Notes under the pieces: generated by a model
Seen by the model: the letters and a program-made list of their open reading frames with translations, nothing else
Database searches by the model: none
Told to the model about the DNA's origin: nothing
Origin: Methylomagnum ishizawai
Lineage (GTDB): Bacteria > Pseudomonadota > Gammaproteobacteria > Methylococcales > Methylococcaceae
DNA length: 64,000 nucleotides
Assembly (NCBI RefSeq): GCF_900155475.1
Contig: NZ_FXAM01000001.1
Span: 3,482,881-3,546,880 of the forward strand
Reading direction: 5' to 3'
Position numbers and translations under genes: made by a program
In this document: positions 1 through 64,000 of the stretch, piece after piece
Layout: each line of letters opens with the position of its first letter
Position numbering within the stretch: the first letter of the stretch is position 1

Positions 1-36
1 CGACACCGGCCATGCGCAAAAAGCGGGGCTAAAGTG

Positions 37-65
37 CTGACAGCCGCGTGAATTTCCCCTATAAT
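37..65 (+). promoter_or_regulatory. Sigma-70 promoter of the tRNA-Ser gene
   Basis: A CTGACA -35 box at 37-42 and a perfect TATAAT -10 box at 60-65 are separated by 17 bp. The expected transcription start (about 72) lies just before the tRNA 5' end at 77, as expected for a stable-RNA promoter. Confidence 0.75.
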
Positions 66-76
66 GCGCGGCTCTT

Positions 77-167
77 GGAGAGATGTCCGAGCGGTTTAAG
101 GAGCACGCCTGGAAAGTGTGTATACGTTAATAGCGTATCGAGGGTTCGAATCCCTCTCTCTCCGCCA
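77..167 (+). tRNA. tRNA-Ser (anticodon GGA)
   Basis: The 7-bp acceptor stem pairs 77-83 with 157-163, followed by discriminator G164 and an encoded CCA (165-167). The anticodon stem pairs 104-108 with 116-120 around the loop 109-115, with anticodon GGA at 111-113, which reads UCC/UCU. A long variable arm (about 121-139) with its own stem is typical of class II tRNA-Ser. The TTCGAAT T-loop is present. The integrase relic just downstream suggests that the 3' end of this tRNA was an attachment site. Confidence 0.95.
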
Positions 168-200
168 ATCACAGGGCCGAAGAAGCCCGATAAAAACCGA

Positions 201-234
201 AAAACCCGCATGTTTTCTAGCCTGCGGGTTTTTT
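201..234 (+). terminator. Rho-independent terminator of tRNA-Ser
   Basis: A 10-bp stem (AAAACCCGCA at 201-210 with its complement at 223-232) is followed by a T run (229-234). It lies 34 bp after the tRNA 3' end. Confidence 0.85.
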
Positions 235-281
235 GTTGCTCGAAGAAAACCGATAGAATCCGGCGACAGCCGGGCCATTCC

Positions 282-406
282 GGGGGCATATCCGGGGGCA
301 TGTGCCCCTTGCTCTGGGGCAGATGCCCCCAAGCCCCTACCCAAAACACAAATCCATGCCCCCACCCCGCGCACCATGCGGCTTGCGGCGGGCGACCTGG
401 GGGCAT
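282..406. repeat. Five GGGGGCAT motifs upstream of the integrase relic
   Basis: GGGGGCAT occurs at 282-289, 294-301 and 399-406, and its complement ATGCCCCC at 323-330 and 356-363. Two copies extend to GGGGGCATGTGCCC. Clustered short repeats between a tRNA and a tyrosine integrase that carries an arm-binding domain are what arm-type integrase sites look like, but that role is inferred. The 294 bp between tRNA and integrase relic hold only these motifs and the tRNA terminator. Confidence 0.6.
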
Positions 407-461
407 GTGCCCGGCGCTTCCCTATGCTTCACCTGGAACCACGCCTTGCGAGGGGGAACCC

Positions 462-793
462 ATGCCGTTGACCGACACCGCGATAAGGAATGCCAAGCCC
501 GGAATCACGCCAGCCGGGAAGCCCACCGACAAGCCCTACAAGCTGGCGGACGCTGGGGGCTTGTATCTGGAGGTTTCGCCCAAGGGCGGGAAATACTGGC
601 GGCTCAAGTACCGCTTCGAAGGGAAGGAAAAATCGAAAGACAGCTTGCCCATGCCGAGCGGAACAAGGTGCGGGCTTCCTACCACCGGGCGGAACACCTG
701 GCGGAGCGCCGGAAGATGATGCAGGCGTGGGCGGATTATCTGGACGGGCTGAGGCAGGGGGCGGACGTGGTGCCGATCCGCCGCCCTGGATAG
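462..793 (+). pseudogene. P4-type tyrosine integrase relic (both ends, centre deleted)
   Basis: From the ATG at 462 about 55 residues match the N-terminal arm-DNA-binding domain (DUF4102 type) of P4-family integrases, including the characteristic start LTDTAIRNAKP and GGLYLEV. Near 620-640 the reading continues in another frame with the family's C-terminus: RNKVRASYHRAEHL, which holds the nucleophile tyrosine, then ERRKMMQAWADYL, ending at 793. About 300 residues of core-binding and catalytic domain are missing, so the protein cannot be functional. It is the footprint of an element once integrated at the adjacent tRNA-Ser. Confidence 0.85.
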
Positions 794-1024
794 GGGAATC
801 GATCCGATAAGCACCAGGGACACCCTAGCCAACCTTTGGCGTCACTGGTGTATCATAACCAACAGCCGCGCCTAACCTTTGGCCGGGCGAACCATGGACC
901 CCCTTTCACCCATGTTGGCACGGCTCCCCATCTGAAAGGCCAGCCCGAAAGGGTGCTATCTCCATTCCCGTTTCCCGAGGCCGGGGGAAACCCTCGTATC
1001 CATCCCACCCCATGGGGAATAGCT

Positions 1025-1231
1025 ATGTCATCCGTAGCGGAAAGGGTCTATGAAATCACGCGGAATCTGCCGGAATCGAAGGCGGCGGAAGTATTGAGGT
1101 TCGCCGAAGCCCTACAGGCCGAACCAGAGGCCGGGGAAAGCGATTTCTTCGCCCTGGCGGGTTTGTGGCAAGGCCGGGATATTGACGCGGCGGCACTGCG
1201 GCGGAAGGCGTGGCCGGAGCGGTCCCGGTGA
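1025..1231 (+). CDS. Small antitoxin-like protein (DUF2281 type)
   Basis: This 68-aa protein opens MSSVAERVYEITRNLPE, the usual start of DUF2281/VapB-like antitoxins that precede PIN toxins. The C-terminal half (residues about 40-68) is basic and would contact the toxin. A GGGGA Shine-Dalgarno lies before the ATG at 1025. The stop overlaps the GTG start of the PIN gene, the usual TA arrangement. Because that toxin gene is truncated, this is probably an orphan antitoxin. Family assignment is by eye. Confidence 0.65.
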   Translation: MSSVAERVYEITRNLPESKAAEVLRFAEALQAEPEAGESDFFALAGLWQGRDIDAAALRRKAWPERSR

Positions 1232-1350
1232 TTCTCTGCGATACGAACATCCTGATCGAGTTCTACAAGAACAATCCGGCCATCGTCCAAGCGCTTCGGG
1301 CCATCGGGCCTAGGAGCCTGTCGGACTTTCCGATAAAAAGACCGAATTGA
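1228..1350 (+). pseudogene. Truncated PIN-domain (VapC-like) toxin
   Basis: From the GTG at 1228 the protein begins VILCDTNILIEFYK, the first beta strand of a PIN domain with its conserved acidic residue. Homology stops at about residue 27, where the CTAG boundary and terminal repeat of a MITE begin (1310). The remaining codons run through MITE sequence to a TGA at 1348. The other PIN active-site acids are absent, so the toxin should be inactive. Confidence 0.8.
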
Positions 1351-1466
1351 CCATTTTGTGGTCAATTTTGGCGCTTCTACATGAATTTTCGATCATTCGA
1401 ATTCGATGAGTCGCCCAAATATTCGTGTACAAGCGCTTCGCGCTTGGAAGTCCGACAGGCTCCTAG
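1310..1466. mobile_element. MITE with 15-bp inverted ends and CTAG target duplication
   Basis: GAGCCTGTCGGACTT at 1314-1328 is repeated inverted at 1448-1462. Both are flanked outside by CTAG (1310-1313 and 1463-1466), giving a 149-bp element plus a 4-bp target duplication. Inside are a perfect 9-bp stem hairpin (1345-1353 with 1359-1367) and a smaller one at 1430-1446. It has no coding capacity and must have been moved in trans. A YTAR-type 4-bp target is known for IS5-group elements, so an IS5-like parent is a guess. It truncates the PIN gene on the left and supplies the stop codon of the mobA-like gene on the right. Confidence 0.85.
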
Positions 1467-2059
1467 GAAGCCAGACCGTCAAAATCCGCCAGCTTTTCCA
1501 GATCGCCCGGCACATCCACATCGAACAAGCAGCCAGGATCGTCCATATCGAGGCGGACGATGGCTTCGCCCTGGATTCGGAGCAGGTCCCTGGCCCCCTC
1601 GTCGCCCGAGAGCGCGGCCAGCGCATCGAACCACCGTTGGGCGAAACCCACCGGATGGCCGCGCCGACCCCCGTGATAAGGCGCGGCGATGGCAGCCCCG
1701 GCACGCAGCGCGGCAGCGACGCGGCCCAAGGTCTCCTCCCGGAGGTAGGGCATGTCGCCAAGGGCCACCAACCAGCCCCCGGCCTGGGGCGTTGCGCGGA
1801 TACCGGCCGCCAGCGTCGCGCCCATGCCGTTCCCGGCGTCCTCCACCTCGACGATTTCGACCCCGAGCGGGGCGAGCGCCCCGTGCAACGCCGGTTGGCC
1901 GGGACGGACCAGGACGATGGCGCGATCCACCGCCGCCGCCAAGCGCCGCGCACTCGCGGCGACGATGGCTTCCCCGCCGGGTAGCGGATGCAGCAGTTTG
2001 TCGCCACCGAAGCGGCGACCGTCACCGGCGGCGAGCAACAATCCGACGATGGGTTCCAT
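1463..2059 (-). CDS. MobA-like molybdenum cofactor nucleotidyltransferase
   Basis: This 198-aa protein starts MEPIVGLLLAAGDGRRFGGDK, the nucleotide-binding loop (LLAAGxGxRFGGxK) of the MobA/MocA family. GDMPYL near residue 100 is the metal-binding region. MocA-type members attach CMP or GMP to molybdopterin, as needed by the adjacent xanthine-dehydrogenase-family hydroxylase. It starts 14 nt after the XdhC-like stop and is the last gene of the operon. Its TAG stop lies in the CTAG at the MITE boundary, so the original C-terminus may have been slightly longer. Confidence 0.85.
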   Translation of the reverse strand: MEPIVGLLLAAGDGRRFGGDKLLHPLPGGEAIVAASARRLAAAVDRAIVLVRPGQPALHGALAPLGVEIVEVEDAGNGMGATLAAGIRATPQAGGWLVALGDMPYLREETLGRVAAALRAGAAIAAPYHGGRRGHPVGFAQRWFDALAALSGDEGARDLLRIQGEAIVRLDMDDPGCLFDVDVPGDLEKLADFDGLAS

Positions 2060-2073
2060 GGCGTCCGCCCGCC

Positions 2074-3051
2074 TCACGGTTCCGCAACCGCGTCCCGCAG
2101 CGGCACGGCCACCCCGTTCTTGACCGCCGTCATCTCGGCGAGGATCGCCAGCGCGATCTCGGGCGGCGTGCGGCTGCCGATGGCGAGCCCCACCGGCCCA
2201 CGCAGGCGGGCCAGCTCTTGTTCGGAAAGGTCGAAATACCGCGCCAACCGGTCGCGCCGTTTGGCGTTGTTCAAGCGCGAGCCGATAGCCCCGATATAGA
2301 ACGCCGGTAATTTGAGGGCTTCCATCAGCACCATGTCGTCGAGTTTGGGATCGTGGGTCAGCGCCACGACCGCCAGCCGCGCATCGGGTTCCAGGGCGAA
2401 CAGCGTGTCGTCGGGCAGGGTGGTGACTAGCCGCGTACCGGGCACATCCCAACCGGGACCGTACTCCTTGCGCGGATCGCAAACGATGATCTCGTAATCC
2501 AGCGCCAGCGCCATATGCGCGAGGTAACGGGACACCTGGCCGGCCCCGATGATGAGCAAGCGCCACCGCGGACCATGCACGGTAATCAAGCGCCCGCCAT
2601 CCCAGGACAGCGCGTCGCCGCGCTCGGCGGCGGCGATGGTCACGGTGCCGCTGGCGATATCCACTTGCCGCTGGGTCAGTTGGTGCTGACCCAACCGGGC
2701 CGCCAAATCCTCCAATTGCGCTGGGTCGGGCGACGGCTCGACCACGAGTTCCAATGTACCGCCGCAAGGCAGGCCGTAGCGCACCGCTTCTTCCTGGGTC
2801 ACGCCGTAGGCCAAGATAAAGGGCTGGCCGCCGCCGAGACGGTTGCCGCGCATCCGGGCGATCAGGTCGTCCTCGACGCAGCCGCCGGAAACCGATCCCT
2901 CCACCCGGCCATCGTCGCGCAACGCCAGCCAGGAACCGGGCGGGCGCGGAGCCGAACCCCAGGTCCGGGCCACCGTGACCCAGGCGAAGCGCCTGCCCTC
3001 GGCGGCCCAACGCCGGGCCGCCGCCAGCACTTGCAGATCGACGCTGTCCAT
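2074..3051 (-). CDS. XdhC/CoxI family molybdo-enzyme maturation protein
   Basis: This 325-aa protein has the two XdhC parts. The N-terminal domain carries [10 protein letters not shown] (near residue 55) with its conserved Cys, and a C-terminal Rossmann domain carries [14 protein letters not shown] (near residue 170). XdhC proteins bind molybdenum cofactor, help its sulfuration and insert it into xanthine-dehydrogenase-family enzymes. The ATG overlaps the stop of the molybdopterin subunit gene, implying translational coupling, and the MobA-like gene follows. Its client is almost certainly the upstream oxidoreductase. Confidence 0.9.
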
Positions 3052-5246
3052 CAGGCTTTCAGCACCTCGGTATCCAGCGGCAAGCGCCGGACCCGCTGGC
3101 CGGTGGCGGCGGCGATGGCGTTGGCGACCGCCGGGGCCAAGGGCGGCACGCCGGGTTCGCCGATGCCGGTCGGCTTCTCCGCCGAGGGCAGGATATGCAC
3201 TTCGACCCGTGGCATTTCGTCGATGCGGATTGGCACGTAATCATGGAAATTGGATTGCTCGACGACCCCGGCCTTGAACGTGATCGCGCCGCGCAGGAAC
3301 GCCGACAGCGCGAAGCCCACCGAGCCTTCGACCTGGGCGCGCACGTTGTCGGGATTGACGACGATGCCGCAATCGACCGCGCAGACAACCCGGTCAACCT
3401 TGATATCGCCATCGGGCTGGACCGTCACTTCCGCGACCTGGGCCACCACCGTGCTGAACGATTCGTGTACCGCCACGCCCCGGCCCCGCCGCCCGCCGTT
3501 GGTGGCGGGGTCCAGCGGTTTGCCCCAACCGGCCTGTTCGGCGGCGAGTTTCAGCACGGCGATATGGCGCGGTTGCTGTGCCAGCAGCCCGAGGCGGAAG
3601 GCCAGCGGGTCTTGGCCGGCCGCGACCGCGATCTCGTCGATGAAGGTCTCGGTGGAATAGGCGGTGTGGGTCGAGCCGACCGAGCGCCACCACAGCACCG
3701 GCACGCCGATATCCGTGGGCGTGTGGAGTTCGACCCGCAGGTGGGGGACCGCGTAAGGCAAATTGGCGGCACCTTCGACCGAGGTGGGATCGACACCATC
3801 CTCGATATATTCGGCGAAGGGGGAACCGGCCAGGATCGATTGGCCGACCAAGCGGTGCCGCCAACCGACCAGCCGGCCCTGGGCGTCGAGGGCGGCTTCC
3901 AGCGCATGGTGGAAGGCCGGGCGGTAATAACCGGCCTTCATATCGTCCTCGCGCAGCCGCACCAGCTTGACCGGGGCGCGGCCCCCGATGGCCTGGGCGA
4001 TGGCGACGGCTTCGATGACATAGTCCGCGTCCTTGCTGGCCCGGCGGCCAAAACTGCCCCCGGCGTACAGCATGTGGATCGCCACCTGCTCGGGCTTGAG
4101 GCCCAGGCGTTCGGCGACCTTGTTCTGATCGGCGGTTTGCATCTGCTCGCCGTTCCAGATTTCGCAAGCGTCCTTGGTCAGCCGCACCACGCAATTCATC
4201 GGTTCCATGGCGGCATGGGCCAGATAGGGGAAATCGTAGGCCGCCTTGAGTACGCGCTTCGCCGCGGCGAAAGCGGCATCGGGATCGCCTTCCTTGCGGG
4301 CGACGGCACCGGGCGTTTTCACGAGCTCGTGGTAGCGGGCGAAAATCTCGTCGCTGCCGAGCTTGAACGCGGCGGATTCGTCCCATTCGACCACCAGCGC
4401 ATCGCGGCCTTGTTTCGCGCTCCAGGTGTCCTGGGCCAGAACGGCCACGCCGCTAGGAACCCGGACCACCTCCACCACGCCCCGCACCGCCTTGGCCTGG
4501 GTCGCGTCGAAGGATTTGACCAGGGCACCGAACCGCGGCGGGCGGGCGACGACCGCGGTCAACATCCCCGGCAGATGCACATCCTGGGTGAACCGCGCCT
4601 GGCCGTTGATCTTGTCCCCGGTATCCTTGCGCGGCGCGTGCTTGCCGACCAGCTTGAAATCCTTGGGGTCTTTCAGCGTGACATCGGCGGGGACCGGCAG
4701 GGTGGCGGCGATCCCCGCCAATTCGCCGAAGCTGGCTTTGCGCCGCGTGGGCGGGTGCGCCACGACGCCCTCGCCGACTTCGATCTCCCGCGCCGGAACC
4801 CGCCACTGCCGGGCCGCCGCCGCCACCAGCATGGCGCGGGCCGAAGCACCGGCTTGACGCATTTGCTCATAGGAATTGGCGATGGCCGAACTGCCGCCAG
4901 TGCCTTGGGCCTTGCCCCAGGCGAGATTGTTGAAGCGCTTGGCATCGGCCGGTGCGCCTTCGACCCGCACCTGCGACCACGCGGCATCCAGTTCCTCGGC
5001 AACCAGGGTGGCAAGGCCGGTATAACTCCCCTGCCCCATCTCCAGATGCTTGGCGATGACGGTGACGGTGTTGTCGCTGCCTATCCTCAGGAACGCGTTC
5101 GGTTCAAAGGCTGGCGCGGGACCGGGAGCCGGGGACTTCCTAGCCGCGCCGGGGCTGTCCGGCACATAGATAGCCAACGTCAGCCCAGCGGCCTGTTGCA
5201 GAAAGCGGCGGCGGCTTGCGTTTTCAATGCGGATCGTCTGGTTCAT
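3051..5246 (-). CDS. Tat-exported molybdopterin oxidoreductase large subunit (IorB-like)
   Basis: This 731-aa protein belongs to the isoquinoline 1-oxidoreductase beta/aldehyde oxidase group of the xanthine oxidase family. The N-terminus has a twin-arginine signal ([15 protein letters not shown], residues 10-24), so it acts in the periplasm. Cofactor-binding signatures include AMEPMNC (near residue 350), GGSFGRR (near 400) and the C-terminal TGIGEPG with the conserved catalytic Glu. The partner 2Fe-2S subunit lies 13 bp upstream. I start at 5246 because earlier codons precede the Tat motif without homology. The substrate is unknown: family members oxidise N-heterocycles or aldehydes. Confidence 0.9.
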
Positions 5247-5259
5247 GGGGGTAGCTCCG

Positions 5260-5718
5260 TCAAGCCAAGGCCTGGGCCGCCGCGTGGAGGGCGGCGCGGA
5301 TGCGGACATAGGTGCCGCAGCGGCAGAGATTGCCGCCCAAGGCGGCGTCGATATCGGCATCGGAGGGCTTGGGGTTCTTTTCGAGCAGGGCCACCGCGCT
5401 CATGATCTGGCCGGGCTGGCAATAGCCACATTGCACGACATCCAGGCGCTTCCAGGCTTCCAGCACCGCCTTAGCGGCGCGGCCCGGTCCAACGCCTTCG
5501 ATGGTGACGATCTGCTTACCGACGGCGGCCGCCAGCGGGGTCATGCAGGCGCGCACCGGCTGGCCCGCCAGATGGACGGTGCAAGCGCCGCACAAGCCCT
5601 GGCCGCAGCCATATTTGGTGCCGGTGAGCTGTAGCTCGTCCCGTAATACCCATAACAAGGGCGTGTCCGCCGCGGCGTCGACGCGGGTCGCCTTGCCGTT
5701 GATGTCGAGTGTGGTCAT
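5260..5718 (-). CDS. 2Fe-2S subunit of the molybdo-hydroxylase (IorA-like)
   Basis: This 152-aa protein has an N-terminal plant-ferredoxin-type [2Fe-2S] domain (CGQGLCGAC, about residues 42-50) and a C-terminal all-helical [2Fe-2S] domain (CGYCQPGQ, and CRCGTY near residue 140). It passes electrons from the Mo site in the large subunit. It has no signal peptide and is expected to be co-exported with the Tat-bearing partner. The ATG at 5718 has a GGAG ribosome site. A longer in-frame reading upstream is read-through into a decayed dehydrogenase gene. Confidence 0.92.
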
Positions 5719-5747
5719 GGAGTACTCCCAAGTGGTGAAGCCGCACC

Positions 5748-5804
5748 TTATACGACCGCCCTTCCGCCGTCCACCGTCAGGGCGTGGCCGACGACATAAG
5801 CCGC
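5748..5804 (-). pseudogene. C-terminal relic of a short-chain dehydrogenase
   Basis: The minus strand reads AAYVVGHALTVDGGRAVV followed by TAA (5750-5748). This is the typical last strand of an SDR (Y-x-x-G-x-x-L-x-V-D-G-G). Nothing upstream continues the family: the preceding sequence is in another frame and belongs to an alcohol dehydrogenase relic. Only about 19 codons remain. Confidence 0.7.
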
Positions 5805-5844
5805 CCCCGAACCACGCCTGTAGGGTTGGGTATGAACCAGCGAA

Positions 5845-5979
5845 GGGATGCAGGTAGCGCTGGACATGGGGTTGCCCGGTCTTGAGGGTAAACGAGCGGT
5901 TCATCAGCGAACCCATGGGGAATTTGTCGATGCAGGCATCCGGCCCGCGCCCGCCGGTCAGTTCCTTCAGCGCCTCGAC
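5845..5979 (-). pseudogene. Internal relic of a zinc-type alcohol dehydrogenase
   Basis: Forty-five codons on the minus strand resemble glutathione-independent formaldehyde dehydrogenase/Zn-ADH proteins. First comes ELTGGRGPDACID (after the Rossmann fold), then FPMGSLMNRSFTLKTGQ and HVQRY from nearer the C-terminus. In an intact protein these two pieces are separated by several dozen residues, so there is an internal deletion as well as loss of both ends. It lies between the TPR/GT9-like gene and the SDR relic. Confidence 0.65.
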
Positions 5980-5997
5980 TCGGACGATGCCGACGCT

Positions 5998-7362
5998 TTA
6001 GGTAATCGCACCTACCGACCACGCGGCCAAGGCTTGGGCCACCGCCACCACCACCGGACCCCAGCCGCCCTCTGGGGACTGGCGGAACAGCCGCATCGTG
6101 CCGGGATACCAAGGCGAGTCCGCCCGATCCTTCAGCCAGCGCCAATCGGTCATATGGTCGGGCAGCAACACCCAGCACGGCTTGCCCAGCGCCCCGGCCA
6201 AGTGGGCGACCGCCGTATCCACGCTGATTATCAAATCCAGCCCCGCGACGACAGCGGCGGTATCGGCGAAATCGGTCAGTTCATGGCCCAAGGCCAACAG
6301 CTTGACTCCGGCAGGCGGATTCCGCGCCTCGTCTTCGCCCGCGCCTTTTTGCAGGCTCACGAACCGGATGCCGGGCACCCGGCCCAGCGGGACGAGCAAG
6401 TCCAACGACGGCAAGGACCGATCCGCGTCGTTCTCGAACCGGGGATTGCCCTTCCAGACCCAACCGACCCGTTTCCCTGGCGGCAAGCGCGGCGACCAAT
6501 AGGCCATCCGCTCGGGATCGGCGGACAGATAGGGAATTGGCGTCGGGATGCTATCAAGCCGGGTCCGGCAGTGATAAGGCAGGCTCAAGGGCGGCGTCCA
6601 GTAATCCCAGCCCGAGGCGGGCACGTCCTCCGCGACCGAGATGGCTTCATCGATACCGGACAAGGTATCAAACAAGGTTTTCAAGCCGGGATGGCATAGC
6701 ACGGTGATCCGCGCCGCACCCATCCGTTTCAGCAGCGGCCCGTAGCGGCAGAACTGGATCATGTCGCCGTGGCCGGCTTCGAGGCCGATCAGCAGCGACT
6801 TCCCGGCCAAGTCCTCGCCTTGCCAGCGCGGGCAGGTGAAATGCCGGTCCAGGATTCCATACCATTCGCGGGCTTCCAGGCATTCCCAGCCCTCTTCGTA
6901 GCGGCCTTGCCGCAGCAGCCCATAGGCCAGATTGAAACGGGCCTTGGCATAGGCCGGGTCCAGGCCGATAGCGTTACGGAGACAACGTTCCGCCGCGTCC
7001 TCGCGCTGGGTGCGGATCATCAAGACCCCCAGGTTGGACCAAGCCGCTGCCGAATCCGGCGCGAGGGCCAAGGCGTGGCGGAAACGGGTTTCGGCCTCGG
7101 CATAGCGGCGGACGTTCATCAGCAGGACGCCCAGGTTGAGGTGCAGGCGGGCTTGGTCGGGGCGCAGGGCGATGGCGCGGCGGTGGCAGGCTTCGGCCTC
7201 GTCCAGCGCCCCGGCCTGTTCGCGCAGCAAGCCCAGGTTGGTCAGCGCTTCCGGGAAATCGGGCCGGAGCGCGAGGGCTAGCCGGAAACAGCGCTCGGCG
7301 GCTTCGGCCTCGCCCGCCGCCATCAGGCGGTTGCCTTCGGTGAAAAGTCCGTCCTCGGTCAT
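5998..7362 (-). CDS. TPR protein with GT9-like glycosyltransferase domain
   Basis: This 454-aa protein has about four TPR units in residues 5-165 (repeats of the type EAExRFRxALALxPDxAxAxxNLG). The C-terminal 230 residues end in the fold of heptosyltransferase-like GT9 domains (DLIISVDTAVAHLAGALGK near residue 375, then a WVLLP strand). Such proteins are common in Proteobacteria and their acceptors are mostly unknown. The start at 7362 overlaps the stop of the upstream nucleotidyltransferase gene, so it is the third gene of a coupled operon. There is no signal peptide, so it is probably cytoplasmic. Confidence 0.8.
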   Translation of the reverse strand: MTEDGLFTEGNRLMAAGEAEAAERCFRLALALRPDFPEALTNLGLLREQAGALDEAEACHRRAIALRPDQARLHLNLGVLLMNVRRYAEAETRFRHALALAPDSAAAWSNLGVLMIRTQREDAAERCLRNAIGLDPAYAKARFNLAYGLLRQGRYEEGWECLEAREWYGILDRHFTCPRWQGEDLAGKSLLIGLEAGHGDMIQFCRYGPLLKRMGAARITVLCHPGLKTLFDTLSGIDEAISVAEDVPASGWDYWTPPLSLPYHCRTRLDSIPTPIPYLSADPERMAYWSPRLPPGKRVGWVWKGNPRFENDADRSLPSLDLLVPLGRVPGIRFVSLQKGAGEDEARNPPAGVKLLALGHELTDFADTAAVVAGLDLIISVDTAVAHLAGALGKPCWVLLPDHMTDWRWLKDRADSPWYPGTMRLFRQSPEGGWGPVVVAVAQALAAWSVGAIT

Positions 7363-8438
7363 CACGGGCCGGGGCTGGCGGCATAAACGGCCTCCCGCAC
7401 CTCGACCAAAACCGCTTCCACCGCCGCCGCATCGGGTTGTGCGGGCAGGGGGCAAGCGGCATAGGCGGCGTGGATTTCCGCCAGCTTATCGTCGGCGCGG
7501 CGGACCAGATCGTCGTAGTCGAATTCCCCCCGGCGGATGGCCAACAAGAATTCCCGGTCGGGGCGGCGCACATTGACCCGGCCCTCGGTGGCGATTTCCA
7601 AGGCCATGTGCAGCAGGCGGAAGGTGTGCATCATGTTCTTGGCGTCGTAGTGCTTGCCGTGTTCCAAGGTACCCCGATAGCGGGCCTCGTTGCGCTTCGC
7701 CACCCAATCCCAGTATTCCCGATACTCGCGGCAATAGGCCGAATAGCCATCCTTGTTGACATGCAACAAACCCGTCGGAACCCGGTCCTTGGGAATGCTG
7801 CTGAGGCTGACTTCCTGCGCTTCCGCCCCCGAGACGATGCCCCGGAAGCGCTGTTCCGGGCCATCCCCGTGGAATAGCGCGTAACCGTCGCGGAAATGGG
7901 GAATGGCCGCGAGTCCGCAATCCTCTTGCCGCCAGCTCCGGCGCTCCAACCACTCGACCAGGGGCACGCTGCCCTGACCCTCGGCCATATGGCAGAAGTC
8001 GAGCAGGCTTTTACGCCCAGGCTCGACGGGACGGACGATCTTCTTGTTCAGTCCACGCGCCTTGCGGATTTGCGACTGCGCGTAGCCGGCGAAGCTCTGT
8101 TCGCACAGCTTGCTCAGGAATAATTCCGGCGTGAACCGTTCCATCAAGGGATGCCGGTAGCGCAGGCAATCGGGTGGAGTGGCGAGTAATTCCAACAGGT
8201 TGGGATTGTTGCGGCAGAGCAGTTCGGCGTAGCGTTTCAGTTCGTAATAGGTTTCGTCCTGGCTCGGATTGCTCACTTGTTCGGTGTAGCCGAACCCGTA
8301 GAACTCCCGCCGTGGCAGGATGAACACCCCCCTGAGGTCGGTGTCGGATTCGGGCGTGGCCAACCCATAGGCCCGGCTGCCGCTCACGGCCTCCAACAAT
8401 AGGCAATCCCGGTTGCCCCGCAGGCGTTGGTAATTCAT
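7362..8438 (-). CDS. RlaP-like nucleotidyltransferase (first of tandem pair)
   Basis: This 358-aa protein has a polymerase-beta-type nucleotidyltransferase core: GSRAYGLATPESDTDLRG (residues 19-36) gives the GS motif and the DxD metal ligands. The remaining 300 residues are helical and charged. The pattern fits the RNA-repair-associated polymerase-beta family (RlaP, PF10127), which is often near RNA ligases or RtcB. No ligase is visible here. Its ATG overlaps the preceding gene's stop by 4 nt, and it overlaps the TPR/GT9-like gene downstream. The substrate is unknown. Confidence 0.75.
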   Translation of the reverse strand: MNYQRLRGNRDCLLLEAVSGSRAYGLATPESDTDLRGVFILPRREFYGFGYTEQVSNPSQDETYYELKRYAELLCRNNPNLLELLATPPDCLRYRHPLMERFTPELFLSKLCEQSFAGYAQSQIRKARGLNKKIVRPVEPGRKSLLDFCHMAEGQGSVPLVEWLERRSWRQEDCGLAAIPHFRDGYALFHGDGPEQRFRGIVSGAEAQEVSLSSIPKDRVPTGLLHVNKDGYSAYCREYREYWDWVAKRNEARYRGTLEHGKHYDAKNMMHTFRLLHMALEIATEGRVNVRRPDREFLLAIRRGEFDYDDLVRRADDKLAEIHAAYAACPLPAQPDAAAVEAVLVEVREAVYAASPGP

Positions 8439-9190
8439 GGCAATAGCAGGCTCCTGAATAGCCGGTTCAAGGGTTCTTCCGCCCCGCTATGCGGAGCCAG
8501 CGCCGCGCTGTCTTGTGGATACGCGGCCAAGCGGCGGGCGATAAAATCCTGCAAAACCGGCACCGGAGCCGTTTCCGCCCGCTCGTCGGCGTTCCGCTTG
8601 AGGTCCAGCAAGGCGTCGATGGCTGTTTGTACGGCGGCGTCCGCGACCTGATCGCGCAAGGATGCGAATTCCATCGGCGGCACGCCGCCGCGCTCCACAA
8701 TCCAAGCCGCCGCCAGCAAGGGCCGCAAGGCATAGAAATAATGCTTGAGCCGGACGCGGGTGCCTTGGAGTTGGTGTTCGTAGGCGTTGCGGGCCATGGA
8801 CAAATAATGATGGCAACCGGCCCGCCGGGAAAAATAATCCGGCATCAAAGCCGTCCACGCCTCGCAGCACCGCGCATCCCGGCGGTAGACGATGGGCGAT
8901 TGCAGCCATTCGTACAAAGGCGCGTTGCTCTTGCGGAACAGGGCCAGCGCCTTGCGGATATCCCAGCCGTTCACGTCCAACAGGCGATCTATCGGCACTT
9001 CGATCACATCGCGCTGGGCGGCGATGGACAAATAATCCTCCAGCGGGCGGAGATAGACGAAACGGACATCGTAATCGCTGTCGGGCGAGGCGAAGCCCCA
9101 GGCCCGGCTGCCGGATTCGGCGGCGTAGAGGATACGGACCCCGTGTTCGTGTTCGATTTGGTCCAGGCAGGCGAGGATTTGGGTGTGCAT
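8435..9190 (-). CDS. RlaP-like nucleotidyltransferase (second of tandem pair)
   Basis: This 251-aa protein begins with a nucleotidyltransferase core: AESGSRAWGFASPDSDYDVR (residues 24-43), again GS plus DxD, then FVYLRP. It is shorter than its neighbour and diverged from it, so the pair is an old duplication or a heterodimer rather than a recent copy. It is the first gene of the overlapping three-gene operon running down to 5998. The RlaP family link is by motif only. Confidence 0.75.
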   Translation of the reverse strand: MHTQILACLDQIEHEHGVRILYAAESGSRAWGFASPDSDYDVRFVYLRPLEDYLSIAAQRDVIEVPIDRLLDVNGWDIRKALALFRKSNAPLYEWLQSPIVYRRDARCCEAWTALMPDYFSRRAGCHHYLSMARNAYEHQLQGTRVRLKHYFYALRPLLAAAWIVERGGVPPMEFASLRDQVADAAVQTAIDALLDLKRNADERAETAPVPVLQDFIARRLAAYPQDSAALAPHSGAEEPLNRLFRSLLLP

Positions 9191-9257
9191 GGGGGGGCCG
9201 ATGGTCGGTAGAATGTTCTGTAGTTACGGATTCCCAAGCGTCCGGTGCAGCGCCTTT

Positions 9258-9512
9258 TTAGGCAAGCAGTTTGTCATATTCCGCGTGAGTGCCTATCCAA
9301 ACCCAAAGAAATCCCCCTTCAATCTGCGCGGCTACCGCACGGTAATTGGAGCCAACACGAGCCGACCAGACTTTGCCCACTTTCTTGAATTGCAAAGAAG
9401 GATGGGAGTGATCGGCTTTTAGCAGCTGAAAGTTCTTCTTGGCGAGGCTGCGAATCTCTACAGGAAGTCGTTCATAGCAAGCCCAGAAGCTGGAAGCGGT
9501 TTTGTGTTTCAA
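9258..9512 (-). CDS. RelE/ParE-family toxin
   Basis: This 84-aa protein has the pattern of small RelE-superfamily toxins: FWACYERLP at the start, HPSLQFKKV in the middle (residues 37-45), WSARVGSNYRAVA and the terminal WIGTHAEYDKLL. Members cleave mRNA or poison gyrase; which applies cannot be told. The start is a TTG at 9512 that overlaps the antitoxin's TGA (TTGA), with GGGAG just upstream. It forms a two-gene TA operon with the 66-aa protein upstream. Confidence 0.8.
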   Translation of the reverse strand: MKHKTASSFWACYERLPVEIRSLAKKNFQLLKADHSHPSLQFKKVGKVWSARVGSNYRAVAAQIEGGFLWVWIGTHAEYDKLLA

Positions 9513-9709
9513 AGGTCTCCCGTTAGTCCAGCTTCGTGTTCAGCGAGTGCCGCATTGATAAGGAAGTCCAATTTCCCAGCATTGGAATCAGCCTCCAGTT
9601 TCTTGTCCCAACGGGCTTGGTCAAATTCCATAAACCAATCGCGTAGCTTTGCAAATGAAGCATCATCCAATTCCGCAATATGTTGCTCTAATAATTCCAC
9701 TTGATTCAT
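9509..9709 (-). CDS. Antitoxin partner of the RelE-type toxin
   Basis: This 66-aa acidic helical protein begins MNQVELLEQHIAELDDASF and contains LRDWFMEFDQARWDKKLE, typical of the small antitoxins paired with this toxin group. A GAGG site precedes the ATG at 9709. Codons upstream in the same frame lack such a site and are not used. It overlaps the toxin start by 4 nt. The locus is visibly less GC-rich than its neighbours. Confidence 0.75.
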   Translation of the reverse strand: MNQVELLEQHIAELDDASFAKLRDWFMEFDQARWDKKLEADSNAGKLDFLINAALAEHEAGLTGDL

Positions 9710-9723
9710 AAATTCCTCACTTT

Positions 9724-9758
9724 TTAAAAGGCGGGTTACGCTGTCGCCGACCCGCCTT
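9724..9758 (-). terminator. Hairpin between miaA and the TA operon
   Basis: A perfect 9-bp stem (AAGGCGGGT at 9728-9736 with ACCCGCCTT at 9750-9758) is followed on the minus strand by only four T. It probably ends or attenuates the mutL-miaA transcript, but it is a weak terminator. Confidence 0.4.
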
Positions 9759-9917
9759 AGCGTACTACCACGCTGGGAGCGGAACTTCCGAACCGGCATT
9801 CCCAAGCAGGGCCTGGGAATCAGCGAAAAGCAGAAGTTAATTCCGGCCAAATCCTATCAGCGAAAATACTTCGCGTAGCTTGCCATACAGCCCCGCCCGC
9901 CCTGTCTTATCCAAGGT

Positions 9918-10862
9918 TTAACGGATCACTTCCAACCGCCCAGCCACATCGGCCAACACCCGCTCCACCAGCCTGTCATCCTCGCTGCAATACCGAGCCG
10001 CATCCTGCTCCCGCCGCAACCAAGTGAACTGCCGCTTGGCGAACTGCCGGGTCGTGATGACGCCGCGCTCGACCATCGTCTCCCAATCATATTCCCCGGC
10101 CAGATAAGCCCAAACCTGCCGATAGCCCACCGCCCGGATCGAGGGCAAACCGGGCTGCAAATCCCCACGCTCGTACAGGGCGCGGACTTCCTCGACCAAG
10201 CCGCGTTCCAGCATAGCCTGGAAACGTAGCCGGATACGCTGATGCAAAGCGGGCCGGTCGGCGGGTGCCACCACCAGCTTAATCAAATCGAACGGCGGCG
10301 GCGGGGCCAAGGTGGCGGCGCAAAGTTCGGTGAGCGGTACGCCGGTAATGCGATAAACCTCCAAAGCCCGGTGGATGCGCTGGGGATCGTGGGGATGGAT
10401 GCGGGCGGCAGCTACGGGATCGACCCGCGCCAGTTCGGCGTGTAGTTCGGGCCAGCCCCGGACAGCGGCTTCCGCGTCGAGTTGGCGGCGGATATCGGGG
10501 TCGGCGGAGGGAAGTTCGGAAATCCCATGGAACAGCGCGTTGAAATACAGCAGGGTCCCACCCGCCAGGATGGGCAGCTTGCCGCGCCCGGTGATATCGC
10601 GCATCAAGGCCAGGGCGTCCTCGCGGAACCGGCCTGTCGAATACGCCTCCTTGGGGTCGAGGATATCGATCAGATGATGGGGCACGCCGGCCCGCTCTGC
10701 GAGGTCGGGCTTGGCGGTGCCGATGTCCATGCCCCGGTAGACCAGGGCCGAATCCACGCTGATGACTTCGCCATCCAGCGCTTGTGCCAAGGCGATGGCG
10801 AGCCGGGTCTTGCCGGAAGCGGTCGGCCCCATCAAGGCCAGGGCGGGCGGCAAGCGTTCCAC
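9918..10862 (-). CDS. miaA: tRNA dimethylallyltransferase MiaA
   Basis: This 314-aa protein transfers a dimethylallyl group to A37 of tRNAs reading UNN codons. It has the P-loop [11 protein letters not shown] (residues 8-18), the [16 protein letters not shown] substrate region, the [10 protein letters not shown] motif and the late [11 protein letters not shown] segment. Length is normal for the family. I use the GTG at 10862, which has AGGGG 9 nt upstream. A TTG at 10868 overlapping the mutL stop is the alternative. It is coupled to mutL, the common gammaproteobacterial mutL-miaA order, but hfq does not follow here. Confidence 0.95.
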
Positions 10863-10864
10863 GC

Positions 10865-12694
10865 TCAACGGCCCCTGGCGAACCAGCCGTTCAACTCCTT
10901 GAGGCTCAACACCACCCAGGTGGGCCGACCGTGGTTGCACTGGCCGCTGCGCTCGGTGGTTTCCATTTCCCGCAGCAGGGCGTTCATCTCGGGAATGGTC
11001 AGCTTGCGATTGGCCCGCACCGAACCATGGCAAGCCAGCGTCGCCAGCACCGCGTTCAAGCTTGCCTCGACACGGGCGCTGTGGCCGTGCTGGTTGAGGT
11101 CGGCCAGCACATCGCGCACCAGCGTTTCGCCGTCGGTTTCGCCCAACAGCACGGGCAAGGCGCGGATGACCAGGGTTTCGGGACCGGCGCGGTCGAGTTC
11201 GATGCCGAGCGCGGCCAGGGCGTCCTGGGCCTCGACCGCCAACTCGGCCTCGGCCCCGGTCACTTTCAACCGCAGCGGCAATAACAAAGGCTGGCTGGGC
11301 ACCGGCCCGGCCTCGTGCTGGCGCTTGAGCTTTTCGTAGGTGATGCGCTCGTGGGCGGCATGGGCATCGACCAGGACCAAGCCCTCGCGGTTTTCGGCCA
11401 GGATGAACGCGCCATGCACATGGGCCACGGCATAGCCCAAGGGCGGCATGGCGGCAGATTCGGACTCCGGGGTTTCAGCGGCGGCGGAAGCATTGGCCGG
11501 TTTGCCGTATAACCCGGCATAGCCTTGGAGGGTTTCGGCCACGTTCAGCGGCAGGGAGGCTTGGCGGGCGGCGGCGCGGGTGGATGGGCGCGGCGCGTAC
11601 AGGCCGGAACCGGATGTGGCGCGGGACGATCCGCCCTGCGCGGCCACGGGTTCCGCCACCTCGAATCCGGCAGCGGCTCCCACGCCCGCGCCCGGCTTGG
11701 CCTCGCCCAAAGCCCGGTGCAAACCCCGGAACAGGAAATCATGCACCATGCCGGGTTCGCGGAACCGCACTTCCAGCTTGGCCGGATGGGCGTTGACATC
11801 GACCAGGGCCGGATCGAGCGTGAGATACAGCACATAAACCGGCTGCCGCCCGTGGTACAGCACATCCTGATATGCCTGCTTGATGGCGTAGCCCGCCAGC
11901 TTGTCGCGCACCGAGCGGCCATTGACATAGAAATATTGCATATCGGCCTGGCTGCGGGAAAAGGTCGGCAAACCCACCCAACCCGTGAGCCGCATTCCCG
12001 CCGCCTCGAACTCCACCGCCAAGGCCTGGGCCAGGAATTCCCCGCCCAACAGCAAGGCCAAGCGCAGTTCGGTATCAGCCTGGGTGGTGGCCGGGCGCAG
12101 ATCGAACACATTGCGCTGGTTATGGCTCAGGGAAAAGCCCACCCCGAAGCGGGCCAGGGCCAGCCGCTTGACCAGGGTTTCGATGTGCTGGAATTCGGTC
12201 TTCTCACTGCGCAGAAATTTGCGGCGGGCCGGGGTGTTGTAGAACAGGTCGCGGATTTCGACCGTGCTGCCTTCGGGATGGGAGGCGGGCTGCACATCGA
12301 AATCGGCCTCGCCGCCATCGGTGGTGACACGGAAGGCGCAGCGCTCGCCCTGGGTGCGGGAAATCAGGGCCAGGCGCGACACCGAGCTGATGCTAGGCAG
12401 GGCTTCGCCGCGAAAGCCGAAGCTGGACACCCGTTCCAGGTCGTCGAGGCTGGCGATTTTGCTGGTGGCGTGGCGCGAGAGGGCGAGCGGGAGTTCTTCC
12501 TTGGGGATGCCGGTGCCATCGTCGCGGACCCGCATGAGCCGGAGCCCGCCCTGTTCCACTTCGATTTCGACCCGGTGGGCGTCGGCATCGAGGGCGTTTT
12601 CGACCAGTTCCTTGATGGCCGAGGCGGGGCGTTCGACGACTTCGCCGGCGGCGATTTGGTTGACGAGTTGGGGGGGGAGGAAGCGGATGGGCAT
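10865..12694 (-). CDS. mutL: DNA mismatch repair protein MutL
   Basis: This 609-aa protein has the GHKL ATPase N-terminus: [20 protein letters not shown] (residues 12-31), the DDGTGI motif and RHATSKI, GFRGEAL near residue 95. A variable linker (about 335-420) leads to the C-terminal dimerisation domain. I see no DQHA(x)2E(x)4E endonuclease motif: the corresponding region reads [15 protein letters not shown], as in the non-nicking MutL of dam-type gammaproteobacteria. The start at 12694 gives the usual MPIRFLPP beginning. Confidence 0.95.
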
Positions 12695-12784
12695 GGCGGT
12701 AGGCCGGGAGTGGTTCGTGTGGGGTGGGTATTGTCGCCGAGTGGGAGGGGGGGTGGAAGGGTTGGGATTAACACTATAAGCTCG

Positions 12785-12814
12785 GTAGGGTGGGTATGCA
12801 CTCATGCCCACCGC
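12785..12814. repeat. AGGGTGGGT-type palindromic repeat
   Basis: GTAGGGTGGGTATGCACTC followed by ATGCCCACCGCCC forms an imperfect hairpin in the 186-bp gap between the divergent mutL and TGS1-like genes. The GTAGGGTGGGT half also occurs in the hairpin at 44144-44178. Confidence 0.45.
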
Positions 12815-12880
12815 CCCCCAAACCTGCGGTCATTCCGAAATACCGCCCACCCTGCCCGGTTAATTCAACTATTAGCCACC

Positions 12881-13516
12881 ATGACCAATCCCATCATGAA
12901 TCCACCCACAACCCCCCCATGCCCCTTCGGCGAAGGCTATCAAAAATACTGGGATAAGCTTTCGCCTATGGAGCGCCAAATGGAAATGGACCTCGAAGGA
13001 CTGTATTCGCTGGACCTGCAAGCCTTGGCCCTGGAACTGGCGGAACGGATTCGATCCCCACGGGTGGTCGATGCCTTCTGCGGAATAGGCGGAGCGGCCA
13101 TCGCCTTCGCCCGCAGGGGCAAACAGGTTGACGCGATAGAGCTTCAAGCCAGCCGCCTCGACATGGCCCGGCGCAATGCCCAACGCTTCGGCGTCGAAGA
13201 CCGAATCCATTTCCTGGAAGGCGATTGCACCGAGAAACTCGAACCGGCGGCAGACACGGCGATTTACCTCGATCCACCTTGGGGTGGCCCCGCCTACGGC
13301 AAGCTTGAACAATTCCGCCTCAAGGATTTCTCGCCGGACGGAGCAACCCTGCTACGTCAAGCCTTGGCGGTATCCCCCGAGGTATTGTTCAAACTGCCCA
13401 AAAACTTCGATTTCGCCGATTTACAGCGCATCTCGGCACCCACCGCGATACTCCGCAACGAATTCCGGGGAAACCTGGAATACTACACCGCCGTGTTTCT
13501 TCGGAACGGCGGATGA
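12881..13516 (+). CDS. TGS1-like SAM-dependent RNA methyltransferase
   Basis: This 211-aa protein resembles the catalytic domain of trimethylguanosine synthase (RNA cap guanine-N2 methyltransferase family). KYWDKLSPME (residues 23-32) matches the conserved YW-x-R/Q-hinge before the fold, VVDAFCGIGGAAIAFAR (near 67) is the SAM loop, and YLDPPWGGPAY (near 130) is the DPPWGGP catalytic motif. Bacteria lack m7G caps, so the natural target must be another RNA or small molecule. A standalone gene; an ATG at 12896 is an alternative start. Confidence 0.75.
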   Translation: MTNPIMNPPTTPPCPFGEGYQKYWDKLSPMERQMEMDLEGLYSLDLQALALELAERIRSPRVVDAFCGIGGAAIAFARRGKQVDAIELQASRLDMARRNAQRFGVEDRIHFLEGDCTEKLEPAADTAIYLDPPWGGPAYGKLEQFRLKDFSPDGATLLRQALAVSPEVLFKLPKNFDFADLQRISAPTAILRNEFRGNLEYYTAVFLRNGG

Positions 13517-13528
13517 ACAACCGTCCGT

Positions 13529-14407
13529 TCAATCCCTACCCCGCCGCAGCCAAACCTGTCCCAACGTCCCCAGCAGGATAATCAAGAACAACACGAACGC
13601 CACCGCCGCCGCATAGCCGAGATTCCACCAGCGGAAACCCTCCTGGAACATCAACAAAGCCACGCTCAGCGTGCTATCGGCGGGACCGCCCTGGGTCATC
13701 ACATAAGGCTCGGCGAACAACTGGCAATAGCCGATCAAGGTGATGACGGTCACGAACAAGAAAGTCGGGGCCAGCATCGGCACAGTAATATGCAGGAATT
13801 GCCGCCACGGCCCGGCCCCGTCCAGCATCGCCGCCTCGTATAAACGGCGCGGGATACTCTGCAAACCCGCGATGAACACGATCATGTTGAAGCCGAAATT
13901 CTTCCACACCGCCATCAAGATAATCGCGGGCATGGCATAGGCCGGGTCGCCCAGCCAATCGATGGGCGCGATACCGAGCCAACCCAGCACATAATTCAAA
14001 AAGCCATAGCGCGGGTGATAGAGATAACGCCACACCACCGCAACCGCCACCAAGGTCGTCACCACCGGCAGGAACAGCAAGGCCCGGAACACGCCCTTCC
14101 CGCGCACCCGCCCATGGTTCAGCAACAAAGCCATCCCCAGCGACACCGCCACCGACAACGGCCCACCCACCGCCACGAAATAGCCGGTATTCCGCAACGC
14201 CGTGAGGAACAAGGGATCGGCCAGTAAGCGCCGGTAATTGTCCAGCCCCACGAAGCGCAGCGTGCTTAAATCGCCCAGCGCGTAAATATCGAAATCGGTG
14301 AAGCTCAGCAGTAGCGCCGCAATCACCGGCAGGAAAAAGAACACGGCGATGAGCGCCAAAGCCGGGCCGACAAACCAGACGGCGGGCGGAATGCGGAACC
14401 GCTTCAT
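13529..14407 (-). CDS. Sugar ABC transporter permease (MalF/UgpA type)
   Basis: This 292-aa protein has about six membrane helices (first at residues 8-30) and the cytoplasmic EAA loop YEAAMLDGAGPWRQFLHITVPM (around 200) that docks on the ATPase. It belongs to the CUT1 sugar importer permeases. The ATG overlaps the stop of the binding-protein gene by 4 nt. CUT1 systems need a second permease (MalG/UgpE type), and none lies in this window. A convergent neighbour ends 12 bp away at 13516. Confidence 0.9.
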   Translation of the reverse strand: MKRFRIPPAVWFVGPALALIAVFFFLPVIAALLLSFTDFDIYALGDLSTLRFVGLDNYRRLLADPLFLTALRNTGYFVAVGGPLSVAVSLGMALLLNHGRVRGKGVFRALLFLPVVTTLVAVAVVWRYLYHPRYGFLNYVLGWLGIAPIDWLGDPAYAMPAIILMAVWKNFGFNMIVFIAGLQSIPRRLYEAAMLDGAGPWRQFLHITVPMLAPTFLFVTVITLIGYCQLFAEPYVMTQGGPADSTLSVALLMFQEGFRWWNLGYAAAVAFVLFLIILLGTLGQVWLRRGRD

Positions 14408-15708
14408 CGGGCCGGACGCTCCCGGTCCAGCAACCAGCGGCGCTTTTCCAAAATCCGGTCCACCTCGGCATCCAAACCGGCCAAAGCCGCGTCCGGGCTT
14501 AGTTCGCCGCGCACCGCCTTTTCGGCGTAATGCGCCAGCTTGCTGGCGATGCGCTCCCATTCCGGTAGCTTGGGCGTGGCGGCGACCCGCTCCAATTGCG
14601 CCTTGAATGCCTGGGCCTTATCGGAACCGGCCAATTCCGGCGCATCCCAGGCCGAACGCCGGGTCGGCAAATCGCCGGTCAGTCGGTAGAACGCCACCTG
14701 CCGTTCCGGGGTGGAGAGGAATTCGATCAAGCGGGCGGCTTCCGCCTTGTGGGTCGAGCCGTGCGCCAGGGCCAGACTCGCCCCGCCCGCCAGCGACAGG
14801 CCGGGATAAATATCATCCGGCGCGGGCAGCGGCGCGGTAGCCCATTGGTCTTGCATCGCTTCCGGCAAGCGCCGCCGGAATTCGCCGATATTCCATGGCC
14901 CGGTGATGTACATCGCGAAATAACCCCGTGCGAATTCCTGATAAAGATTGGCGATCTGGGCCTCGGCCACGGCGGGCGCATCGCCGCGCCGGAACAGGTC
15001 CAGATAAAAATCGAAAGCCCGCCGGAACTTGGGATTCTGGAAATCGCCATAACGCCCGCCGTCGCGCAGCAAACCCGCCCCCGCTTGCAAGCCGAGAATG
15101 GCCGGGATTTGCCATTCGTTCATGGGCAGCAACAAGGCGTAATGTTCGCCGCCGGGCAAGGCTTTGATGCGGGCCATCGCCGCCGACCATTCCCGCCAAG
15201 TGCGCGGCGGTTCGGCATAACCCGCCCGGGCCAAAATATCCTTGCGATAAAACAGCAGCCGCGTATCCACATACCAAGGCAGGGCGTAGAGCCGCCCGCC
15301 GATTTCATGGGTGGCGAGCAGCCCCGCGAAATAATCCGCCCGCGCCCGGATGGCTTCCGGCACCCGCCCGGCGTCCAAGGCGTCGATGGCCCGCAGCGCC
15401 ACGAATTCCGGCACCCAGGTATTCCCGAGCTGGAACACATCCGGCATGGCCTCGCCCGCGTAGGCGGTCAGGAGCTTTTCATGGGCCGCGCTCCACGGGA
15501 TGGGCTGGACCTCGACCCGCAGCCCCGGATTCAACCGCTCGAATTCCGGCAGCAGTTGCCGCACGGCCTCGCCCTCGCCGCCCATGGCCCAGAATTGCAG
15601 CCGCACCGGCCCGGCATCCTCGCCGCAGCCCGCCAGCGTGAGGCAGGCCAGCAGCGCGGCGAAGCCCGGCGCGGAGCGATGGCGGCGGAAACGGTTGGCG
15701 ATACCCAT
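14404..15708 (-). CDS. Sugar ABC transporter substrate-binding lipoprotein
   Basis: This 434-aa protein has a lipoprotein signal with lipobox LAGC (Cys at about residue 28) after a short hydrophobic stretch. It then has the family 1 solute-binding fold: LQFWAMGGEGEAVRQLLPEFERLNP at the mature N-terminus and PDVFQLGNTWVPEF near residue 100. It would capture oligosaccharide in the periplasm for the adjacent permease. Divergent to it is a secreted GH144-like hydrolase, so the ligand may be a beta-glucan fragment; this is inferred from context. Confidence 0.9.
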   Translation of the reverse strand: MGIANRFRRHRSAPGFAALLACLTLAGCGEDAGPVRLQFWAMGGEGEAVRQLLPEFERLNPGLRVEVQPIPWSAAHEKLLTAYAGEAMPDVFQLGNTWVPEFVALRAIDALDAGRVPEAIRARADYFAGLLATHEIGGRLYALPWYVDTRLLFYRKDILARAGYAEPPRTWREWSAAMARIKALPGGEHYALLLPMNEWQIPAILGLQAGAGLLRDGGRYGDFQNPKFRRAFDFYLDLFRRGDAPAVAEAQIANLYQEFARGYFAMYITGPWNIGEFRRRLPEAMQDQWATAPLPAPDDIYPGLSLAGGASLALAHGSTHKAEAARLIEFLSTPERQVAFYRLTGDLPTRRSAWDAPELAGSDKAQAFKAQLERVAATPKLPEWERIASKLAHYAEKAVRGELSPDAALAGLDAEVDRILEKRRWLLDRERPAR

Positions 15709-15759
15709 GATGCGACGGCCCTGCGGTGAAGTGGCCGCCGATTGTACGGGGCAAGCCCC

Positions 15760-15804
15760 GGAGCCCCAAGCTGGCTTTGGGCAGCAAAGCAAGCTTGGGG
15801 CTCC
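15760..15804. repeat. Long palindromic hairpin between divergent import genes
   Basis: GGAGCCCCAAGCT at 15760-15772 pairs perfectly (13 bp) with 15792-15804. Inside, GGCTTTG and CAAAGC form a second stem. A shorter relative with CCAAAGC/GCTTTGG lies at 34955-34972, so this looks like a REP-type interspersed repeat. It sits in the intergenic region where the divergent promoters should be. Confidence 0.65.
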
Positions 15805-15896
15805 AGCGTGACGAATTGAGCGCCCGGCCCGCATCCTCTATGCTTGCCCGACCCGCATATCGGGCGGGCGATGCAGTTATACGAGGCGAAGGCGCG

Positions 15897-17405
15897 GTGA
15901 AAACAACAGTGTGGGTCGGATTGATACTGGGATTATGGGCCGCGCTGGCCGGACCCGTGGGCGCGGACGGGACGGCCCCGGCGAATCCCGAAATCCCCCC
16001 CGGCGCGGAATTGGCTCCGCAAAAACAAGCTTGGGAACAATCGGTGGGAGGCGAAATGGCCGCACGTCCCTTGCTCAAGGCCCGGCTGGCGGGCTGGCCC
16101 CGTAGCTTGCGGGCCGCACCGCCCGCGCCCGACACCGACCCCCGGACCTTCCTCTTGAAACTCGCCGCCGACACCTGGCGCGGCCTCGACGCCTTCACCG
16201 ACCTGGCCCACGGCCTGCCGCTGGACCGGGTCGAATTCGAGAACGGCGGCATCGCCCCGGAAACCACCCGCATCGGCGATTACACCAGTGTCACCAATAT
16301 CGGCTTCCATTTCCTGGCCGTGGCCTCGGCCAACGAACTCAAGCTCATCGACCGGGAACAAGCCCTGACCCGGCTCAAAGCCACCCTGGCTTCGCTCGAA
16401 CGCATGGAAAGCCATCGCGGCTTCTTCTTCAATTACTACAACACCACCACCCTGGAACGCACCAGCGATTTCATTTCCTTCGTCGATTCGTCCTGGCTGA
16501 CGGCGGGCTTGATGGTGGCGCGGCAGGCGTTCCCGGAACTGGCGGAGCGCTGCTCCCGGCTGATCGCGCAAGGCGATTACGGTTTTTTCTACGACGAAAA
16601 ATACCGGTTGATGTCGCACGGCTACCACGTCCCGCTCAAAACCCGCTCGGATTACCACTATGGCGTGTTCTATGCCGAATCGCGCCTTGGCAGCCTCATC
16701 GCCATCGCCCAGGGCGCGGTGCCGGAAGCCCATTGGTTCGCCATGTCCCGCACCTTCCCGCCGGACATCCAATGGCAAACCCGTCCGCCCCTGGGCCGCG
16801 TCGAATACGACGTGAATGGCTTCCGCTGGACCGGCGGGCATTACCATTGGCGCGGCCAGGACTACGTGCCGTCCTGGGGCGGCAGCCTGTTCGAGGCGCT
16901 AATGCCGCGCTTGGTGCTGGACGAAAGCCTATACGCCCCCGCCAGCCTGGGCCGCAACGGCGACATCCACACCGCCATCCACCGCCAATATGCCACGGAA
17001 GACCTAGGCTTTCCGGTGTGGGGCATGTCGCCGAGTTCCAATCCGGGGAATGGGCGCTACCAGGAATACGGCGTGAAACCGCTGGGCATCGCGGGCTATC
17101 CCTCCGGCGTGGTGACGCCGCACGCCGCCGCCTTGGCGCTGTTGGCCGAACCCGAGACGGCGACGGCGAACCTGCGGAAACTGGCCGCGCTGTATCCCAT
17201 CTATGGCGATTTCGGCTTTTACGACGCGGTCGATCCCCAGAGCGGGGCGGTGGCCTATCACTATCTGTGTTTGAATCAGGCCATGATCCTGGTGGCCCTG
17301 GCCGATACCCTGGCCGACCACGCGATACAAAAGTTATTCGCGGCGGATGCGGGGGTAAAGAAGGTGTTGCCCTTGTTGGGGATCGAGCGCTTCGCGGGGC
17401 AGTGA
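15897..17405 (+). CDS. Secreted glucoamylase-like (GH144-type) glycoside hydrolase
   Basis: This 502-aa protein starts with a signal peptide (VKTTVWVGLILGLWAALAGPVGA, cleavage near residue 24). The mature part has a helical-barrel pattern of the putative glucoamylase domain (PF10091): TSVTNIGFHFLAVASANEL (near 130), FFFNYYNTTTLE (near 180), FVDSSWLTAGLM, and the C-terminal YPSGVVTPHAAALAL (near 400). Characterised relatives include endo-beta-1,2-glucanases (GH144). The GTG start is chosen because it begins the signal peptide. Divergent to the binding-protein gene, it would supply oligosaccharide for import. Confidence 0.75.
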   Translation: MKTTVWVGLILGLWAALAGPVGADGTAPANPEIPPGAELAPQKQAWEQSVGGEMAARPLLKARLAGWPRSLRAAPPAPDTDPRTFLLKLAADTWRGLDAFTDLAHGLPLDRVEFENGGIAPETTRIGDYTSVTNIGFHFLAVASANELKLIDREQALTRLKATLASLERMESHRGFFFNYYNTTTLERTSDFISFVDSSWLTAGLMVARQAFPELAERCSRLIAQGDYGFFYDEKYRLMSHGYHVPLKTRSDYHYGVFYAESRLGSLIAIAQGAVPEAHWFAMSRTFPPDIQWQTRPPLGRVEYDVNGFRWTGGHYHWRGQDYVPSWGGSLFEALMPRLVLDESLYAPASLGRNGDIHTAIHRQYATEDLGFPVWGMSPSSNPGNGRYQEYGVKPLGIAGYPSGVVTPHAAALALLAEPETATANLRKLAALYPIYGDFGFYDAVDPQSGAVAYHYLCLNQAMILVALADTLADHAIQKLFAADAGVKKVLPLLGIERFAGQ

Positions 17406-17432
17406 AAATTTGGCATCGCAAGAGGTATTGAC

Positions 17433-18761
17433 ATGAGCGAAACAGAGCTTTTGCGTATCCGGCAAATCAAGGTCGATGGCTTATTCGGCTTGTATAACCA
17501 TTGCATCGACCTGAATCTGGAAGAGCGGGTGACTATCCTGCACGGACCGAACGGGGTGGGGAAGACGGTTTTATTGCGGATGGTGAACTCGCTATTTAAT
17601 CGGCCATGGGGAGGCTTGGCGGGTAATGAAGAAAAAAGCGTATTGGCAGAAATTCCATTTTCTGAGCTTTATATTCTTATGGAAGATGGCAGGGCAATAA
17701 CTATCACCAATAAATCCAGCACTGATCTCAAAACAAATAAGGCGTGGAAATTCCGATTTTTTCTCACATCCAAGGATAGGAAAGTAATAGCCGAAGATGA
17801 ATTGTTATTTGGCACGATAAAACGAGAACCGGCATGGCTGCGTAATTTTCGCAGCATGTTTAACGCTAATTTAATAGATACCCAACGATTGTCCCGTCTC
17901 GCGTTTGACGATTTTTCCACCAAAGCCAATGCCGTAACCGGAGGAAAAGGGCAATATGGTGCCCATAACGTTTTCCAGAACGCCGGCCCGGTCACCCTGA
18001 TTGTTTCCGACACCTCTCCACCACCACCCAAGGGGTATATGCTTTCGACCGTGGTCGATTGTTCTGAGGATTTGCAACTTCGTATCCGCGATGCTCTTGC
18101 GAGTTATGGGCAGCAATCCCAAATTCTGGATCATACCTTTCCACGACGAGTACTGCGTTTTTCAGGCGATCTTTTGGACGTTGCAGAATTAAAAGCCAGT
18201 ATGAATGTAATAGATAATAAACGGGAAGAATTTAGGAGGATCAATTTATTAGATGATAGCGAAACATCATCTTTCGACCTTTCCACGCTAAACGAGATTG
18301 AAGATACCGAAAGACGAGTGATGACGCTTTATGTGAAGGATACGGAAGCCAAGTTCAAAGCCCTTGAAGATATAGCCAATAGGATAATTGGGCTCTTAAA
18401 TATATTAAACGCCAAATTTGTTCATAAGCAGATAAAAATCAAAAGGGAAATTGGATTTGTTGTCGAAGCACCAAGCGGGTTGGAATTCAATATAGAACAC
18501 TTATCCTCTGGCGAGCAGCATGAAATGGTGTTGCATTACGATCTTCTATTTAAAGCCCAAAAAAATACCTTGGTACTCATCGACGAACCCGAACTTTCCC
18601 TCCATCTCGCTTGGCAAAAACGATTCCTCCCCGACCTTCTGGAAATCGTGAAAATCGCGAAAATCGACGTGCTATTAGCCACCCATTCCCCCTATATCGT
18701 CGGCGACCGCAGCGACTTGATGGTTTCTTTAGACGCGGAGGCGGTTGATGTTTCCGTCTAA
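17433..18761 (+). CDS. PARIS-like AAA ATPase (AriA-like)
   Basis: This 442-aa protein is an ABC-type AAA15/OLD-family ATPase. Walker A is GPNGVGKT (residues 39-46), the signature LSSGEQHE is near 360, Walker B is LVLIDEPELSLH near 380 and the H-loop is LLATHSPYI near 415. The middle (100-330) is helical. Together with the overlapping DUF4435 gene, size and order match the anti-phage PARIS system (AriA ATPase scaffold + AriB toprim effector). It is AT-rich (21 GC in 60 at 18361-18420) against GC-rich neighbours, a sign of transfer. Other ATPase/toprim pairs such as Gabija are less likely because no UvrD-like helicase is adjacent. Confidence 0.8.
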   Translation: MSETELLRIRQIKVDGLFGLYNHCIDLNLEERVTILHGPNGVGKTVLLRMVNSLFNRPWGGLAGNEEKSVLAEIPFSELYILMEDGRAITITNKSSTDLKTNKAWKFRFFLTSKDRKVIAEDELLFGTIKREPAWLRNFRSMFNANLIDTQRLSRLAFDDFSTKANAVTGGKGQYGAHNVFQNAGPVTLIVSDTSPPPPKGYMLSTVVDCSEDLQLRIRDALASYGQQSQILDHTFPRRVLRFSGDLLDVAELKASMNVIDNKREEFRRINLLDDSETSSFDLSTLNEIEDTERRVMTLYVKDTEAKFKALEDIANRIIGLLNILNAKFVHKQIKIKREIGFVVEAPSGLEFNIEHLSSGEQHEMVLHYDLLFKAQKNTLVLIDEPELSLHLAWQKRFLPDLLEIVKIAKIDVLLATHSPYIVGDRSDLMVSLDAEAVDVSV

Positions 18762-19605
18762 AACCGCAGGGGAAATCGAGACGGAAATCCTAATGACGCG
18801 GCAGGTCCATAAAGGCAGCTTCCTCTTGGTCGAGGGGCCGGACGATTCCAAATTCTGGAAGACACGCATCAGCGACGAGGAATGTCAAATCGTACTGGCC
18901 GAAGGCAAGAACAACCTGCTCGGAGCCATCGAAAAACTCGATGCCCGTCGATTTTCCGGCGCTTTGGGCATTATCGACGACGACTGCGATAGCCTCGAAA
19001 GCTGGCGCTGCCCCTCTTGCAATTTATTGGTCACGGATGGGCGGGATTTGGAATGTATGCTGTTTTGCTCGCCCGCCTTGGAGCGGGTTCTAGCGGAATT
19101 AGCCGATCCTGCGAAAATCCAGCGCTTCGAGCAAAAATCCGGGGTATCAATTAGGGCAAGGCTAGTGGAAAACGGACTGGCTTTTGGGCGATTACGCTGG
19201 CTAGATAAACGGCAAAACTGGGGATTGGACTTCAGCAAAAAAATCACACCGAGCCGATTTATCGACCGCAAAACCTGGGTTGTTAAACGGACAGAGTTGT
19301 TGGATGCCACTTTTCAAGCGGCGGGTTTGAAGGATGCGGAGCAATTATGCGCCTTACTGGAGGCACTGCCCGCCGCCGATCCTTGGTTGATATGCCAAGG
19401 CCATGATTTGGTGGAAATCCTACGATTGGGTTTGCACGAAGAGGTATTTGGCACGCTTAAATCAAGCTATGGCAAAGACGACATCGCCCGGAATCTACGG
19501 CTGGCTTTCCATACCGCCGAACTCGCGCTGACCAAACTCTACCGGGATATCCGTGGCTGGGAACTCAACAATACCCCTTACCAAATTCTACCGGCGGTGG
19601 CATAG
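18748..19605 (+). CDS. PARIS-like DUF4435 TOPRIM effector (AriB-like)
   Basis: This 285-aa protein carries a TOPRIM-like core of the DUF4435 family: LLVEGPDDSKFW (residues 26-37, catalytic Glu) and GALGIIDDDCDSL (about 71-83, the metal-binding Asp cluster). ESWRCPSCNLLVTDGRDLE follows. In PARIS systems AriB is held by AriA, is released by phage anti-restriction proteins and then cuts host tRNA. The ATG at 18748 lies inside the 3' end of the ATPase gene (14-nt overlap), so the two are coupled. The sugar ABC ATPase begins 6 bp after its stop. Confidence 0.8.
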   Translation: MFPSKTAGEIETEILMTRQVHKGSFLLVEGPDDSKFWKTRISDEECQIVLAEGKNNLLGAIEKLDARRFSGALGIIDDDCDSLESWRCPSCNLLVTDGRDLECMLFCSPALERVLAELADPAKIQRFEQKSGVSIRARLVENGLAFGRLRWLDKRQNWGLDFSKKITPSRFIDRKTWVVKRTELLDATFQAAGLKDAEQLCALLEALPAADPWLICQGHDLVEILRLGLHEEVFGTLKSSYGKDDIARNLRLAFHTAELALTKLYRDIRGWELNNTPYQILPAVA

Positions 19606-19611
19606 ATTCCC

Positions 19612-20685
19612 ATGGCCTCCGTCTCTTTTGAACACCTCGAAAAAACCTACCCCAACGGCTACCACGCCCTCCGCGATTTCACCCTGGATATCCCGGATGG
19701 CGAATTGATGGTGCTGGTCGGTCCTTCCGGCTGCGGCAAATCCACCTTGTTGCGCCTCCTGGCCGGGTTGGAAGACCTCAGTTCCGGCACGCTCAGAATC
19801 GGCGGGCGCATCGCCAACACCCTTTCCCCGCAGGAGCGCAACATCGCCATGGTGTTCCAGGATTACGCGCTCTATCCCACCATGACGGTGCGCGGCAACC
19901 TGGAATTCCCGCTCAAGATGCGCAAGCTGGGCCGGGAGGATATCCGCCGCCGGGTGGCCTGGGCGGTGGAATTGCTGGACCTGGGGGAAGTGCTGGAGCG
20001 CCTGCCCAAGCAACTTTCCGGCGGACAGCGGCAGCGGGTGGCGATGGGACGGGCCTTGGTGCGGGAGCCTTCGGTGTTCCTGCTGGACGAGCCTTTGTCG
20101 AACCTCGACGCCCAACTGCGCGGCCAAGTGCGCACCGAAATCGGCGAACTACAGCGGCGGATGGGCGCGACCATGCTCTATGTCACCCACGACCAAGTCG
20201 AGGCCATGACCTTGGGTCGCCGCATCGCCGTCCTGCACCAAGGCCGGATACAACAAGTCGCCGATCCCAAGACCTTGTACGAGCGGCCCGGAAATCCCTT
20301 CGTGGCGGGCTTCATCGGCAGTCCGCCCATGAACCTGTTCGCGGCGGTGCTGGAAGCGGAGGGATCGGGCCGGGCACGGTTGCGGGTGGCGGGCGGGGTG
20401 GTGGCGGTGGGCGTGGACATGGGCACGCACCCGGATGGGGCGGCGGTGCTGGCCGGGATACGCCCGGAAGCCATGCGCTTGGCCGAGCCGGAAGATATGG
20501 GATTCGCGGCGGTGGTGATGGGAACCGAATATCTGGGCCATGAAACCTTGCTGTATTTCCAACCCGGCCCGGAAACCCAGGTCTGGACGGCGCGGCTGCC
20601 GGGGATGTACGGGTTCGGGCCGGGCGACCGGGTGCGCTTGGTAATGGACGGATCGGCGGTGCGCTTGTTCTCACGGGAGGATTGA
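19612..20685 (+). CDS. Sugar ABC transporter ATP-binding protein (MsmX/UgpC type)
   Basis: This 357-aa CUT1 importer ATPase has Walker A GPSGCGKST (residues 37-45), signature LSGGQRQRVAMGRALVREP (about 133), Walker B VFLLDEPLSNLDAQLR and the H-loop LYVTHDQVEAMT. A C-terminal TOBE-type regulatory domain (from about 235) has GIRPEAMRL. It most likely energises the permease at 13529-14407, although the PARIS-like pair now separates it from the rest of the import genes. It starts 6 bp after the DUF4435 gene, so it is probably read from the same transcript. Confidence 0.92.
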   Translation: MASVSFEHLEKTYPNGYHALRDFTLDIPDGELMVLVGPSGCGKSTLLRLLAGLEDLSSGTLRIGGRIANTLSPQERNIAMVFQDYALYPTMTVRGNLEFPLKMRKLGREDIRRRVAWAVELLDLGEVLERLPKQLSGGQRQRVAMGRALVREPSVFLLDEPLSNLDAQLRGQVRTEIGELQRRMGATMLYVTHDQVEAMTLGRRIAVLHQGRIQQVADPKTLYERPGNPFVAGFIGSPPMNLFAAVLEAEGSGRARLRVAGGVVAVGVDMGTHPDGAAVLAGIRPEAMRLAEPEDMGFAAVVMGTEYLGHETLLYFQPGPETQVWTARLPGMYGFGPGDRVRLVMDGSAVRLFSRED

Positions 20686-20787
20686 ACGCGGCGGGGCGCG
20701 GTCCTGGCGGTATCCTATGCCGCAGGAACAACACTAAACTTGCCTCGTCCGACATCCCCAAAACTCCCTTCTGAAGAGGAACAGCGC

Positions 20788-22107
20788 ATGACCCAAAACA
20801 AACTCCCCAAAATCGCGGTCGTCGGCGGCGGCGCGGGTGGCCTGGAACTGGCCACCCGGCTCGGCGGCGACCTGGGCCGCCGGGGCCAGGCCGAAATCAC
20901 CCTGATCGACGCCACTCGCACCCATATCTGGAAACCCCTGCTGCACGAAGTCGCGGCCGGCACCCTCGATTCCCACGACGACGAACTCGACTACCTGGCC
21001 CAGGCCAACGCCAAGCATTTCCGCTTCGTGCTGGGCCGCATGGACGGCCTGGACCGCACCCGCAAGGAAATCCACCTCGCCCCCATGCACAACGCCGAGG
21101 GCCGGGAAATCATGCCGGCCCGGACCTACCCCTACGATTTCCTGGTCATCGCCGTGGGCAGCGTCTGCAACGATTTCGGCATCCCCGGCGTGGCCCGGCA
21201 TTGCCTGTTCCTCGACACCACCGAGCAGGCCGAGCAATTCCAAATCCGGCTGATGGAAGCCTATCTCCACGCCCACGCCACCGGCGGCAGCCGGGGCGAG
21301 GGCGAACTGGACATCGCCATCGTCGGCGGCGGGGCTACGGGGATCGAGCTATCGGCCCAATTGCACCAGGCCACCCGCTTGCTCAACGCCTACGGACTCG
21401 ACAACGTCCATCCCTCCGACATCAAAATCCATCTGATCGAAGCCTCGCCCAGCCTGCTCCCAGGACTGCCCGAACGCCTGTCGCGGGCCACCTTGCACCA
21501 GCTCGAAAGCCTGGGCGTGGAAGTGCTATTGGGCGAAAAAGTGGTGGAAGTGACGGAAGCGGGCGTCGCCACCCATTCGGGCCGGTTCATCCCGGCAGCG
21601 CTCAAGGTGTGGGCGGCGGGCATCAAGGCACCGGATTTCCTGCAAGGGCTGGACGGCCTGGAAACCAACCGCATCAACCAGATCAAGGTGCGGCCTACGC
21701 TCCAGACCACGGTGGACGATGCCGTGTACGCCATCGGCGATTGCGCCTCCTGCCCCTGGCCCGCCAAGAGCGATACCGCCACCGTGCCGCCCCGCGCCCA
21801 ATCGGCCCACCAGATGGCGAGCCTGGTGCTGAAAAACCTGCGCCGCGCCCTGCGCGGCCAATCCCAGGCCGATTACCACTATCACGATTACGGCTCGCTG
21901 GTTTCCCTGGGCAAATACAGCACGGTGGGGAACCTGATGGGCAATCTGATGGGCACGGTGATGATCGAAGGCTTGATCGCCCGCTTGGTCTATCTGTCCT
22001 TGTACAAGATGCACCAGTGGGCGCTGTTCGGGACGCTGCGGGTGGGCCTGCTGATGGTGGCGAACTTCTTCCGGCGGCGCTTGCGGCCTAGGATCAAGCT
22101 GCACTGA
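20788..22107 (+). CDS. ndh: Type II NADH dehydrogenase
   Basis: This 439-aa flavoprotein passes electrons from NADH to quinone without pumping protons. The FAD-binding motif is VVGGGAGGLELA (residues 10-21), the NADH-binding motif is IVGGGATGIELSAQL (near 180), and VYAIGDCASCPWP (near 315) is the second FAD contact. The last 70 residues include an amphipathic or hydrophobic membrane-binding segment (MGNLMGTVMIEGLIARLVYLS). A GAAGAGGA ribosome site precedes the ATG. The end overlaps the convergent TPR gene by 14 nt. Confidence 0.95.
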   Translation: MTQNKLPKIAVVGGGAGGLELATRLGGDLGRRGQAEITLIDATRTHIWKPLLHEVAAGTLDSHDDELDYLAQANAKHFRFVLGRMDGLDRTRKEIHLAPMHNAEGREIMPARTYPYDFLVIAVGSVCNDFGIPGVARHCLFLDTTEQAEQFQIRLMEAYLHAHATGGSRGEGELDIAIVGGGATGIELSAQLHQATRLLNAYGLDNVHPSDIKIHLIEASPSLLPGLPERLSRATLHQLESLGVEVLLGEKVVEVTEAGVATHSGRFIPAALKVWAAGIKAPDFLQGLDGLETNRINQIKVRPTLQTTVDDAVYAIGDCASCPWPAKSDTATVPPRAQSAHQMASLVLKNLRRALRGQSQADYHYHDYGSLVSLGKYSTVGNLMGNLMGTVMIEGLIARLVYLSLYKMHQWALFGTLRVGLLMVANFFRRRLRPRIKLH

Positions 22108-23731
22108 GGGGGGTTCCGGGTTGGGATAGCAGGTTGCGGAGGCGTTCGGCCCTTGCGGTTTGGCCTAGCGCCTCGGCGGCTTCGAGGGCGGTTTTTAGGA
22201 TGGCGATGCCTTTTTCCGGGTCGCCGCGTTGGCGGAGTAATTGGCCGTAGTGTTCGCCGACAGTAGCCAAGCCGTCGGGAACTTGGAGCCTCGTGAAGAT
22301 TTCATATGCTTTCCCCAAATGCTCAAAGGCTTGACTAAACTGCTTCTGTTCCAACTCAATACCGGCGATTTTGAATAAAGTCACCGCCGTCGAACTTACA
22401 TCGCCCAGGAGCTTGTAAATTGGAAGCTCTTCTTCCTCGCGGATACGCAACGCCTCATCCAACTGTCCCCGCGCTTGCAAAATATCCGCGACTCTTCCTT
22501 GAGTTACTGCCTGTGAACGAATATCACCTACAATAGCGAAAGTTGGAATTAAGTCATCATGGTATATATGTAACGCTCTTTCCATTTCACCTCGCATTAG
22601 CAAAATATCGGCAATTTTACCTTGTACCATTGCTTTTGAACGAACATCACCTAACCGCTCATAAACTGGAAGCTGTTCTTGCTGACGAATGCTTAACGCC
22701 TCGTTTAATTGTCCTTTTTCCTGAAGAATATCGGCTATTCGCCCCTGTACCACCGCCTTCTCACGCACGTCGCCCAGCCGCTCGTAGACCGGCAACTCCT
22801 CCTCACGAAGAATACGCAGCGCCTCGTCCAACTGCCCCCGTGCCTTCAGGATGTCAGCAATCCGTCCCTGCGTTATCGCCATCTCACGTGCATCTCCCCA
22901 TTCTCGAAAACCCTCAAATACTAAATTCAGTTGACCTAGCGCTTCATCTAAATCACCAAATAATCCAAGTATTTCAGCACTTTCCGCTAATGCTTTAAAA
23001 ACGCCTTTCTGGTCATCCGCATTTTGAAAAGCATTCGCCGCATAGCCAAAGACATTTAAAGCTTGAATCCACTCCCCAAGACTTCGATACAAATAGCCTA
23101 AGTTATTCCCCAAAATCCCGCGCTCAGAGCCGGAAAGCTCTTCGCCCTTGTACGCCAAGAAATCCCGGATTTCCCCAATCCGCTGCAATCGCTCATCCCG
23201 CGTGGCGCTCCCCAAATCCAGCGGCTCGGGCCAAGCCATACTTTCCAACTCGACCGGCCAGGAAAAATCCACCACCCCCGACCGCCATTCCCAAGCATCC
23301 GGCGCGGCTTGGGCGAACTCCCGGATTTGATGTTCCAACAGCCACAACACCAAAGGCCGCCGACACAACCGGGCAATCCAATCACGATGCACATTGAAGC
23401 CATACAACCGGGAATCGTCCTTCCCCTGCCCCAGCCACAAATCCAAGCCCACCAAATGCAGCGCCCCCGGCGCTTGGCCATGGTGCTCCAACCAGCGCTC
23501 GAACGCCGCGAAATCGGCGAAACCATTGGCGTCCAGCCGCTCATGGGCCGCTTCCCCCGCATCCTGCCGTAACCTCTCGATCAACTGGTCGCGATAAACG
23601 GGCCGGTTATAGCCAGCCAGCACCAGGGCGAAACGCCCAGCGGCACCTTCCAGCAGCCGCTTGAGCCGGGTCCATTCCCCCGCGTGTTCCGGCGGTGGCG
23701 TCACAGGTCCGAACAGGTCGGCGGCATTCAT
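22094..23731 (-). CDS. TPR-repeat protein, partner of the adjacent ATPase
   Basis: This 545-aa protein has an unusual N-terminal globular domain (residues 1-160: RFALVLAGYNRP, LHLVGLDLWLG, then RPLVLWLLEHQIREF and WRSGVVDFS). It resembles P-loop-less modules found at the head of bacterial TPR sensor proteins. Residues about 200-530 are helical repeats, including four consecutive 41-residue units (123-bp period) of the form QGRIADILxxxGQLxEALxI. Nucleotide divergence and AT content differ between units (22 GC in 60 at 22921-22980). The ATG overlaps the ATPase stop, so the two act together. Function unknown; a sensor of a STAND-like conflict system is an inference. Confidence 0.7.
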   Translation of the reverse strand: MNAADLFGPVTPPPEHAGEWTRLKRLLEGAAGRFALVLAGYNRPVYRDQLIERLRQDAGEAAHERLDANGFADFAAFERWLEHHGQAPGALHLVGLDLWLGQGKDDSRLYGFNVHRDWIARLCRRPLVLWLLEHQIREFAQAAPDAWEWRSGVVDFSWPVELESMAWPEPLDLGSATRDERLQRIGEIRDFLAYKGEELSGSERGILGNNLGYLYRSLGEWIQALNVFGYAANAFQNADDQKGVFKALAESAEILGLFGDLDEALGQLNLVFEGFREWGDAREMAITQGRIADILKARGQLDEALRILREEELPVYERLGDVREKAVVQGRIADILQEKGQLNEALSIRQQEQLPVYERLGDVRSKAMVQGKIADILLMRGEMERALHIYHDDLIPTFAIVGDIRSQAVTQGRVADILQARGQLDEALRIREEEELPIYKLLGDVSSTAVTLFKIAGIELEQKQFSQAFEHLGKAYEIFTRLQVPDGLATVGEHYGQLLRQRGDPEKGIAILKTALEAAEALGQTARAERLRNLLSQPGTPLSAA

Positions 23732-25053
23732 GGCGCGGCATAGGCGGGCAAGGTCCGCACCACTGGATGCGAACGCCGCCAAAAGCTGTTGTATTCCAAC
23801 AATGCCCCGTAATACAGCAATTTGCCGACCCGCTCCCGGTCGTCCTCTGACAACCGCGAATCATCTTCCAAGCCATCCACCCGCCGCAGCAAGGCGAAGT
23901 CCTCGGCGGCGAGTTGATAACGGTAATCGGTGGCGTAGCGCTTGACGGCCCGCTCGGCGGCGGCACGGTCGAACAACTCGCCTTCCGCCTCGATGTAGGC
24001 GTAATTCAAAAGACGCAGCAAATGGCGCGGATTACCGCCGGAATAGCGGATGAAATAATCCAGCGTGGCGGGTACGTCGAACAATTCCGGCGCGGCCCGC
24101 TTCAACACCATCTCGCGCATGGCGGCATAGCCTTCCGGGTCGGGCCGGGCCTCGTCCAAGTCCACCTTCTCGCTCAGCTTGATCATGGGCAGATGGAACA
24201 GGTCAGTGTAGATGTTGAGCAGAAAGGTCCGGTGGTTGAACACCAGCGCAATCGGGGCGCAATAGATGAAATCGGCCTGGATTTGCTGCAACTGGTGGAT
24301 GTTGTCGATGAAGAAGGCTTTGCTGTCCTCCCTCGATAGACGGTCGGTGCCATCGACCAGGAATAAGAGGCGGTCGCCCAGCCCGCGCCGCCCCAAAGCG
24401 CCCCGCGCCGCGACCAGCAAATCATTGAACGCCTTGGAGAAATCCGCATAACTGTTCTTGACCACGGTACGGAGTTCTTCCTTGTAGGTCGAATTGACCT
24501 TGAAAGAACTGGTCAGGCCGGAAAACAACTTGCTCAGGAAAGGAATACTGGCCTGGACTTCGGCACCAGACTTGATTTCAGCGGCTAATTCGCGAGTACG
24601 TTCATTCTTCTCGATCTTTTCGCTGAACCAGCCGGTCAGATTCCGCAAAAACACCAGATCGATCACGACGCCCTCATCCTCGATTCGGGCCAACAACTCC
24701 GCCGCCAAGGCCAGCAGGACATCTGGGTAACCCAGATTATGGGTATCCAACCGCTCCAGCGTGTCTAGCATGACCACGTAAAACTGGCCCGGCTCATGCA
24801 ATTCGACCGCCAGCCGCCTGAGTTCGGTGCTTTTGCCGCAGCCGATGGGACCGCTATAAAGGAAGTAATTACCGCCGTTGGGATTGCCTCCCATCAAGGC
24901 GCGGATGATCTTGGTATGGTTGAAATTGCCCCGCGCCTTGGCGGTATCCACATAGCGCGGGTCGTCGTAGGCCAAGGGCTGGTCGAAGCGCAACTCCCGG
25001 TTGGCTGCGAGCAAGGTCCGGGGGGGTTGGTAAAGAGTGGGTGGGTTTGTCAT
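23728..25053 (-). CDS. P-loop ATPase, partner of the TPR protein
   Basis: This 441-aa AAA/STAND-like ATPase has Walker A SGPIGCGKST (about residues 67-76), a likely Walker B LLFLVDGTDRL (about 227) and HRTFLLNIYTDLFHLP after it. SGGNPRHLLRLLNYAY (about 340) matches the sensor-2/lid region of archaeal-type and KAP-like ATPases. The last 100 residues look like a winged-helix. I start at ATG 25053, with GGAAGG 7 nt upstream. A GTG at 25098 is possible. Its stop overlaps the TPR gene start (ATGA). An ATPase with no sensor of its own, coupled to a TPR protein, looks like a STAND protein split in two. Confidence 0.7.
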   Translation of the reverse strand: MTNPPTLYQPPRTLLAANRELRFDQPLAYDDPRYVDTAKARGNFNHTKIIRALMGGNPNGGNYFLYSGPIGCGKSTELRRLAVELHEPGQFYVVMLDTLERLDTHNLGYPDVLLALAAELLARIEDEGVVIDLVFLRNLTGWFSEKIEKNERTRELAAEIKSGAEVQASIPFLSKLFSGLTSSFKVNSTYKEELRTVVKNSYADFSKAFNDLLVAARGALGRRGLGDRLLFLVDGTDRLSREDSKAFFIDNIHQLQQIQADFIYCAPIALVFNHRTFLLNIYTDLFHLPMIKLSEKVDLDEARPDPEGYAAMREMVLKRAAPELFDVPATLDYFIRYSGGNPRHLLRLLNYAYIEAEGELFDRAAAERAVKRYATDYRYQLAAEDFALLRRVDGLEDDSRLSEDDRERVGKLLYYGALLEYNSFWRRSHPVVRTLPAYAAP

Positions 25054-25239
25054 TAAAACACCTTCCAAGGTGGGATTTTGGGCATAGTTTATCTTCACCC
25101 GCCCCTGTATCCGGCGAAAATCATGAATGACCGCCCCGCGCCCACGTATCCACGCTTACACCCCGCGCCAACCCCGCCCAAGGCTCCCGCCTTGATGGGT
25201 GTGCTATGCTATCGCCCCTTTTTCGGCAGGGCTCCGACC

Positions 25240-26661
25240 ATGCGACTCCCCGACTTCCGTTCCTCCCGTGTGCTGGTGGCCGGCGACCTGATGCTGGACC
25301 GCTATTGGCACGGGGCCACCTCGCGCATTTCGCCGGAAGCCCCGGTGCCGGTGGTGCGGGTGGAAGGGATCGAGGAGCGGATCGGCGGCGCGGGCAACGT
25401 GGCCCTCAACATCGCCGCCCTGGGCGCGGGGGCCGAAGTCCTGGGCTATTGCGGCGCGGACGAGGCGGGTGCCCGCCTGACCGGCTTATTGGAACAAGCC
25501 GGGATCGACTGCCGGATCGAACGGGTGGCGGGCCTGCCCACCATCACCAAACTGCGCGTCCTCAGCCGCCACCAGCAATTGATCCGGCTGGACTTCGAGC
25601 AAGGTTTCCACGGCATCGATCCGGCGGCCTTGGCGGCACGCTTCGCCGCCCGCCTGCCGGAAGTCCAGGCCGTGGTGCTGTCCGACTACGGCAAAGGCAC
25701 CCTGCACCACATCCGCCCCTTGATCGCAGCCGCCCGCGCCGCCGGGAAGCCCATCCTGATCGATCCCAAGGGCGGCGATTTCGACAAATACCGGGGCGCG
25801 ACCCTCATCACCCCCAACCGCGCCGAATTCGAGGCCGTGGCCGGTCCCTGCCACGACGACGCCGAACTGGCCGCGAAAGCCCGGCATATGGCCGAGCGGC
25901 TCGACCTCGACGCGCTCTTGATTACCCGCGGCGAACAGGGCATGACCCTAGTCCAGCGCGACGCCCCCGACCTGCACCTGTCCGCCCACGCCAAGGAGGT
26001 CTACGACGTGACCGGCGCGGGCGATACCGTGATCGCCGTGCTGGCGGCGGGCCTCGCCGCCGGGATGACCCTGGCCGCAGCCACCCCGCTGGCCAACCTC
26101 GCGGCGGGCCTGGTGGTGGGCAAGCTCGGCACCGCCAGCGTCGGCCTGGAGGAATTGGCCCAAGCCCTGCCGGGCGGTCCCGCCCAGCGGCGCGGAGCCA
26201 TCGCCCTGGCCGATCTCTTGCCGGTCCTCGACGCCGCCCGCCGCCAGGGCGAGAAGATCGTCGCCACCAACGGCTGTTTCGATATCCTCCATCCCGGCCA
26301 TATCCGTTATCTACGGGAAGCCCGCGCCCTGGGCGACCGTTTGGTGGTATTGGTCAACAGCGATGCCTCGGTGCGCCGCCTCAAAGGCCCGGAACGCCCC
26401 ATCCATCCCCTGGCCCACCGGATGGAAATGCTGGCCGCGCTGGCGGCGGTCGATTGGGTCGTGCCCTTCGAGGACGACACCCCCCGCGCCGCCATCGGCC
26501 ACATCCTGCCCGACGTGCTGGTCAAGGGCGGCGACTACGCCGATATCAGCGCCATCGCCGGCCACGAACTGGTCTTGGCCCACGGCGGCGAGGTCAAACT
26601 GTTAAGCTTCATCGATGGCTATTCCACCACCCGCCTCATCGAAACCCTGCGCCAAGCCTGA
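25240..26661 (+). CDS. hldE: Bifunctional heptose 7-phosphate kinase/adenylyltransferase
   Basis: This 473-aa enzyme makes ADP-glycero-manno-heptose for LPS core. The N-terminal ribokinase-like domain (1-315) has GGAGNVALNIAALGA (47-61) and the catalytic DVTGAGDTVIA (about 260). The C-terminal cytidylyltransferase-like domain has TNGCFDILHPGHIRYL (about 345), with the HxGH motif, and the ISTT-like YSTTRLI near the end. Length is that of E. coli HldE. It shows that the cell has a Gram-negative LPS core with heptose. Confidence 0.96.
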   Translation: MRLPDFRSSRVLVAGDLMLDRYWHGATSRISPEAPVPVVRVEGIEERIGGAGNVALNIAALGAGAEVLGYCGADEAGARLTGLLEQAGIDCRIERVAGLPTITKLRVLSRHQQLIRLDFEQGFHGIDPAALAARFAARLPEVQAVVLSDYGKGTLHHIRPLIAAARAAGKPILIDPKGGDFDKYRGATLITPNRAEFEAVAGPCHDDAELAAKARHMAERLDLDALLITRGEQGMTLVQRDAPDLHLSAHAKEVYDVTGAGDTVIAVLAAGLAAGMTLAAATPLANLAAGLVVGKLGTASVGLEELAQALPGGPAQRRGAIALADLLPVLDAARRQGEKIVATNGCFDILHPGHIRYLREARALGDRLVVLVNSDASVRRLKGPERPIHPLAHRMEMLAALAAVDWVVPFEDDTPRAAIGHILPDVLVKGGDYADISAIAGHELVLAHGGEVKLLSFIDGYSTTRLIETLRQA

Positions 26662-26670
26662 ACCCTGACC

Positions 26671-28119
26671 ATGGCAGAACGTATCCGACGCAATCCGAAT
26701 GCCTCCAGGGACGAGCAAGTCGAAGCCCTGAAACTCCCGCCCTTTTCCGTCAACGCCGAGCAAGGCGTCCTCGGCTCCCTGCTGCTGGACCGGCTGGCCT
26801 GGGACAAGGTGGCCGATATGCTGGTCGAGGACGATTTCTACCGCCACGACCATAAGCTGATTTTCCGGGCCATGAAGATGCTGGCGGAAAAGCAAGGCCC
26901 GACCGATGTCATCACCTTGGCGGAAACCCTGGAAAGCCTGGGCTGGCTGGACGAAAGCGGCGGCTTGAGCTATCTGGCCTCGCTGGCCAAGGAAACCCCC
27001 AGCGCCGCCAATATCTCGGCCTATGCCGAGATCGTCCGGGAAAAATCCATCCTCCGGCAATTGATCGCCTCGGGCGCGGAACTGGCCGACCTCGCCTATT
27101 TCCCGCAGGGCCGCACCACCCCGGAATTGATCGAGACGGCGGAGCGCACGGTGTTCCGCATCGCCGACCAATACCGGCGGCAAGGCACCGGCTTCAAGCC
27201 GATCCGGCCCCTGGTCACCGCCGCCGTGAACCGGGTGGAAGTGCTGTTCCACAGCCAAGGCCATATGACCGGGGTACCCAGCGGCTATACCGACCTCGAT
27301 GACAAGACCTCCGGGTTCCAGCCGTCCGACCTCGTCATCGTGGCGGGCAGGCCATCGATGGGTAAGACCAGCTTCTGCATGAACATCGCCGAACACGTGG
27401 CGCTCAAGGAAAAACTGCCGGTGGCGGTGTTCAGCATGGAAATGCCCGCCGAGCAATTGGTGCTGCGCATGCTGTCCTCGCTGGCCCGCATCGACCAGAG
27501 CAAGGTCCGCACCGGCAAGATGGAACAGGACGATTGGCCGCGGCTGGGTTCCGCCATCAACATCCTGGCCGATGCCAAGTTGTTCATCGACGACACCCCG
27601 GCCATGACCCCGACCGAGGTCCGCGCCCGCTGCCGCCGCCTCGCCCGCGAGAACGGCGGCCAACTGGGCGTGGTGATCCTCGACTACCTGCAACTCATGC
27701 AATCGCCAGGCAGCGAAAGCCGGGTCAACGAGATTTCCGATATTTCCCGCTCGCTGAAAGGCATGGCGAAGGAACTCAATGTGCCGGTGATCGCGTTGTC
27801 GCAGCTCAACCGCAGCCTGGAGCAGCGGCCCAACAAGCGGCCCGTCATGTCAGATTTACGCGAATCGGGCGCAATTGAACAGGATGCGGATATCATCCTG
27901 TTCATATATAGGGACGAAGTGTATAACAACGACTCCCCGGACAAAGGCTCCGCCGAAATCATCATCGCCAAGCAGCGCAACGGTCCCATCGGCACCGTGA
28001 AGCTGACCTTCCTCGGCCAATACACCCGCTTCGAGAACCACGCCCCGACCGTGTATATCGGTGGGAACCCATCCGGCGGCGGCGGGGGCTATCCGCCCAA
28101 CGGCGGGGGGGAATTCTGA
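26671..28119 (+). CDS. dnaB: Replicative DNA helicase DnaB
   Basis: This 482-aa hexameric helicase unwinds DNA at the replication fork. The N-terminal domain (20-125) begins [15 protein letters not shown]. The RecA-like domain has Walker [12 protein letters not shown] (about 225), Walker [11 protein letters not shown] (about 330) and the [10 protein letters not shown] motif near 430. The glycine-rich tail ([12 protein letters not shown]) is a common DnaB feature. It lies 9 bp after hldE and 2 bp before alr; dnaB-alr is a conserved gammaproteobacterial order. Confidence 0.97.
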
Positions 28120-28121
28120 CC

Positions 28122-29231
28122 GTGAGCGGCTCCGCCCACGCCACCTTGAACCTCGCGGCGGTGGCCCGCAATCTGGCGCGGGTGCGCGGTTTCGCACCCG
28201 CCGCCAAGGTCATGGCGGTCATCAAGGCCGATGCCTATGGGCATGGGCTGGTCCGCATCGCCCGCAGCCTGCCCGACGCCGACGCCTTCGCCGTGGCCCG
28301 GTTGGACGAAGGCCTGGCGCTGCGGCAAGCCGGTATCGCGCAGCGCATCGCCGTGCTGCAAGGCTTCGCCAACGCACGGGAATTGGTGGCACACGCCCAG
28401 CACGGCCTGGAACCCATCATCCACGCGCCGCGCCAAATCGATCTACTGGAACAAACCCCATTGCCCGCGCCGCTGGCGGTCTGGGCCAAGCTCGATAGCG
28501 GGATGCACCGGCTGGGGCTGTTGCCGGAAGAATTCGACGCTTGCATGGCGCGGCTCCACGCCTGCCCCGCAGTGTCGAAACCCATCCCGGTCATGACCCA
28601 CCTCGCCAACGCCGACATGTTGCAAGACCCCCTGACCGAACGGCAACTCGCCGTGTTCGGGCAAGCGTTGGACGGCTTGCGGCCCGAACGCGGCATCGGC
28701 AATTCGGCGGGGCTGATGGCCTGGACGGGCACACGGGTGGAATGGGTGCGGCCCGGCATCATGCTGTACGGGGTTTCGCCCTTCCCCTACCGTACCGGCC
28801 CGGACGACGGGCTCGAACCCGTCATGACCTTCCGCACCCGGTTGATCGCCATCAAACAACTCCGGGCGGGCGACGCCGTGGGTTATGGCGGCGATTGGAT
28901 CTGCCCGCACCCGACCCGGCTCGGGGTCGCCGCCGTGGGCTATGGCGATGGCTATCCGCGCCATGCCCAGCCGGGCACGCCGGTCCTGGTACGGGGCCAA
29001 CGGGTGCCGCTGATCGGCCGGGTGTCGATGGACATGATTACCCTGGACCTGACCGATTGCCCGGCGGCCCAGGTCGAGGACGAAGTGATCCTCTGGGGCG
29101 AAGACCTGCCGGTGGAGGAAGTCGCCCGCCACGCCGCCACCATCCCCTATGACCTGCTGTGCGGCATCACCCCGCGGGTGCAACGGATTGAAATCGGGCC
29201 GCGATCCCGCGATCCAAACCCCACGACATGA
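28122..29231 (+). CDS. alr: Alanine racemase
   Basis: This 369-aa PLP enzyme converts L- to D-alanine for peptidoglycan. [12 protein letters not shown] (residues 30-41) carries the PLP-binding Lys, VGYGGDW lies in the C-terminal barrel region and [13 protein letters not shown] (about 300) is the family signature. The GTG start at 28122 is 2 bp after the dnaB stop, so translation is probably coupled. Confidence 0.96.
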
Positions 29232-29260
29232 ACCATAAGCGAGGAAACGAGGAATCCCGT

Positions 29261-29671
29261 ATGAGCGTAGAACTGAACGAAACCCTGATCGAACACTTCC
29301 GCCGCCAGCTACAAGCGCGTTTCGACCAATTGCGGCAAGGCGTGCAGGAAGAAGTCTTGCGCAGCGACAGCGAGCATTTCACCGACGTGGCCGGGGAAGT
29401 CCACGACGAAGAAGAAGCTTCGGTGGCTTCGCTGGTGGTGGATTTGGAACTCGCCAACATCGACCGCCATGTGCATGAACTCCGGCAGGTCGAAGCCGCC
29501 TTGCTGCGGATAGGCCGGGGCGAATACGGCGCCTGCATCGATTGCGACCAGCCCATCCCGCCGGCCCGGTTGGCAGCCAACCCCACCGCCGAGCGCTGCA
29601 TCGCCTGCCAGACCGATTTCGAGCGGGCAGAGTCCCTGCGGCAACAGCCCGCCGCTTCGAGGACTTTGTAG
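29261..29671 (+). CDS. TraR/DksA-family zinc-finger regulator
   Basis: This 136-aa protein has a long N-terminal coiled coil (residues 1-85, with the acidic tip region HDEEEASVAS) and a C-terminal four-cysteine zinc finger (CIDCDQ ... CIACQ, about residues 91-118). Like DksA/YbiI it is expected to enter the RNA polymerase secondary channel. The coiled-coil tip lacks an obvious DxxDxA pair, so a DksA-like ppGpp role is uncertain. GAGG sites lie before the ATG at 29261. Confidence 0.85.
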   Translation: MSVELNETLIEHFRRQLQARFDQLRQGVQEEVLRSDSEHFTDVAGEVHDEEEASVASLVVDLELANIDRHVHELRQVEAALLRIGRGEYGACIDCDQPIPPARLAANPTAERCIACQTDFERAESLRQQPAASRTL

Positions 29672-29773
29672 GCCGACAACCCCCGCTTCCCGCCGAAGCC
29701 GTGGCCTATCCGCCGCCGCGGCTTCAGCCCTCGAATCAATCCCCATCCGCCTGGGCTATCCCATCCAAAGCCA

Positions 29774-30292
29774 CTACCGATCCAACTCGTTCAGGATTTC
29801 GGACAGCAGCCTATACGCGATGACGGGAACGACGTTGGCAGGCGGGGGTTTCCGGGGGTTGCGGTGGGCGATCCAATCCCGGTATTTCTTGACCTGCTTG
29901 GCCTGCCCAATCAAATCGGAACTCACCACCGTTTTGAAAATATCGAGTACCTCGTCGATCCGCCAGAATTCGATATCATCCTCGATCTTGGTGCGCATCC
30001 TGGCATTGACCGGGGAGGGTCTCGCGGAAAACGCCGCCCCGCTCTCGCGGCGCAGATAATCGAAAAGTTTCCGCTCGAAAACCGCCCACATCGACAGGAT
30101 GACATAATTGTCGGCGTTGGCGCGGCTTGCGTCGATCAAAGCCCTTGCTTCCTGGGCCGTCGAACCCAGGAAGTTGGTATTTTTCAAGAAGGCGATATGG
30201 CTTTGATCGATGGAGCGCTTGGCTATTTTCAAGCAATCCAAATCCACTTGGTAAGATTGCCAAATCCGGTCCAGCGCCTCACTGCCGCTCAT
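29774..30292 (-). CDS. Unrecognised protein with a HEPN-like RxxxxH motif
   Basis: I do not recognise this 172-aa protein. It is mostly helical. KKYRDWIAHRNPRKPPP near residue 140 contains R-x4-H, the catalytic motif of HEPN RNases, in a fitting position at the end of a helix. VILSMWAVFERKLFDYLRRE (about 65-84) would be the preceding long helix. The ATG at 30292 overlaps the upstream gene by 14 nt, so the two are an operon. A toxin or RNase role is inferred from the motif and the two-gene layout. Confidence 0.5.
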   Translation of the reverse strand: MSGSEALDRIWQSYQVDLDCLKIAKRSIDQSHIAFLKNTNFLGSTAQEARALIDASRANADNYVILSMWAVFERKLFDYLRRESGAAFSARPSPVNARMRTKIEDDIEFWRIDEVLDIFKTVVSSDLIGQAKQVKKYRDWIAHRNPRKPPPANVVPVIAYRLLSEILNELDR

Positions 30293-30758
30293 AATCGGCA
30301 ACCTCGGACAATAGATCGAAAAACAGTTCCTGATCGAATCTATATCCCTTGCTCAATCTGCCATCGATCCAATACCAACCGGCCTCGTCTATGCCCTTGT
30401 AGAAATATACCGTCCTTGTGCTTTCGTGCTGACCATCACTTTTGGTTATAACGGCTTTCGGACCCCCCTGCCCCAGATAAACGATGCTCGCGCTGTCATA
30501 GGCACCCTTAATATCCACCCTGCCCTCAGCCCCCAAAACCCAGGCACCAACCGGCACGATTTCGGCGATAACCCCGCCTTGCGGAGTCCGCAAAACGATT
30601 TTTTCGGCTGGATAGGTACCGCAAGCCTCTTCCGTGATGGCAATCCCGCTTCTCACCGGATCGATCTGGGCGGCACGGCTCCAAACCTCGATGTCCATGA
30701 ACAATTGCCCAACCTTGTGCAAAAACCCATCCCGCGTTTCGGCAATCCCGTTTTCCAT
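30279..30758 (-). CDS. Unrecognised protein paired with the HEPN-like gene
   Basis: This 159-aa soluble protein has no family I recognise. Residues about 55-130 look like alternating beta strands (KIVLRTPQGGVIAEIVPVGAWVLG; TRTVYFYKGIDEAGWYWIDG). The start is acidic-helical and the end is DLLSEVADYERQ. A GGGGA site precedes the ATG at 30758. Its stop lies inside the next gene, so expression is coupled. If the partner is a HEPN RNase, this could be its regulator or antitoxin; nothing in the sequence proves that. Confidence 0.5.
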   Translation of the reverse strand: MENGIAETRDGFLHKVGQLFMDIEVWSRAAQIDPVRSGIAITEEACGTYPAEKIVLRTPQGGVIAEIVPVGAWVLGAEGRVDIKGAYDSASIVYLGQGGPKAVITKSDGQHESTRTVYFYKGIDEAGWYWIDGRLSKGYRFDQELFFDLLSEVADYERQ

Positions 30759-30777
30759 AGTTTTCCCCTATTCCGGA

Positions 30778-32124
30778 TTATAAATACCGCGCAATCAACC
30801 CATGCCGCGCATCCCGCGCCGAAAGGGGAATCCTGACTTCCCAGCCACCGCCCGGCGCTTCGGCCAAGGGTGCGCCGTTTTTATCCTCCATCGCTTCCAA
30901 CACCACGTCGCGGTTGCCTTCCGGCAGGATCAATTCCAGCCGGTCGCCGACCGCGAATTTGTTTTTCACCAGCACATCGGCCTTGCCGGATTCAGCGTCG
31001 TAGCCAGTGATTTCGCCGACGAAGCGCTGTTGGTGGCTTTCGGAATAGCCGCGCAGATAGTTCTGGTGATCCTGGGTAGGGTGGCGCTGGTAGAAGCCAT
31101 CGGTATAACCGCGCTGGGCCAGATTCTCCAACACGCCAAGCAAACTGGGATCGAACGGACGCCCGGCCAAGGCGTCGTCGATGGCCCGGCGGTAGACCTG
31201 GGCGGTGCGGGCCACATAGTAATGCGATTTGGTGCGGCCTTCGATCTTGAGGCTATCGACGCCTATCGCCGCCAGCCGGTGGACATGCTCGACCGCCCGC
31301 AAATCCTTGGAATTGAGGATATAGGTGCCGTGTTCATCCTCCATCACCGGCATCAATTCGCCGGGCCGGTTTTCCTCCTCCAGGAAATACACCTCGTCGG
31401 CCAGCGGATGGCGTTCCTGTTCGCCGCAATCGGCCAAGCCGCTGTTAAGGTCGGCCAGCGATAGGCGCAAGGAGCCGGGCACGTAATCGCCCTCGGGGTT
31501 TTGCTGGGCCGGGCTGAGGTCGTATTTCCAGCGGCAGGAATTGGTACAGGTGCCCTGGTTGGGATCGCGATGATTGAAATAACCGGACAGCAAACAGCGC
31601 CCGGAATAGGCGATGCACAAAGCCCCGTGGACGAAGACTTCCAGTTCCATCTCCGGGCAGTGCTGGCGGATGTCGGCGATTTCGTCCAGCGACAATTCCC
31701 GCGACAGGATGATGCGGCTGACACCCACCGACTGCCAGAACTTCACCGCCGCGTAATTCACCGTGTTGGCCTGCACCGACAGATGGACCGGCATGTCCGG
31801 CCACGCCTCCCGCGCCAGCATGATGAGGCCGGGGTCGGCCATGATGAGGGCGTCTGGACCCATTGCGACAATCGGTGTCAGGTCTCGGACAAAGGTTTTG
31901 ACCTTGCTATTGTGCGGCAGGACGTTGGTGGCGAGATAAAAAGCCTTGCCTTGTTGATGGGCCTCGGCGATGCCCAACCCCAGGTTTTTTTCCAGGAAAT
32001 CGTTGTTGCGGACCCGGAGGCTATAGCGCGGCAACCCGGCGTAGACGGCGTCCGCGCCGTAGGCGTAGGCATAGCGCATATGCTTGAGGGTGCCCGCCGG
32101 GGACAGCAGTTCGACTTTTTGCAT
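30778..32124 (-). CDS. trhP: tRNA hydroxylation protein TrhP (U32 family)
   Basis: This 448-aa YegQ/TrhP-type U32 protein is needed for 5-hydroxyuridine formation at tRNA U34. It starts VELLSPAGTLKHMRYAYAYGADAVYAG. It carries the U32 signature ELEVFVHGALCIAYSGRCLLS (about 160-180) and the GTCTNSCRW cysteines about 20 residues later, which fit an Fe-S site. A C-terminal small beta domain follows (from about 365). It is a single gene, divergent from cysM. Confidence 0.92.
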   Translation of the reverse strand: MQKVELLSPAGTLKHMRYAYAYGADAVYAGLPRYSLRVRNNDFLEKNLGLGIAEAHQQGKAFYLATNVLPHNSKVKTFVRDLTPIVAMGPDALIMADPGLIMLAREAWPDMPVHLSVQANTVNYAAVKFWQSVGVSRIILSRELSLDEIADIRQHCPEMELEVFVHGALCIAYSGRCLLSGYFNHRDPNQGTCTNSCRWKYDLSPAQQNPEGDYVPGSLRLSLADLNSGLADCGEQERHPLADEVYFLEEENRPGELMPVMEDEHGTYILNSKDLRAVEHVHRLAAIGVDSLKIEGRTKSHYYVARTAQVYRRAIDDALAGRPFDPSLLGVLENLAQRGYTDGFYQRHPTQDHQNYLRGYSESHQQRFVGEITGYDAESGKADVLVKNKFAVGDRLELILPEGNRDVVLEAMEDKNGAPLAEAPGGGWEVRIPLSARDARHGLIARYL

Positions 32125-32201
32125 GGCACGAAAGATGAAATGGTAAGATTCGCGTCATTTTACCCCTTTGGTTGAGCAAAACGCTCAGGAATTCTCCGGC
32201 C

Positions 32202-33110
32202 ATGAACCCACAAGCCCTCCCCGATTTCCCGACCATCGAAGCCTTCGTCGGCCACACGCCCCTGGTCCGTTTGCAACGCCTGCCGGGCGACACCTCCAAT
32301 ACGATCCTCGCCAAGCTGGAAGGCAACAATCCGGCAGGTTCGGTCAAGGACCGCCCGGCCCTGAGCATGATCCAGCGGGCCGAAGACCGCGGCGACATCA
32401 AACCCGGCGACCGTTTGATCGAAGCCACCAGCGGCAACACCGGCATCGCCCTCGCCATGGCGGCGGCGATCAAGGGCTATAAGATGACCCTCATCATGCC
32501 CGACAACATGAGCGCCGAACGCCGCGCCTCGATGAAAGCCTACGGGGCCGAAATCATCCTCACCCCGGCCAAGGGCAGCATGGAAGCCGCCATCGACCTC
32601 GCCCGCGCCATGGAAGCCAAGGGCGAAGGCAAAATCCTCGACCAGTTCGCCAACCCCGATAATCCGCTGGCCCATTACACCGGCACCGGCCCAGAAATCT
32701 GGCGCGACACCCAAGGCCGTGTCACCCATTTCGTGAGTTCGATGGGCACCACCGGCACGATCATGGGCACTTCGCAATTCCTGAAGGAGATGAACCCCGC
32801 CATCCAGATCGTCGGCGTGCAGCCCGAGGGCGATTCCAAGATTCCCGGCATCCGCCGCTGGCCCCAGGAATACCTCCCCAAAATCTGCGATTTCGGCAAG
32901 ATCGACCGCATCATGGACGTGGACCAAGCGAACGCCGAGGACACCACCCGCCAACTGGCGGCGCGGGAAGGCATTTTCGCCGGGGTGTCTTCGGGCGGGG
33001 CGATTTATGCGGCTTTGCAATTGGCGCGGGAAGTCGAGAATGCGGTGATCGTGGTGATTGTCTGCGACCGGGGGGATCGGTATTTGTCCACGGGCGTGTT
33101 TCCGGAGTAA
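32202..33110 (+). CDS. cysM: Cysteine synthase B
   Basis: This 302-aa PLP enzyme makes cysteine from O-acetylserine and sulfide or thiosulfate. NNPAGSVKDRPA (residues 42-53) holds the PLP Lys, EATSGNTGIA (about 70) binds the substrate carboxylate, and SSMGTTGTIMG (about 175) binds the PLP phosphate. PEGDSKIPGIRRWP marks the CysM rather than CysK branch. ATG 32202 is used; a TTG at 32172 would add ten unconserved residues. Confidence 0.95.
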   Translation: MNPQALPDFPTIEAFVGHTPLVRLQRLPGDTSNTILAKLEGNNPAGSVKDRPALSMIQRAEDRGDIKPGDRLIEATSGNTGIALAMAAAIKGYKMTLIMPDNMSAERRASMKAYGAEIILTPAKGSMEAAIDLARAMEAKGEGKILDQFANPDNPLAHYTGTGPEIWRDTQGRVTHFVSSMGTTGTIMGTSQFLKEMNPAIQIVGVQPEGDSKIPGIRRWPQEYLPKICDFGKIDRIMDVDQANAEDTTRQLAAREGIFAGVSSGGAIYAALQLAREVENAVIVVIVCDRGDRYLSTGVFPE

Positions 33111-33118
33111 GCCAAACC

Positions 33119-34456
33119 ATGGGATATAGAGGACGCAGACCCAAACCCGTACCCAAAGGCCATTTCCCCGCCCACATCGACGCCTACACCCACGATGGCC
33201 GCGGCGTCGCCCGCATCGAGGGCAAAGCCGTGTTCATCGCGGGCGCTCTGCCCGGCGAGGACGTGGAGTTTTCCTACACCGAAATCCACCGCGACTACGC
33301 CGAGGGCAAGGTCGAAACCGTGCAGGTGGCCGCGCCCAACCGGGTCGAACCCGGCTGCCCGCATTACCATCTGTGCGGCGGATGCAGCCTGCAACACCTG
33401 GCGGAAGAATCCCAGATCGAGGAAAAGGAAAAGCTCCTGGTCGAGCAACTGCGCCGCATCGGCAAGCTGGACGAAGTGCCCTTATGGGAACCCTTGCGCG
33501 GTCCCTTGTGGGGCTACCGACGCAAGGCCCGGCTCAGCGTGAAGAATGTACCCGCCAAGGGCCGGGTGTTGGTGGGTTTCCGCGAGCGCGGCGGCAATTA
33601 CATCGCCAATATCGACGCCTGCCCGATCCTGCCCCCGGCCATCGGCGAACGGCTGCACGACATGTCGGAAGTCATCGGCAAACTCACGCTCAAGGCCCGC
33701 CTGCCGCAGATTGAAATTTCCATGGGCGACGACCGCGCCGCCCTGGTGTTCCGGGTGCTGGAAGACCCGACGGCGGAGGATTTGGAACACCTGAAAGCCT
33801 TCGGCCAGCGCAGCGGCTTCGATATCTGGCTGCAACGCCACGGCCCCGATTCCATGGCCCCGCTCTATCCCGAACAGCCCGCCCCGCTCCGCTACGCCCT
33901 GCCGGATTGGAACCTCGAATTCCAGTTCATGCCCACCGAATTCACCCAGGTCAACGGCGAGATCAACCGCCAAATGGTGAACCGCGCCCTCGCGGCCCTG
34001 GACCCGCAGCCGGACGACAGCGTGCTGGACCTGTTCTGCGGCCTGGGCAATTTCACCTTGGCGCTGGCGCGGAAGGCCGGGCGCGTGGTCGGGGTCGAAG
34101 GTGGCTGGAGCTTGGTCGAACGCGCCCGCCACAACGCCGCCCACAACGCCATCACCAACGCCGAATTCCACATCGCCGACCTCGGCCAAAACCTCGACGC
34201 CGAACCCTGGATCAAACAACGCTACGACAAGGTGTTGCTCGATCCTTCACGCGGCGGGGCCGAGGAGGTTTTGGCCTACGCGCCGCATTGGCAAGCCTCG
34301 CGCATCGTCTATGTGTCCTGCAATCCCTCGACCCTGGCCCGCGACGCCGGGATTCTGGTCCATCAGCATGGTTATCGGCTGGTCCAAGCCGGGGTGATGG
34401 ACATGTTCCCGCAGACGGCGCATGTGGAATCCATCGCGTGGTTCGAACATGACTGA
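33119..34456 (+). CDS. rlmD: 23S rRNA (uracil-1939-C5)-methyltransferase RlmD
   Basis: This 445-aa protein has a TRAM domain (12-70), an iron-sulfur site CPHYHLCGGC (about 80-89) with a fourth Cys in DACPIL, and a C-terminal methyltransferase with VLDLFCGLGNFTLALA (about 302), DPSRGG and the catalytic VSCNPSTLARD (about 400). It methylates U1939 of 23S rRNA using SAM. The 3' end overlaps the L,D-transpeptidase gene by 8 nt. Confidence 0.95.
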   Translation: MGYRGRRPKPVPKGHFPAHIDAYTHDGRGVARIEGKAVFIAGALPGEDVEFSYTEIHRDYAEGKVETVQVAAPNRVEPGCPHYHLCGGCSLQHLAEESQIEEKEKLLVEQLRRIGKLDEVPLWEPLRGPLWGYRRKARLSVKNVPAKGRVLVGFRERGGNYIANIDACPILPPAIGERLHDMSEVIGKLTLKARLPQIEISMGDDRAALVFRVLEDPTAEDLEHLKAFGQRSGFDIWLQRHGPDSMAPLYPEQPAPLRYALPDWNLEFQFMPTEFTQVNGEINRQMVNRALAALDPQPDDSVLDLFCGLGNFTLALARKAGRVVGVEGGWSLVERARHNAAHNAITNAEFHIADLGQNLDAEPWIKQRYDKVLLDPSRGGAEEVLAYAPHWQASRIVYVSCNPSTLARDAGILVHQHGYRLVQAGVMDMFPQTAHVESIAWFEHD

Positions 34457-34946
34457 AGCACCCCAGGTTTACCTCCGCGTCAGCCTCCCCCGCCAGGCAA
34501 TGGACTGGATCGAGGCGGGCCGCGTGGTCCACACCTGGCCCGTCTCCACCGCCAAGAACGGCCCTGGCGAACTGCGGGGCAGCGAATGCACCCCACGCGG
34601 CTGGCACCGCATCCGCGCCAAGATCGGCGCGGGGCAACCGCTGGGCGCGGTGTTCAAGGCCCGCCGCCCCACCGGCGAAATCTACGGCGACGAACTGGAA
34701 ACCCGGTTTCCGGGCCGCGATTGGATCCTGACCCGCATCCTGTGGCTGGGCGGACTCGAACCCGGCTTCAACCGTTATGGCGCGGTGGACACCACTTGGC
34801 GTTATATCTACATCCACGGCAGTCCCGACCAGGGCGTCAGCGGCAGCCCGGCTTCCCATGGCTGCGTGCGAATGAAAAGCGCCGATATCGTGGACTTGTT
34901 CGGGCGGGTACCGGTGGGGATGCGGGTGTTGATCGAAGCCATATAA
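34449..34946 (+). CDS. L,D-transpeptidase (YkuD) family protein without signal peptide
   Basis: This 165-aa protein is essentially one YkuD domain: IYIHGSPDQGVSGSPASHGC (about 118-137) followed by VRM gives the H-x(16)-SHGCVR catalytic motif with the nucleophile Cys. YkuD enzymes form 3-3 peptidoglycan crosslinks or attach proteins to peptidoglycan. Unusually there is no signal peptide or membrane segment; the start MTEAPQVYLRVSLPRQ goes straight into the domain. A compact class of cytosolic-looking homologues exists and its role is unclear. Confidence 0.85.
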   Translation: MTEAPQVYLRVSLPRQAMDWIEAGRVVHTWPVSTAKNGPGELRGSECTPRGWHRIRAKIGAGQPLGAVFKARRPTGEIYGDELETRFPGRDWILTRILWLGGLEPGFNRYGAVDTTWRYIYIHGSPDQGVSGSPASHGCVRMKSADIVDLFGRVPVGMRVLIEAI

Positions 34947-34954
34947 TCCTGGCA

Positions 34955-34972
34955 TCCAAAGCGAGCTTTGGA
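34955..34972. repeat. Short palindrome, TCCAAAGC / GCTTTGGA
   Basis: A perfect 8-bp stem with a 2-nt loop lies 9 bp after the L,D-transpeptidase stop. It may act as a hairpin terminator, although no T run follows. It shares the CCAAAGC/GCTTTGG core with the repeat at 15760-15804. Confidence 0.45.
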
Positions 34973-35044
34973 CTCCAAACCATCGCGCTCCATCCAACCT
35001 ACGCCGCTATCATCGCCCTTTTCCACCCTCGGAGTCCCCAAACC

Positions 35045-36523
35045 TTGCCGCTGACCGAAGAACAAGCCGCCGTGATCGCGGCGGACGCCCCCATCCTCAA
35101 GGTCAACGCCGTGGCCGGCAGCGGCAAGACCACCACCCTCCTCGAATTCGCCGCCGAACGGCCCCATGCCCGCATCCTCTATCTGGCCTATAACCGCGCC
35201 GTCGCCGACGAAGTCCGGTCCAAGGCCCACGGGCGCGGGCTTTCCCATATGACGGTCAAGACCCTCCACGGCCTCGCCTACCAGTACGTCCAAGGCTATA
35301 GCTACCAACTGGAAAGCGAACTCAACGAATGGCGCTTGCTGGAACAATACGTGCCGCCCGCCGAGCGCCAAGGCGAGGACGCCCTGATCTACGCCTGGCT
35401 CATCAAGGACTTGACCAACTATTACCTCAATGCCGCCTGGGTGAAACTCGACGACGGCCTGCTCGACGCCTACCGCGAGGCCACCGCGCCCACCGCCCCG
35501 GTGCGGGTCTTGCTGGCGATGTGCGGGAGCGAACTCCTGGCCGTGGTGCGGAACCTCCTGTCCGATATGCGGCAGCGGCGGATTCCGGCCCTGCACGATT
35601 TCTATTTGAAGCTGTTCCAGTTCGCCAAGGTCAAGCTGCCCTTCGATATCATCCTGGTGGACGAGGCCCAGGACACTTCCGGCGTGATGCTCAGCATCAT
35701 CCAGCGCCAGGACCACGCCCAGCGGGTGTTCGTCGGCGATGGCTTCCAGCAAATCTACGCCTTCCGCCACGCGGTGAATTCCCTGGAACGGATCGACGGT
35801 CAGAGCTATCCGCTAAGCCAGACCTTCCGCTTCGGCGACAAACTGGCCCAACATCTGGCCGAACAGATCAACGCCGCCTACCGCATCCTGGGCGAACCCC
35901 ACCGCCTGCACATGCGCGGCACCGCCGCCGAAACCCACTTCAAGCCGCGTCCCGACCTGGCGCGCAAACGGTCGGTGGCGGTGATTTGCCGCAGCAACCT
36001 GGCGCTGTTCGAGGCGGCGCTGGAACGCTTGGAAAAAGGCGCGAAATCGATGTATTTCGAGGGCGGCTACGGCGGCTACAACTTCATGAACAGCCGGGTG
36101 GTGTCCTTGCTCAACCTGAAGCTGGGCAAGCGCCAGAAGATCGAAGACCCCTTGATCCGCAAGTTCGCCAGCTTCGAGGATGTGCGGCGCTTCGCCAAGG
36201 ACACCCAGAACGCGGCGCTCGCCACCCTGATCGATCTGGTGGGGCGCTATGGCACCAAGCTGTACGAGTTCGACCGCGATATCAAGGCCCGGCTGGTGGA
36301 CAAGCCCCAGGCGGCGGCGCTGTTCGCCACCACCCACAAGGCCAAGGGCCAGGAATACGATTGGGTGGCGATGGGCGAGGACGGTTTCGCCACCCGCAAG
36401 GAATTGGAGAAATTGATGGACATGGCGGAGGAGTTCAATCCGGCCAAGCTCCGGGAGGAGATCAATGTCTATTACGTGGCGGCGACGCGGGCGCGGAAGG
36501 GTATCCGGCTGGCTCCGTTCTGA
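35045..36523 (+). CDS. UvrD/FBH1-like superfamily 1 helicase
   Basis: This 492-aa protein has helicase motifs in order: Q-like LTEEQAAVI (3-11), Walker A VNAVAGSGKTTTL (about 21), motif Ia YLAYNRAVADE, Walker B IILVDEAQDT (about 203), motif III VFVGDGFQQIYAFR, motif V TTHKAKGQEYD (about 430) and motif VI YVAATRARKG. It lacks the large 1B/2B inserts of UvrD and Rep and resembles bacterial relatives of the eukaryotic F-box helicase FBH1. The start is taken as TTG 35045, just before conserved sequence. A role in recombination control is inferred from the family. Confidence 0.85.
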   Translation: MPLTEEQAAVIAADAPILKVNAVAGSGKTTTLLEFAAERPHARILYLAYNRAVADEVRSKAHGRGLSHMTVKTLHGLAYQYVQGYSYQLESELNEWRLLEQYVPPAERQGEDALIYAWLIKDLTNYYLNAAWVKLDDGLLDAYREATAPTAPVRVLLAMCGSELLAVVRNLLSDMRQRRIPALHDFYLKLFQFAKVKLPFDIILVDEAQDTSGVMLSIIQRQDHAQRVFVGDGFQQIYAFRHAVNSLERIDGQSYPLSQTFRFGDKLAQHLAEQINAAYRILGEPHRLHMRGTAAETHFKPRPDLARKRSVAVICRSNLALFEAALERLEKGAKSMYFEGGYGGYNFMNSRVVSLLNLKLGKRQKIEDPLIRKFASFEDVRRFAKDTQNAALATLIDLVGRYGTKLYEFDRDIKARLVDKPQAAALFATTHKAKGQEYDWVAMGEDGFATRKELEKLMDMAEEFNPAKLREEINVYYVAATRARKGIRLAPF

Positions 36524-36607
36524 CCGTTTCCAGGAGTGCAAACTTCAGTTTGCATAGACCGCCCCGCGCAAGCTGAAACTCACACTCCAGTTATCAGGGA
36601 ATCCGGG

Positions 36608-37192
36608 CTATGCCGCCGGTGGTTCTTCCAACACCCGGCGGTAGACCTCGCCCAAATCCAGCACGCAGCCGATGGCATCCAGGGCCACCTGGGCCTCCAA
36701 GCCTTCCGCCACCGTCAGCAACCAGCCTTCGTCGCGCCGGGCATAGCGCTCGATGCGCGGCTCCTCCTGGGCGACCAGCAAATATTCCCGTAGCGATTCG
36801 ATGCGCTGGTATTCGGCGAACTTGCGACCGCGGTCGTTGCTTTCGGTGGACGGCGACAGGATTTCGACGATCACGGTGGGATTCAGCAGGGTGTCGCCTT
36901 GGCCGTCCTCGAATTGAGCCGGGCCGCACACCACAGCGATATCGGGATAACGGTAGCTGCGGGCCTGGGCCGGTTTGACCCGCATATCGGCGATATGGAC
37001 TTCGCAGGGGCGGTCCACCAACTGGTTGCCCAAGCTCCGGCTGATATTCGAGTTAATCAGGCTATGCGCCCGGCTCACGCCGGTCATGGCGTAGATATAC
37101 CCAGCGGCGTACTCACTTTTGTATTCGGCGGTGCGTTCGAGGGCGAGATATTCTTCGGGGGAATAAAGCTTTTCGGCGAGGACGGCGGACAT
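36608..37192 (-). CDS. Uma2-family putative endonuclease
   Basis: This 194-aa DUF820/Uma2 protein has a PD-(D/E)xK-type fold: YPDIAVVCG (about 98-106, metal-binding Asp), PTVIVEILSPSTE (about 122, Glu) and REYLLVAQEE with the family's conserved aromatic-Leu strand. Such genes are abundant in cyanobacteria and some gammaproteobacteria, and their substrates are unknown. It is a single gene. A GAATCCGGGCTA sequence near its stop belongs to a repeat family also seen at 58133. Confidence 0.85.
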   Translation of the reverse strand: MSAVLAEKLYSPEEYLALERTAEYKSEYAAGYIYAMTGVSRAHSLINSNISRSLGNQLVDRPCEVHIADMRVKPAQARSYRYPDIAVVCGPAQFEDGQGDTLLNPTVIVEILSPSTESNDRGRKFAEYQRIESLREYLLVAQEEPRIERYARRDEGWLLTVAEGLEAQVALDAIGCVLDLGEVYRRVLEEPPAA

Positions 37193-37328
37193 GGCGGTTC
37201 TCCTGCGGCGTGGATGCTGGAATGATTGTAAGCCCGAGGCATATCCCGGCGCATGGCGGAAATCCACACGCCCACGCCGAAACCCCAATCCCCCGCCCCC
37301 GTTACCGGACCCGAGGAGAACCCGCCCG

Positions 37329-37802
37329 ATGAAAACCCCGATCCTGTTTTTCCTGTCCACCCTGAGTTTGTGCGCCCAGGCCGAAGACATCCGCCCGGGC
37401 CTCTGGAAAATCACCCTGGAATCCCGCGTCGCCGCCACGCCCGATTGGCAACCGCAGCCCTTCGAGCTGACCCAATGTCTGAGCCAGGACGACGCCGACC
37501 ACCCGGAACGCCTGCTCACCGGCAGCGGCGGACCTGGCGTCTCGGGTTGCGATTTCGGGGATCGGAAGTATTCGGCGGGGCATCTCTCGTTCGACGTGGC
37601 TTGCGCCGGGGACTTGGGCCTCAAAGGCCATGGCGAGTTGGATTTCAGCGCGACCCGGATCGACGGAGCGCTGGACGTGAATTTCGGCGAGCAGGAAAAA
37701 ACCGACATGGGCAACCAATTCCACGCGGTCTATCTGGGGGAATGCGCGGGCGGCAACGCCCCGGCTACGGTTCCGCTTCCGGCGGTGCCACCCGCAAACT
37801 GA
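37329..37802 (+). CDS. Secreted DUF3617-type protein
   Basis: This 157-aa protein has a signal peptide ([18 protein letters not shown], cleavage near 18). The mature part starts [14 protein letters not shown], the typical DUF3617 opening. Four Cys residues (in TQCLSQ, SGCDFG, VACAGD and GECAGG) probably form two disulfides. Function unknown. Its last 38 nt overlap the 3' end of the convergent dtd gene. Confidence 0.8.
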
Positions 37803-38223
37803 ATGTCACCGGCCCGTCGTTGACCAATTCCACTTGCATATTGGCCCCGAACCGCCCGGTTTCGACCGACCCATGCTTAGCCCGCACCCGCGCCACCAAA
37901 TCATCGAACAAACGGCGGCCGGTTTCGGGGTCGGCGGCGGGCGTGAAACTGGGGCGCATTCCCTTGCGGGTATCGGCGGCCAGGGTGAATTGCGACACCA
38001 GCAGCACCCCGCCGCCGGTTTCCATGACGCTGAGGTTCATCTTGTCCCCAGCGTCGGCGAACATGCGGTAACCCAGCAGCCGCCCGGCCAGACGCTCGGC
38101 CTGGGCCTCGGTGTCGCCGCGCTCCACCGCGACCAGGGCCAACAGGCCCGGCCCGATCCTGCCGACGCTCTCCCCAGCGACCCTGACCTCGGCCCGCGCC
38201 ACCCGCTGGATCACCGCCAGCAT
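37765..38223 (-). CDS. dtd: D-aminoacyl-tRNA deacylase
   Basis: This 152-aa protein removes mischarged D-amino acids (and Gly from tRNA-Ala). The SQFTLAAD motif lies at about 78-85, and the cross-subunit proofreading loop appears as NDGPVTF (about 137-143), matching the GPVT cis-Pro motif. ATG 38223 gives the normal [13 protein letters not shown] start. It lies 2 bp after the rhodanese gene and is probably in its operon. Confidence 0.95.
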
Positions 38224-38225
38224 TC

Positions 38226-38549
38226 TCAATACCTCGGCATGGCCGGATCGACCAACACGGCCCAGGCTTCCACGCCGCCGGACAGATTAAACACCTTCTG
38301 GAAATCGCGGCTGCCCAGGAAACCCGCGATGCTGGCGCTACGCATCCCGTGGTGGCAAATCACCACGGTTTCGCGGTCGGGGTCGAGTTCGCCGATGCGG
38401 GCGGGGACGGTGTTCATCGGGAGGTTGAGGCTACCTTCGATATGGCAAAAGGCGTATTCGTGGGGTTCGCGCACATCGAGCAGGAGCGGGGCCGGTTGAT
38501 TGGCGTCGTTCAGGCGGTCGCGGAGGGCGGGGGCGGTGATTTGCTGCAT
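38226..38549 (-). CDS. Single-domain rhodanese-like sulfurtransferase
   Basis: This 107-aa protein has [23 protein letters not shown] (about 22-44) and the active-site loop VICHHGMRS (about 63-71) with catalytic Cys. It has no signal peptide, so it acts in the cytoplasm and carries persulfide sulfur. The CxxGxR-type loop resembles GlpE/thiosulfate-sulfurtransferase variants. Its place just before dtd and after dcd-mrp shows no clear partner. Confidence 0.9.
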
Positions 38550-38601
38550 GGGATGATCGCGTAGGAAAAAGGTGGATGGAAAGGATCGGGACTCCAGCGG
38601 T

Positions 38602-39168
38602 TCAGGCTTTGGGCAGGGTCACGCCGGTCTGACCTTGATATTTGCCGCCACGGTCCTTGTACGAGGTTTCGCAGACTTCGTCGGCCCCGAGGAATAGCAT
38701 CTGGGCCACGCCTTCGTGGGCGTAGATTTTGGCGGGCAGCGGCGTGGTGTTGGAGAATTCCAGAGTCACATGCCCGTCCCATTCTGGCTCCAGGGGCGTG
38801 ACGTTGACGATGATCCCACAGCGGGCATAGGTCGATTTGCCGAGGCAGACCACCAGCACATCCCGCGGTATCCTGAAATATTCCACCGTCCGCGCCAAGG
38901 CGAAGGAATTGGGCGGAATGATGCACACGTCCTGCTGGACATCGACGAAGCTGTTTTCGTCGAAATCCTTGGGATCGACGATCACCGAATTGATATTGGT
39001 GAAAATCTTGAATTCGTGTGAGCAGCGCACATCGTAGCCATAGCTCGAAGTGCCGTAGGAAATCACCCGCTTGCCGTCGATTTTCCGCACTTGCCCCGGC
39101 TCGAACGGTGCGATCATGCCGTGTTCTTCCGCCATACGGCGGATCCAGCGGTCGGATTTGATGCCCAT
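38602..39168 (-). CDS. dcd: dCTP deaminase
   Basis: This 188-aa trimeric enzyme converts dCTP to dUTP. It shows the family start [19 protein letters not shown], the SSYGYDVRC segment, [10 protein letters not shown] (about 110-119, catalytic region) and [20 protein letters not shown] with the catalytic Glu. Length is exactly that of typical bacterial Dcd. The ATG overlaps the mrp stop by 1 nt; mrp-dcd is a common gene order. Confidence 0.97.
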
Positions 39169-40256
39169 CAGTCGTTCACCACCTGGATGGTGGGGAAACG
39201 AGCGCTGTAATCCTTGGCCTTGAGCGCCAACCGCGCCGCCAGCTTGCGGGCGATGGCCTTGTAGATTTGGGCGGGCTGGCCTTCGGGGTCGGCCACCACG
39301 GTGGGCTGGCCGCTGTCGGCGGCGAGCCGGATCGCCATATCCAAGGGCAAGGCGCCCAGGAGTTCGGTGCCGTATTTCTCCGCCATCCTGGCCCCGCCGC
39401 CCTCGCCGAAGATGGGTTCGGCATGGCCGCAGTGGGAGCAGATATGGATGCTCATATTCTCCACCAAGCCCAGCACCGGCACCCCGACCTGCTCGAACAT
39501 CCTGAGGCCGCGCTGGGCGTCCAGCAAGGCGATATCCTGCGGCGTGGTGACGATGACCGCGCCCGACACCGGAATCTGCTGGGCCAGGGTCAATTGGATA
39601 TCGCCGGTGCCGGGCGGCAGGTCGATCAAGAGATAATCCAGGTCGTCCCACTTGGTGTCCTTCAGCATTTGCTGCAAGGCACCCGTCACCATCGGGCCGC
39701 GCCAGATCATGGGCTGGTCCTCGCCGACCAGATAGCCGATGGAAATCGACTGCACCCCATAGGCCATCTTGGGAATCATGCGTTTCCCCTCTTCCACCTC
39801 CGGCATCCCCGACAGGCCCAGCATCAAGGGCTGGCTCGGCCCGTAAATATCGGCGTCGAGGATACCGACCCGCGCCCCTTCGGCGGCAAGGGCCAGCGCC
39901 AAATTCGCGGTGGTGGTCGATTTGCCGACGCCACCCTTGCCCGAGGCCACGGCGATGATGTTCTTGACGCCGGGCATGGGTTTCAAATTCTTCTGCACGG
40001 CATGGGACACGATCTCGGTGGCGACCTCGACCTCGACCGCCACCGCCCCGGTATCGGCCTGGACCTTGGCCACCAATGCGGCCTGGAGCGCTTCGTGGAA
40101 ACTAGCGGCGGGATAGCCCAAAGCCAGCCGGATGCGGACCTTGTCGCCCTCCACCTCGATTTTTTTCGCCATCCTGGCGCCGACCAGGTCTTTCCCGAGG
40201 TGGGGATCGATCCAGGTTTTCAGACTGCTTTCGACATCGGCTTGGGTGAAGGACAT
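39168..40256 (-). CDS. mrp: Mrp/ApbC iron-sulfur carrier ATPase
   Basis: This 362-aa protein has an N-terminal MIP18-like domain (1-85), then a ParA/MinD-type ATPase with the deviant Walker [18 protein letters not shown] (about 104), [13 protein letters not shown], and the C-terminal CSHCGH (about 275) whose CxxC binds a bridging [4Fe-4S] cluster in the dimer. It delivers Fe-S clusters to apoproteins in the cytoplasm. It is the first gene of the mrp-dcd pair. Confidence 0.95.
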
Positions 40257-40413
40257 GGGACTCTCCGGGCAATGCAAATAACCAAGCGCCATTCTACACA
40301 ATTGGGGCGGCGGCTTGCGCCGGGGGGGAATCCAAGGGGGCGGGAATGGGCGTGGCGGGGGAAACAGGGCGTCCCCGCAGCGGAAAGGGCGGGGACGGTA
40401 GACGGCTTCGGAC

Positions 40414-40716
40414 TCAGGCGTCGATCACCAGCATCACGTTGTTGGTGACCACCCAACCGTAAAAGGTCACGGCGGAAGCCAGGGTGGCGGTCATCCAGCG
40501 GCTCTTGATCCTGCGCCTCCCGGCGAACACGAAGGCAATGAAGCCCAAGGCCACCAGTTTCAGCGCGGTGATGGAACAGGCCAGGCCGAAATAACCAGCG
40601 CAATAATTGAGTACCGGGTTCACTTCCTCCAATCCGAACCAACTCAGGCCAAAATAAGTCACGATGCCATCGGCGACGTGCAACAATGCGAACAGGATTA
40701 ACAGTAAAGCGTCCAC
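40414..40716 (-). CDS. Small membrane protein (DUF5658-like)
   Basis: This 100-aa protein has three hydrophobic segments (about 2-22, 45-65 and 78-97). The first contains DGIVTYFGL and is followed by EEVNPVLNY, the E-x-NP pattern typical of DUF5658 proteins. Function unknown. Probably monocistronic. Confidence 0.75.
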   Translation of the reverse strand: MDALLLILFALLHVADGIVTYFGLSWFGLEEVNPVLNYCAGYFGLACSITALKLVALGFIAFVFAGRRRIKSRWMTATLASAVTFYGWVVTNNVMLVIDA

Positions 40717-41154
40717 GGTAGAACTCCAGCCCCCATCTCGGGATGATTCCCCAGGCTCAAGGCCCGGAATGGCCCAATGGGCGGCGTTGATTGCGGTCAG
40801 GGAACCCTTACGAAGTCCACGCGCTCGACCGCGCCGCTTGGCTTCGCAGGGCTGGGAGCTTCGCCGGATCGGCCCGGCGAGGCATGACAGGCACGGTTCG
40901 GGCGAGTTCCGCGCTAACGGGAGAGCGCCGGGGAGGGTTCGTCGGAATTACGGGATGTCATCGACAAACATAGCAGCAGTTTCCGGGCCAAGCGCCGGGT
41001 CCGGTTGGCCCGAATCCCGCCCGTAAGGCGCAACATCTTGATCCACCTTGATTTAATCCCCGATCGGGCGACCTATGGTACAAACCCTAGAGCGGATTTT
41101 CCCCATAATGGGGCACGGCTTGTAGGAAAACCGACACCGTTCTTCCCGCCCGGT
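40717..41154. other. 438-bp gap with no supported gene
   Basis: No reading frame here looks like a protein. The central part (40790-40980) is GC-rich with several inverted repeats, for example CGCCGG/CCGGCG at 40861-40878, and could fold as an RNA. I could not match it to any riboswitch or ncRNA consensus. The right part (41080-41110) holds a CCCCATAATGGGG palindrome. Confidence 0.5.
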
Positions 41155-41499
41155 TCAGCCGGGGATTTTCTGGAGGTCTTGCCAGGTGTTGTCCCAGGTG
41201 CAGCCCTGCCCCATCCACAACGGGGCCACCAACAGATCGACCACCGGCAGGAAGGGCGTCGCGACCAGCCAGGTCGTAGTGCCCAAGCCGACATAGGCCG
41301 GATACATCCAATCGGGATCGACCTGGGCCTGCAACAAGCCCGGATAGGCGTCGCGCCACATATGTTGGGTAATCGGGAAAACCCGGCAGGTGGCCGGATT
41401 CACCCCGACATCGCGGGTGTATTGGCTGGGCGCGGTGACACAGGCGGCGAGCGGCAACAAGCCCACCAATAGCGCGGCGGGTTTCAGTTTCATTCCCAT
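41155..41499 (-). CDS. Small lipoprotein of unknown function
   Basis: This 114-aa protein has a lipoprotein signal: MGMKLKPAALLVGLLPLAAC, with the lipobox ending at Cys20. The mature part carries Cys residues at TCRVFP and QGCTWD that may pair, and a hydrophobic segment YVGLGTTTWLVATPFLPVVDLLVAPLW (about 70-96). It has the look of outer-membrane lipoproteins with a C-terminal hydrophobic hairpin. No family is recognised. It lies 11 bp after the SSB-like gene. Confidence 0.7.
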   Translation of the reverse strand: MGMKLKPAALLVGLLPLAACVTAPSQYTRDVGVNPATCRVFPITQHMWRDAYPGLLQAQVDPDWMYPAYVGLGTTTWLVATPFLPVVDLLVAPLWMGQGCTWDNTWQDLQKIPG

Positions 41500-41510
41500 G
41501 ATCCAACCCG

Positions 41511-41921
41511 TCAAAACGGAATATCGTCGTCGAACTCGACCGCCACGCCGGGTTCGCGGCCCGGCGGCGGCTCGGCGGGCGCGGCCCGGCCAGGGGCTTC
41601 CTTGGGTTCGCGCCGCTTGCGGGTTTCGCGGGTTTCGTGGATCGACAGGAGGCCGGAGGCGGTCACGCTGAGGCCGTGGCGGAGTTCACCGTCTTTTTCC
41701 CAGGACGACAGCTTGGCCGAACCCGCAAGGCTGACCGCGTCGCCGGCCTTGAGGCGGCCCAGGCGTTCGCCGACCTCGCCGAAGGCGATGGTGGACACCC
41801 AGAGGGTTTCATCGCCTTCGACCGGCACCCTGATTTGCGCGGTGGTGAACGGCCTGCCGGAAGGTCCGACGCGGACCAGGGGATCGCGGGATAGTTTTCC
41901 CGACAACAATACGTCGAGCAT
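41511..41921 (-). CDS. Atypical single-stranded DNA-binding protein
   Basis: This 136-aa protein has an OB-fold pattern (residues 1-95: LLSGKLSRDP, a strand with VSTIAFGEVGERLGRLKAGDAV, then LSSWEKDGELRHGLSV). A proline-rich linker follows, with a classic acidic SSB tip DDDIPF at the very end, which recruits repair proteins. It lacks the usual SSB N-terminal motif MxxRGVNKVILIG, so it is a diverged or accessory SSB rather than the main one. Confidence 0.75.
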   Translation of the reverse strand: MLDVLLSGKLSRDPLVRVGPSGRPFTTAQIRVPVEGDETLWVSTIAFGEVGERLGRLKAGDAVSLAGSAKLSSWEKDGELRHGLSVTASGLLSIHETRETRKRREPKEAPGRAAPAEPPPGREPGVAVEFDDDIPF

Positions 41922-42050
41922 GGGGGTTCTCCTTCCAAGTGAATTGGGGAAGCTTATACACGCAGAGGCCGCCCCTAGCCAAGCCGGAACCGCGTCCGCG
42001 ATTATGGGATAATCGCCGCCATTTTCATGCAGCGAACCTTGATGAAGCCG

Positions 42051-44132
42051 ATGAACCAGCCACGCCAAATCCTCGTCACCAGCGCCCTGCCCTATGCCAA
42101 TGGTCCCATCCATTTGGGGCATTTGGTGGAATACATCCAAACCGACATCTGGGTGCGCTTCCAGAAGATGCGTTATCCCGCGAGCGAGGGCCACCGAATA
42201 TCCTACATCTGCGCCGACGACACCCACGGCACGCCGATCATGCTGCGGGCGGAGAAGGAAGGCATCAGCCCGGAGGCACTCATCGACCGCGTCCACGGCC
42301 AGCATAAGCGGGATTTCGACGGCTTCCTGGTCGAATTCGACAACTATTACTCGACCCATTCCGAGGAAACCCGGCGTTTCGCCGAAACGATCTATGCAAC
42401 GTTGAAACGCAACGGCCTGATCGAATCCCGCGCCATCGAGCAGTATTACGACCCGGTGAAAGAGATGTTCCTGCCGGATCGTTTCATCAAGGGCGAATGT
42501 CCGCGCTGCCATGCCAAAGACCAATATGGCGATTCCTGCGAAGTCTGCGGCGCGACCTATGCTCCCACCGATTTGCTGAATCCCTATTCCGCCGTGTCCG
42601 GGGCCGCGCCGGTGCGGAAGGAATCGGTGCATTATTTCTTCAAGTTGGGGAAGTGTGGGGAATTCCTGCAAAACTGGACCCGCGCCGGGCACTTGCAGGA
42701 CGAGGCCGCCAATAAGATGGCGGAATGGTTCGAGGCCGGACTGAACGACTGGGATATTTCCCGCGACGCGCCTTATTTCGGTTTCGAGATTCCCGACGCG
42801 CCGGGCAAGTTCTTCTATGTTTGGCTGGACGCGCCAATTGGCTATATGGGCAGTTTCCAGAACCTATGCGACCGGCTGGGGCTGAACTTCGCAGATTATT
42901 GGAGCAAAGATTCCAGCGCCGAGCTTTACCATTTTATCGGCAAGGATATCTTATATTTCCATGCTTTATTCTGGCCGGCCATGCTGGAATATTCGGATTT
43001 CCGCACGCCGACCAAGATTTTCGCCCATGGCTTCCTGACCGTGAATGGCGAGAAGATGTCGAAATCCCGCGGTACTTTCATCACAGCTTCCAGCTATCTT
43101 GAGCAAGGCTTGAACCCGGAATGGCTCAGGTACTATTACGCCTGCAAGCTGAATGGGAGCATGGAGGATATTGACCTGAATCTGGAAGATTTCGCGGCAC
43201 GGGTGAATTCGGATTTGGTCGGGAAATATGTGAATATTGCCAGTAGGGCAGCTAACTTTATAACCAAGCGATTTCATGGTGCAGTAAAAATCACTGACCG
43301 ATATAGCGACCCCATATTGCAGACTGTAGAAAACGAATCAGATAAAATAGCATCTTTCTATGAAAATCGGGAATATGGTAAAGCCATTCGACTCATCATG
43401 GAGCTAGCCGATTCCATCAATGCATACGTTGATGCCAACAAGCCGTGGGAACTGGCTAAAAATGCGGAGCAATCAGAGGAGCTACTCAAAGTTTGCAGCA
43501 TTATTCTCGAAGCGTTTCGAATACTAACCCTATACTTAAAACCCGTTTTACCCAATATTGCAAAAAAAGTAGAAACTTTTCTAAACCTTTCGACACCACT
43601 CATGTGGGATGATGTGTTTAATGGAATTTCTCCTAAGCGACCACTCCAAACTTACGAACACTTAATCACCCGCATCGACCCCAAACAAATCGAGGCGCTC
43701 GTGGAAGCCAACAAACCCAGCCTGCAAGCCACCACCGAACCGGCCCCGCATTCCGAACAACGCCACGCCCAGCACCAGCAACACGTGATCCAGCCCATCG
43801 CCGACACCATTTCGATTGAGGATTTCGCCAAGATCGACCTGCGTATCGCCCGAATCGCCAAGGCCGAGCATGTCGAGAAGGCCGAGAAGTTGTTGAAGCT
43901 GACCCTGGACATCGGCGAGGAACAGCCGCGCACCGTGTTCGCCGGCATCAAAGCGGCCTACGACCCGGCGCAGTTGGAAGGCAAGCTGACGGTGATGGTC
44001 GCCAACCTGGCCCCGCGCAAGATGAAATTCGGCCTATCGGAAGGGATGGTCTTGGCCGCCAGCGACGAGCGCGGCGGGCCGTTCGTGCTGTTCCCGGATG
44101 AAGGGGCGCAGCCGGGCATGCGGATTAAATAA
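42051..44132 (+). CDS. metG: Methionyl-tRNA synthetase
   Basis: This 693-aa class I synthetase has the HIGH-type motif PIHLGH (about 18-23), the zinc site [18 protein letters not shown] (about 144-161), KMSKS in GEKMSKSRG (about 333), a helical anticodon-binding domain and a C-terminal tRNA-binding OB domain (from about 585: [20 protein letters not shown]). The start is uncertain among 42027, 42042 and 42051; the last gives the normal N-terminus. The anticodon-domain part (about 43220-43660) is sharply AT-rich (19 GC in 60 at 43321-43380) while both flanks are GC-rich, suggesting a mosaic gene. Confidence 0.95.
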
Positions 44133-44143
44133 AGGGTATTACT

Positions 44144-44178
44144 TAGGGTGGGTTAGCGCACCCGCGTAACCCACCCTA
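44144..44178. terminator. Bidirectional hairpin, TAGGGTGGGTTA repeat
   Basis: A perfect 12-bp stem (44144-44155 with 44167-44178) lies between the convergent metG and DUF4242 genes. There is no T run, so termination is inferred from position. The loop and right arm (TAGCGCACCCGCGTA, 44154-44168) recur exactly at 63692-63706, which marks it as an interspersed repeat family. Confidence 0.6.
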
Positions 44179-44191
44179 CGATTTTATGAAA

Positions 44192-44464
44192 CTATCCCGC
44201 CGTGGCCGGATCGATCACCGCCGTAACCTCCGAAATCCGGTTGGCCGGAAATCCCCCCTCCTCCGCGTGCTGCCGGATCAATGCCTCGTTCGGCGCGATA
44301 TATACGCAATACACTTTATCCCCGGTCACATAGCTCTGTATCCACTGGATACCCGGCCCCAGCCGGTTCAGCACGCTGCACGACTGCTGCGAGATACCCC
44401 GCAATTCCTCCGCCGTCAATTTTCCGGCACCGGGGATTTCCCGTTCGATCAGATACTTGGGCAT
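44192..44464 (-). CDS. DUF4242-family small protein
   Basis: This 90-aa protein begins MPKYLIEREIPGAGKLTAEE and continues with IQWIQSYVTGDKVYCVYIAPNEALIRQHAEEGGFPANRI. This is the ferredoxin-like DUF4242 pattern, some members of which are annotated as nickel-binding. No signal peptide. It is 28 bp downstream of the small Fe-S protein and probably in its operon. Confidence 0.8.
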   Translation of the reverse strand: MPKYLIEREIPGAGKLTAEELRGISQQSCSVLNRLGPGIQWIQSYVTGDKVYCVYIAPNEALIRQHAEEGGFPANRISEVTAVIDPATAG

Positions 44465-44492
44465 ATCAACCACTCCTTTTTGTGTTGCAGTT

Positions 44493-44708
44493 TCACTCCG
44501 CCGCGACGATATATTCATAGCTCAAAGCCCCCGAAGGACAGCATTCGACCACTTCGGCGATGGCCTCGGGCGTCGCGGCATCCACATCGATCCACGGTTC
44601 TTTCGAGGGATCGAACACCTGGGGCAGGCCGCGCACGCATTCCCCGGCATGGGAACAGGCATACGGGTTGAAGCGGACGATCACCTGCCGGTTCTTATAC
44701 TCTTGCAT
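44493..44708 (-). CDS. Small (4Fe-4S) mono-cluster protein, YjdI type
   Basis: This 71-aa protein matches the YjdI/COG3592 pattern. Cys residues in YACSHAGECVRGLP (about 17-30) and VVECCPSGALSYE (about 53-65) would hold one cluster, and WIDVDAA lies between them. Its function as an electron carrier is inferred from the family. It lies 80 bp downstream of the methanethiol oxidase gene on the same strand and may be co-regulated with it. Confidence 0.85.
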   Translation of the reverse strand: MQEYKNRQVIVRFNPYACSHAGECVRGLPQVFDPSKEPWIDVDAATPEAIAEVVECCPSGALSYEYIVAAE

Positions 44709-44788
44709 GGCATTCCTCGGGGTTGGAAAAAGGTTGTTTGGCTTATCGGCCCCCGCCCGGAGGCAAGGGCCGGATCGGGTTGTGGACC

Positions 44789-46162
44789 TCAGCGCTTGGC
44801 GGCTTCGGCCACGGTGGGAGCGGGTTGCGCCTCCGCCACGCTCTTGTACAGCGAATACGCCCCGAACCGCATCTGATGGGCGCGGCCCAGTTTCTCTTTG
44901 GTGAAATCGACCGCGAATTGCTCCTTCAATTCCTTGCCGTCCCAGGCATAACCCTTGAGGAATTGCTCATCGTCCTTGCCCTTCTTATCCCAGTTGGCGA
45001 GCAGCGAGGAGGTGAAATACACCCGTTTGCCGTCCCAACTCGACGAGGCCATGTTGAGCTGCGCCCCGATGACCTTCTCGTAAACCTGTTTGGGATGCTT
45101 GGGATCGGAAATATCGAAGGCGCGGGCCTTGCCGTCCATGAAGGTATCGACCCACAGCAGTTTGTCGTCGCTGGAAATCGAAATATCCACCGGCAGCGGC
45201 ACCTTGCTCGGATCGCCGATATCGGCCACTTCGGTCGCCTGCCATTCGCCCTTATCGTCCGGGGCGACCAGCCAGATTTTCGAGGTCAGGGCGGTGGTGG
45301 TGAAGCAATAGTCGTGGGTATCGTCCCAGGCGCAACGGACTTCCAAGGGCGCGCCCGGCACGTCGAACACCTTTTTGGGCTGGCGGCTGATCAAATCCCA
45401 CACCACCACGGTATTGCCGAAATGCTTCATGGCTTCGGGGTCCTGGAGCATCTTGCCGAAATCCATCATGTAGTTGTTCCAGCCGGTGAACGAGGTCGAA
45501 ACCAGGGCGTTCTTGCGCGGCAGGGCGCGGACATCGTAACCATAACCATCGGCGTATTTGCCGGTCTTGACCGCGCCGCCGAGGTTGTCGTCGGTGGGCA
45601 TCCAATGGGTGGCGACATAATCGCCCGCGTTGGTGTATTCCACCATCGCGGTGCGCCCACCGTGGTCCTTGTTGTTGGACAGCCCAGTGATGAGTATCCG
45701 CCCCGGCAAGGCGTAGAACGAATGCGGCCCGACCACGCCGCCGCTCTTGGCCACGAAGTCGGTCAAGGTCTTGACCAGCTTGGGTTTGCCGGGGTCGCTA
45801 TGCACATCGAAGATGAAAATCTTGTTGGTATCGAGCCCGCCCGTCCACAGGAATTGGCGGTCGTCGGTGAAGTCGGAATGGTGGGCCTCGTTGCGCCCGC
45901 CCACCGACACGCTGCCGACCACCTTGCCGTAATCGGGAGACTTCGGGTTCACAGCGACCGTAACCAGTTTGTCCTGTTCGTCGCCCAGCCCCTCAACACC
46001 CAGGGTCCAGACGTAGACGAAATCTTCCTGGCCCTTGATCTTGGGCATATAGGGCGAGAGGCAGGTTTCATCTGCCCCGGCGGAAAGGATGCCGAGACCG
46101 GACAGAGCCAATCCGCACAACACGGCGCGGACGGCACGGGGGAGCATGGTTGGTTTTGACAT
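44789..46162 (-). CDS. mtoX: Periplasmic methanethiol oxidase (SBP56 family)
   Basis: This 457-aa protein has a signal peptide (MSKPTMLPRAVRAVLCGLALSGLGILSAGA), so it acts in the periplasm. It has the beta-propeller signatures of selenium-binding protein/methanethiol oxidase: GGRNEAHHSDFTDDRQFLW (metal-binding His pair), VGPHSFYALPGRIL and DISISSDDKLLWV. Known bacterial members oxidise methanethiol to formaldehyde, sulfide and peroxide with copper. An operator shared with the TetR gene lies 122 bp upstream. The gene symbol reflects family function. Confidence 0.85.
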   Translation of the reverse strand: MSKPTMLPRAVRAVLCGLALSGLGILSAGADETCLSPYMPKIKGQEDFVYVWTLGVEGLGDEQDKLVTVAVNPKSPDYGKVVGSVSVGGRNEAHHSDFTDDRQFLWTGGLDTNKIFIFDVHSDPGKPKLVKTLTDFVAKSGGVVGPHSFYALPGRILITGLSNNKDHGGRTAMVEYTNAGDYVATHWMPTDDNLGGAVKTGKYADGYGYDVRALPRKNALVSTSFTGWNNYMMDFGKMLQDPEAMKHFGNTVVVWDLISRQPKKVFDVPGAPLEVRCAWDDTHDYCFTTTALTSKIWLVAPDDKGEWQATEVADIGDPSKVPLPVDISISSDDKLLWVDTFMDGKARAFDISDPKHPKQVYEKVIGAQLNMASSSWDGKRVYFTSSLLANWDKKGKDDEQFLKGYAWDGKELKEQFAVDFTKEKLGRAHQMRFGAYSLYKSVAEAQPAPTVAEAAKR

Positions 46163-46283
46163 TCGCGTAGCCCTCACTTGGTTTATAGCGCCGGTGCCGT
46201 CGCCATGGCGCGGCCCGGTGGTTATGGCGTTCCCTCGTCGCTTGATCTTCCACTGAAGCCTGTCCGACCGGCCTTTTCCGAGT

Positions 46284-46294
46284 AGACCAGTCGT
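46284..46294. promoter_or_regulatory. Probable TetR operator upstream of methanethiol oxidase gene
   Basis: AGACCAGTCGT at 46284-46294 repeats all but the first base of the palindrome ACGACCAGTCGT found upstream of the tetR gene (one mismatch in 11). It lies between tetR and the methanethiol oxidase gene, 122 bp before the latter's start. Confidence 0.6.
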
Positions 46295-46363
46295 TTTATA
46301 TCCGGCCAAAAAATAATGCGCCCGTGCCCGTGGCGCAATCCGTTCCACACGCTTACGTCCGAT

Positions 46364-46963
46364 TCATGACGCCTTGAAATAACCGTCCAGCAAACCGCCG
46401 ATGCAAGCTTCGAGGGGCCGGGTCGATTGCTCCACCTTCATCCGTAACAAGGCACCCTGCCAAGCGTCGGCCAGCAGATCGGCCATCACCCCGGCGTCCA
46501 GGTCGGCGCGGACCGTACCTTCGCGCTGCGCCCGCGCCAAGCCCCGTTCCAGCGTGTCCCGGTAGCGGTGGACCGCGCCGCGCAGGGCCGCGCGGCAAAC
46601 CGGGTTGGTATCGCCGATCTCACCGATGAGGTTGCCGAGCAAACAGCCCCCCTGGTAGCCGCGCCGCTCCAGTTCCTCGATCAACTCCCGGAAATAGCCC
46701 TTCAAGGCCGCGAGCGCGTCGAGTCCGGGCCGGGCCAGATAGCCTTCCAACAACTGGATGAACGGTTCGATGTAATGGCCGATGGCCTCGGCGCAGAATT
46801 CTTCCTTGCTGGCAAAATAGTTGTAGAACGAACCCTTGGGCACGCCGACCCCGGCCAAAAGCTCCTGTAGGCCGGTGCCGTGATAGCCGCGCTCCATGAT
46901 CAAGGCCACGCCCTGGTCCAGGAGTTTTTCGCGGGTGAAGTGTTTGGTGGATGTCCGGGTCAT
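46364..46963 (-). CDS. TetR-family regulator, AcuR-like
   Basis: This 199-aa protein has an N-terminal helix-turn-helix (about 25-50: GLQELLAGVGVPKGSFYNYF, then ASKEEF) and a ligand-binding C-terminus with GCLLGNLIGEIGD (about 105), typical of the AcuR subgroup that responds to small thioester-reactive metabolites such as acrylate. It lies upstream of the methanethiol oxidase gene. A matching operator precedes both genes, so autoregulation and control of the oxidase are inferred. Confidence 0.85.
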   Translation of the reverse strand: MTRTSTKHFTREKLLDQGVALIMERGYHGTGLQELLAGVGVPKGSFYNYFASKEEFCAEAIGHYIEPFIQLLEGYLARPGLDALAALKGYFRELIEELERRGYQGGCLLGNLIGEIGDTNPVCRAALRGAVHRYRDTLERGLARAQREGTVRADLDAGVMADLLADAWQGALLRMKVEQSTRPLEACIGGLLDGYFKAS

Positions 46964-46977
46964 GGGGTTGAAATATA

Positions 46978-46989
46978 CGACCAGTCGTC
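46978..46989. promoter_or_regulatory. Palindromic operator upstream of tetR
   Basis: ACGAC-CA-GTCGT is a perfect 5-bp inverted repeat 15 bp upstream of the tetR ATG, placed for autorepression. A near-copy precedes the methanethiol oxidase gene at 46284-46294. Confidence 0.65.
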
Positions 46990-47029
46990 TTGAAAAGCAA
47001 GCCCCGCAAGCACCGGATGCGCGAAGGGC

Positions 47030-47515
47030 TTATACAGCGTAGAACCGCCGGGAATGCACCCCACCCCGGCGCTTGACGCCATCGCGGCCATAGGTGGCTT
47101 CGGCTTGGACGGGACCATGCAGGATATCGAGGGCGTTTTCGACATGGCGGCGCAGTAGGCCAATATACGCGCCATTTTCCTCGTTCTGATGCTTGCAGAC
47201 GGCGAGGAGACGCAGGATTTCACGCCAATCGGCCCTGAGCGCCCCGGCCATCCCGGCTTCGGGCTTGGCGCTGGCGAGATAGGCTTCGATACCGCCGGCT
47301 TGCTCCGGCCCTGCGGCGAAAAAGCGTCTTTGCTCCGCCGCCAAGCGGTCGAGAATCGGCACCAGTTCCTGTTTGGTCAGGGCGATGCGCTCCAGGGCGG
47401 CGGCATCGCGTCCGCCCAGGGCCACCGATTCCTGTTGCAACAGGCCGTGCATCTCGCGGAGGCCGTCCAAGGTGGCGCGGAACAGTTCGCACAGGGTTTG
47501 GGGCGTCGTGGACAT
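47030..47515 (-). CDS. flgN: Flagellar export chaperone FlgN
   Basis: This 161-aa all-helical protein carries the FlgN pattern: a coiled N-terminus (LCELFRATLDGLREMHGLLQQE), LERIALTKQELVPILDRLAAEQRR (about 41-64) and a C-terminal NALDILHG. FlgN holds the hook-filament junction proteins FlgK and FlgL for export. It follows flgM by 6 bp, the standard flgM-flgN order. Confidence 0.88.
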   Translation of the reverse strand: MSTTPQTLCELFRATLDGLREMHGLLQQESVALGGRDAAALERIALTKQELVPILDRLAAEQRRFFAAGPEQAGGIEAYLASAKPEAGMAGALRADWREILRLLAVCKHQNEENGAYIGLLRRHVENALDILHGPVQAEATYGRDGVKRRGGVHSRRFYAV

Positions 47516-47521
47516 GGCGGC

Positions 47522-47821
47522 TTACCGGAAGGACAGTTCCATGCGGATCATGTTATCCGCCGCCCGTTGGGCATCGATCCGGTGGGTGCCGGACTGGATT
47601 TGGCTGGACACCTGTTCCACCCGGTCCCGATCCACGGCGGGTTCGGCGAGCAAACCCTGGGTCAGTTCGGCGACACGCAGGTTGGGCTGGGCGGAGGTTT
47701 CCCCTTCGGATGGCTTGGCGGCGACGGGGGCCGCCGGGGCCGCGCCCGCGTCGGCGGACTGGGTCTTCTTGGCCGAAGGCGTGGGAATACCGCCCGCGAT
47801 GCTTGGCAATTTAAGGTCCAT
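47522..47821 (-). CDS. flgM: Anti-sigma-28 factor FlgM
   Basis: This 99-aa protein has a disordered N-terminus (1-50, rich in Ala, Pro, Ser and Lys) and the C-terminal helical FlgM domain (VAELTQGLLAEPAVDRDRVE ... IDAQRAADNMIRMEL) that binds FliA. It is secreted on hook completion to free sigma-28. An AGAGGA site precedes ATG 47821. A sigma-28 promoter lies 36 bp upstream. Confidence 0.92.
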   Translation of the reverse strand: MDLKLPSIAGGIPTPSAKKTQSADAGAAPAAPVAAKPSEGETSAQPNLRVAELTQGLLAEPAVDRDRVEQVSSQIQSGTHRIDAQRAADNMIRMELSFR

Positions 47822-47856
47822 GGGGTTGATTCCTCTTGGGAGGGCTGCTGACAAGA

Positions 47857-47883
47857 TTAACGGCGGCGCGGCCATAAACTTTA
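47857..47883 (-). promoter_or_regulatory. Sigma-28 (FliA) promoter of flgM
   Basis: Read on the minus strand: TAAAGTTT (47883-47876), an 11-bp spacer, then GCCGTTAA (47864-47857). This matches the sigma-28 consensus TAAA-GTTT-N11-GCCGATAA with one mismatch. It lies between flgA and flgM, where FliA-driven flgMN transcription is expected. Confidence 0.8.
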
Positions 47884-47924
47884 CGGTAGAAATCCCAGGT
47901 GGAATTGTCGGGTTATCCGCCCGC

Positions 47925-48626
47925 CTATTGCACCAGCACCAAGCCCGGCCCGGCCACGGTGCCCTGCACCACCCGCCCGGATTGTTCGTTGCGGACCCGG
48001 ACGCGCTGGCCCTTCTGCCCATCGGCCAGGGCTTCGCCGCCCGAATTGATTTGATAACCCCCGCTCTCGGCGCGGATGACCACCCGCTCGCCGCGCTGGA
48101 CCAGCTTGGGGACCGTCAATTGCTCGGCGCTCAGCAGCGTCCCGCCCGCCAAACCGCGCCGCGCCACCTGGCCGACAGCCTGGGCGGGATCGGTCAGATA
48201 ATCGCCGCCGAGTCCGGCCAAATCCTTTTTCATCATGGCGATATCGGCGGGGCCGATCAAGCCGCCCGGCCGCACCGCGCTGCGCAACACCACCACCTCG
48301 ACGCTGCCCCGGACATTGACCCGGCCATAGATCGTCCAAGGCCGTTCGCCCCGGCAACGCACCCCGACCGACCACGCCCCCGCCTCGCGCCGGCCCTGCG
48401 GGAGGAAGGTTTCCAAGGGCTGGCCGCATTCCGGCAGGCGCAGCCGGGGGTCGAGCGGCAACACCTCGGCTTGGTAATCCTGGCCACGCTGTCGGAATTC
48501 CGACTCGACCCGTTGATGGATAGACTCAACGATGGCGGTATGGGATTGGTAGCCCGGTTCGGCGCGGGCCACGGCCAGCGCGAGGCCGAGCGGGAGGACG
48601 GCGATCATACGGGTGAAACTAGACAT
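47925..48626 (-). CDS. flgA: Flagellar P-ring assembly chaperone FlgA
   Basis: This 233-aa periplasmic protein has a signal peptide (MSSFTRMIAVLPLGLALAVARA) and a C-terminal SAF domain (about 110-230: VVVLRSAVRPGGLIGPADI, RGLAGGTLLSAEQL, then the QRGERVVI and GQKGQRVRVRNEQSGRVVQG strands). It assists FlgI polymerisation around the rod. It heads the flgA-flgM-flgN cluster. Confidence 0.93.
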   Translation of the reverse strand: MSSFTRMIAVLPLGLALAVARAEPGYQSHTAIVESIHQRVESEFRQRGQDYQAEVLPLDPRLRLPECGQPLETFLPQGRREAGAWSVGVRCRGERPWTIYGRVNVRGSVEVVVLRSAVRPGGLIGPADIAMMKKDLAGLGGDYLTDPAQAVGQVARRGLAGGTLLSAEQLTVPKLVQRGERVVIRAESGGYQINSGGEALADGQKGQRVRVRNEQSGRVVQGTVAGPGLVLVQ

Positions 48627-48654
48627 GGCGTGACTCCGAAATCTCCCCCCACGA

Positions 48655-48671
48655 TGCAGGAACGATGCCGG
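48655..48671 (-). promoter_or_regulatory. Possible sigma-54 promoter of flgA
   Basis: On the minus strand CGGCATCGTTCCTGCA has the invariant GG (48669-48668) and GC (48657-48656) separated by 10 bp, and agrees at most positions with TGGCAC-N5-TTGCA. It lies about 30 bp before the flgA ATG. Other flagellar class II genes in gammaproteobacteria often use sigma-54. Confidence 0.4.
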
Positions 48672-48804
48672 ACCCCCTCAAGCAGCCCGGCCGGCAGCCG
48701 CTACACTCATAGTTGATCGCTATTCGCCCATCGCTAACCTCGCGGCTTCCGGCACGGGACCGGCACCGCGCCCAACGCCCCGCAACCCCCTCGGAGAAGC
48801 ATCG

Positions 48805-49752
48805 ATGCCCAGCATACTCGATGGCGTGGACCAAAGAACCAAACTGGCCGGCCATAACCGGCTGGAACTGCTGCTGTTCAAGCTCGGCGGCGAGCAGCGT
48901 TTCGGCATCAACGTGTTCAAGGTGCAGGAAGTCATCCAATGCCCGAACCTGACCCAAATCCCCAAATCCCACCCGGCCATCCGTGGCGTCGCCCATCTGC
49001 GCGGCAAGACCATCCCGGTGCTGGACCTGTCGATGGCGATAGGCGCGGGCTGCTTTTCCCAGAACTGCCAGGGCTATGTCATCGTCACCGAGTACAACCG
49101 CTCGACCCAGGGCTTCCTGGTCAGCGCGGTAGACCGCATCATCAACATGGGCTGGGAGCAAATCCAACCGCCACCGCGCGGGGCGGGCCGCAATAGCTAC
49201 CTGACCGCCGTCACCCAGGTGGACCGCGAGTTGATCGAGGTCATCGACGTGGAAAAAGTGATGAAGGAAGTGATCGGCGGCAGCGACGAGGTGTCCGCGG
49301 GGATCATCGATCCCGCCATCGACACCTTCTCCCAGCACGTCCTGGTGGTGGACGACTCCTCCGTGGCCCGCAACCAGATCAAGAAGGTGCTGGAACAATT
49401 GTCCGTGCCCTACACCCTGGCCAAGGACGGACAGGAAGCCTATGAAATCCTGGAGGCCTGGCAGGCCGAAGGCAAGGACTTGCCCCGGTTCCTGGCGCTG
49501 ATCATTTCCGATGTCGAGATGCCGCGCATGGACGGCTATACCTTGACCGCGACCATGCGTAAAACCCACGGCATGAAAGAAGTCTATGTACTGCTGCACA
49601 CCTCGCTCAGCGGCGTGTTCAACCAAGCCATGGTGGAGAAGGTCGGCGCGAACCGCTTCCTCGCCAAATATGTCCCGGACGACCTGGCCCGTTTGGTCCA
49701 GCAGCAATTACGGGAGCACCTGGAACTCTACGGCCCGCCGACCCAGTCCTGA
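48805..49752 (+). CDS. cheV: Chemotaxis coupling protein CheV
   Basis: This 315-aa protein has an N-terminal CheW-like domain (20-165: LELLLFKLGGEQRFGINVFKVQEV) joined to a C-terminal receiver domain (185-305) with VLVVDDSS and phosphoacceptor Asp in ALIISDVEMPRMDG. It couples receptors to CheA and adapts by phosphorylation. It overlaps cheR by 1 nt. The flgA/cheV-cheR divergent arrangement is conserved in gammaproteobacteria. Confidence 0.95.
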   Translation: MPSILDGVDQRTKLAGHNRLELLLFKLGGEQRFGINVFKVQEVIQCPNLTQIPKSHPAIRGVAHLRGKTIPVLDLSMAIGAGCFSQNCQGYVIVTEYNRSTQGFLVSAVDRIINMGWEQIQPPPRGAGRNSYLTAVTQVDRELIEVIDVEKVMKEVIGGSDEVSAGIIDPAIDTFSQHVLVVDDSSVARNQIKKVLEQLSVPYTLAKDGQEAYEILEAWQAEGKDLPRFLALIISDVEMPRMDGYTLTATMRKTHGMKEVYVLLHTSLSGVFNQAMVEKVGANRFLAKYVPDDLARLVQQQLREHLELYGPPTQS

Positions 49753-50642
49753 TGAACGCCTTCTTCCCATGCCGGTCCGCCCTCCAGCCCATGGACACCC
49801 CGCCGCCGCCCGACCGTGATTTGACCCCGGAGGAATTCGCGGTCTTCCGCCGCTTCCTGCTGGATTCGTCCGGCATCCTGCTCGGGGAGCATAAGCAATA
49901 CCTGGTCAAGAACCGCTTGTCCGGGGTATTGCGCGGCAGCCGCTATGCCGGCCTTGGCGATTTCATCGCGGCCCTGGGCGCGGGGACGGTGGCCCCGGCG
50001 CTCAAGGCCCGCGTCATCGACGCCATGACCACCAACGAGACCTTCTGGTTCCGGGAAACCCCGCATTTCAACGAACTGCGGGACGTGCTGCTGCCCGCAT
50101 GGATGGCGGCGTTTGGCGGGACGGTGCGGATTTGGTCGGCGGCTTGCTCCACCGGGCAGGAGCCTTATTCGATCAGCCTATGCGTGGAAGAATTCTTGCG
50201 CGGCAGGCCCGCCCTGGGAGCGAGGCCGGTGCGGATATTAGGCACCGATATTTCCGAGTTGGCCTTGGCCGAGGCCAACCGCGCCGACTATGGCGACCTG
50301 GCCTTGTCGCGGGGACTGGACCCGAAACTGCGGGAGCGTTATTTCGTGGCCGTGGGCGAAAAATGGCGGCCCAGGCCGGATATCACCGCCAGGGTCGGGT
50401 TCCAGCCCTACAACCTGCTAGCCTCCTATGCGCCCTTGGGCAAATTCGACCTGATTTTCTGCCGCAACGTGTTGATTTATTTCCCGGACGACATCAAGCG
50501 CGATATTTTGACCCGGCTGGCGGGAGCGCTGACTCCTGGGGGCTATTTGTTCCTCAGCAGCACCGAAAGCCTGCCGCCGGGGGTCGACGGCTACAAAACG
50601 GTGCGCGGCAAATATTGCCGCTACTACCGGATCGGCCCTTGA
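49752..50642 (+). CDS. cheR: Chemoreceptor methyltransferase CheR
   Basis: This 296-aa protein has an N-terminal helical domain (30-90: LLDSSGILLGEHKQYLVKNRL), the TTNETFWFRE loop, the SAM-binding IWSAACSTGQEPYSI (about 126-140), GTDIS and FDLIFCRNVLIYF (about 232). It methylates receptor glutamates. ATG 49752 overlaps cheV; an internal ATG at residue 14 is possible. Confidence 0.95.
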   Translation: MNAFFPCRSALQPMDTPPPPDRDLTPEEFAVFRRFLLDSSGILLGEHKQYLVKNRLSGVLRGSRYAGLGDFIAALGAGTVAPALKARVIDAMTTNETFWFRETPHFNELRDVLLPAWMAAFGGTVRIWSAACSTGQEPYSISLCVEEFLRGRPALGARPVRILGTDISELALAEANRADYGDLALSRGLDPKLRERYFVAVGEKWRPRPDITARVGFQPYNLLASYAPLGKFDLIFCRNVLIYFPDDIKRDILTRLAGALTPGGYLFLSSTESLPPGVDGYKTVRGKYCRYYRIGP

Positions 50643-50764
50643 GGTCAATTGGCTCCGAATGGCCGGTTCGACCACTTTCCACCCCACCCGGCCTCACCCA
50701 AGCGTATTAAAATAAAGGTAGCAGTATACATTCCTTAATCATTCAACCCCCGAGGGTGATCGCT

Positions 50765-51439
50765 ATGAAACCCATCCACCACCTAGGCGTCGGCCTGATC
50801 GTACTGGCCGCTTCCACGCTGGGGACTCCCGCACAGGCCTTGCCCGTGTTGTTCGTCAGCACCGGCCATACCGGAGCGCAGACGCAAACCGATATCAACC
50901 ATACCCAGCACTGGACCTTTTCAGTGTCCCAGAACGTCACCGTAGGCGGCGGCTTGTTCGACATGAAACGGGGTCCGTCCAGCACCGCCGATGTCAGCTT
51001 CGCGATTTTCGAGGGGACATATTCACCCCCCGCGAGCCTGGATAACGCCCTGCTGCAAAAGGATTTGACGAACACGGCCTTCGCCCAGCGATTCAAAGCC
51101 GTCCTGTTCCAAAACACCGTAACCACCCTGTTGGCCGGCCACACCTATACCGGCGTCCTGTTCTCCGACGCCCTCGACGCGCAGAACAAGGGCTATTTCG
51201 TCAAAGGCGGCTCGGCCAGCCCGCTGCTGTTCGTCAATGCCAAGGGCAAGGCCGTGGCCGGTATCGAAATACTCCCGTCCATCGCGCTTCCCGAAGCGCC
51301 GCCGTCCAGGTTCGCGTCCCCGGCCTCCACCGATGCCACCTTGATTCCCGAACCCACCCTACCCGCGCTCATGGCGCTGGGCCTCGCGGGCTTGGCCTGG
51401 GCGACCCGCCGCAGCCAACCCGCAGCGCACAAAACCTGA
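50765..51439 (+). CDS. PEP-CTERM exported protein
   Basis: This 224-aa protein has a signal peptide (MKPIHHLGVGLIVLAASTLGTPAQA, cleavage near 25), a beta-rich body with no recognised family, and a C-terminal sorting signal: IPEPTLPALMALGLAGLAWATRRS (PEP box, hydrophobic helix, basic tail). Such proteins are processed by exosortase and usually end up in exopolysaccharide or on the surface. No exosortase gene is in the window. Confidence 0.85.
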   Translation: MKPIHHLGVGLIVLAASTLGTPAQALPVLFVSTGHTGAQTQTDINHTQHWTFSVSQNVTVGGGLFDMKRGPSSTADVSFAIFEGTYSPPASLDNALLQKDLTNTAFAQRFKAVLFQNTVTTLLAGHTYTGVLFSDALDAQNKGYFVKGGSASPLLFVNAKGKAVAGIEILPSIALPEAPPSRFASPASTDATLIPEPTLPALMALGLAGLAWATRRSQPAAHKT

Positions 51440-51491
51440 TCCGGCCCGGCGGTTGTTTTGGACGCCAGCCGCCTTATTGAAAAGTCAAGGC

Positions 51492-51520
51492 TTGAATCGG
51501 CCCAAGCCATCCATCATAAT
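51492..51520 (+). promoter_or_regulatory. Probable promoter of the SRP RNA gene
   Basis: TTGAAT (51492-51497) and CATAAT (51515-51520) are spaced by 17 bp. The predicted start (about 51527) precedes the SRP RNA by some 57 nt, which would require 5' processing. Confidence 0.4.
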
Positions 51521-51583
51521 GCGCGTCCTCATCGACGGCCCCGGTCCCCACGGCCCGGAGCCAACGCCAGAGTTCAATGGCAA

Positions 51584-51685
<102 letters not shown>

Positions 51686-51739
51686 TGCCACCCTCCCATC
51701 CCCCATGCCTACACGGTCGATAACCGGCAGCGAGCCCCG

Positions 51740-53413
51740 ATGGCCTATCAGGCTTTAGCCCGCAAGTGGCGACCCCGTAATTTCAGCGAAATCGTCGGCC
51801 AGGAGCATGTCGTCAGGGCGTTGACCCACGCGCTCGAAACCGCCCGCCTGCACCACGCCTATCTCTTCACCGGCACCCGCGGCGTGGGCAAGACCACCTT
51901 GGCCCGCATCCTCGCCAAGGCCATCAATTGCGAATCCCCCAACGGCTCCGACCCTTGCGGCCAGTGCCTGGTTTGCCGGGAAGTGGACGAAGGCCGCTTC
52001 GTCGATCTGATCGAGGTGGACGCCGCCTCCCGCACCAAGGTCGAAGACACCCGCGACCTGCTCGACAATGTGCTGTACGCGCCCAGCCAAGGCCGCTACA
52101 AAGTCTACCTGATCGATGAAGTCCACATGCTCTCGGGGCATAGCTTCAACGCCCTGCTGAAGACCCTGGAAGAACCGCCGCCCCATATCAAATTCCTGCT
52201 GGCGACCACCGACCCCCAGAAAATCCCGGTCACAGTGCTATCGCGCTGTTTGCAGTTCAATCTCAAGCGCCTGACCCCGAGCCAAATCGGCACCCAGATG
52301 GAATCCATCCTGCGCCAGGAGGAAATCCAATTCGAGGCGAATGCCCTGAAAGCCCTGGCCCGCGCCGCCGATGGCTCGATGCGCGACGGGCTGAGCCTGT
52401 TGGACCAAGCCATCGTCCACGGCGGCGGACGCCTGGGCGAGGCCGAAGTCAGCGCCATGCTGGGCACGGTGTCGCGGCGGCCCGTGTTCGATCTGCTGGA
52501 CGCCCTGGCCCGGAGCGATGCGGCGGCGCTGTTGACCCTGATCGAAGCCCTATCAGAACACGCCCCGAATTACGGCGATGTGCTGCAACAATTGCTGATC
52601 GCCCTGCATCACGCCGCCCTGGCCCAATGGGTGCCCGATGCGGTCCGCCGCGACGAGGACGCCGACCGTATCTTGGCCCTGGCCCAGCGCCTGAGCGCCG
52701 AGGATTTGCAATTGTTTTACCAGATCGGCCTGGTCGGCCAACGCGACCTGCCCCTCGCGCCCGATCCCCGAGGCGGCTTCGAGATGGTCTTGCTGCGGAT
52801 GCTGGCCTTCCGTCCGGCGGAAGCCACGACCTACCCGTCCCAGCCCGGAACCGCCCCGGCGCATCACGACGGGCAGCACGCCAAATCCGCGCCGCGCCCG
52901 GAACCGCCCCGGCTGATCCATCCGCCCCAGGCCCGGCCCGAACCGCCACCGACCCCGGCTTCTACCCAGGCACCAACACCACCGGCCCAAACCACGCCAG
53001 CGCCGGCACCCAACCCGGACGGTGGCGCTCCCGCGCAGGTCAATTGGCGCGAACTGATCCGCGCCACCGGCGTCGCCGCCCTGGCCCGCGAACTGGCCAA
53101 CAACTGCGTGCTGGAACACCTGGACGAAACCTCTTGCGTCCTGCTCCTGCATCCCAAGCAAGCCCTGCTCCGCGCCGCCCATACCGAGGCTAACCTGGAA
53201 AAAGCCCTGCAAGACTATTTCCGCCGCCCGCTCAAGCTCACCATTAAGCTCGGCGAACCCGCGGGAGAAACCCCCGCCTTGCAAAACCAGCGGCAAAAGG
53301 AAGAACGCCAACGGGCGGCGGAGATCGAAATAGAACAAGACGAAAACGTTATCGCCTTGAAGGAACGGTTCGATGCCCGCATCGTGCCCGGTTCCGTCAA
53401 ACCCTTGGATTGA
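51740..53413 (+). CDS. dnaX: DNA polymerase III subunit tau/gamma
   Basis: This 557-aa clamp-loader ATPase has Walker A GTRGVGKTTLA (about 45), zinc site CGQCLVC (about 73-79), Walker B VYLIDEVHMLS and sensor SRCLQF (about 168). A Pro-rich linker (about 370-430) leads to a tau C-terminal domain (RELIRATGVAALARELANNC) that binds the polymerase alpha subunit. I saw no A-AAA-AAG slippery heptamer, so a frameshifted gamma form is not evident. It is followed by ebfC and recR. Confidence 0.97.
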   Translation: MAYQALARKWRPRNFSEIVGQEHVVRALTHALETARLHHAYLFTGTRGVGKTTLARILAKAINCESPNGSDPCGQCLVCREVDEGRFVDLIEVDAASRTKVEDTRDLLDNVLYAPSQGRYKVYLIDEVHMLSGHSFNALLKTLEEPPPHIKFLLATTDPQKIPVTVLSRCLQFNLKRLTPSQIGTQMESILRQEEIQFEANALKALARAADGSMRDGLSLLDQAIVHGGGRLGEAEVSAMLGTVSRRPVFDLLDALARSDAAALLTLIEALSEHAPNYGDVLQQLLIALHHAALAQWVPDAVRRDEDADRILALAQRLSAEDLQLFYQIGLVGQRDLPLAPDPRGGFEMVLLRMLAFRPAEATTYPSQPGTAPAHHDGQHAKSAPRPEPPRLIHPPQARPEPPPTPASTQAPTPPAQTTPAPAPNPDGGAPAQVNWRELIRATGVAALARELANNCVLEHLDETSCVLLLHPKQALLRAAHTEANLEKALQDYFRRPLKLTIKLGEPAGETPALQNQRQKEERQRAAEIEIEQDENVIALKERFDARIVPGSVKPLD

Positions 53414-53434
53414 ACCCGCCCCGGAGCCACCGCC

Positions 53435-53758
53435 ATGAAGAATCCCCTCGCCCATCTGATGCAGCAAGCGCAGCAAATGCAGGAAAACCTGAAGAAGGCC
53501 CAGGAGGAATTGGCCGAACTCCAGGTCCGGGGCGAATCCGGCGGCGGGCTGGTCAAGATCGCCATGACCGGCAAGCGCCAGGTGCTCAAGGTGGAAATCG
53601 ACGACAGCCTGGTGAAGGAAGACCGCGATATGCTGGAGGATTTGGTCGCCGCCGCCGTCAACGACGCCGTCAACAAGGTCGCCGCCCTCAAGCAGGAAAA
53701 ACTGGCGGGCTTGACCGGCGGTATGGAATTGCCGGCCGGCTTCAAGCTGCCGTTCTAA
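53435..53758 (+). CDS. ebfC: YbaB/EbfC nucleoid-associated protein
   Basis: This 107-aa protein has the YbaB fold: an N-terminal helix ([22 protein letters not shown]), then [29 protein letters not shown] and a C-terminal helix ([13 protein letters not shown]). It binds DNA as a dimer. It lies between dnaX and recR, as in most bacteria. Confidence 0.95.
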
Positions 53759-53774
53759 GCTCCCGCCCCGCGCC

Positions 53775-54374
53775 ATGTCCTCGACCGGAGCCCTCGGCCA
53801 ATTGATGCAAGCCCTGCGCTGCCTGCCAGGGGTGGGACCGAAATCGGCCCAGCGCATGGCCTTCCACCTGTTGCAGCGCAACCGCCCCGGCGCCCGCCAA
53901 TTGGCCGAGGCGTTGCTGGACGCCCTCGACCGCATCGGCCATTGCGCCGAGTGCCGCACCCTGACCGAAGGCACCCTCTGCCCCGTCTGTGCCAATCCCC
54001 AGCGCGACCGCTCCCTGCTGTGCGTGGTGGAAACCCCCGCCGAGGTCCACGCCATCGACCAGGCCGCGACCGGCTTCCAGGGCGTGTTCTTCGTGCTGCA
54101 CGGGCGCTTGTCGCCGCTCGATGGCATCGGCCCGGACGAACTGCGGCTCGACCTCCTGGAACGGCGCTTCCAATCGGGCGAGGTCAAAGAAGCCATCCTC
54201 GCTACCAACACCACGGTGGAAGGCGAGGCCACCGCCCATTACATCCACGCCATGGCCCGGCGCGATGGCATCCGCACCAGCCGGATCGCCTATGGAATGC
54301 CCTTCGGCGGCGAACTCGAATACGTGGACGGCACCACCCTGGCCCATGCCTTCAAGGGCCGCCGGGAGTTCTGA
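53775..54374 (+). CDS. recR: Recombination protein RecR
   Basis: This 199-aa protein has a helix-hairpin-helix ([20 protein letters not shown], 13-32), a zinc finger ([16 protein letters not shown], 57-72) and a Toprim domain ([12 protein letters not shown] ... [14 protein letters not shown]). It works with RecO (and RecF) to load RecA at gaps. It is the end of the dnaX-ebfC-recR operon. Confidence 0.97.
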
Positions 54375-54457
54375 CCCCCCGCTCACCGTGGCGTGGCCCG
54401 GACGCAGCGCCGCAGAATCCGGGACAACCCATTCCTAAACCCAAAGGGGAATCCACC

Positions 54458-54799
54458 ATGACCGACTGCCTGTTTTGCAAGATGGTGTCCGGCGAGATCA
54501 AGCCCGCCGTGGTCTACGAGAACGAACACGCGCTGGCGTTCCGGGATATCCGGCCCCGCGCCCCGGTACACGTGTTGGTCATCCCCAAGCGGCATTGCGC
54601 CACCCTGGACGACCTGCCGACCGACGATCCGGCCCTGGCCGCGGCCCTGCTCGGGGCGGTGCAGAAAGTGGCGGAATTGGAAGGCTTGGCGAACGGCTAT
54701 CGCACCGTGATTAATTGCCGGGGTGATGGCGGGCAGGAGGTCTACCACCTGCACCTGCATGTGCTGGGGGGCCGGGCCATGGCTTGGCCACCGGGCTGA
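54458..54799 (+). CDS. hinT: HIT-family nucleotide hydrolase (HinT)
   Basis: This 113-aa protein has CLFCKMVSGEIKP at the start, FRDIRPRAPVHVLVIPKRH and the catalytic histidine triad HLHLHVLGG (about 97-105). HinT proteins hydrolyse aminoacyl-AMP and related phosphoramidates. An AAGGGGA site precedes the ATG at 54458. Confidence 0.94.
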   Translation: MTDCLFCKMVSGEIKPAVVYENEHALAFRDIRPRAPVHVLVIPKRHCATLDDLPTDDPALAAALLGAVQKVAELEGLANGYRTVINCRGDGGQEVYHLHLHVLGGRAMAWPPG

Positions 54800-54816
54800 A
54801 GGGGAACCGGGGCAGC

Positions 54817-54852
54817 AAAAAACCCTGGGGCGGGCCGGCCCGCCCCAGGGTT
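54817..54852 (-). terminator. Strong intrinsic terminator (minus strand)
   Basis: A perfect 16-bp inverted repeat (54821-54852, centre GGCC) is followed on the minus strand by six T (A run at 54817-54822). It lies 40 bp beyond the stop of the minus-strand gene at 54892, and the GC-rich stem could also stop hinT transcripts. Confidence 0.85.
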
Positions 54853-54891
54853 GGATGCAGGGCCGGAAACACCGCCCCGCACGATCTCCGC

Positions 54892-55353
54892 CTAATTGGA
54901 AGGTTCGTTGAAATCCACGCCCAGGATGGACCAGCTATTGGGATCGGCCTCGTTGTCGGCGATCATGCGGACCTTGCAGGCGAACAGCCGATCCACCTGG
55001 CCTTTTTCCTGATCGACGATCCTGACGGTGGAACGGATGATGTAATGGCGGTTGCCCAAGGCCCAGGCTTCGGATTTCTCGTCGAGGAACTGGGCGGCGT
55101 CCGACAGATCGCCCTCGTATTTCACCGCGTCCTTGCAATGGCTCAAGGCATAGCCGATGCGCGGGGTCTTGTTCTCGATCTTGCCCAATTGCTCCTCTTC
55201 GGCCTCCTTCTCGAAAAAGGCATCCGATTTCACAATACTCATCACCAGGGGCATCACCCCGTTGTTCAACACCGTGTAGAGCAGGGCCACGAAAAGGATC
55301 AGGAATAAGATCGAAAATTTGCCGCGTGTGAATTTAGCGATGAAATCTTTCAT
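54892..55353 (-). CDS. Membrane-anchored protein of unknown function
   Basis: This 153-aa protein has one N-terminal membrane segment (FSILFLILFVALLYTVL, about 12-28) after a basic start (MKDFIAKFTRGK), so the rest is outside the membrane. The soluble part has an acidic stretch (FFEKEAEEEQLGKIENKTP) and beta-like strands (YIIRSTVRIVDQEKGQVDRLFACKVRM), with Cys residues in SHCKDA and FACKV that could form a disulfide. No family is recognised. Confidence 0.7.
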   Translation of the reverse strand: MKDFIAKFTRGKFSILFLILFVALLYTVLNNGVMPLVMSIVKSDAFFEKEAEEEQLGKIENKTPRIGYALSHCKDAVKYEGDLSDAAQFLDEKSEAWALGNRHYIIRSTVRIVDQEKGQVDRLFACKVRMIADNEADPNSWSILGVDFNEPSN

Positions 55354-55538
55354 GTTGGGTTGCCTTTGTCGTTTTCTCTTTATGTAACCGGTCAAGATGG
55401 GCAGGGTAGTCCGCTTGCAAGGGAGCGAATTTTGCGGGAGTGTGCCGCAAATGTACACAGGCAACCCGTCACGTCCGTTCCTTTGCCGCGGGCGGAGCCA
55501 CGGCTGCCCCGCCACCACCCCACCCGGACCGGAACGCG

Positions 55539-56468
55539 ATGAAACAGGATAAAAAACTCGTGGTCGCCATCTCGTCCCGCGCCTTGTTCGACCTGGACGA
55601 GTCGCATCGAATCTTCGAGGCCGAGGGCAAGGACGCCTTCTGCCGCTACCAAATCGAACACGAGGATGAGACCCTGGAACCCGGCGTGGCGTTCACCCTG
55701 GTGCGAAAACTTTTGGCCCTGAACCCGGCGCTGCCGGAACCCCTGGTCGAGGTCATCCTGCTCTCCCGCAACAGCGCCGACACCGGGCTGCGGGTGTTCA
55801 ATTCGATCCGCCGCCATGGGCTGGATATCGCCCGCGCCGCCTTCACCAGCGGCCAGTCGCCGTTCGGTTATATCGGCGCGTTCGGGGCCGACCTGTTCCT
55901 GTCGGCCAACGCCGAGGACGTGGCCCTGGCCCTGGACAGGGGCCACGCCGCCGCCACCATCCTCGATTCCAACCCGGCCCATAACGCCGACTCCCAACTC
56001 CGCATCGCCTTCGATGGCGACGCCGTGCTGTTCTCGGACGAGGCCGAGCGCATCTACCAAGCCGATGGCCTCGGCGCGTTCACCGAGAACGAGGTCGAGA
56101 AGGCCAAGACGCCGCTGTCCGGCGGTCCCTTCAAAGCCTTCCTCGCCAGCCTGCACCATATCCAAAGCCTGTTCCCGCCCGATCTGGCCCCGATCCGCAC
56201 CGCCTTGGTCACGGCTCGCGGCGCGCCCGCCCACGAACGGGTGGTCAGGACGCTCAGGGCGTGGAATATCCGCATCGACGAGGCTTTGTTCCTGGGCGGG
56301 ATGGACAAGGGACCCTTCTTACGGGCGTTCGGGGCGGATATTTTCTTCGACGACCAGCAGAAGCATTGCGCCTCGGCCTCGGGGCATGTGGCGACCGGGC
56401 ATGTGCCGCATGGCATCGCCAATCCGCAGGTTTTGCCGGGACCGGCCCGCCCCGACGGCAAGGCGTAG
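55539..56468 (+). CDS. 5'-nucleotidase (PF06189 type)
   Basis: This 309-aa protein starts KKLVVAISSRALFDLDESHRIFE, carries VEVILLSRNSADTGLRVFNSIRRHGLDI (about 70-97), SPFGYIGAFGADLFLSAN and the C-terminal LGGMDKGPFLRAFGADIFFDDQ. This is the HAD-like 5'-nucleotidase group to which eukaryotic cytosolic 5'-nucleotidase 1 also belongs. It should dephosphorylate nucleoside monophosphates in the cytoplasm. Monocistronic. Confidence 0.88.
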   Translation: MKQDKKLVVAISSRALFDLDESHRIFEAEGKDAFCRYQIEHEDETLEPGVAFTLVRKLLALNPALPEPLVEVILLSRNSADTGLRVFNSIRRHGLDIARAAFTSGQSPFGYIGAFGADLFLSANAEDVALALDRGHAAATILDSNPAHNADSQLRIAFDGDAVLFSDEAERIYQADGLGAFTENEVEKAKTPLSGGPFKAFLASLHHIQSLFPPDLAPIRTALVTARGAPAHERVVRTLRAWNIRIDEALFLGGMDKGPFLRAFGADIFFDDQQKHCASASGHVATGHVPHGIANPQVLPGPARPDGKA

Positions 56469-56488
56469 ACGGACCCGGCGCGTCCGTC

Positions 56489-58018
56489 CTAGGGCGGCCT
56501 GGCCGCGGGCTTGAACAAGCGCCGGAATCGTTTCCGCCGCCCCGCCGCCACGAACCGGGCGAAACAGGCCGGAAACGCCTCCCGCAACCGCCGCTCATGG
56601 CTATAACGCCGGTCCAGCAAGGCGCCCAGGGCCAACAACGTCCCGGTCGGCGCATCCGTCGCCCGCAAGGCCTCGGCGAATTCCCGTAACCGCCCGATCT
56701 GGGCCTGGGCGTCCTGGTAGGCACCCAGATGTTCCTGCAAGCCTTTGAGCGCCCCGATGAGCGGGTCGATCCGCTCCGGCGGATAGAGTTCGCGGAAGAA
56801 TTCCAGCAGATAGCGCAACTTCTTGGCAGTCTTGCGCAATTCATGGAGCCGGTCGGCGGGACTCGCGGGTTCTATCGCCAAGCCTGCCGCGACCACCCGC
56901 CGATAGAGCTTCCAGATGCGGCGGTCGGCCAGCCCCCGGATCGGCAGGGCGGCTTGCGGCGCGGTGGGATGGGTGGGCGGTCCGCGGCGTAGGAAGCGCT
57001 CCCAACTCCGCACCATGCCGCGGTAGCCGGGGGATGTTAGATGTTCGTTCAGCCGGGCGTGGGCGATGGCGGCGCGTTCGAGCAACAAGGCCCGCAACGG
57101 TTCGAGTCCGTCGCGCAAGGCTTCCGGCAATTCCTCCCGGTGCCGCTCGAAATCCAGCAGGTACACATCCAAATCGCGGGCTTCGCCGGTGACGCGCCCG
57201 AGTTCGGCGAAAGCCTGGGCATAGCGCCGGGTAGTCTTTGCCGGAAATACGGCTTTGATCTGGCCCAGGGCCGCACGGGTCCGCCGCACCGCGACCCTGA
57301 AATCGTGCAGGAATTCGGTGTCGACCGAGTCCAGGACACCGGCCTCGTTGCGCCGGATCGCTTCCCACTGGGTCCACAGGATGCGCCGGGCCGCCGCATC
57401 GGCCCGCTCCGCCGGATCGAGCCGGAATCGGGCCGCGCCGGATAACTCCAACGCCTCCGCCCGCCCGCCGGCCGGGGCGGATTCCAAACCGAAGCGTCCG
57501 CGCACGGCCTCTACGGTATGGCGGAACCGCTTGGGTCCGCATCGGACCGCGACCAAGCGCAACCGGGCCGGGAGCGGCGGCGCTTCCAGCTCCGGAATAT
57601 CCAACTCCGCCCGCATCAGCGCGGCGCCCGCCGCGTCCTCCCACACGAAAATCTCGCGCAGCAGGGTGATTCCGGGCCGGGGCAGCAAGGCCCGGCAATC
57701 CAGCAGCGCCGCCACCGGCCCACGCCAAGGGGCCGGTGGCAGGTCTTGGGCGAAGCGCGGCGGGGTGGCGACGGCGACCGGCTCGTGCCACACGCCGCCG
57801 GGTCCGGCCACCCATACGGCGAGCGCGTCCCCATCCGGCTCGATGGCGCAGCCAAACCCGGCCCGCCGCAAGCGCCCGTCGAAGCTATCGTAATACACCC
57901 GCTTCACACGGCGGCGGCCCTGGGACAGGAAGCCGAAGGCTTGCTCCAAGGTATCAACCAGTTCGGTGGGATTGGCATGGGGAGGCAGGGTGAATTCGCT
58001 GCGGAGTGGATCGCTCAT
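56489..58018 (-). CDS. CHAD-domain protein with CYTH-like N-terminus
   Basis: This 509-aa protein has an N-terminal region (1-200) with a CYTH-like pattern (RRVKRVYYDSFDGRLRRAG, RHTVEAVRGRF). Its catalytic E-x-E-x-K start is reduced (SEFTLPP), so triphosphatase activity is doubtful. The C-terminal CHAD domain (about 220-500) is helical with conserved His and basic residues: EFLHDFRVAVRRTRAAL, ARDLDVYLLDF, RLHELRKTAKKLRYLLEFF. CHAD domains bind polyphosphate. It is convergent with the 5'-nucleotidase gene. Confidence 0.85.
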   Translation of the reverse strand: MSDPLRSEFTLPPHANPTELVDTLEQAFGFLSQGRRRVKRVYYDSFDGRLRRAGFGCAIEPDGDALAVWVAGPGGVWHEPVAVATPPRFAQDLPPAPWRGPVAALLDCRALLPRPGITLLREIFVWEDAAGAALMRAELDIPELEAPPLPARLRLVAVRCGPKRFRHTVEAVRGRFGLESAPAGGRAEALELSGAARFRLDPAERADAAARRILWTQWEAIRRNEAGVLDSVDTEFLHDFRVAVRRTRAALGQIKAVFPAKTTRRYAQAFAELGRVTGEARDLDVYLLDFERHREELPEALRDGLEPLRALLLERAAIAHARLNEHLTSPGYRGMVRSWERFLRRGPPTHPTAPQAALPIRGLADRRIWKLYRRVVAAGLAIEPASPADRLHELRKTAKKLRYLLEFFRELYPPERIDPLIGALKGLQEHLGAYQDAQAQIGRLREFAEALRATDAPTGTLLALGALLDRRYSHERRLREAFPACFARFVAAGRRKRFRRLFKPAARPP

Positions 58019-58132
58019 GGCGGGACGGCGGCTGACAAGCGGGCCGGGATTCTCCCATGGCACCCCGCCCCTTGTCTCCCCGCGCGCCGATACAGCCGGA
58101 CCGGAGCGATAGTGGAACCCGTAGCTAGCGGA

Positions 58133-58253
58133 ATCCGGGCTACGCCGAAGCTGGCGATTTAAAGCGGTTGGGGCACGAGGCCGGAACGCAGTGGAATCCA
58201 GGACTCCGGTGGCACCGAGAGTCCCGAATTCCGCTCCGCTCCATCCGGGCTAC
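58133..58253. repeat. Pair of ATCCGGGCTAC interspersed repeats
   Basis: ATCCGGGCTAC occurs at 58133-58143 and 58243-58253, each preceded by GGAA- or GCTCC-type sequence. A third near-copy (ATCCGGGCTA) is at 36601. Sequences of the kind GTAGCCCGGATnnAGCG are widespread intergenic repeats in gammaproteobacteria. The second copy overlaps the stop of the small hypothetical gene. Confidence 0.5.
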
Positions 58254-58528
58254 AACACCATCCGGTATAAAGATTGCCGCAGCGTCGGCGTCTTGGGCGC
58301 GTAGGCCGCGGTGGTCTTGCCGCGGGCGGGTTCCTGGCTGACGGGCCTGAGGTCGTATTCCGGCACCAACAACACCAACCCGGAAGCGAAGACGATATAG
58401 ACTTCGTGGGTATCGGAATGCGGATGGCGGACGATGACGGCCTCTTTGCCGACATATTGGGCACGCCGCGGGTTATTGTGCAGCGGCGCGTAGATCATGG
58501 TGGTTCCAATGGTGAATTTTCCGTCCAT
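58250..58528 (-). CDS. Small hypothetical protein
   Basis: This 92-aa protein begins MDGKFTIGTTMIYAPLHNNP and has VGKEAVIVRHPHSDTHEVYIVFASGLVLLVPEYDL (about 28-62), which looks like a small beta barrel. No family is recognised. Upstream in-frame ATGs exist (58534 and beyond). The true start may also be the ATG of MIYAPLHNN. Confidence 0.5.
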   Translation of the reverse strand: MDGKFTIGTTMIYAPLHNNPRRAQYVGKEAVIVRHPHSDTHEVYIVFASGLVLLVPEYDLRPVSQEPARGKTTAAYAPKTPTLRQSLYRMVL

Positions 58529-58859
58529 AAGCATCATCATCCAGCAGTGGTTTCGATTGCTATGGGCCATCGCTTCGGCCCTCCGCCTGGAAACAGGCTT
58601 TGGCATTGCAGCAAAGCCCCCCCGCCCCGGCAATACGGGAATCCCTGCATTGCCCAGGGGAAGCGGGACGGCTAGCCTCCGCCATGAGCGGACCGGATTC
58701 CGTAGCCCGGACCGTCCATTCCCCGCCGGCCCGGCTCGCCCCGAATTCCACGCCGGGATATACTGCCCCGAGCCGAATCCGCCGCGCCCGCGCCCGGCCC
58801 GACTTGGCTAGCCCGGCCTTCGCGCCCCCCTCAACGCCCCTACCCCAGTGTTGCCCCGG
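58529..58859. other. 331-bp gap with no supported gene
   Basis: Divergent intergenic region between the small hypothetical gene and the GGDEF-like gene. Frames here show no protein-like composition. GATTCCGTAGCCCGG at about 58695-58709 resembles the ATCCGGGCTAC repeats. I see no convincing promoter or RNA. Confidence 0.4.
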
Positions 58860-60092
58860 ATGCCACCCAGTGCCGCTTTCCCCTGGATAGACCCCATCCC
58901 CCACCCCGTGCTGCTGGTCGCCCTGGACGGTGGCCGCGCCGCCTTCGCCAACCGCCGGGCACGGGAAAAACTCGGAACCACCGCCCAGCCCGGCCCGGCG
59001 GCGGCGATCTTCTCCGAACCCGACGACCTCGCCCGCCTGCTCGAAACCGCCCGGACCGGCCCGGCCCGCCTCGACCGCGTGGCCTTGAAAAGCGCGGAAG
59101 GCACCCACGTCTGGTGCCGGGTCGAGGCCGAGCGCACGGTGATCGAGGGCCGCGAATACGCCCTGCTGACCCTGGCCGACGCGCAGGACGCCCCGGCCGA
59201 CCCCCGGTCGGCCCTGTGGCGGGCGGTGTTCGACCAGGCCGGGATCGGCATCGTGTTATTGGACGCGGCGGGCCGGTTCCTGGACGCCAATCCGCGTTGG
59301 CTGGAACTGTTCGGCTATACCTGGGACGACGCGCGGGCATTGCGCCCCTCCGCTTCCCTGGACCAAGGCCGGATCGGCGCCCTGCTGCGCGGCGAAACCG
59401 CCCAATACCGCGTCGAGCAAGCCTATGTCCGCCAGGACGGCACGCCGTTCTGGGGGGATTTGTCGGTCGGTGCCTTGCGCGACGCCGAAGGTGCCGCCCG
59501 CTATGTGATGGGATTCCTGCTCGATATTACCGCCCACAAACGCGCGGAGGACCAACTGCACGAAGCCAACGAGCGCCTGGAAATGCAATTGCTGGAAAAC
59601 CAGCGACTACAGGAGCAACTGGCCGGGCTCGCCATACGCGACGGGCTGACCGGCCTGTTCAACCGCCGCTATATGGAAGCCACCCTGCACCGGGAACTCA
59701 GCCGCGTGGGCCGGGACAACCAGCCCCTCAGCATCGTGGCCATGCAGATCGACCAACGGACGGGCGACCCGCTCCTCAAAACCGTGGCCGGACTCCTGCA
59801 CAGCCAGATGCGCGGCGCAGACCTGGCCTGCCGCTACGACGATGCGGTCTTCGTGGCGGTGCTGCCTGGCGCGCCCCTGCTGAACGCCGCCCGGCGGGCC
59901 GAATCCTGGCGCACCGCCGTGGAGGCGCTCGCCATCGACCACGCGGGCGAGACCCTTTGCTGCACCGTGTCTATCGGGATCGCGGAATACCCCCGCCATG
60001 GGCTTTCCGGCGACCAACTGCTCGCCCAGGCCGACAGCGCCCTCCGCCTCGCCCAAGAAGCCGGCCGCAACCGGGTCGTGACCTGGGGTTGA
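58860..60092 (+). CDS. PAS-PAS-GGDEF protein with degenerate cyclase domain
   Basis: This 410-aa protein has two PAS-like domains (about 10-110 and 118-225, the latter with IGIVLLDAAGRFLDANPRW and VMGFLLDITAHK), a coiled coil (230-255) and a GGDEF-type fold (RDGLTGLFNRRYMEATL). The active loop reads RYDDAVFV instead of GG(D/E)EF. The preceding DHFKxxND-type metal/substrate segment is missing: MQIDQ runs directly into RTGDPLLKTV. It cannot be a diguanylate cyclase; a sensory or scaffold role is inferred. Confidence 0.85.
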   Translation: MPPSAAFPWIDPIPHPVLLVALDGGRAAFANRRAREKLGTTAQPGPAAAIFSEPDDLARLLETARTGPARLDRVALKSAEGTHVWCRVEAERTVIEGREYALLTLADAQDAPADPRSALWRAVFDQAGIGIVLLDAAGRFLDANPRWLELFGYTWDDARALRPSASLDQGRIGALLRGETAQYRVEQAYVRQDGTPFWGDLSVGALRDAEGAARYVMGFLLDITAHKRAEDQLHEANERLEMQLLENQRLQEQLAGLAIRDGLTGLFNRRYMEATLHRELSRVGRDNQPLSIVAMQIDQRTGDPLLKTVAGLLHSQMRGADLACRYDDAVFVAVLPGAPLLNAARRAESWRTAVEALAIDHAGETLCCTVSIGIAEYPRHGLSGDQLLAQADSALRLAQEAGRNRVVTWG

Positions 60093-60156
60093 ACCCCGGC
60101 GCGGAACCCCTAGAATCAGCGGAACGGTCCCGCGCCGGGACCGATACGGATTTCCC

Positions 60157-62325
60157 ATGAAGCATTCCCATTACCACGCCGATATTTCCTCCCGCCCCAA
60201 CGACGAACTGCTGGCCCGGCTGTCGGCGGGCTACAAGGACGAAGAGCGCGGCAAGATCGCCGAAGCCCTCGAACTCGCCGTCAAGGCGCGGGACAACGAC
60301 ACCCTGGTCCGCCCCCGCGGCATCGATGTCGCCCACACCCTGCACAACCTCAAGGTCGATGCCCCGACCCTCCAGATCGCCCTGCTCAGCGACCCCTACC
60401 TGCGCGATACCCTGGACGAGCACGAGATCGAACACCGTTTCGGCCCGGCCATCGCCGAACTGGTGCGCAAGGTGAACTGGCTCAACACCTTCGACGAATA
60501 CCGCCCCGACGAACCCAAACAGCCCGACCAGGCCGAATTACTGCGGCGCATGTTGCTGGCGGTGGTCAACGACGTGCGCGGCGTGGTGGTGAAACTGGCC
60601 TACCGCCTGCAACGCCTGCGCCTGCTCAAGGACCAGGACCAGGACGAGCACCAGCGCCGCAAAATCGCCCTGGAAACCCTGGATATCTTCGCCCCGCTGG
60701 CCAACCGGCTCGGCGTCGGCCAGCTCAAATGGGAACTGGAAGACCTGTCGTTCCGTTACCTGGAACCCGAGGAATACAAGCGCCTCGCCAAATCCCTGGC
60801 CGCCAACCGCGCCGAGCGCGAAGGTTTCATCCACCGCTTCATGGCCGATCTGCGTGAGGAGTTCGAGGCCCAGGGCATCAAGGTCCGGGTGTTCGGCCGC
60901 CCCAAACATATCTACAGCATCCACCGCAAAATGACCCGCAAGGATGTGCCGCTGGACGAGCTCTACGACCTGCACGCGGTCAGGGCCATCGTTGAGGACG
61001 TGCCGTCCTGCTACGCCGTGCTGGGTTTGGTGCATAGCCGTTGGCTGCACATCCCCAGGGAATTCGACGATTACATCGCCAACCCCAAGGACAACGGCTA
61101 CCAATCCCTGCACACCGTGGTGGTGGGACCGGAAGGCAGGCCGGTCGAAATCCAAATCCGCACCGAGGAGATGCACGCCTTCGCCGAATACGGGGTGGCC
61201 GCGCATTGGCGCTACAAGGAAGGTGGCCGGCAAGACGCCGCCCTCGACCGCAGCATCAACGCCCTGCGCCGCCTCCTGGAAAACAAGGAGGACGAGACCA
61301 TCCTGGAAAGCTTCCGGGCGGAATTGTTCGAGGACCAAATCTTCGTGCTGACGCCCAAGGGCCAGGTAATCCGGCTACGCAAGGGCGCGACGCCGGTGGA
61401 TTTCGCCTATGCCATCCACACCGAGGTCGGCCACCATTGCCGGGGCGCGAAGGTGAACGGGCGCATGGTGCAACTCACCCACGCCTTGAAATCCGGCGAC
61501 AAGGTCGAGGTGCTGACCACCAAGGCCGGCGGGCCGAGCCTGGGTTGGCTCGACGGCCACCTGGGCTATGTCAAGACCGCCCATGCCCGCGGCAAGATCA
61601 GGGCGTGGTTCCGCCAACAGGACCACGAAAAACACCTCAAGGCTGGTAAAACTATCCTCGACCGCGAGCGCCAGAAAATGGGCGTGAAGGAGGTGGATTT
61701 GGAAGAACTGGCGCGGCATTTCCATCTGCCGCACGGCAACGATGTGTTGTTGGCGGTGGGCCGGGCCGATATTTCGGCGGCGCAGTTGGCGGGCGTGCTG
61801 AAACCCGCCGATTGGCAGCCGCCGCGTTCCAAGGTGCCGGTGGTGAAGAAGCCGGTGCCGCAGGGCCACGCCAAGGAAGAAGTGACGATCCAGGGGATTC
61901 GCAACCTGTTGACGCACATGGCCCGCTGCTGCGCCCCGGTGCCGGGCGATCCCATCGTGGGCTATATCACCATCGGGCGGGGCATCGCCATCCACCGGCG
62001 GGATTGCGTGAACGTGTTGCAATTGCGCGAGGAAAAGCACAGCCGCCTGATCGAAGTGGCCTGGGGCGAGGAGCAGGAAACCTTCCCGGTGGAATTGGAA
62101 GTGCGGGCGCTGGACCGGAAGGGCTTATTGAAGGATATCGCCCATGTGCTATCCGCCGAGCATATCAACATCCTCCGCAGCAACACGCTGACCGATCCCG
62201 ACAAGGGGGATGTGGTGATGCTGATCACGGCGGAAGTCGCCGACCTGGCCCAATTGAGCCAGGCGCTGGACCGGATCGGGGAGATACATAATGTTTTGGG
62301 GGCGCGGCGGAAGGAGCATGGGTGA
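60157..62325 (+). CDS. relA: RelA-type (p)ppGpp synthetase
   Basis: This 722-aa protein has the RelA/SpoT layout: degenerate HD hydrolase region (30-180), synthetase (about 230-350: GRPKHIYSIHRKM, DYIANPKDNGYQSLHTVV), TGS (about 395-455: VLTPKGQVIRLRKGATPVDFAYAIH) and C-terminal ACT (from about 640). The HD motif and the EDT of active hydrolases are absent, as in RelA, so it should only make (p)ppGpp on starved ribosomes. Its last 106 coding and stop-flanking bases are duplicated 849 bp downstream. Confidence 0.93.
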   Translation: MKHSHYHADISSRPNDELLARLSAGYKDEERGKIAEALELAVKARDNDTLVRPRGIDVAHTLHNLKVDAPTLQIALLSDPYLRDTLDEHEIEHRFGPAIAELVRKVNWLNTFDEYRPDEPKQPDQAELLRRMLLAVVNDVRGVVVKLAYRLQRLRLLKDQDQDEHQRRKIALETLDIFAPLANRLGVGQLKWELEDLSFRYLEPEEYKRLAKSLAANRAEREGFIHRFMADLREEFEAQGIKVRVFGRPKHIYSIHRKMTRKDVPLDELYDLHAVRAIVEDVPSCYAVLGLVHSRWLHIPREFDDYIANPKDNGYQSLHTVVVGPEGRPVEIQIRTEEMHAFAEYGVAAHWRYKEGGRQDAALDRSINALRRLLENKEDETILESFRAELFEDQIFVLTPKGQVIRLRKGATPVDFAYAIHTEVGHHCRGAKVNGRMVQLTHALKSGDKVEVLTTKAGGPSLGWLDGHLGYVKTAHARGKIRAWFRQQDHEKHLKAGKTILDRERQKMGVKEVDLEELARHFHLPHGNDVLLAVGRADISAAQLAGVLKPADWQPPRSKVPVVKKPVPQGHAKEEVTIQGIRNLLTHMARCCAPVPGDPIVGYITIGRGIAIHRRDCVNVLQLREEKHSRLIEVAWGEEQETFPVELEVRALDRKGLLKDIAHVLSAEHINILRSNTLTDPDKGDVVMLITAEVADLAQLSQALDRIGEIHNVLGARRKEHG
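62216..62321. repeat. 106-bp direct repeat, copy A (relA 3' end)
   Basis: Bases 62216-62321 are identical to 63065-63170 over 106 bp, at a distance of 849 bp. This copy encodes the last 35 residues of RelA in frame. The toxin-antitoxin cassette lies exactly between the two copies. Confidence 0.97.
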
Positions 62326-62408
62326 GGGGCGGGCCACACCGATACCCACGCATCGAACCGCCGCGCCACAATGCCCACCTGCCTTTTTGACACCGGAAGG
62401 AATACTCC

Positions 62409-62642
62409 ATGAAAACCGCGAACATCACCGAATCCCCCGTCGATTTTTCCGCCTTGCTGGCGGAAGCCGAGGCCGGCGAACCCGTGCTGATCCTGCGCCA
62501 AGGGCAACCCGTGGCGCGGCTGGTCGCGGAACCGGCCCGCTCCGCCCCTTTCGATCTCGGGGCTTTGCGCGACTTCGTCCAGGCCGGACCCTGCCACGCC
62601 AGCCCGACCGTGGCGGAGATGCGCGAGAACAACCTGCTGTGA
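62409..62642 (+). CDS. Phd/YefM-type antitoxin
   Basis: This 77-aa protein shows the prevent-host-death pattern: VDFSALLAEAEAGEPVLILR (about 11-30) and QPVARLVA. The C-terminus SPTVAEMRENNLL is the toxin-binding tail. A GAAGGA site precedes ATG 62409. The stop overlaps the GTG of the PIN toxin by 4 nt. Confidence 0.88.
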   Translation: MKTANITESPVDFSALLAEAEAGEPVLILRQGQPVARLVAEPARSAPFDLGALRDFVQAGPCHASPTVAEMRENNLL

Positions 62643-63064
62643 TCTATCTCGACACCTCGGCGCTCGGGGCGCTCTTTTTCCGGGAGCCGACCGCGCCCGC
62701 CATTTTGAACCGCTTGCAATCGACCCAACCCGGCGAGCTGGGCATATCGGCCTGGGCGCTCACGGAAATGGCCAGCGTAGGCGCGATCAAGGAACGAACG
62801 GGGCACATCGGCCCGGCGGAACGGGCGGCGGCCCTGGCCGCCTTCCAGCGCTTCGCCTCGGATTCGCTGGTATTGGCCGAAGTGGAACCCTCGGATTTCC
62901 GCCAAGCCGCCCGGTTGCTCGACCTGCCCGTCTTGGCCTTGCGTGCCGGGGACGCGCTCCATCTGGCGGTCGCCCGCCGACTCGATGCCAGCCTTGGCAC
63001 CTTGGACATACGCCAAGCCAGCGCAGCCCGTCATTACGGAATCCCACTGTTCCCCTTGGTTTGA
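62639..63064 (+). CDS. PIN-domain (VapC-family) RNase toxin
   Basis: This 141-aa protein has a complete PIN active site: Asp in IYLDTSALG (2-10), Glu in ALTEMAS (about 40), Asp in RAGDALHLAVA (about 100) and Asp in LGTLDIRQ (about 120). VapC toxins cut tRNA or rRNA. The GTG start overlaps the antitoxin. Its TGA stop (63062-63064) directly abuts copy B of the relA-end repeat (63065). Confidence 0.9.
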   Translation: MIYLDTSALGALFFREPTAPAILNRLQSTQPGELGISAWALTEMASVGAIKERTGHIGPAERAAALAAFQRFASDSLVLAEVEPSDFRQAARLLDLPVLALRAGDALHLAVARRLDASLGTLDIRQASAARHYGIPLFPLV

Positions 63065-63170
63065 TGATGCTGATCACGGCGGAAGTCGCCGACCTGGCCC
63101 AATTGAGCCAGGCGCTGGACCGGATCGGGGAGATACATAATGTTTTGGGGGCGCGGCGGAAGGAGCATGG
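63065..63170. repeat. 106-bp direct repeat, copy B (relA 3' end)
   Basis: Exact copy of 62216-62321. The last codons here read EHG followed by TAA, while copy A ends EHG followed by TGA. Each copy therefore keeps its own stop, and either could be the original relA end. Confidence 0.97.
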
Positions 63171-63239
63171 TTAATTTGGCCTGTGGATGGGTAAAAGCAT
63201 TGCTCAATACCTACCCCCCAACGCACCAACAAAAAACCC

Positions 63240-63665
63240 ATGGAAAAATACTTCACAGAACCCACCCAAGAATCGGGAGCCGCCCTATTTAGGCGGAATA
63301 TTTCAGGCACAGTGATGATGCTGAACCTGATCCGCCTCAAAGAAATCGCGGATTACGCCAACAGCCCGGAACTGGCTCCCAAAACCCAAATATCCGGCAG
63401 GGAGGCATTCCAGAAATACATAGACCACGCCATGCCCTTCCTCAAAGCAAGTGGCGGTGAACTGTTATTGCTTGGGGACGGGGGAAAATTCCTTATCGGC
63501 CCCAGCGAAGAGCAATGGGATATCGTCATGCTGGTTAGGCAAAGCTCCGTGGAAAGCTTCTTCGCTTTCGCCTCCAATCCTGGATATATGGCTGGAATAG
63601 GCCATAGAACCGCCGCGGTCCTCGATTCCAGGTTATTGCCGGTGGTGGAGCGCCACATTCCATAG
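63240..63665 (+). CDS. DUF1330-like small protein
   Basis: This 141-aa protein has a dimeric alpha-beta-barrel pattern: MMLNLIRLKEIADYA (26-40), FQKYIDHAMPFLKASGGELLLLGDGGKFLIGP and WDIVMLVRQSSVESFFAFASNPGY (about 93-116), then HRTAAVLDSRLLPV. This matches the DUF1330/EthD-like family. Function unknown. Slightly less GC-rich than its neighbours. Confidence 0.8.
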   Translation: MEKYFTEPTQESGAALFRRNISGTVMMLNLIRLKEIADYANSPELAPKTQISGREAFQKYIDHAMPFLKASGGELLLLGDGGKFLIGPSEEQWDIVMLVRQSSVESFFAFASNPGYMAGIGHRTAAVLDSRLLPVVERHIP

Positions 63666-63691
63666 CCGTGGTGAACAGAGGCCGGGCGGAA

Positions 63692-63713
63692 TAGCGCACC
63701 CGCGTATCCCACC
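63692..63713. repeat. Partial copy of the TAGCGCACCCGCGTA repeat
   Basis: TAGCGCACCCGCGTA (63692-63706) is identical to 44154-44168, and the following TCCCACC resembles its right arm. The left arm is missing, so it cannot form the long hairpin. Confidence 0.5.
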
Positions 63714-63866
63714 GGATGTGGAATCCCGGTCGGGCGGCGGAACCCGCTCTATCTCAAGTTCGCGGGATGGGTTTGGCGCATATGGGCGTTTCTCCACCGC
63801 CCACATGTGTTTAGCCAAACGCTTCTATATTCTTCAACCAATCGCGCAACCTTCAGAAAAAGAACG

Positions 63867-64000
63867 ATGAAAGTCGAACCTTTTACTCCCGGAACCTCAC
63901 CATTCCCTCCACTCTCTCCCGAGCGCATCGCGGCGGCGAAGGCACGGCATGGCGAAGCCGTTGACCGCTATCTGGAATGCCTGCATATCGGCGACCCGCT
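63867..64000 (+). CDS. Start of a gene cut by the window end
   Basis: From ATG 63867 the frame stays open to the window end: MKVEPFTPGTSPFPPLSPER, then IAAAKARHGEAVDRYLECLHIGDP. Forty-four residues are too few to name a family. Confidence 0.5.
   Translation, partial: MKVEPFTPGTSPFPPLSPERIAAAKARHGEAVDRYLECLHIGDP

Follow-up and report, generated by a model that had tools for sequence, protein, structure and literature searches.

What is the function of two adjacent bacterial genes, one for an ATPase resembling the core of STAND receptors and the other for a TPR protein without a P-loop? The question is raised by a gene pair of Methylomagnum ishizawai (assembly GCF_900155475.1) that lies in a stretch of 64,000 nucleotides (contig NZ_FXAM01000001.1, positions 3,482,881-3,546,880), which we call the window and to which all coordinates below refer. 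A first-pass annotation of this DNA had interpreted the pair as a STAND protein split in two. This interpretation holds in part: the ATPase models as a STAND/ORC core and the pair is widely conserved, but the N-terminal module of the partner protein is, judging by its predicted structure, itself a degenerate AAA+ domain, and the sensor is not always made of TPRs. The pair looks like a two-protein bacterial receptor, perhaps with a role in immunity.

The gene pair and its surroundings

The two overlapping genes are real and were correctly placed from the outset (Table 1), the start codon of the partner gene overlapping the stop codon of the ATPase gene. The claim that they have no housekeeping neighbour was wrong. 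An NDH-2-like oxidoreductase gene (20740-22107; Pyr_redox_2) converges with the partner gene, and an HldE-like gene (25249-26661; PfkB and cytidylyltransferase) lies on the other side of the pair; both are on the strand opposite to the pair and belong to metabolic families. Beyond these flanks, DnaB-like and alanine-racemase-like genes were recognised by reading the sequence only.

Table 1. Features of the gene pair and its products (positions in the 64,000-nt window; residues numbered within each protein)
Feature	Position	Strand	Details
Predicted STAND/ORC-like AAA+ ATPase gene (P0001)	23728..25053	-	441 aa
Walker motifs of ATPase			Walker A GPIGCGKS, residues 68-75; Walker B D234
Helical insertion of ATPase			about residues 109-222
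Lid and winged helix of ATPase (predicted)			lid with R319 and GG..R343; winged helix at C-terminus
Partner gene, entire (P0002, TPR protein)	22094..23731	-	545 aa; ATGA overlap with ATPase gene
N-terminal module of partner (predicted pseudo-AAA+)	23222..23731	-	residues 1 to about 165-170; AAA+ fold lacking Walker A; N113, R116 and D145 invariant
TPR array of partner, exchanged stretch	22262..23116	-	residues 206-490; PF13424
Conserved C-terminal end of partner	22094..22261	-	about residues 491-545; gapless alignment to congener G001 resumes

The ATPase

The Walker A pattern is found in 66 of the 67 aligned ATPase homologues, and K74, D234, R319, G339, G340 and R343 are kept in all of them. 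The AF2 model of the protein (pLDDT 91.5) was matched by VIA to TnsC (7mbw; Z 15.5, 289 aligned, 3.8 Å), the archaeal ATPase 2qen (Z 15.4, 300 aligned, 4.7 Å), the NRC4 resistosome (Z 13.9, 287 aligned, 4.6 Å) and CED-4 (Z 13.5, 287 aligned, 4.8 Å), the matches to 2qen, 2fna, ORC, CED-4 and NLRs falling at Z of about 12-15; the archaeal ATPases 2qen and 2fna we take to be STAND proteins. In the model, helices at residues 363-415 are followed by two short strands, and the alignments to several ORC, CED-4 and NLR chains extend to residues 426-441. The predicted structure is thus that of a STAND/ORC-type AAA+ core to which a lid and a C-terminal winged helix belong, in line with the initial description of a P-loop ATPase ending in a winged helix: the Walker A motif is present and the model agrees with a winged helix.

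By sequence, the protein is less easily placed. It stays below the curated cut-offs of the ATPase_2, nSTAND_NTPase5, NACHT and AAA_16 profiles, and its best NCBIfam match, the Sll1717 family of P-loop ATPases (NF047389; E 7.1e-11, residues 61-380), reaches 41.9 bits, below the curated cut-off of 75; a literature search on this family name found no paper. No solved structure is close to it by sequence (best E 0.018). No repeat family matches the ATPase chain, the repeats being located on the product of the adjacent gene, and no effector enzyme was recognised in either protein of this pair. Long upstream ORF extensions at four other loci (L021, L032, L040 and L062), considered as candidate N-terminal effectors fused to the ATPase, were judged by eye to be out-of-gene translation. 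Membrane insertion via the helical insert was likewise rejected: the maximal 19-residue Kyte-Doolittle mean among the 67 ATPases is 1.57 (median 1.16), and that of the insert is at most 1.56 (median 0.92). Because these maxima are low, the ATPases have no clear transmembrane segment.

The partner protein

No Pfam family matches the N-terminal module of the partner. Its model (pLDDT 87.2) is matched by Foldseek to ORC2 (E 1.1e-4) and by VIA to the D1 domain of p97 (Z 12.2, 144 aligned, 3.4 Å), with other AAA+ proteins tied. None of the 69 homologous modules has the pattern GxxxxGK[ST] in its first 110 residues, which bears out the initial remark that this module has no P-loop. We conclude from the predicted fold that it is a degenerate AAA+ domain, and this domain, unrecognised by Pfam, would be what stays constant in the sensor-bearing partner of a two-gene switch. 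According to the taxon labels of the records, the module is found from Gammaproteobacteria and cyanobacteria to Methanothrix archaea.

The region behind the module is variable. In P0002, it is the TPR array (PF13424, E 2.6e-25, six stretches), and 42 of the 47 partners no longer than 847 aa carry TPR_12. Partners of 881-1900 aa contain nSTAND1 (26 of 27) and WD40 (21 of 27), the combination of the two behind the module being found in cyanobacteria, and one partner (L013) carries DUF4062, NACHT and FGE. Thus, the regions behind the module are mostly sensor-like or switch-like, and the sensor end, which is not always TPR, can hold a complete second STAND. A second pair in the same genome contains 10.1 DNA repeats of 144 bp with a 96% match.

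The repeats bring up a different possibility. The pair may be a split transcription regulator of the MalT or AfsR type, in which a metabolite or peptide is sensed by the TPR protein, which then controls the ATPase; the winged helix of the latter would bind DNA and switch genes. The MalT-like TPR profile PF17874 indeed matches P0002 (E 3.1e-8, below cut-off), as do the AfsR model and, better, the HaaT model of TPRs from RiPP biosynthesis (E 1.2e-14), both overlapping the TPRs and both far below their cut-offs; in addition, the ATPase has a predicted winged helix and a fold like that of the DNA-binding ORC and TnsC. However, a separate DNA-binding output domain was not recognised, the recurrent neighbour clusters of the pair (kinase-like, ABC-transporter-like and AAA proteins on mixed sides, and syntenic housekeeping genes) hold no recognised regulated gene, and the partner may carry WD40, nSTAND1, NACHT or DUF4062 instead of TPRs. 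We therefore consider a split regulator unlikely.

Conservation and distribution of the pair

Co-occurrence of the two genes across genomes, proposed as a check by the first-pass annotation, was assessed at the 80 best ATPase loci out of 449 relatives confirmed in a collection scan. A module ORF overlaps the ATPase gene or starts at most 600 nt downstream at 64 of these loci (at most 100 nt away at 52 of them), and at 7 more it is found 644-1968 nt downstream; the remaining loci comprise 4 at contig ends, 1 split copy (L043) and only 4 without a nearby module. An ATPase occurring widely alone, which the first-pass annotation had named as a refutation, is thus not what these loci show. In 61 genomes (the own genome and its relatives; 8 positive), all 18 places with the module are beside an ATPase gene, one copy of which is broken. 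The distances between ATPases and between modules are correlated over 72 pairs (Mantel r 0.90; maximum of 1000 permutations 0.12). The ATPase and the module are a conserved operon that extends far beyond the Methylomagnum ishizawai genome.

Both proteins have ORC-like predicted folds, and the pair has a fixed position beside ftsQ/ftsZ-like genes in 9 to 12 loci of cyanobacteria, which looks like vertical inheritance. These observations could mean that the pair is a housekeeping AAA+ complex, ORC-like or clamp-loader-like, with one live and one dead subunit, that uses its repeats as scaffolding and takes part, for instance, in cell division or in the handling of DNA. Yet the distribution is patchy: of 398 genomes of the phylum, at least 10 have strong matches (E 1e-30 or better), the number being a minimum because no more than four candidates per genome were scored, and matches of any strength occur in 5 of 41 genomes, the own one included. 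Some genomes hold several copies, and at the locus studied here the array has been replaced (see below), which makes a housekeeping complex improbable. The pair has no match in phages, nor in viral contigs searched with one pattern and tblastn confirmation.

Exchange of the TPR array

The AT-rich patches that had suggested transfer of the pair are present and mostly coincide with the TPR array, where the GC content (residues 206-500) is 0.47 vs 0.63 in the N-terminal module and 0.58 in the ATPase. The locus is syntenic in the congener G001, where the ATPase and the module are 94-96% identical to ours and strong differences are confined to the TPR array, which speaks against a recent import of the complete pair. 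The replaced stretch is sharply bounded, with edges at 22261 and 23117, and long alignments to the congener stop on both sides of it. Synonymous divergence (dS) from the sister species is 0.22 for the ATPase, 0.13 for the module and 0.28 for the gene end, and is saturated in the array. When the genes are divided into 60-base windows, a 90% match in the sister gene is found for 65 of 85 windows in the ATPase, 36 of 38 in the module and 0 of 54 in the array, with which shuffling of internal repeats as the sole cause is not favoured; array windows have a mean identity of 65% in the sister gene vs 45% in a shuffled control. The array was probably exchanged by recombination at the Methylomagnum locus while the core stayed constant. 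A donor elsewhere in the genome was sought, and only the partner gene itself matched; in the 61 genomes, no full-length array is closer than that of the sister gene (59%), and parts of same-family arrays are 46-75% identical.

This exchange was seen at the present locus only and is not general. When 14 further pairs of loci were compared, the C-terminal part was the least conserved in 6 and tied in 1; in the other 7, divergence was highest in the module (five pairs) or in the ATPase (two pairs) (in L021/L024 the ATPase is 72% and the module 95% identical). Relaxed constraint could be an alternative source of fast array change.

Defence context

An enrichment of the pair in defence islands, another proposed check, did not materialise: known defence genes were not over-represented among the neighbours sampled around other pairs. 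At E 1e-15, 8 PADLOC families were found in 100 pair neighbours vs 48 in 100 control genes, some of the control families being many models on one protein (e.g., PD-T4-6). The neighbours were 100 of 308 candidates (the nearest 150 listed and then hand-thinned for likely antisense ORFs) from loci other than the cyanobacterial ones, the Methylomagnum window and two duplicates, the controls were 100 genes out of 158 that lie in arbitrarily taken stretches of 19 genomes, and both sets were crude longest-ORF calls. Outside this count, a PARIS-like pair was noticed in the Methylomagnum window. Searched against PADLOC 2.0.0, neither protein gave a convincing match to a system-specific model: P0001 hit only mad8 (E 0.0062), and the hits of P0002, to generic TPR models (best 1.6e-9) and to Cas5d models (1e-5), coincide with its TPR repeats.

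A putative two-protein switch

The reading that we favour, tentatively and with slightly less than even confidence, is that the pair is a two-protein STAND-type signalling switch, possibly acting in biological conflict or anti-phage immunity. The first protein would be the active ATPase, composed of a nucleotide-binding domain, a lid and a winged helix on a chain that lacks a sensor and any recognised effector. The second would consist of a dead AAA+ domain, most likely docking on the ATPase, and a variable ligand-binding part, here a TPR array. Binding of a ligand to the array would change the docking and allow the ATPase to bind or hydrolyse ATP and to assemble, leading to a response; the gating, the output and the defence role, like the docking, we infer. 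A conflict or anti-phage role is favoured because at this locus the array has been exchanged while the core is constant, the pattern that a specificity module would show in an arms race.

It is conceivable, if on balance doubtful, that the pair represents a class of prokaryotic immune receptors that has had no name so far, modular and made of two proteins, in which a shared STAND/ORC helper ATPase works with interchangeable sensors that all bear one pseudo-AAA+ docking tag and in which a swap of the array cassette changes specificity. In that case, the sensors would span from TPR arrays to complete nSTAND1-WD40 receptors. The sensor-helper NLR pairs of plants would be a parallel to such a combination of a helper ATPase and interchangeable sensors.

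The two congeners, with nearly the same ATPase and module and with different arrays, amount to a natural experiment. Both the identity of the ligand and the coupling of the sensor to the ATPase are therefore directly testable by array exchange, which is hard in single-chain STAND receptors.

Comparison with known systems

Canonical STAND receptors (bacterial NLR-like proteins, CED-4 and plant resistosomes) share with the pair a core of nucleotide-binding domain, lid and winged helix and a repeat sensor, but here a second chain carries the sensor, which follows a predicted pseudo-AAA+ module, and the ATPase has no recognised effector domain. The initial statement that no named system has this exact composition agrees with the literature searched, which lies mostly outside subscription journals, preprints and supplements and where near designs were found only in two Kaur papers (PMC8195603, PMC7159879); still, a predicted system of the same design, nSTAND2, is in print (PMC8195603). 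The iSTAND ternary system (2020, PMC7159879), as far as its published description goes, similarly has an inactive STAND domain beside a separate active AAA+ protein, but includes MoxR and vWA genes, which are absent at this locus, where the flanks are opposite-strand metabolic genes. For the "Npun2340/2341 family" of MNS-clade STANDs (PMC8195603), the name, made of consecutive Nostoc gene numbers, hints at adjacent genes.

The nearest published design is nSTAND2 (Kaur et al., 2021, PMC8195603). By its published description, this predicted counter-invader system has two adjacent STAND genes, the inactive one being joined to modules that vary and among which GT4 and HEPN are the commonest; the products are predicted to form a hetero-multimer, and Dap3, RNA12 and CR-ATPases are among the relatives named. 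It is possible that the pair is a member of nSTAND2 in which TPR or WD40 replaces GT4 or HEPN, an explanation that overlaps with the STAND-type switch favoured here; DAP3 is matched by one of the 67 ATPases (E 5.1e-4). GT4 and HEPN are absent among the matches listed for 74 partners (25 of 108 and 25 of 77 families). We give membership proper little probability. The variable modules are most commonly GT4 or HEPN effectors in nSTAND2 vs TPR, nSTAND1-WD40 and DUF4062-NACHT-FGE here, and what the two have in common is the plan itself, a two-gene operon in which an active STAND/AAA+ protein is adjacent to one that is dead for nucleotide binding and carries the variable modules.

The gene pair and its surroundings

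The ATPase gene and the gene of its TPR partner overlap by ATGA, and the first-pass annotation had placed them exactly. Its claim that no housekeeping gene stands near did not hold: the pair has an NDH-2-like oxidoreductase gene in convergent orientation on one side and an HldE-like gene in divergent orientation on the other. At a distance of 2.5 kb lies a PARIS-like pair, of which gene 1 encodes an AAA_21/PtuA/AriA-type ATPase (AriA E 3.6e-23, with two PtuA models slightly better) and gene 2 a DUF4435 AriB (E 2.6e-19). The sister species lacks the 2.2 kb that carry this PARIS-like pair (window 17404-19609): its flanks lie 4 bases apart, at an otherwise continuous site. Defence genes thus do come and go in this stretch.

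Table. Coordinates of the gene pairs
Feature	Length	Location	Strand	Basis
ATPase	441 aa	window 23728-25053	-	
TPR partner	545 aa	window 22094-23731	-	
PARIS-like pair		window 17433-19605	+	PADLOC/profile matches
Second pair, own genome (L016)		G000:C1:3018105-3021838		

An ATPase and a pseudo-ATPase

Pfam matches on the ATPase are all sub-threshold (ATPase_2, AAA_16, ORC-CDC6-like, nSTAND5, NACHT and others), and its top NCBIfam match, the Sll1717 family, scores 41.9 bits vs 75 required. Among 67 homologues hand-picked from loci with near-complete ORFs, Pfam at E 0.001 finds AAA_22 in 49, AAA_16 in 48, ATPase_2 in 46, KAP and nSTAND5 in 22 each, NPHP3_N in 17, ORC-CDC6-like in 16, AAA_14 in 11, NACHT in 9, DAP3 in 1, and three other families. 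K74, D234, R319, G339, G340 and R343 are kept in 67/67 and the strict Walker A pattern in 66/67. The VIA comparison, in which rows within 1 Z are tied, places the ATPase near TnsC (Z 15.5, 289 aligned, 3.8 A), the archaeal ATPase 2qen (Z 15.4, 300 aligned, 4.7 A), ORC2 (Z 14.4, 253 aligned, 4.0 A), the NRC4 resistosome (Z 13.9, 287 aligned, 4.6 A) and CED-4 (Z 13.5, 287 aligned, 4.8 A). As modelled, the ATPase is a STAND/ORC-type switch that lacks a sensor and carries no recognised effector.

The N-terminal module of the partner (residues 1-170) belongs to no Pfam family: 68 of 69 members have no match at E 0.01 and one matches AAA_18 at E 0.0073. Its AF2 model (pLDDT 87.2) has five strands with alternating helices; the top Foldseek match is ORC2 (E 1.1e-4), and the top VIA match, level with further AAA+ domains, is p97 D1 (model residues 8-158; Z 12.2, 144 aligned, 3.4 A). 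N113, R116 and D145 are invariant (69/69), and a Walker A motif occurs in the first 110 residues of 0/69 members. Since the model has an AAA+ fold and the motif is absent, the module is a pseudo-ATPase domain.

What follows the module varies. TPR_12 is found in 42 of the 47 partners no longer than 847 aa, and the 27 partners of 881-1900 aa, all cyanobacterial except that of locus L013 and several cut by contig ends, carry nSTAND1 in 26 cases and WD40 in 21. In these long partners the module, followed by nSTAND1/WD40, takes the place at which, according to PMC8195603, STAND receptors may have an effector or adaptor domain. In L013 the module is joined to DUF4062 (E 3.3e-18), NACHT (9.3e-12) and an FGE-type domain (6.8e-56); DUF4062 is described in PMC13174449 as a TIR-like NADase, some members being anti-phage. 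The module is therefore a constant part placed before different modules.

Linkage of the two genes

One collection scan of genome contigs confirmed at least 449 ATPase relatives, of which the best 80 were kept. In 64 of these 80 the module profile overlaps the ATPase or lies up to 600 nt downstream (in 52, up to 100 nt), and in 7 more it lies 644-1968 nt downstream; L055 and L073 have a ribokinase-like gene in between. Of the remaining loci, four have an ATPase that runs into the edge of its contig, one (L043) is a split copy, and four have an ATPase without module: L063 and L071, each with <700 nt of sequence left, and L076 and L087, each with ~10 kb. In the reverse direction, the ATPase adjoins all 18 module places found in 61 genomes (8 positive), several of the places, including that in G020, being cut by contig ends. 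One of the 18, L017 (G011:C101:296-1899), is a broken, decayed pair that retains a 122-aa ATPase remnant and a module with an internal stop.

A further count covered 15 genomes picked for having a pair, so that selection accounts for one pair in each. Of the strong modules (E 1e-20 or better), 21 of 25 have an ATPase within ~1.5 kb, and of the strong ATPases (E 1e-50 or better), 22 of 25 are linked to a module; the count leaves aside weaker matches, 5 of the module and 7 of the ATPase. The four lone modules (G458:C317, G467:C313, G468:C34, G468:C44:81537) belong to three cyanobacteria with several pairs and might be additional sensors that use one ATPase in common. Across 72 pairs the distances between ATPases match those between modules (Mantel r 0.90, against a maximum of 0.12 in 1000 permutations), which fits co-inheritance and is by itself no proof of contact.

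Exchange of the TPR array

The sister species holds the pair at the same place, in adjoining DNA that aligns at ~93-95% identity. The alignments break off at window 23117 and restart at 22261, with just three short matches in between (78-83% over ~110 bases). Compared with the sister genes, the ATPase is 94.3% identical in amino acids (dS 0.22), the module 96.5% (dS 0.13) and the partner's last 45 residues 82% (dS 0.28, with an identical-DNA run at the edge); the array (residues 206-500) is 59% identical, with saturated dS and a GC of 0.47 vs 0.54. Simple repeat reshuffling as the source of this difference is unlikely, because 0/54 array windows of 60 bases reach 90% identity to any part of the sister gene; for the ATPase the count is 65/85 and for the module 36/38. 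The own genome holds no second copy of the array. The TPR gene of L016, a locus for which no counterpart was found in the sister species, contains 10.1 copies of a 144-bp repeat (96% match) and is a candidate for copy-number variation.

Array exchange around an unchanged core is demonstrated for the window locus but not as a family rule, since among 14 other locus pairs the C-terminal part is least conserved in only 6, tied with the module in 1 and not least conserved in 7. L026/L027 exemplify the first of these groups (ATPase 90%, module 83%, C-terminal part 64%); in cyanobacterial locus pairs the module itself is often the most divergent. In L021/L024 it is the ATPase (72% vs 95% for the module; partner proteins 92-95% identical), a sequence pattern that suggests recombination between the two genes as well.

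Distribution and the question of defence

The record titles met in the scan for ATPase relatives include gamma-, beta- and deltaproteobacteria, cyanobacteria, Acidobacteria, Spirochaetia, Chloroflexi, Phycisphaerae and Methanothrix, and many of the records are metagenome bins. Many of these taxa are filamentous or aggregate-forming. The distribution is patchy: any match occurs in 5 of 41 genomes, and within the phylum at least 10 of 398 genomes have strong matches, both counts including the own genome.

Some observations speak against a role in defence. Defence genes are not enriched beside the pairs, since among 100 genes next to non-cyanobacterial pairs (a hand-thinned list) PADLOC at E 1e-15 finds 8 families, vs 48 in 100 control genes. 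The ATPase was found in no phage record and, by one pattern scan, in no viral contig; four plasmid records, all cyanobacterial and two of them predicted conjugative, hold relatives of 25-29% identity. The pair has constant ftsZ-/ftsQ-like neighbours in 9 to 12 loci of cyanobacteria, named by reading sequences and opposite in orientation to the ATPase (L058, L063, L074-L076, L083, L087, L090, L091 and others), and such a fixed place is unusual for a defence gene.

Proposed working and comparison with known systems

From the anatomy of the two proteins, the ATPase would assemble in an ATP-dependent manner, its partner would control it through a contact between the live and the dead AAA+ domain, and the array would read the trigger. 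As there is no recognised effector, the output may be assembly on nucleic acid (the fold resembles TnsC and ORC); alternatively, the switch may titrate a host factor or recruit an effector encoded elsewhere.

The pair differs from the iSTAND ternary systems, which by the account in PMC7159879 need MoxR and vWA genes, both absent from its flanks here. PMC8195603 names a STAND family 'Npun2340/2341' and in its section 15 predicts nSTAND2, a two-gene system in which an active STAND gene is accompanied by an inactive one fused to variable modules, GT4 and HEPN being the most common. As far as that published description goes, our pair shares the logic of nSTAND2 and may be a branch of it; it is thus a variation on an already known design.
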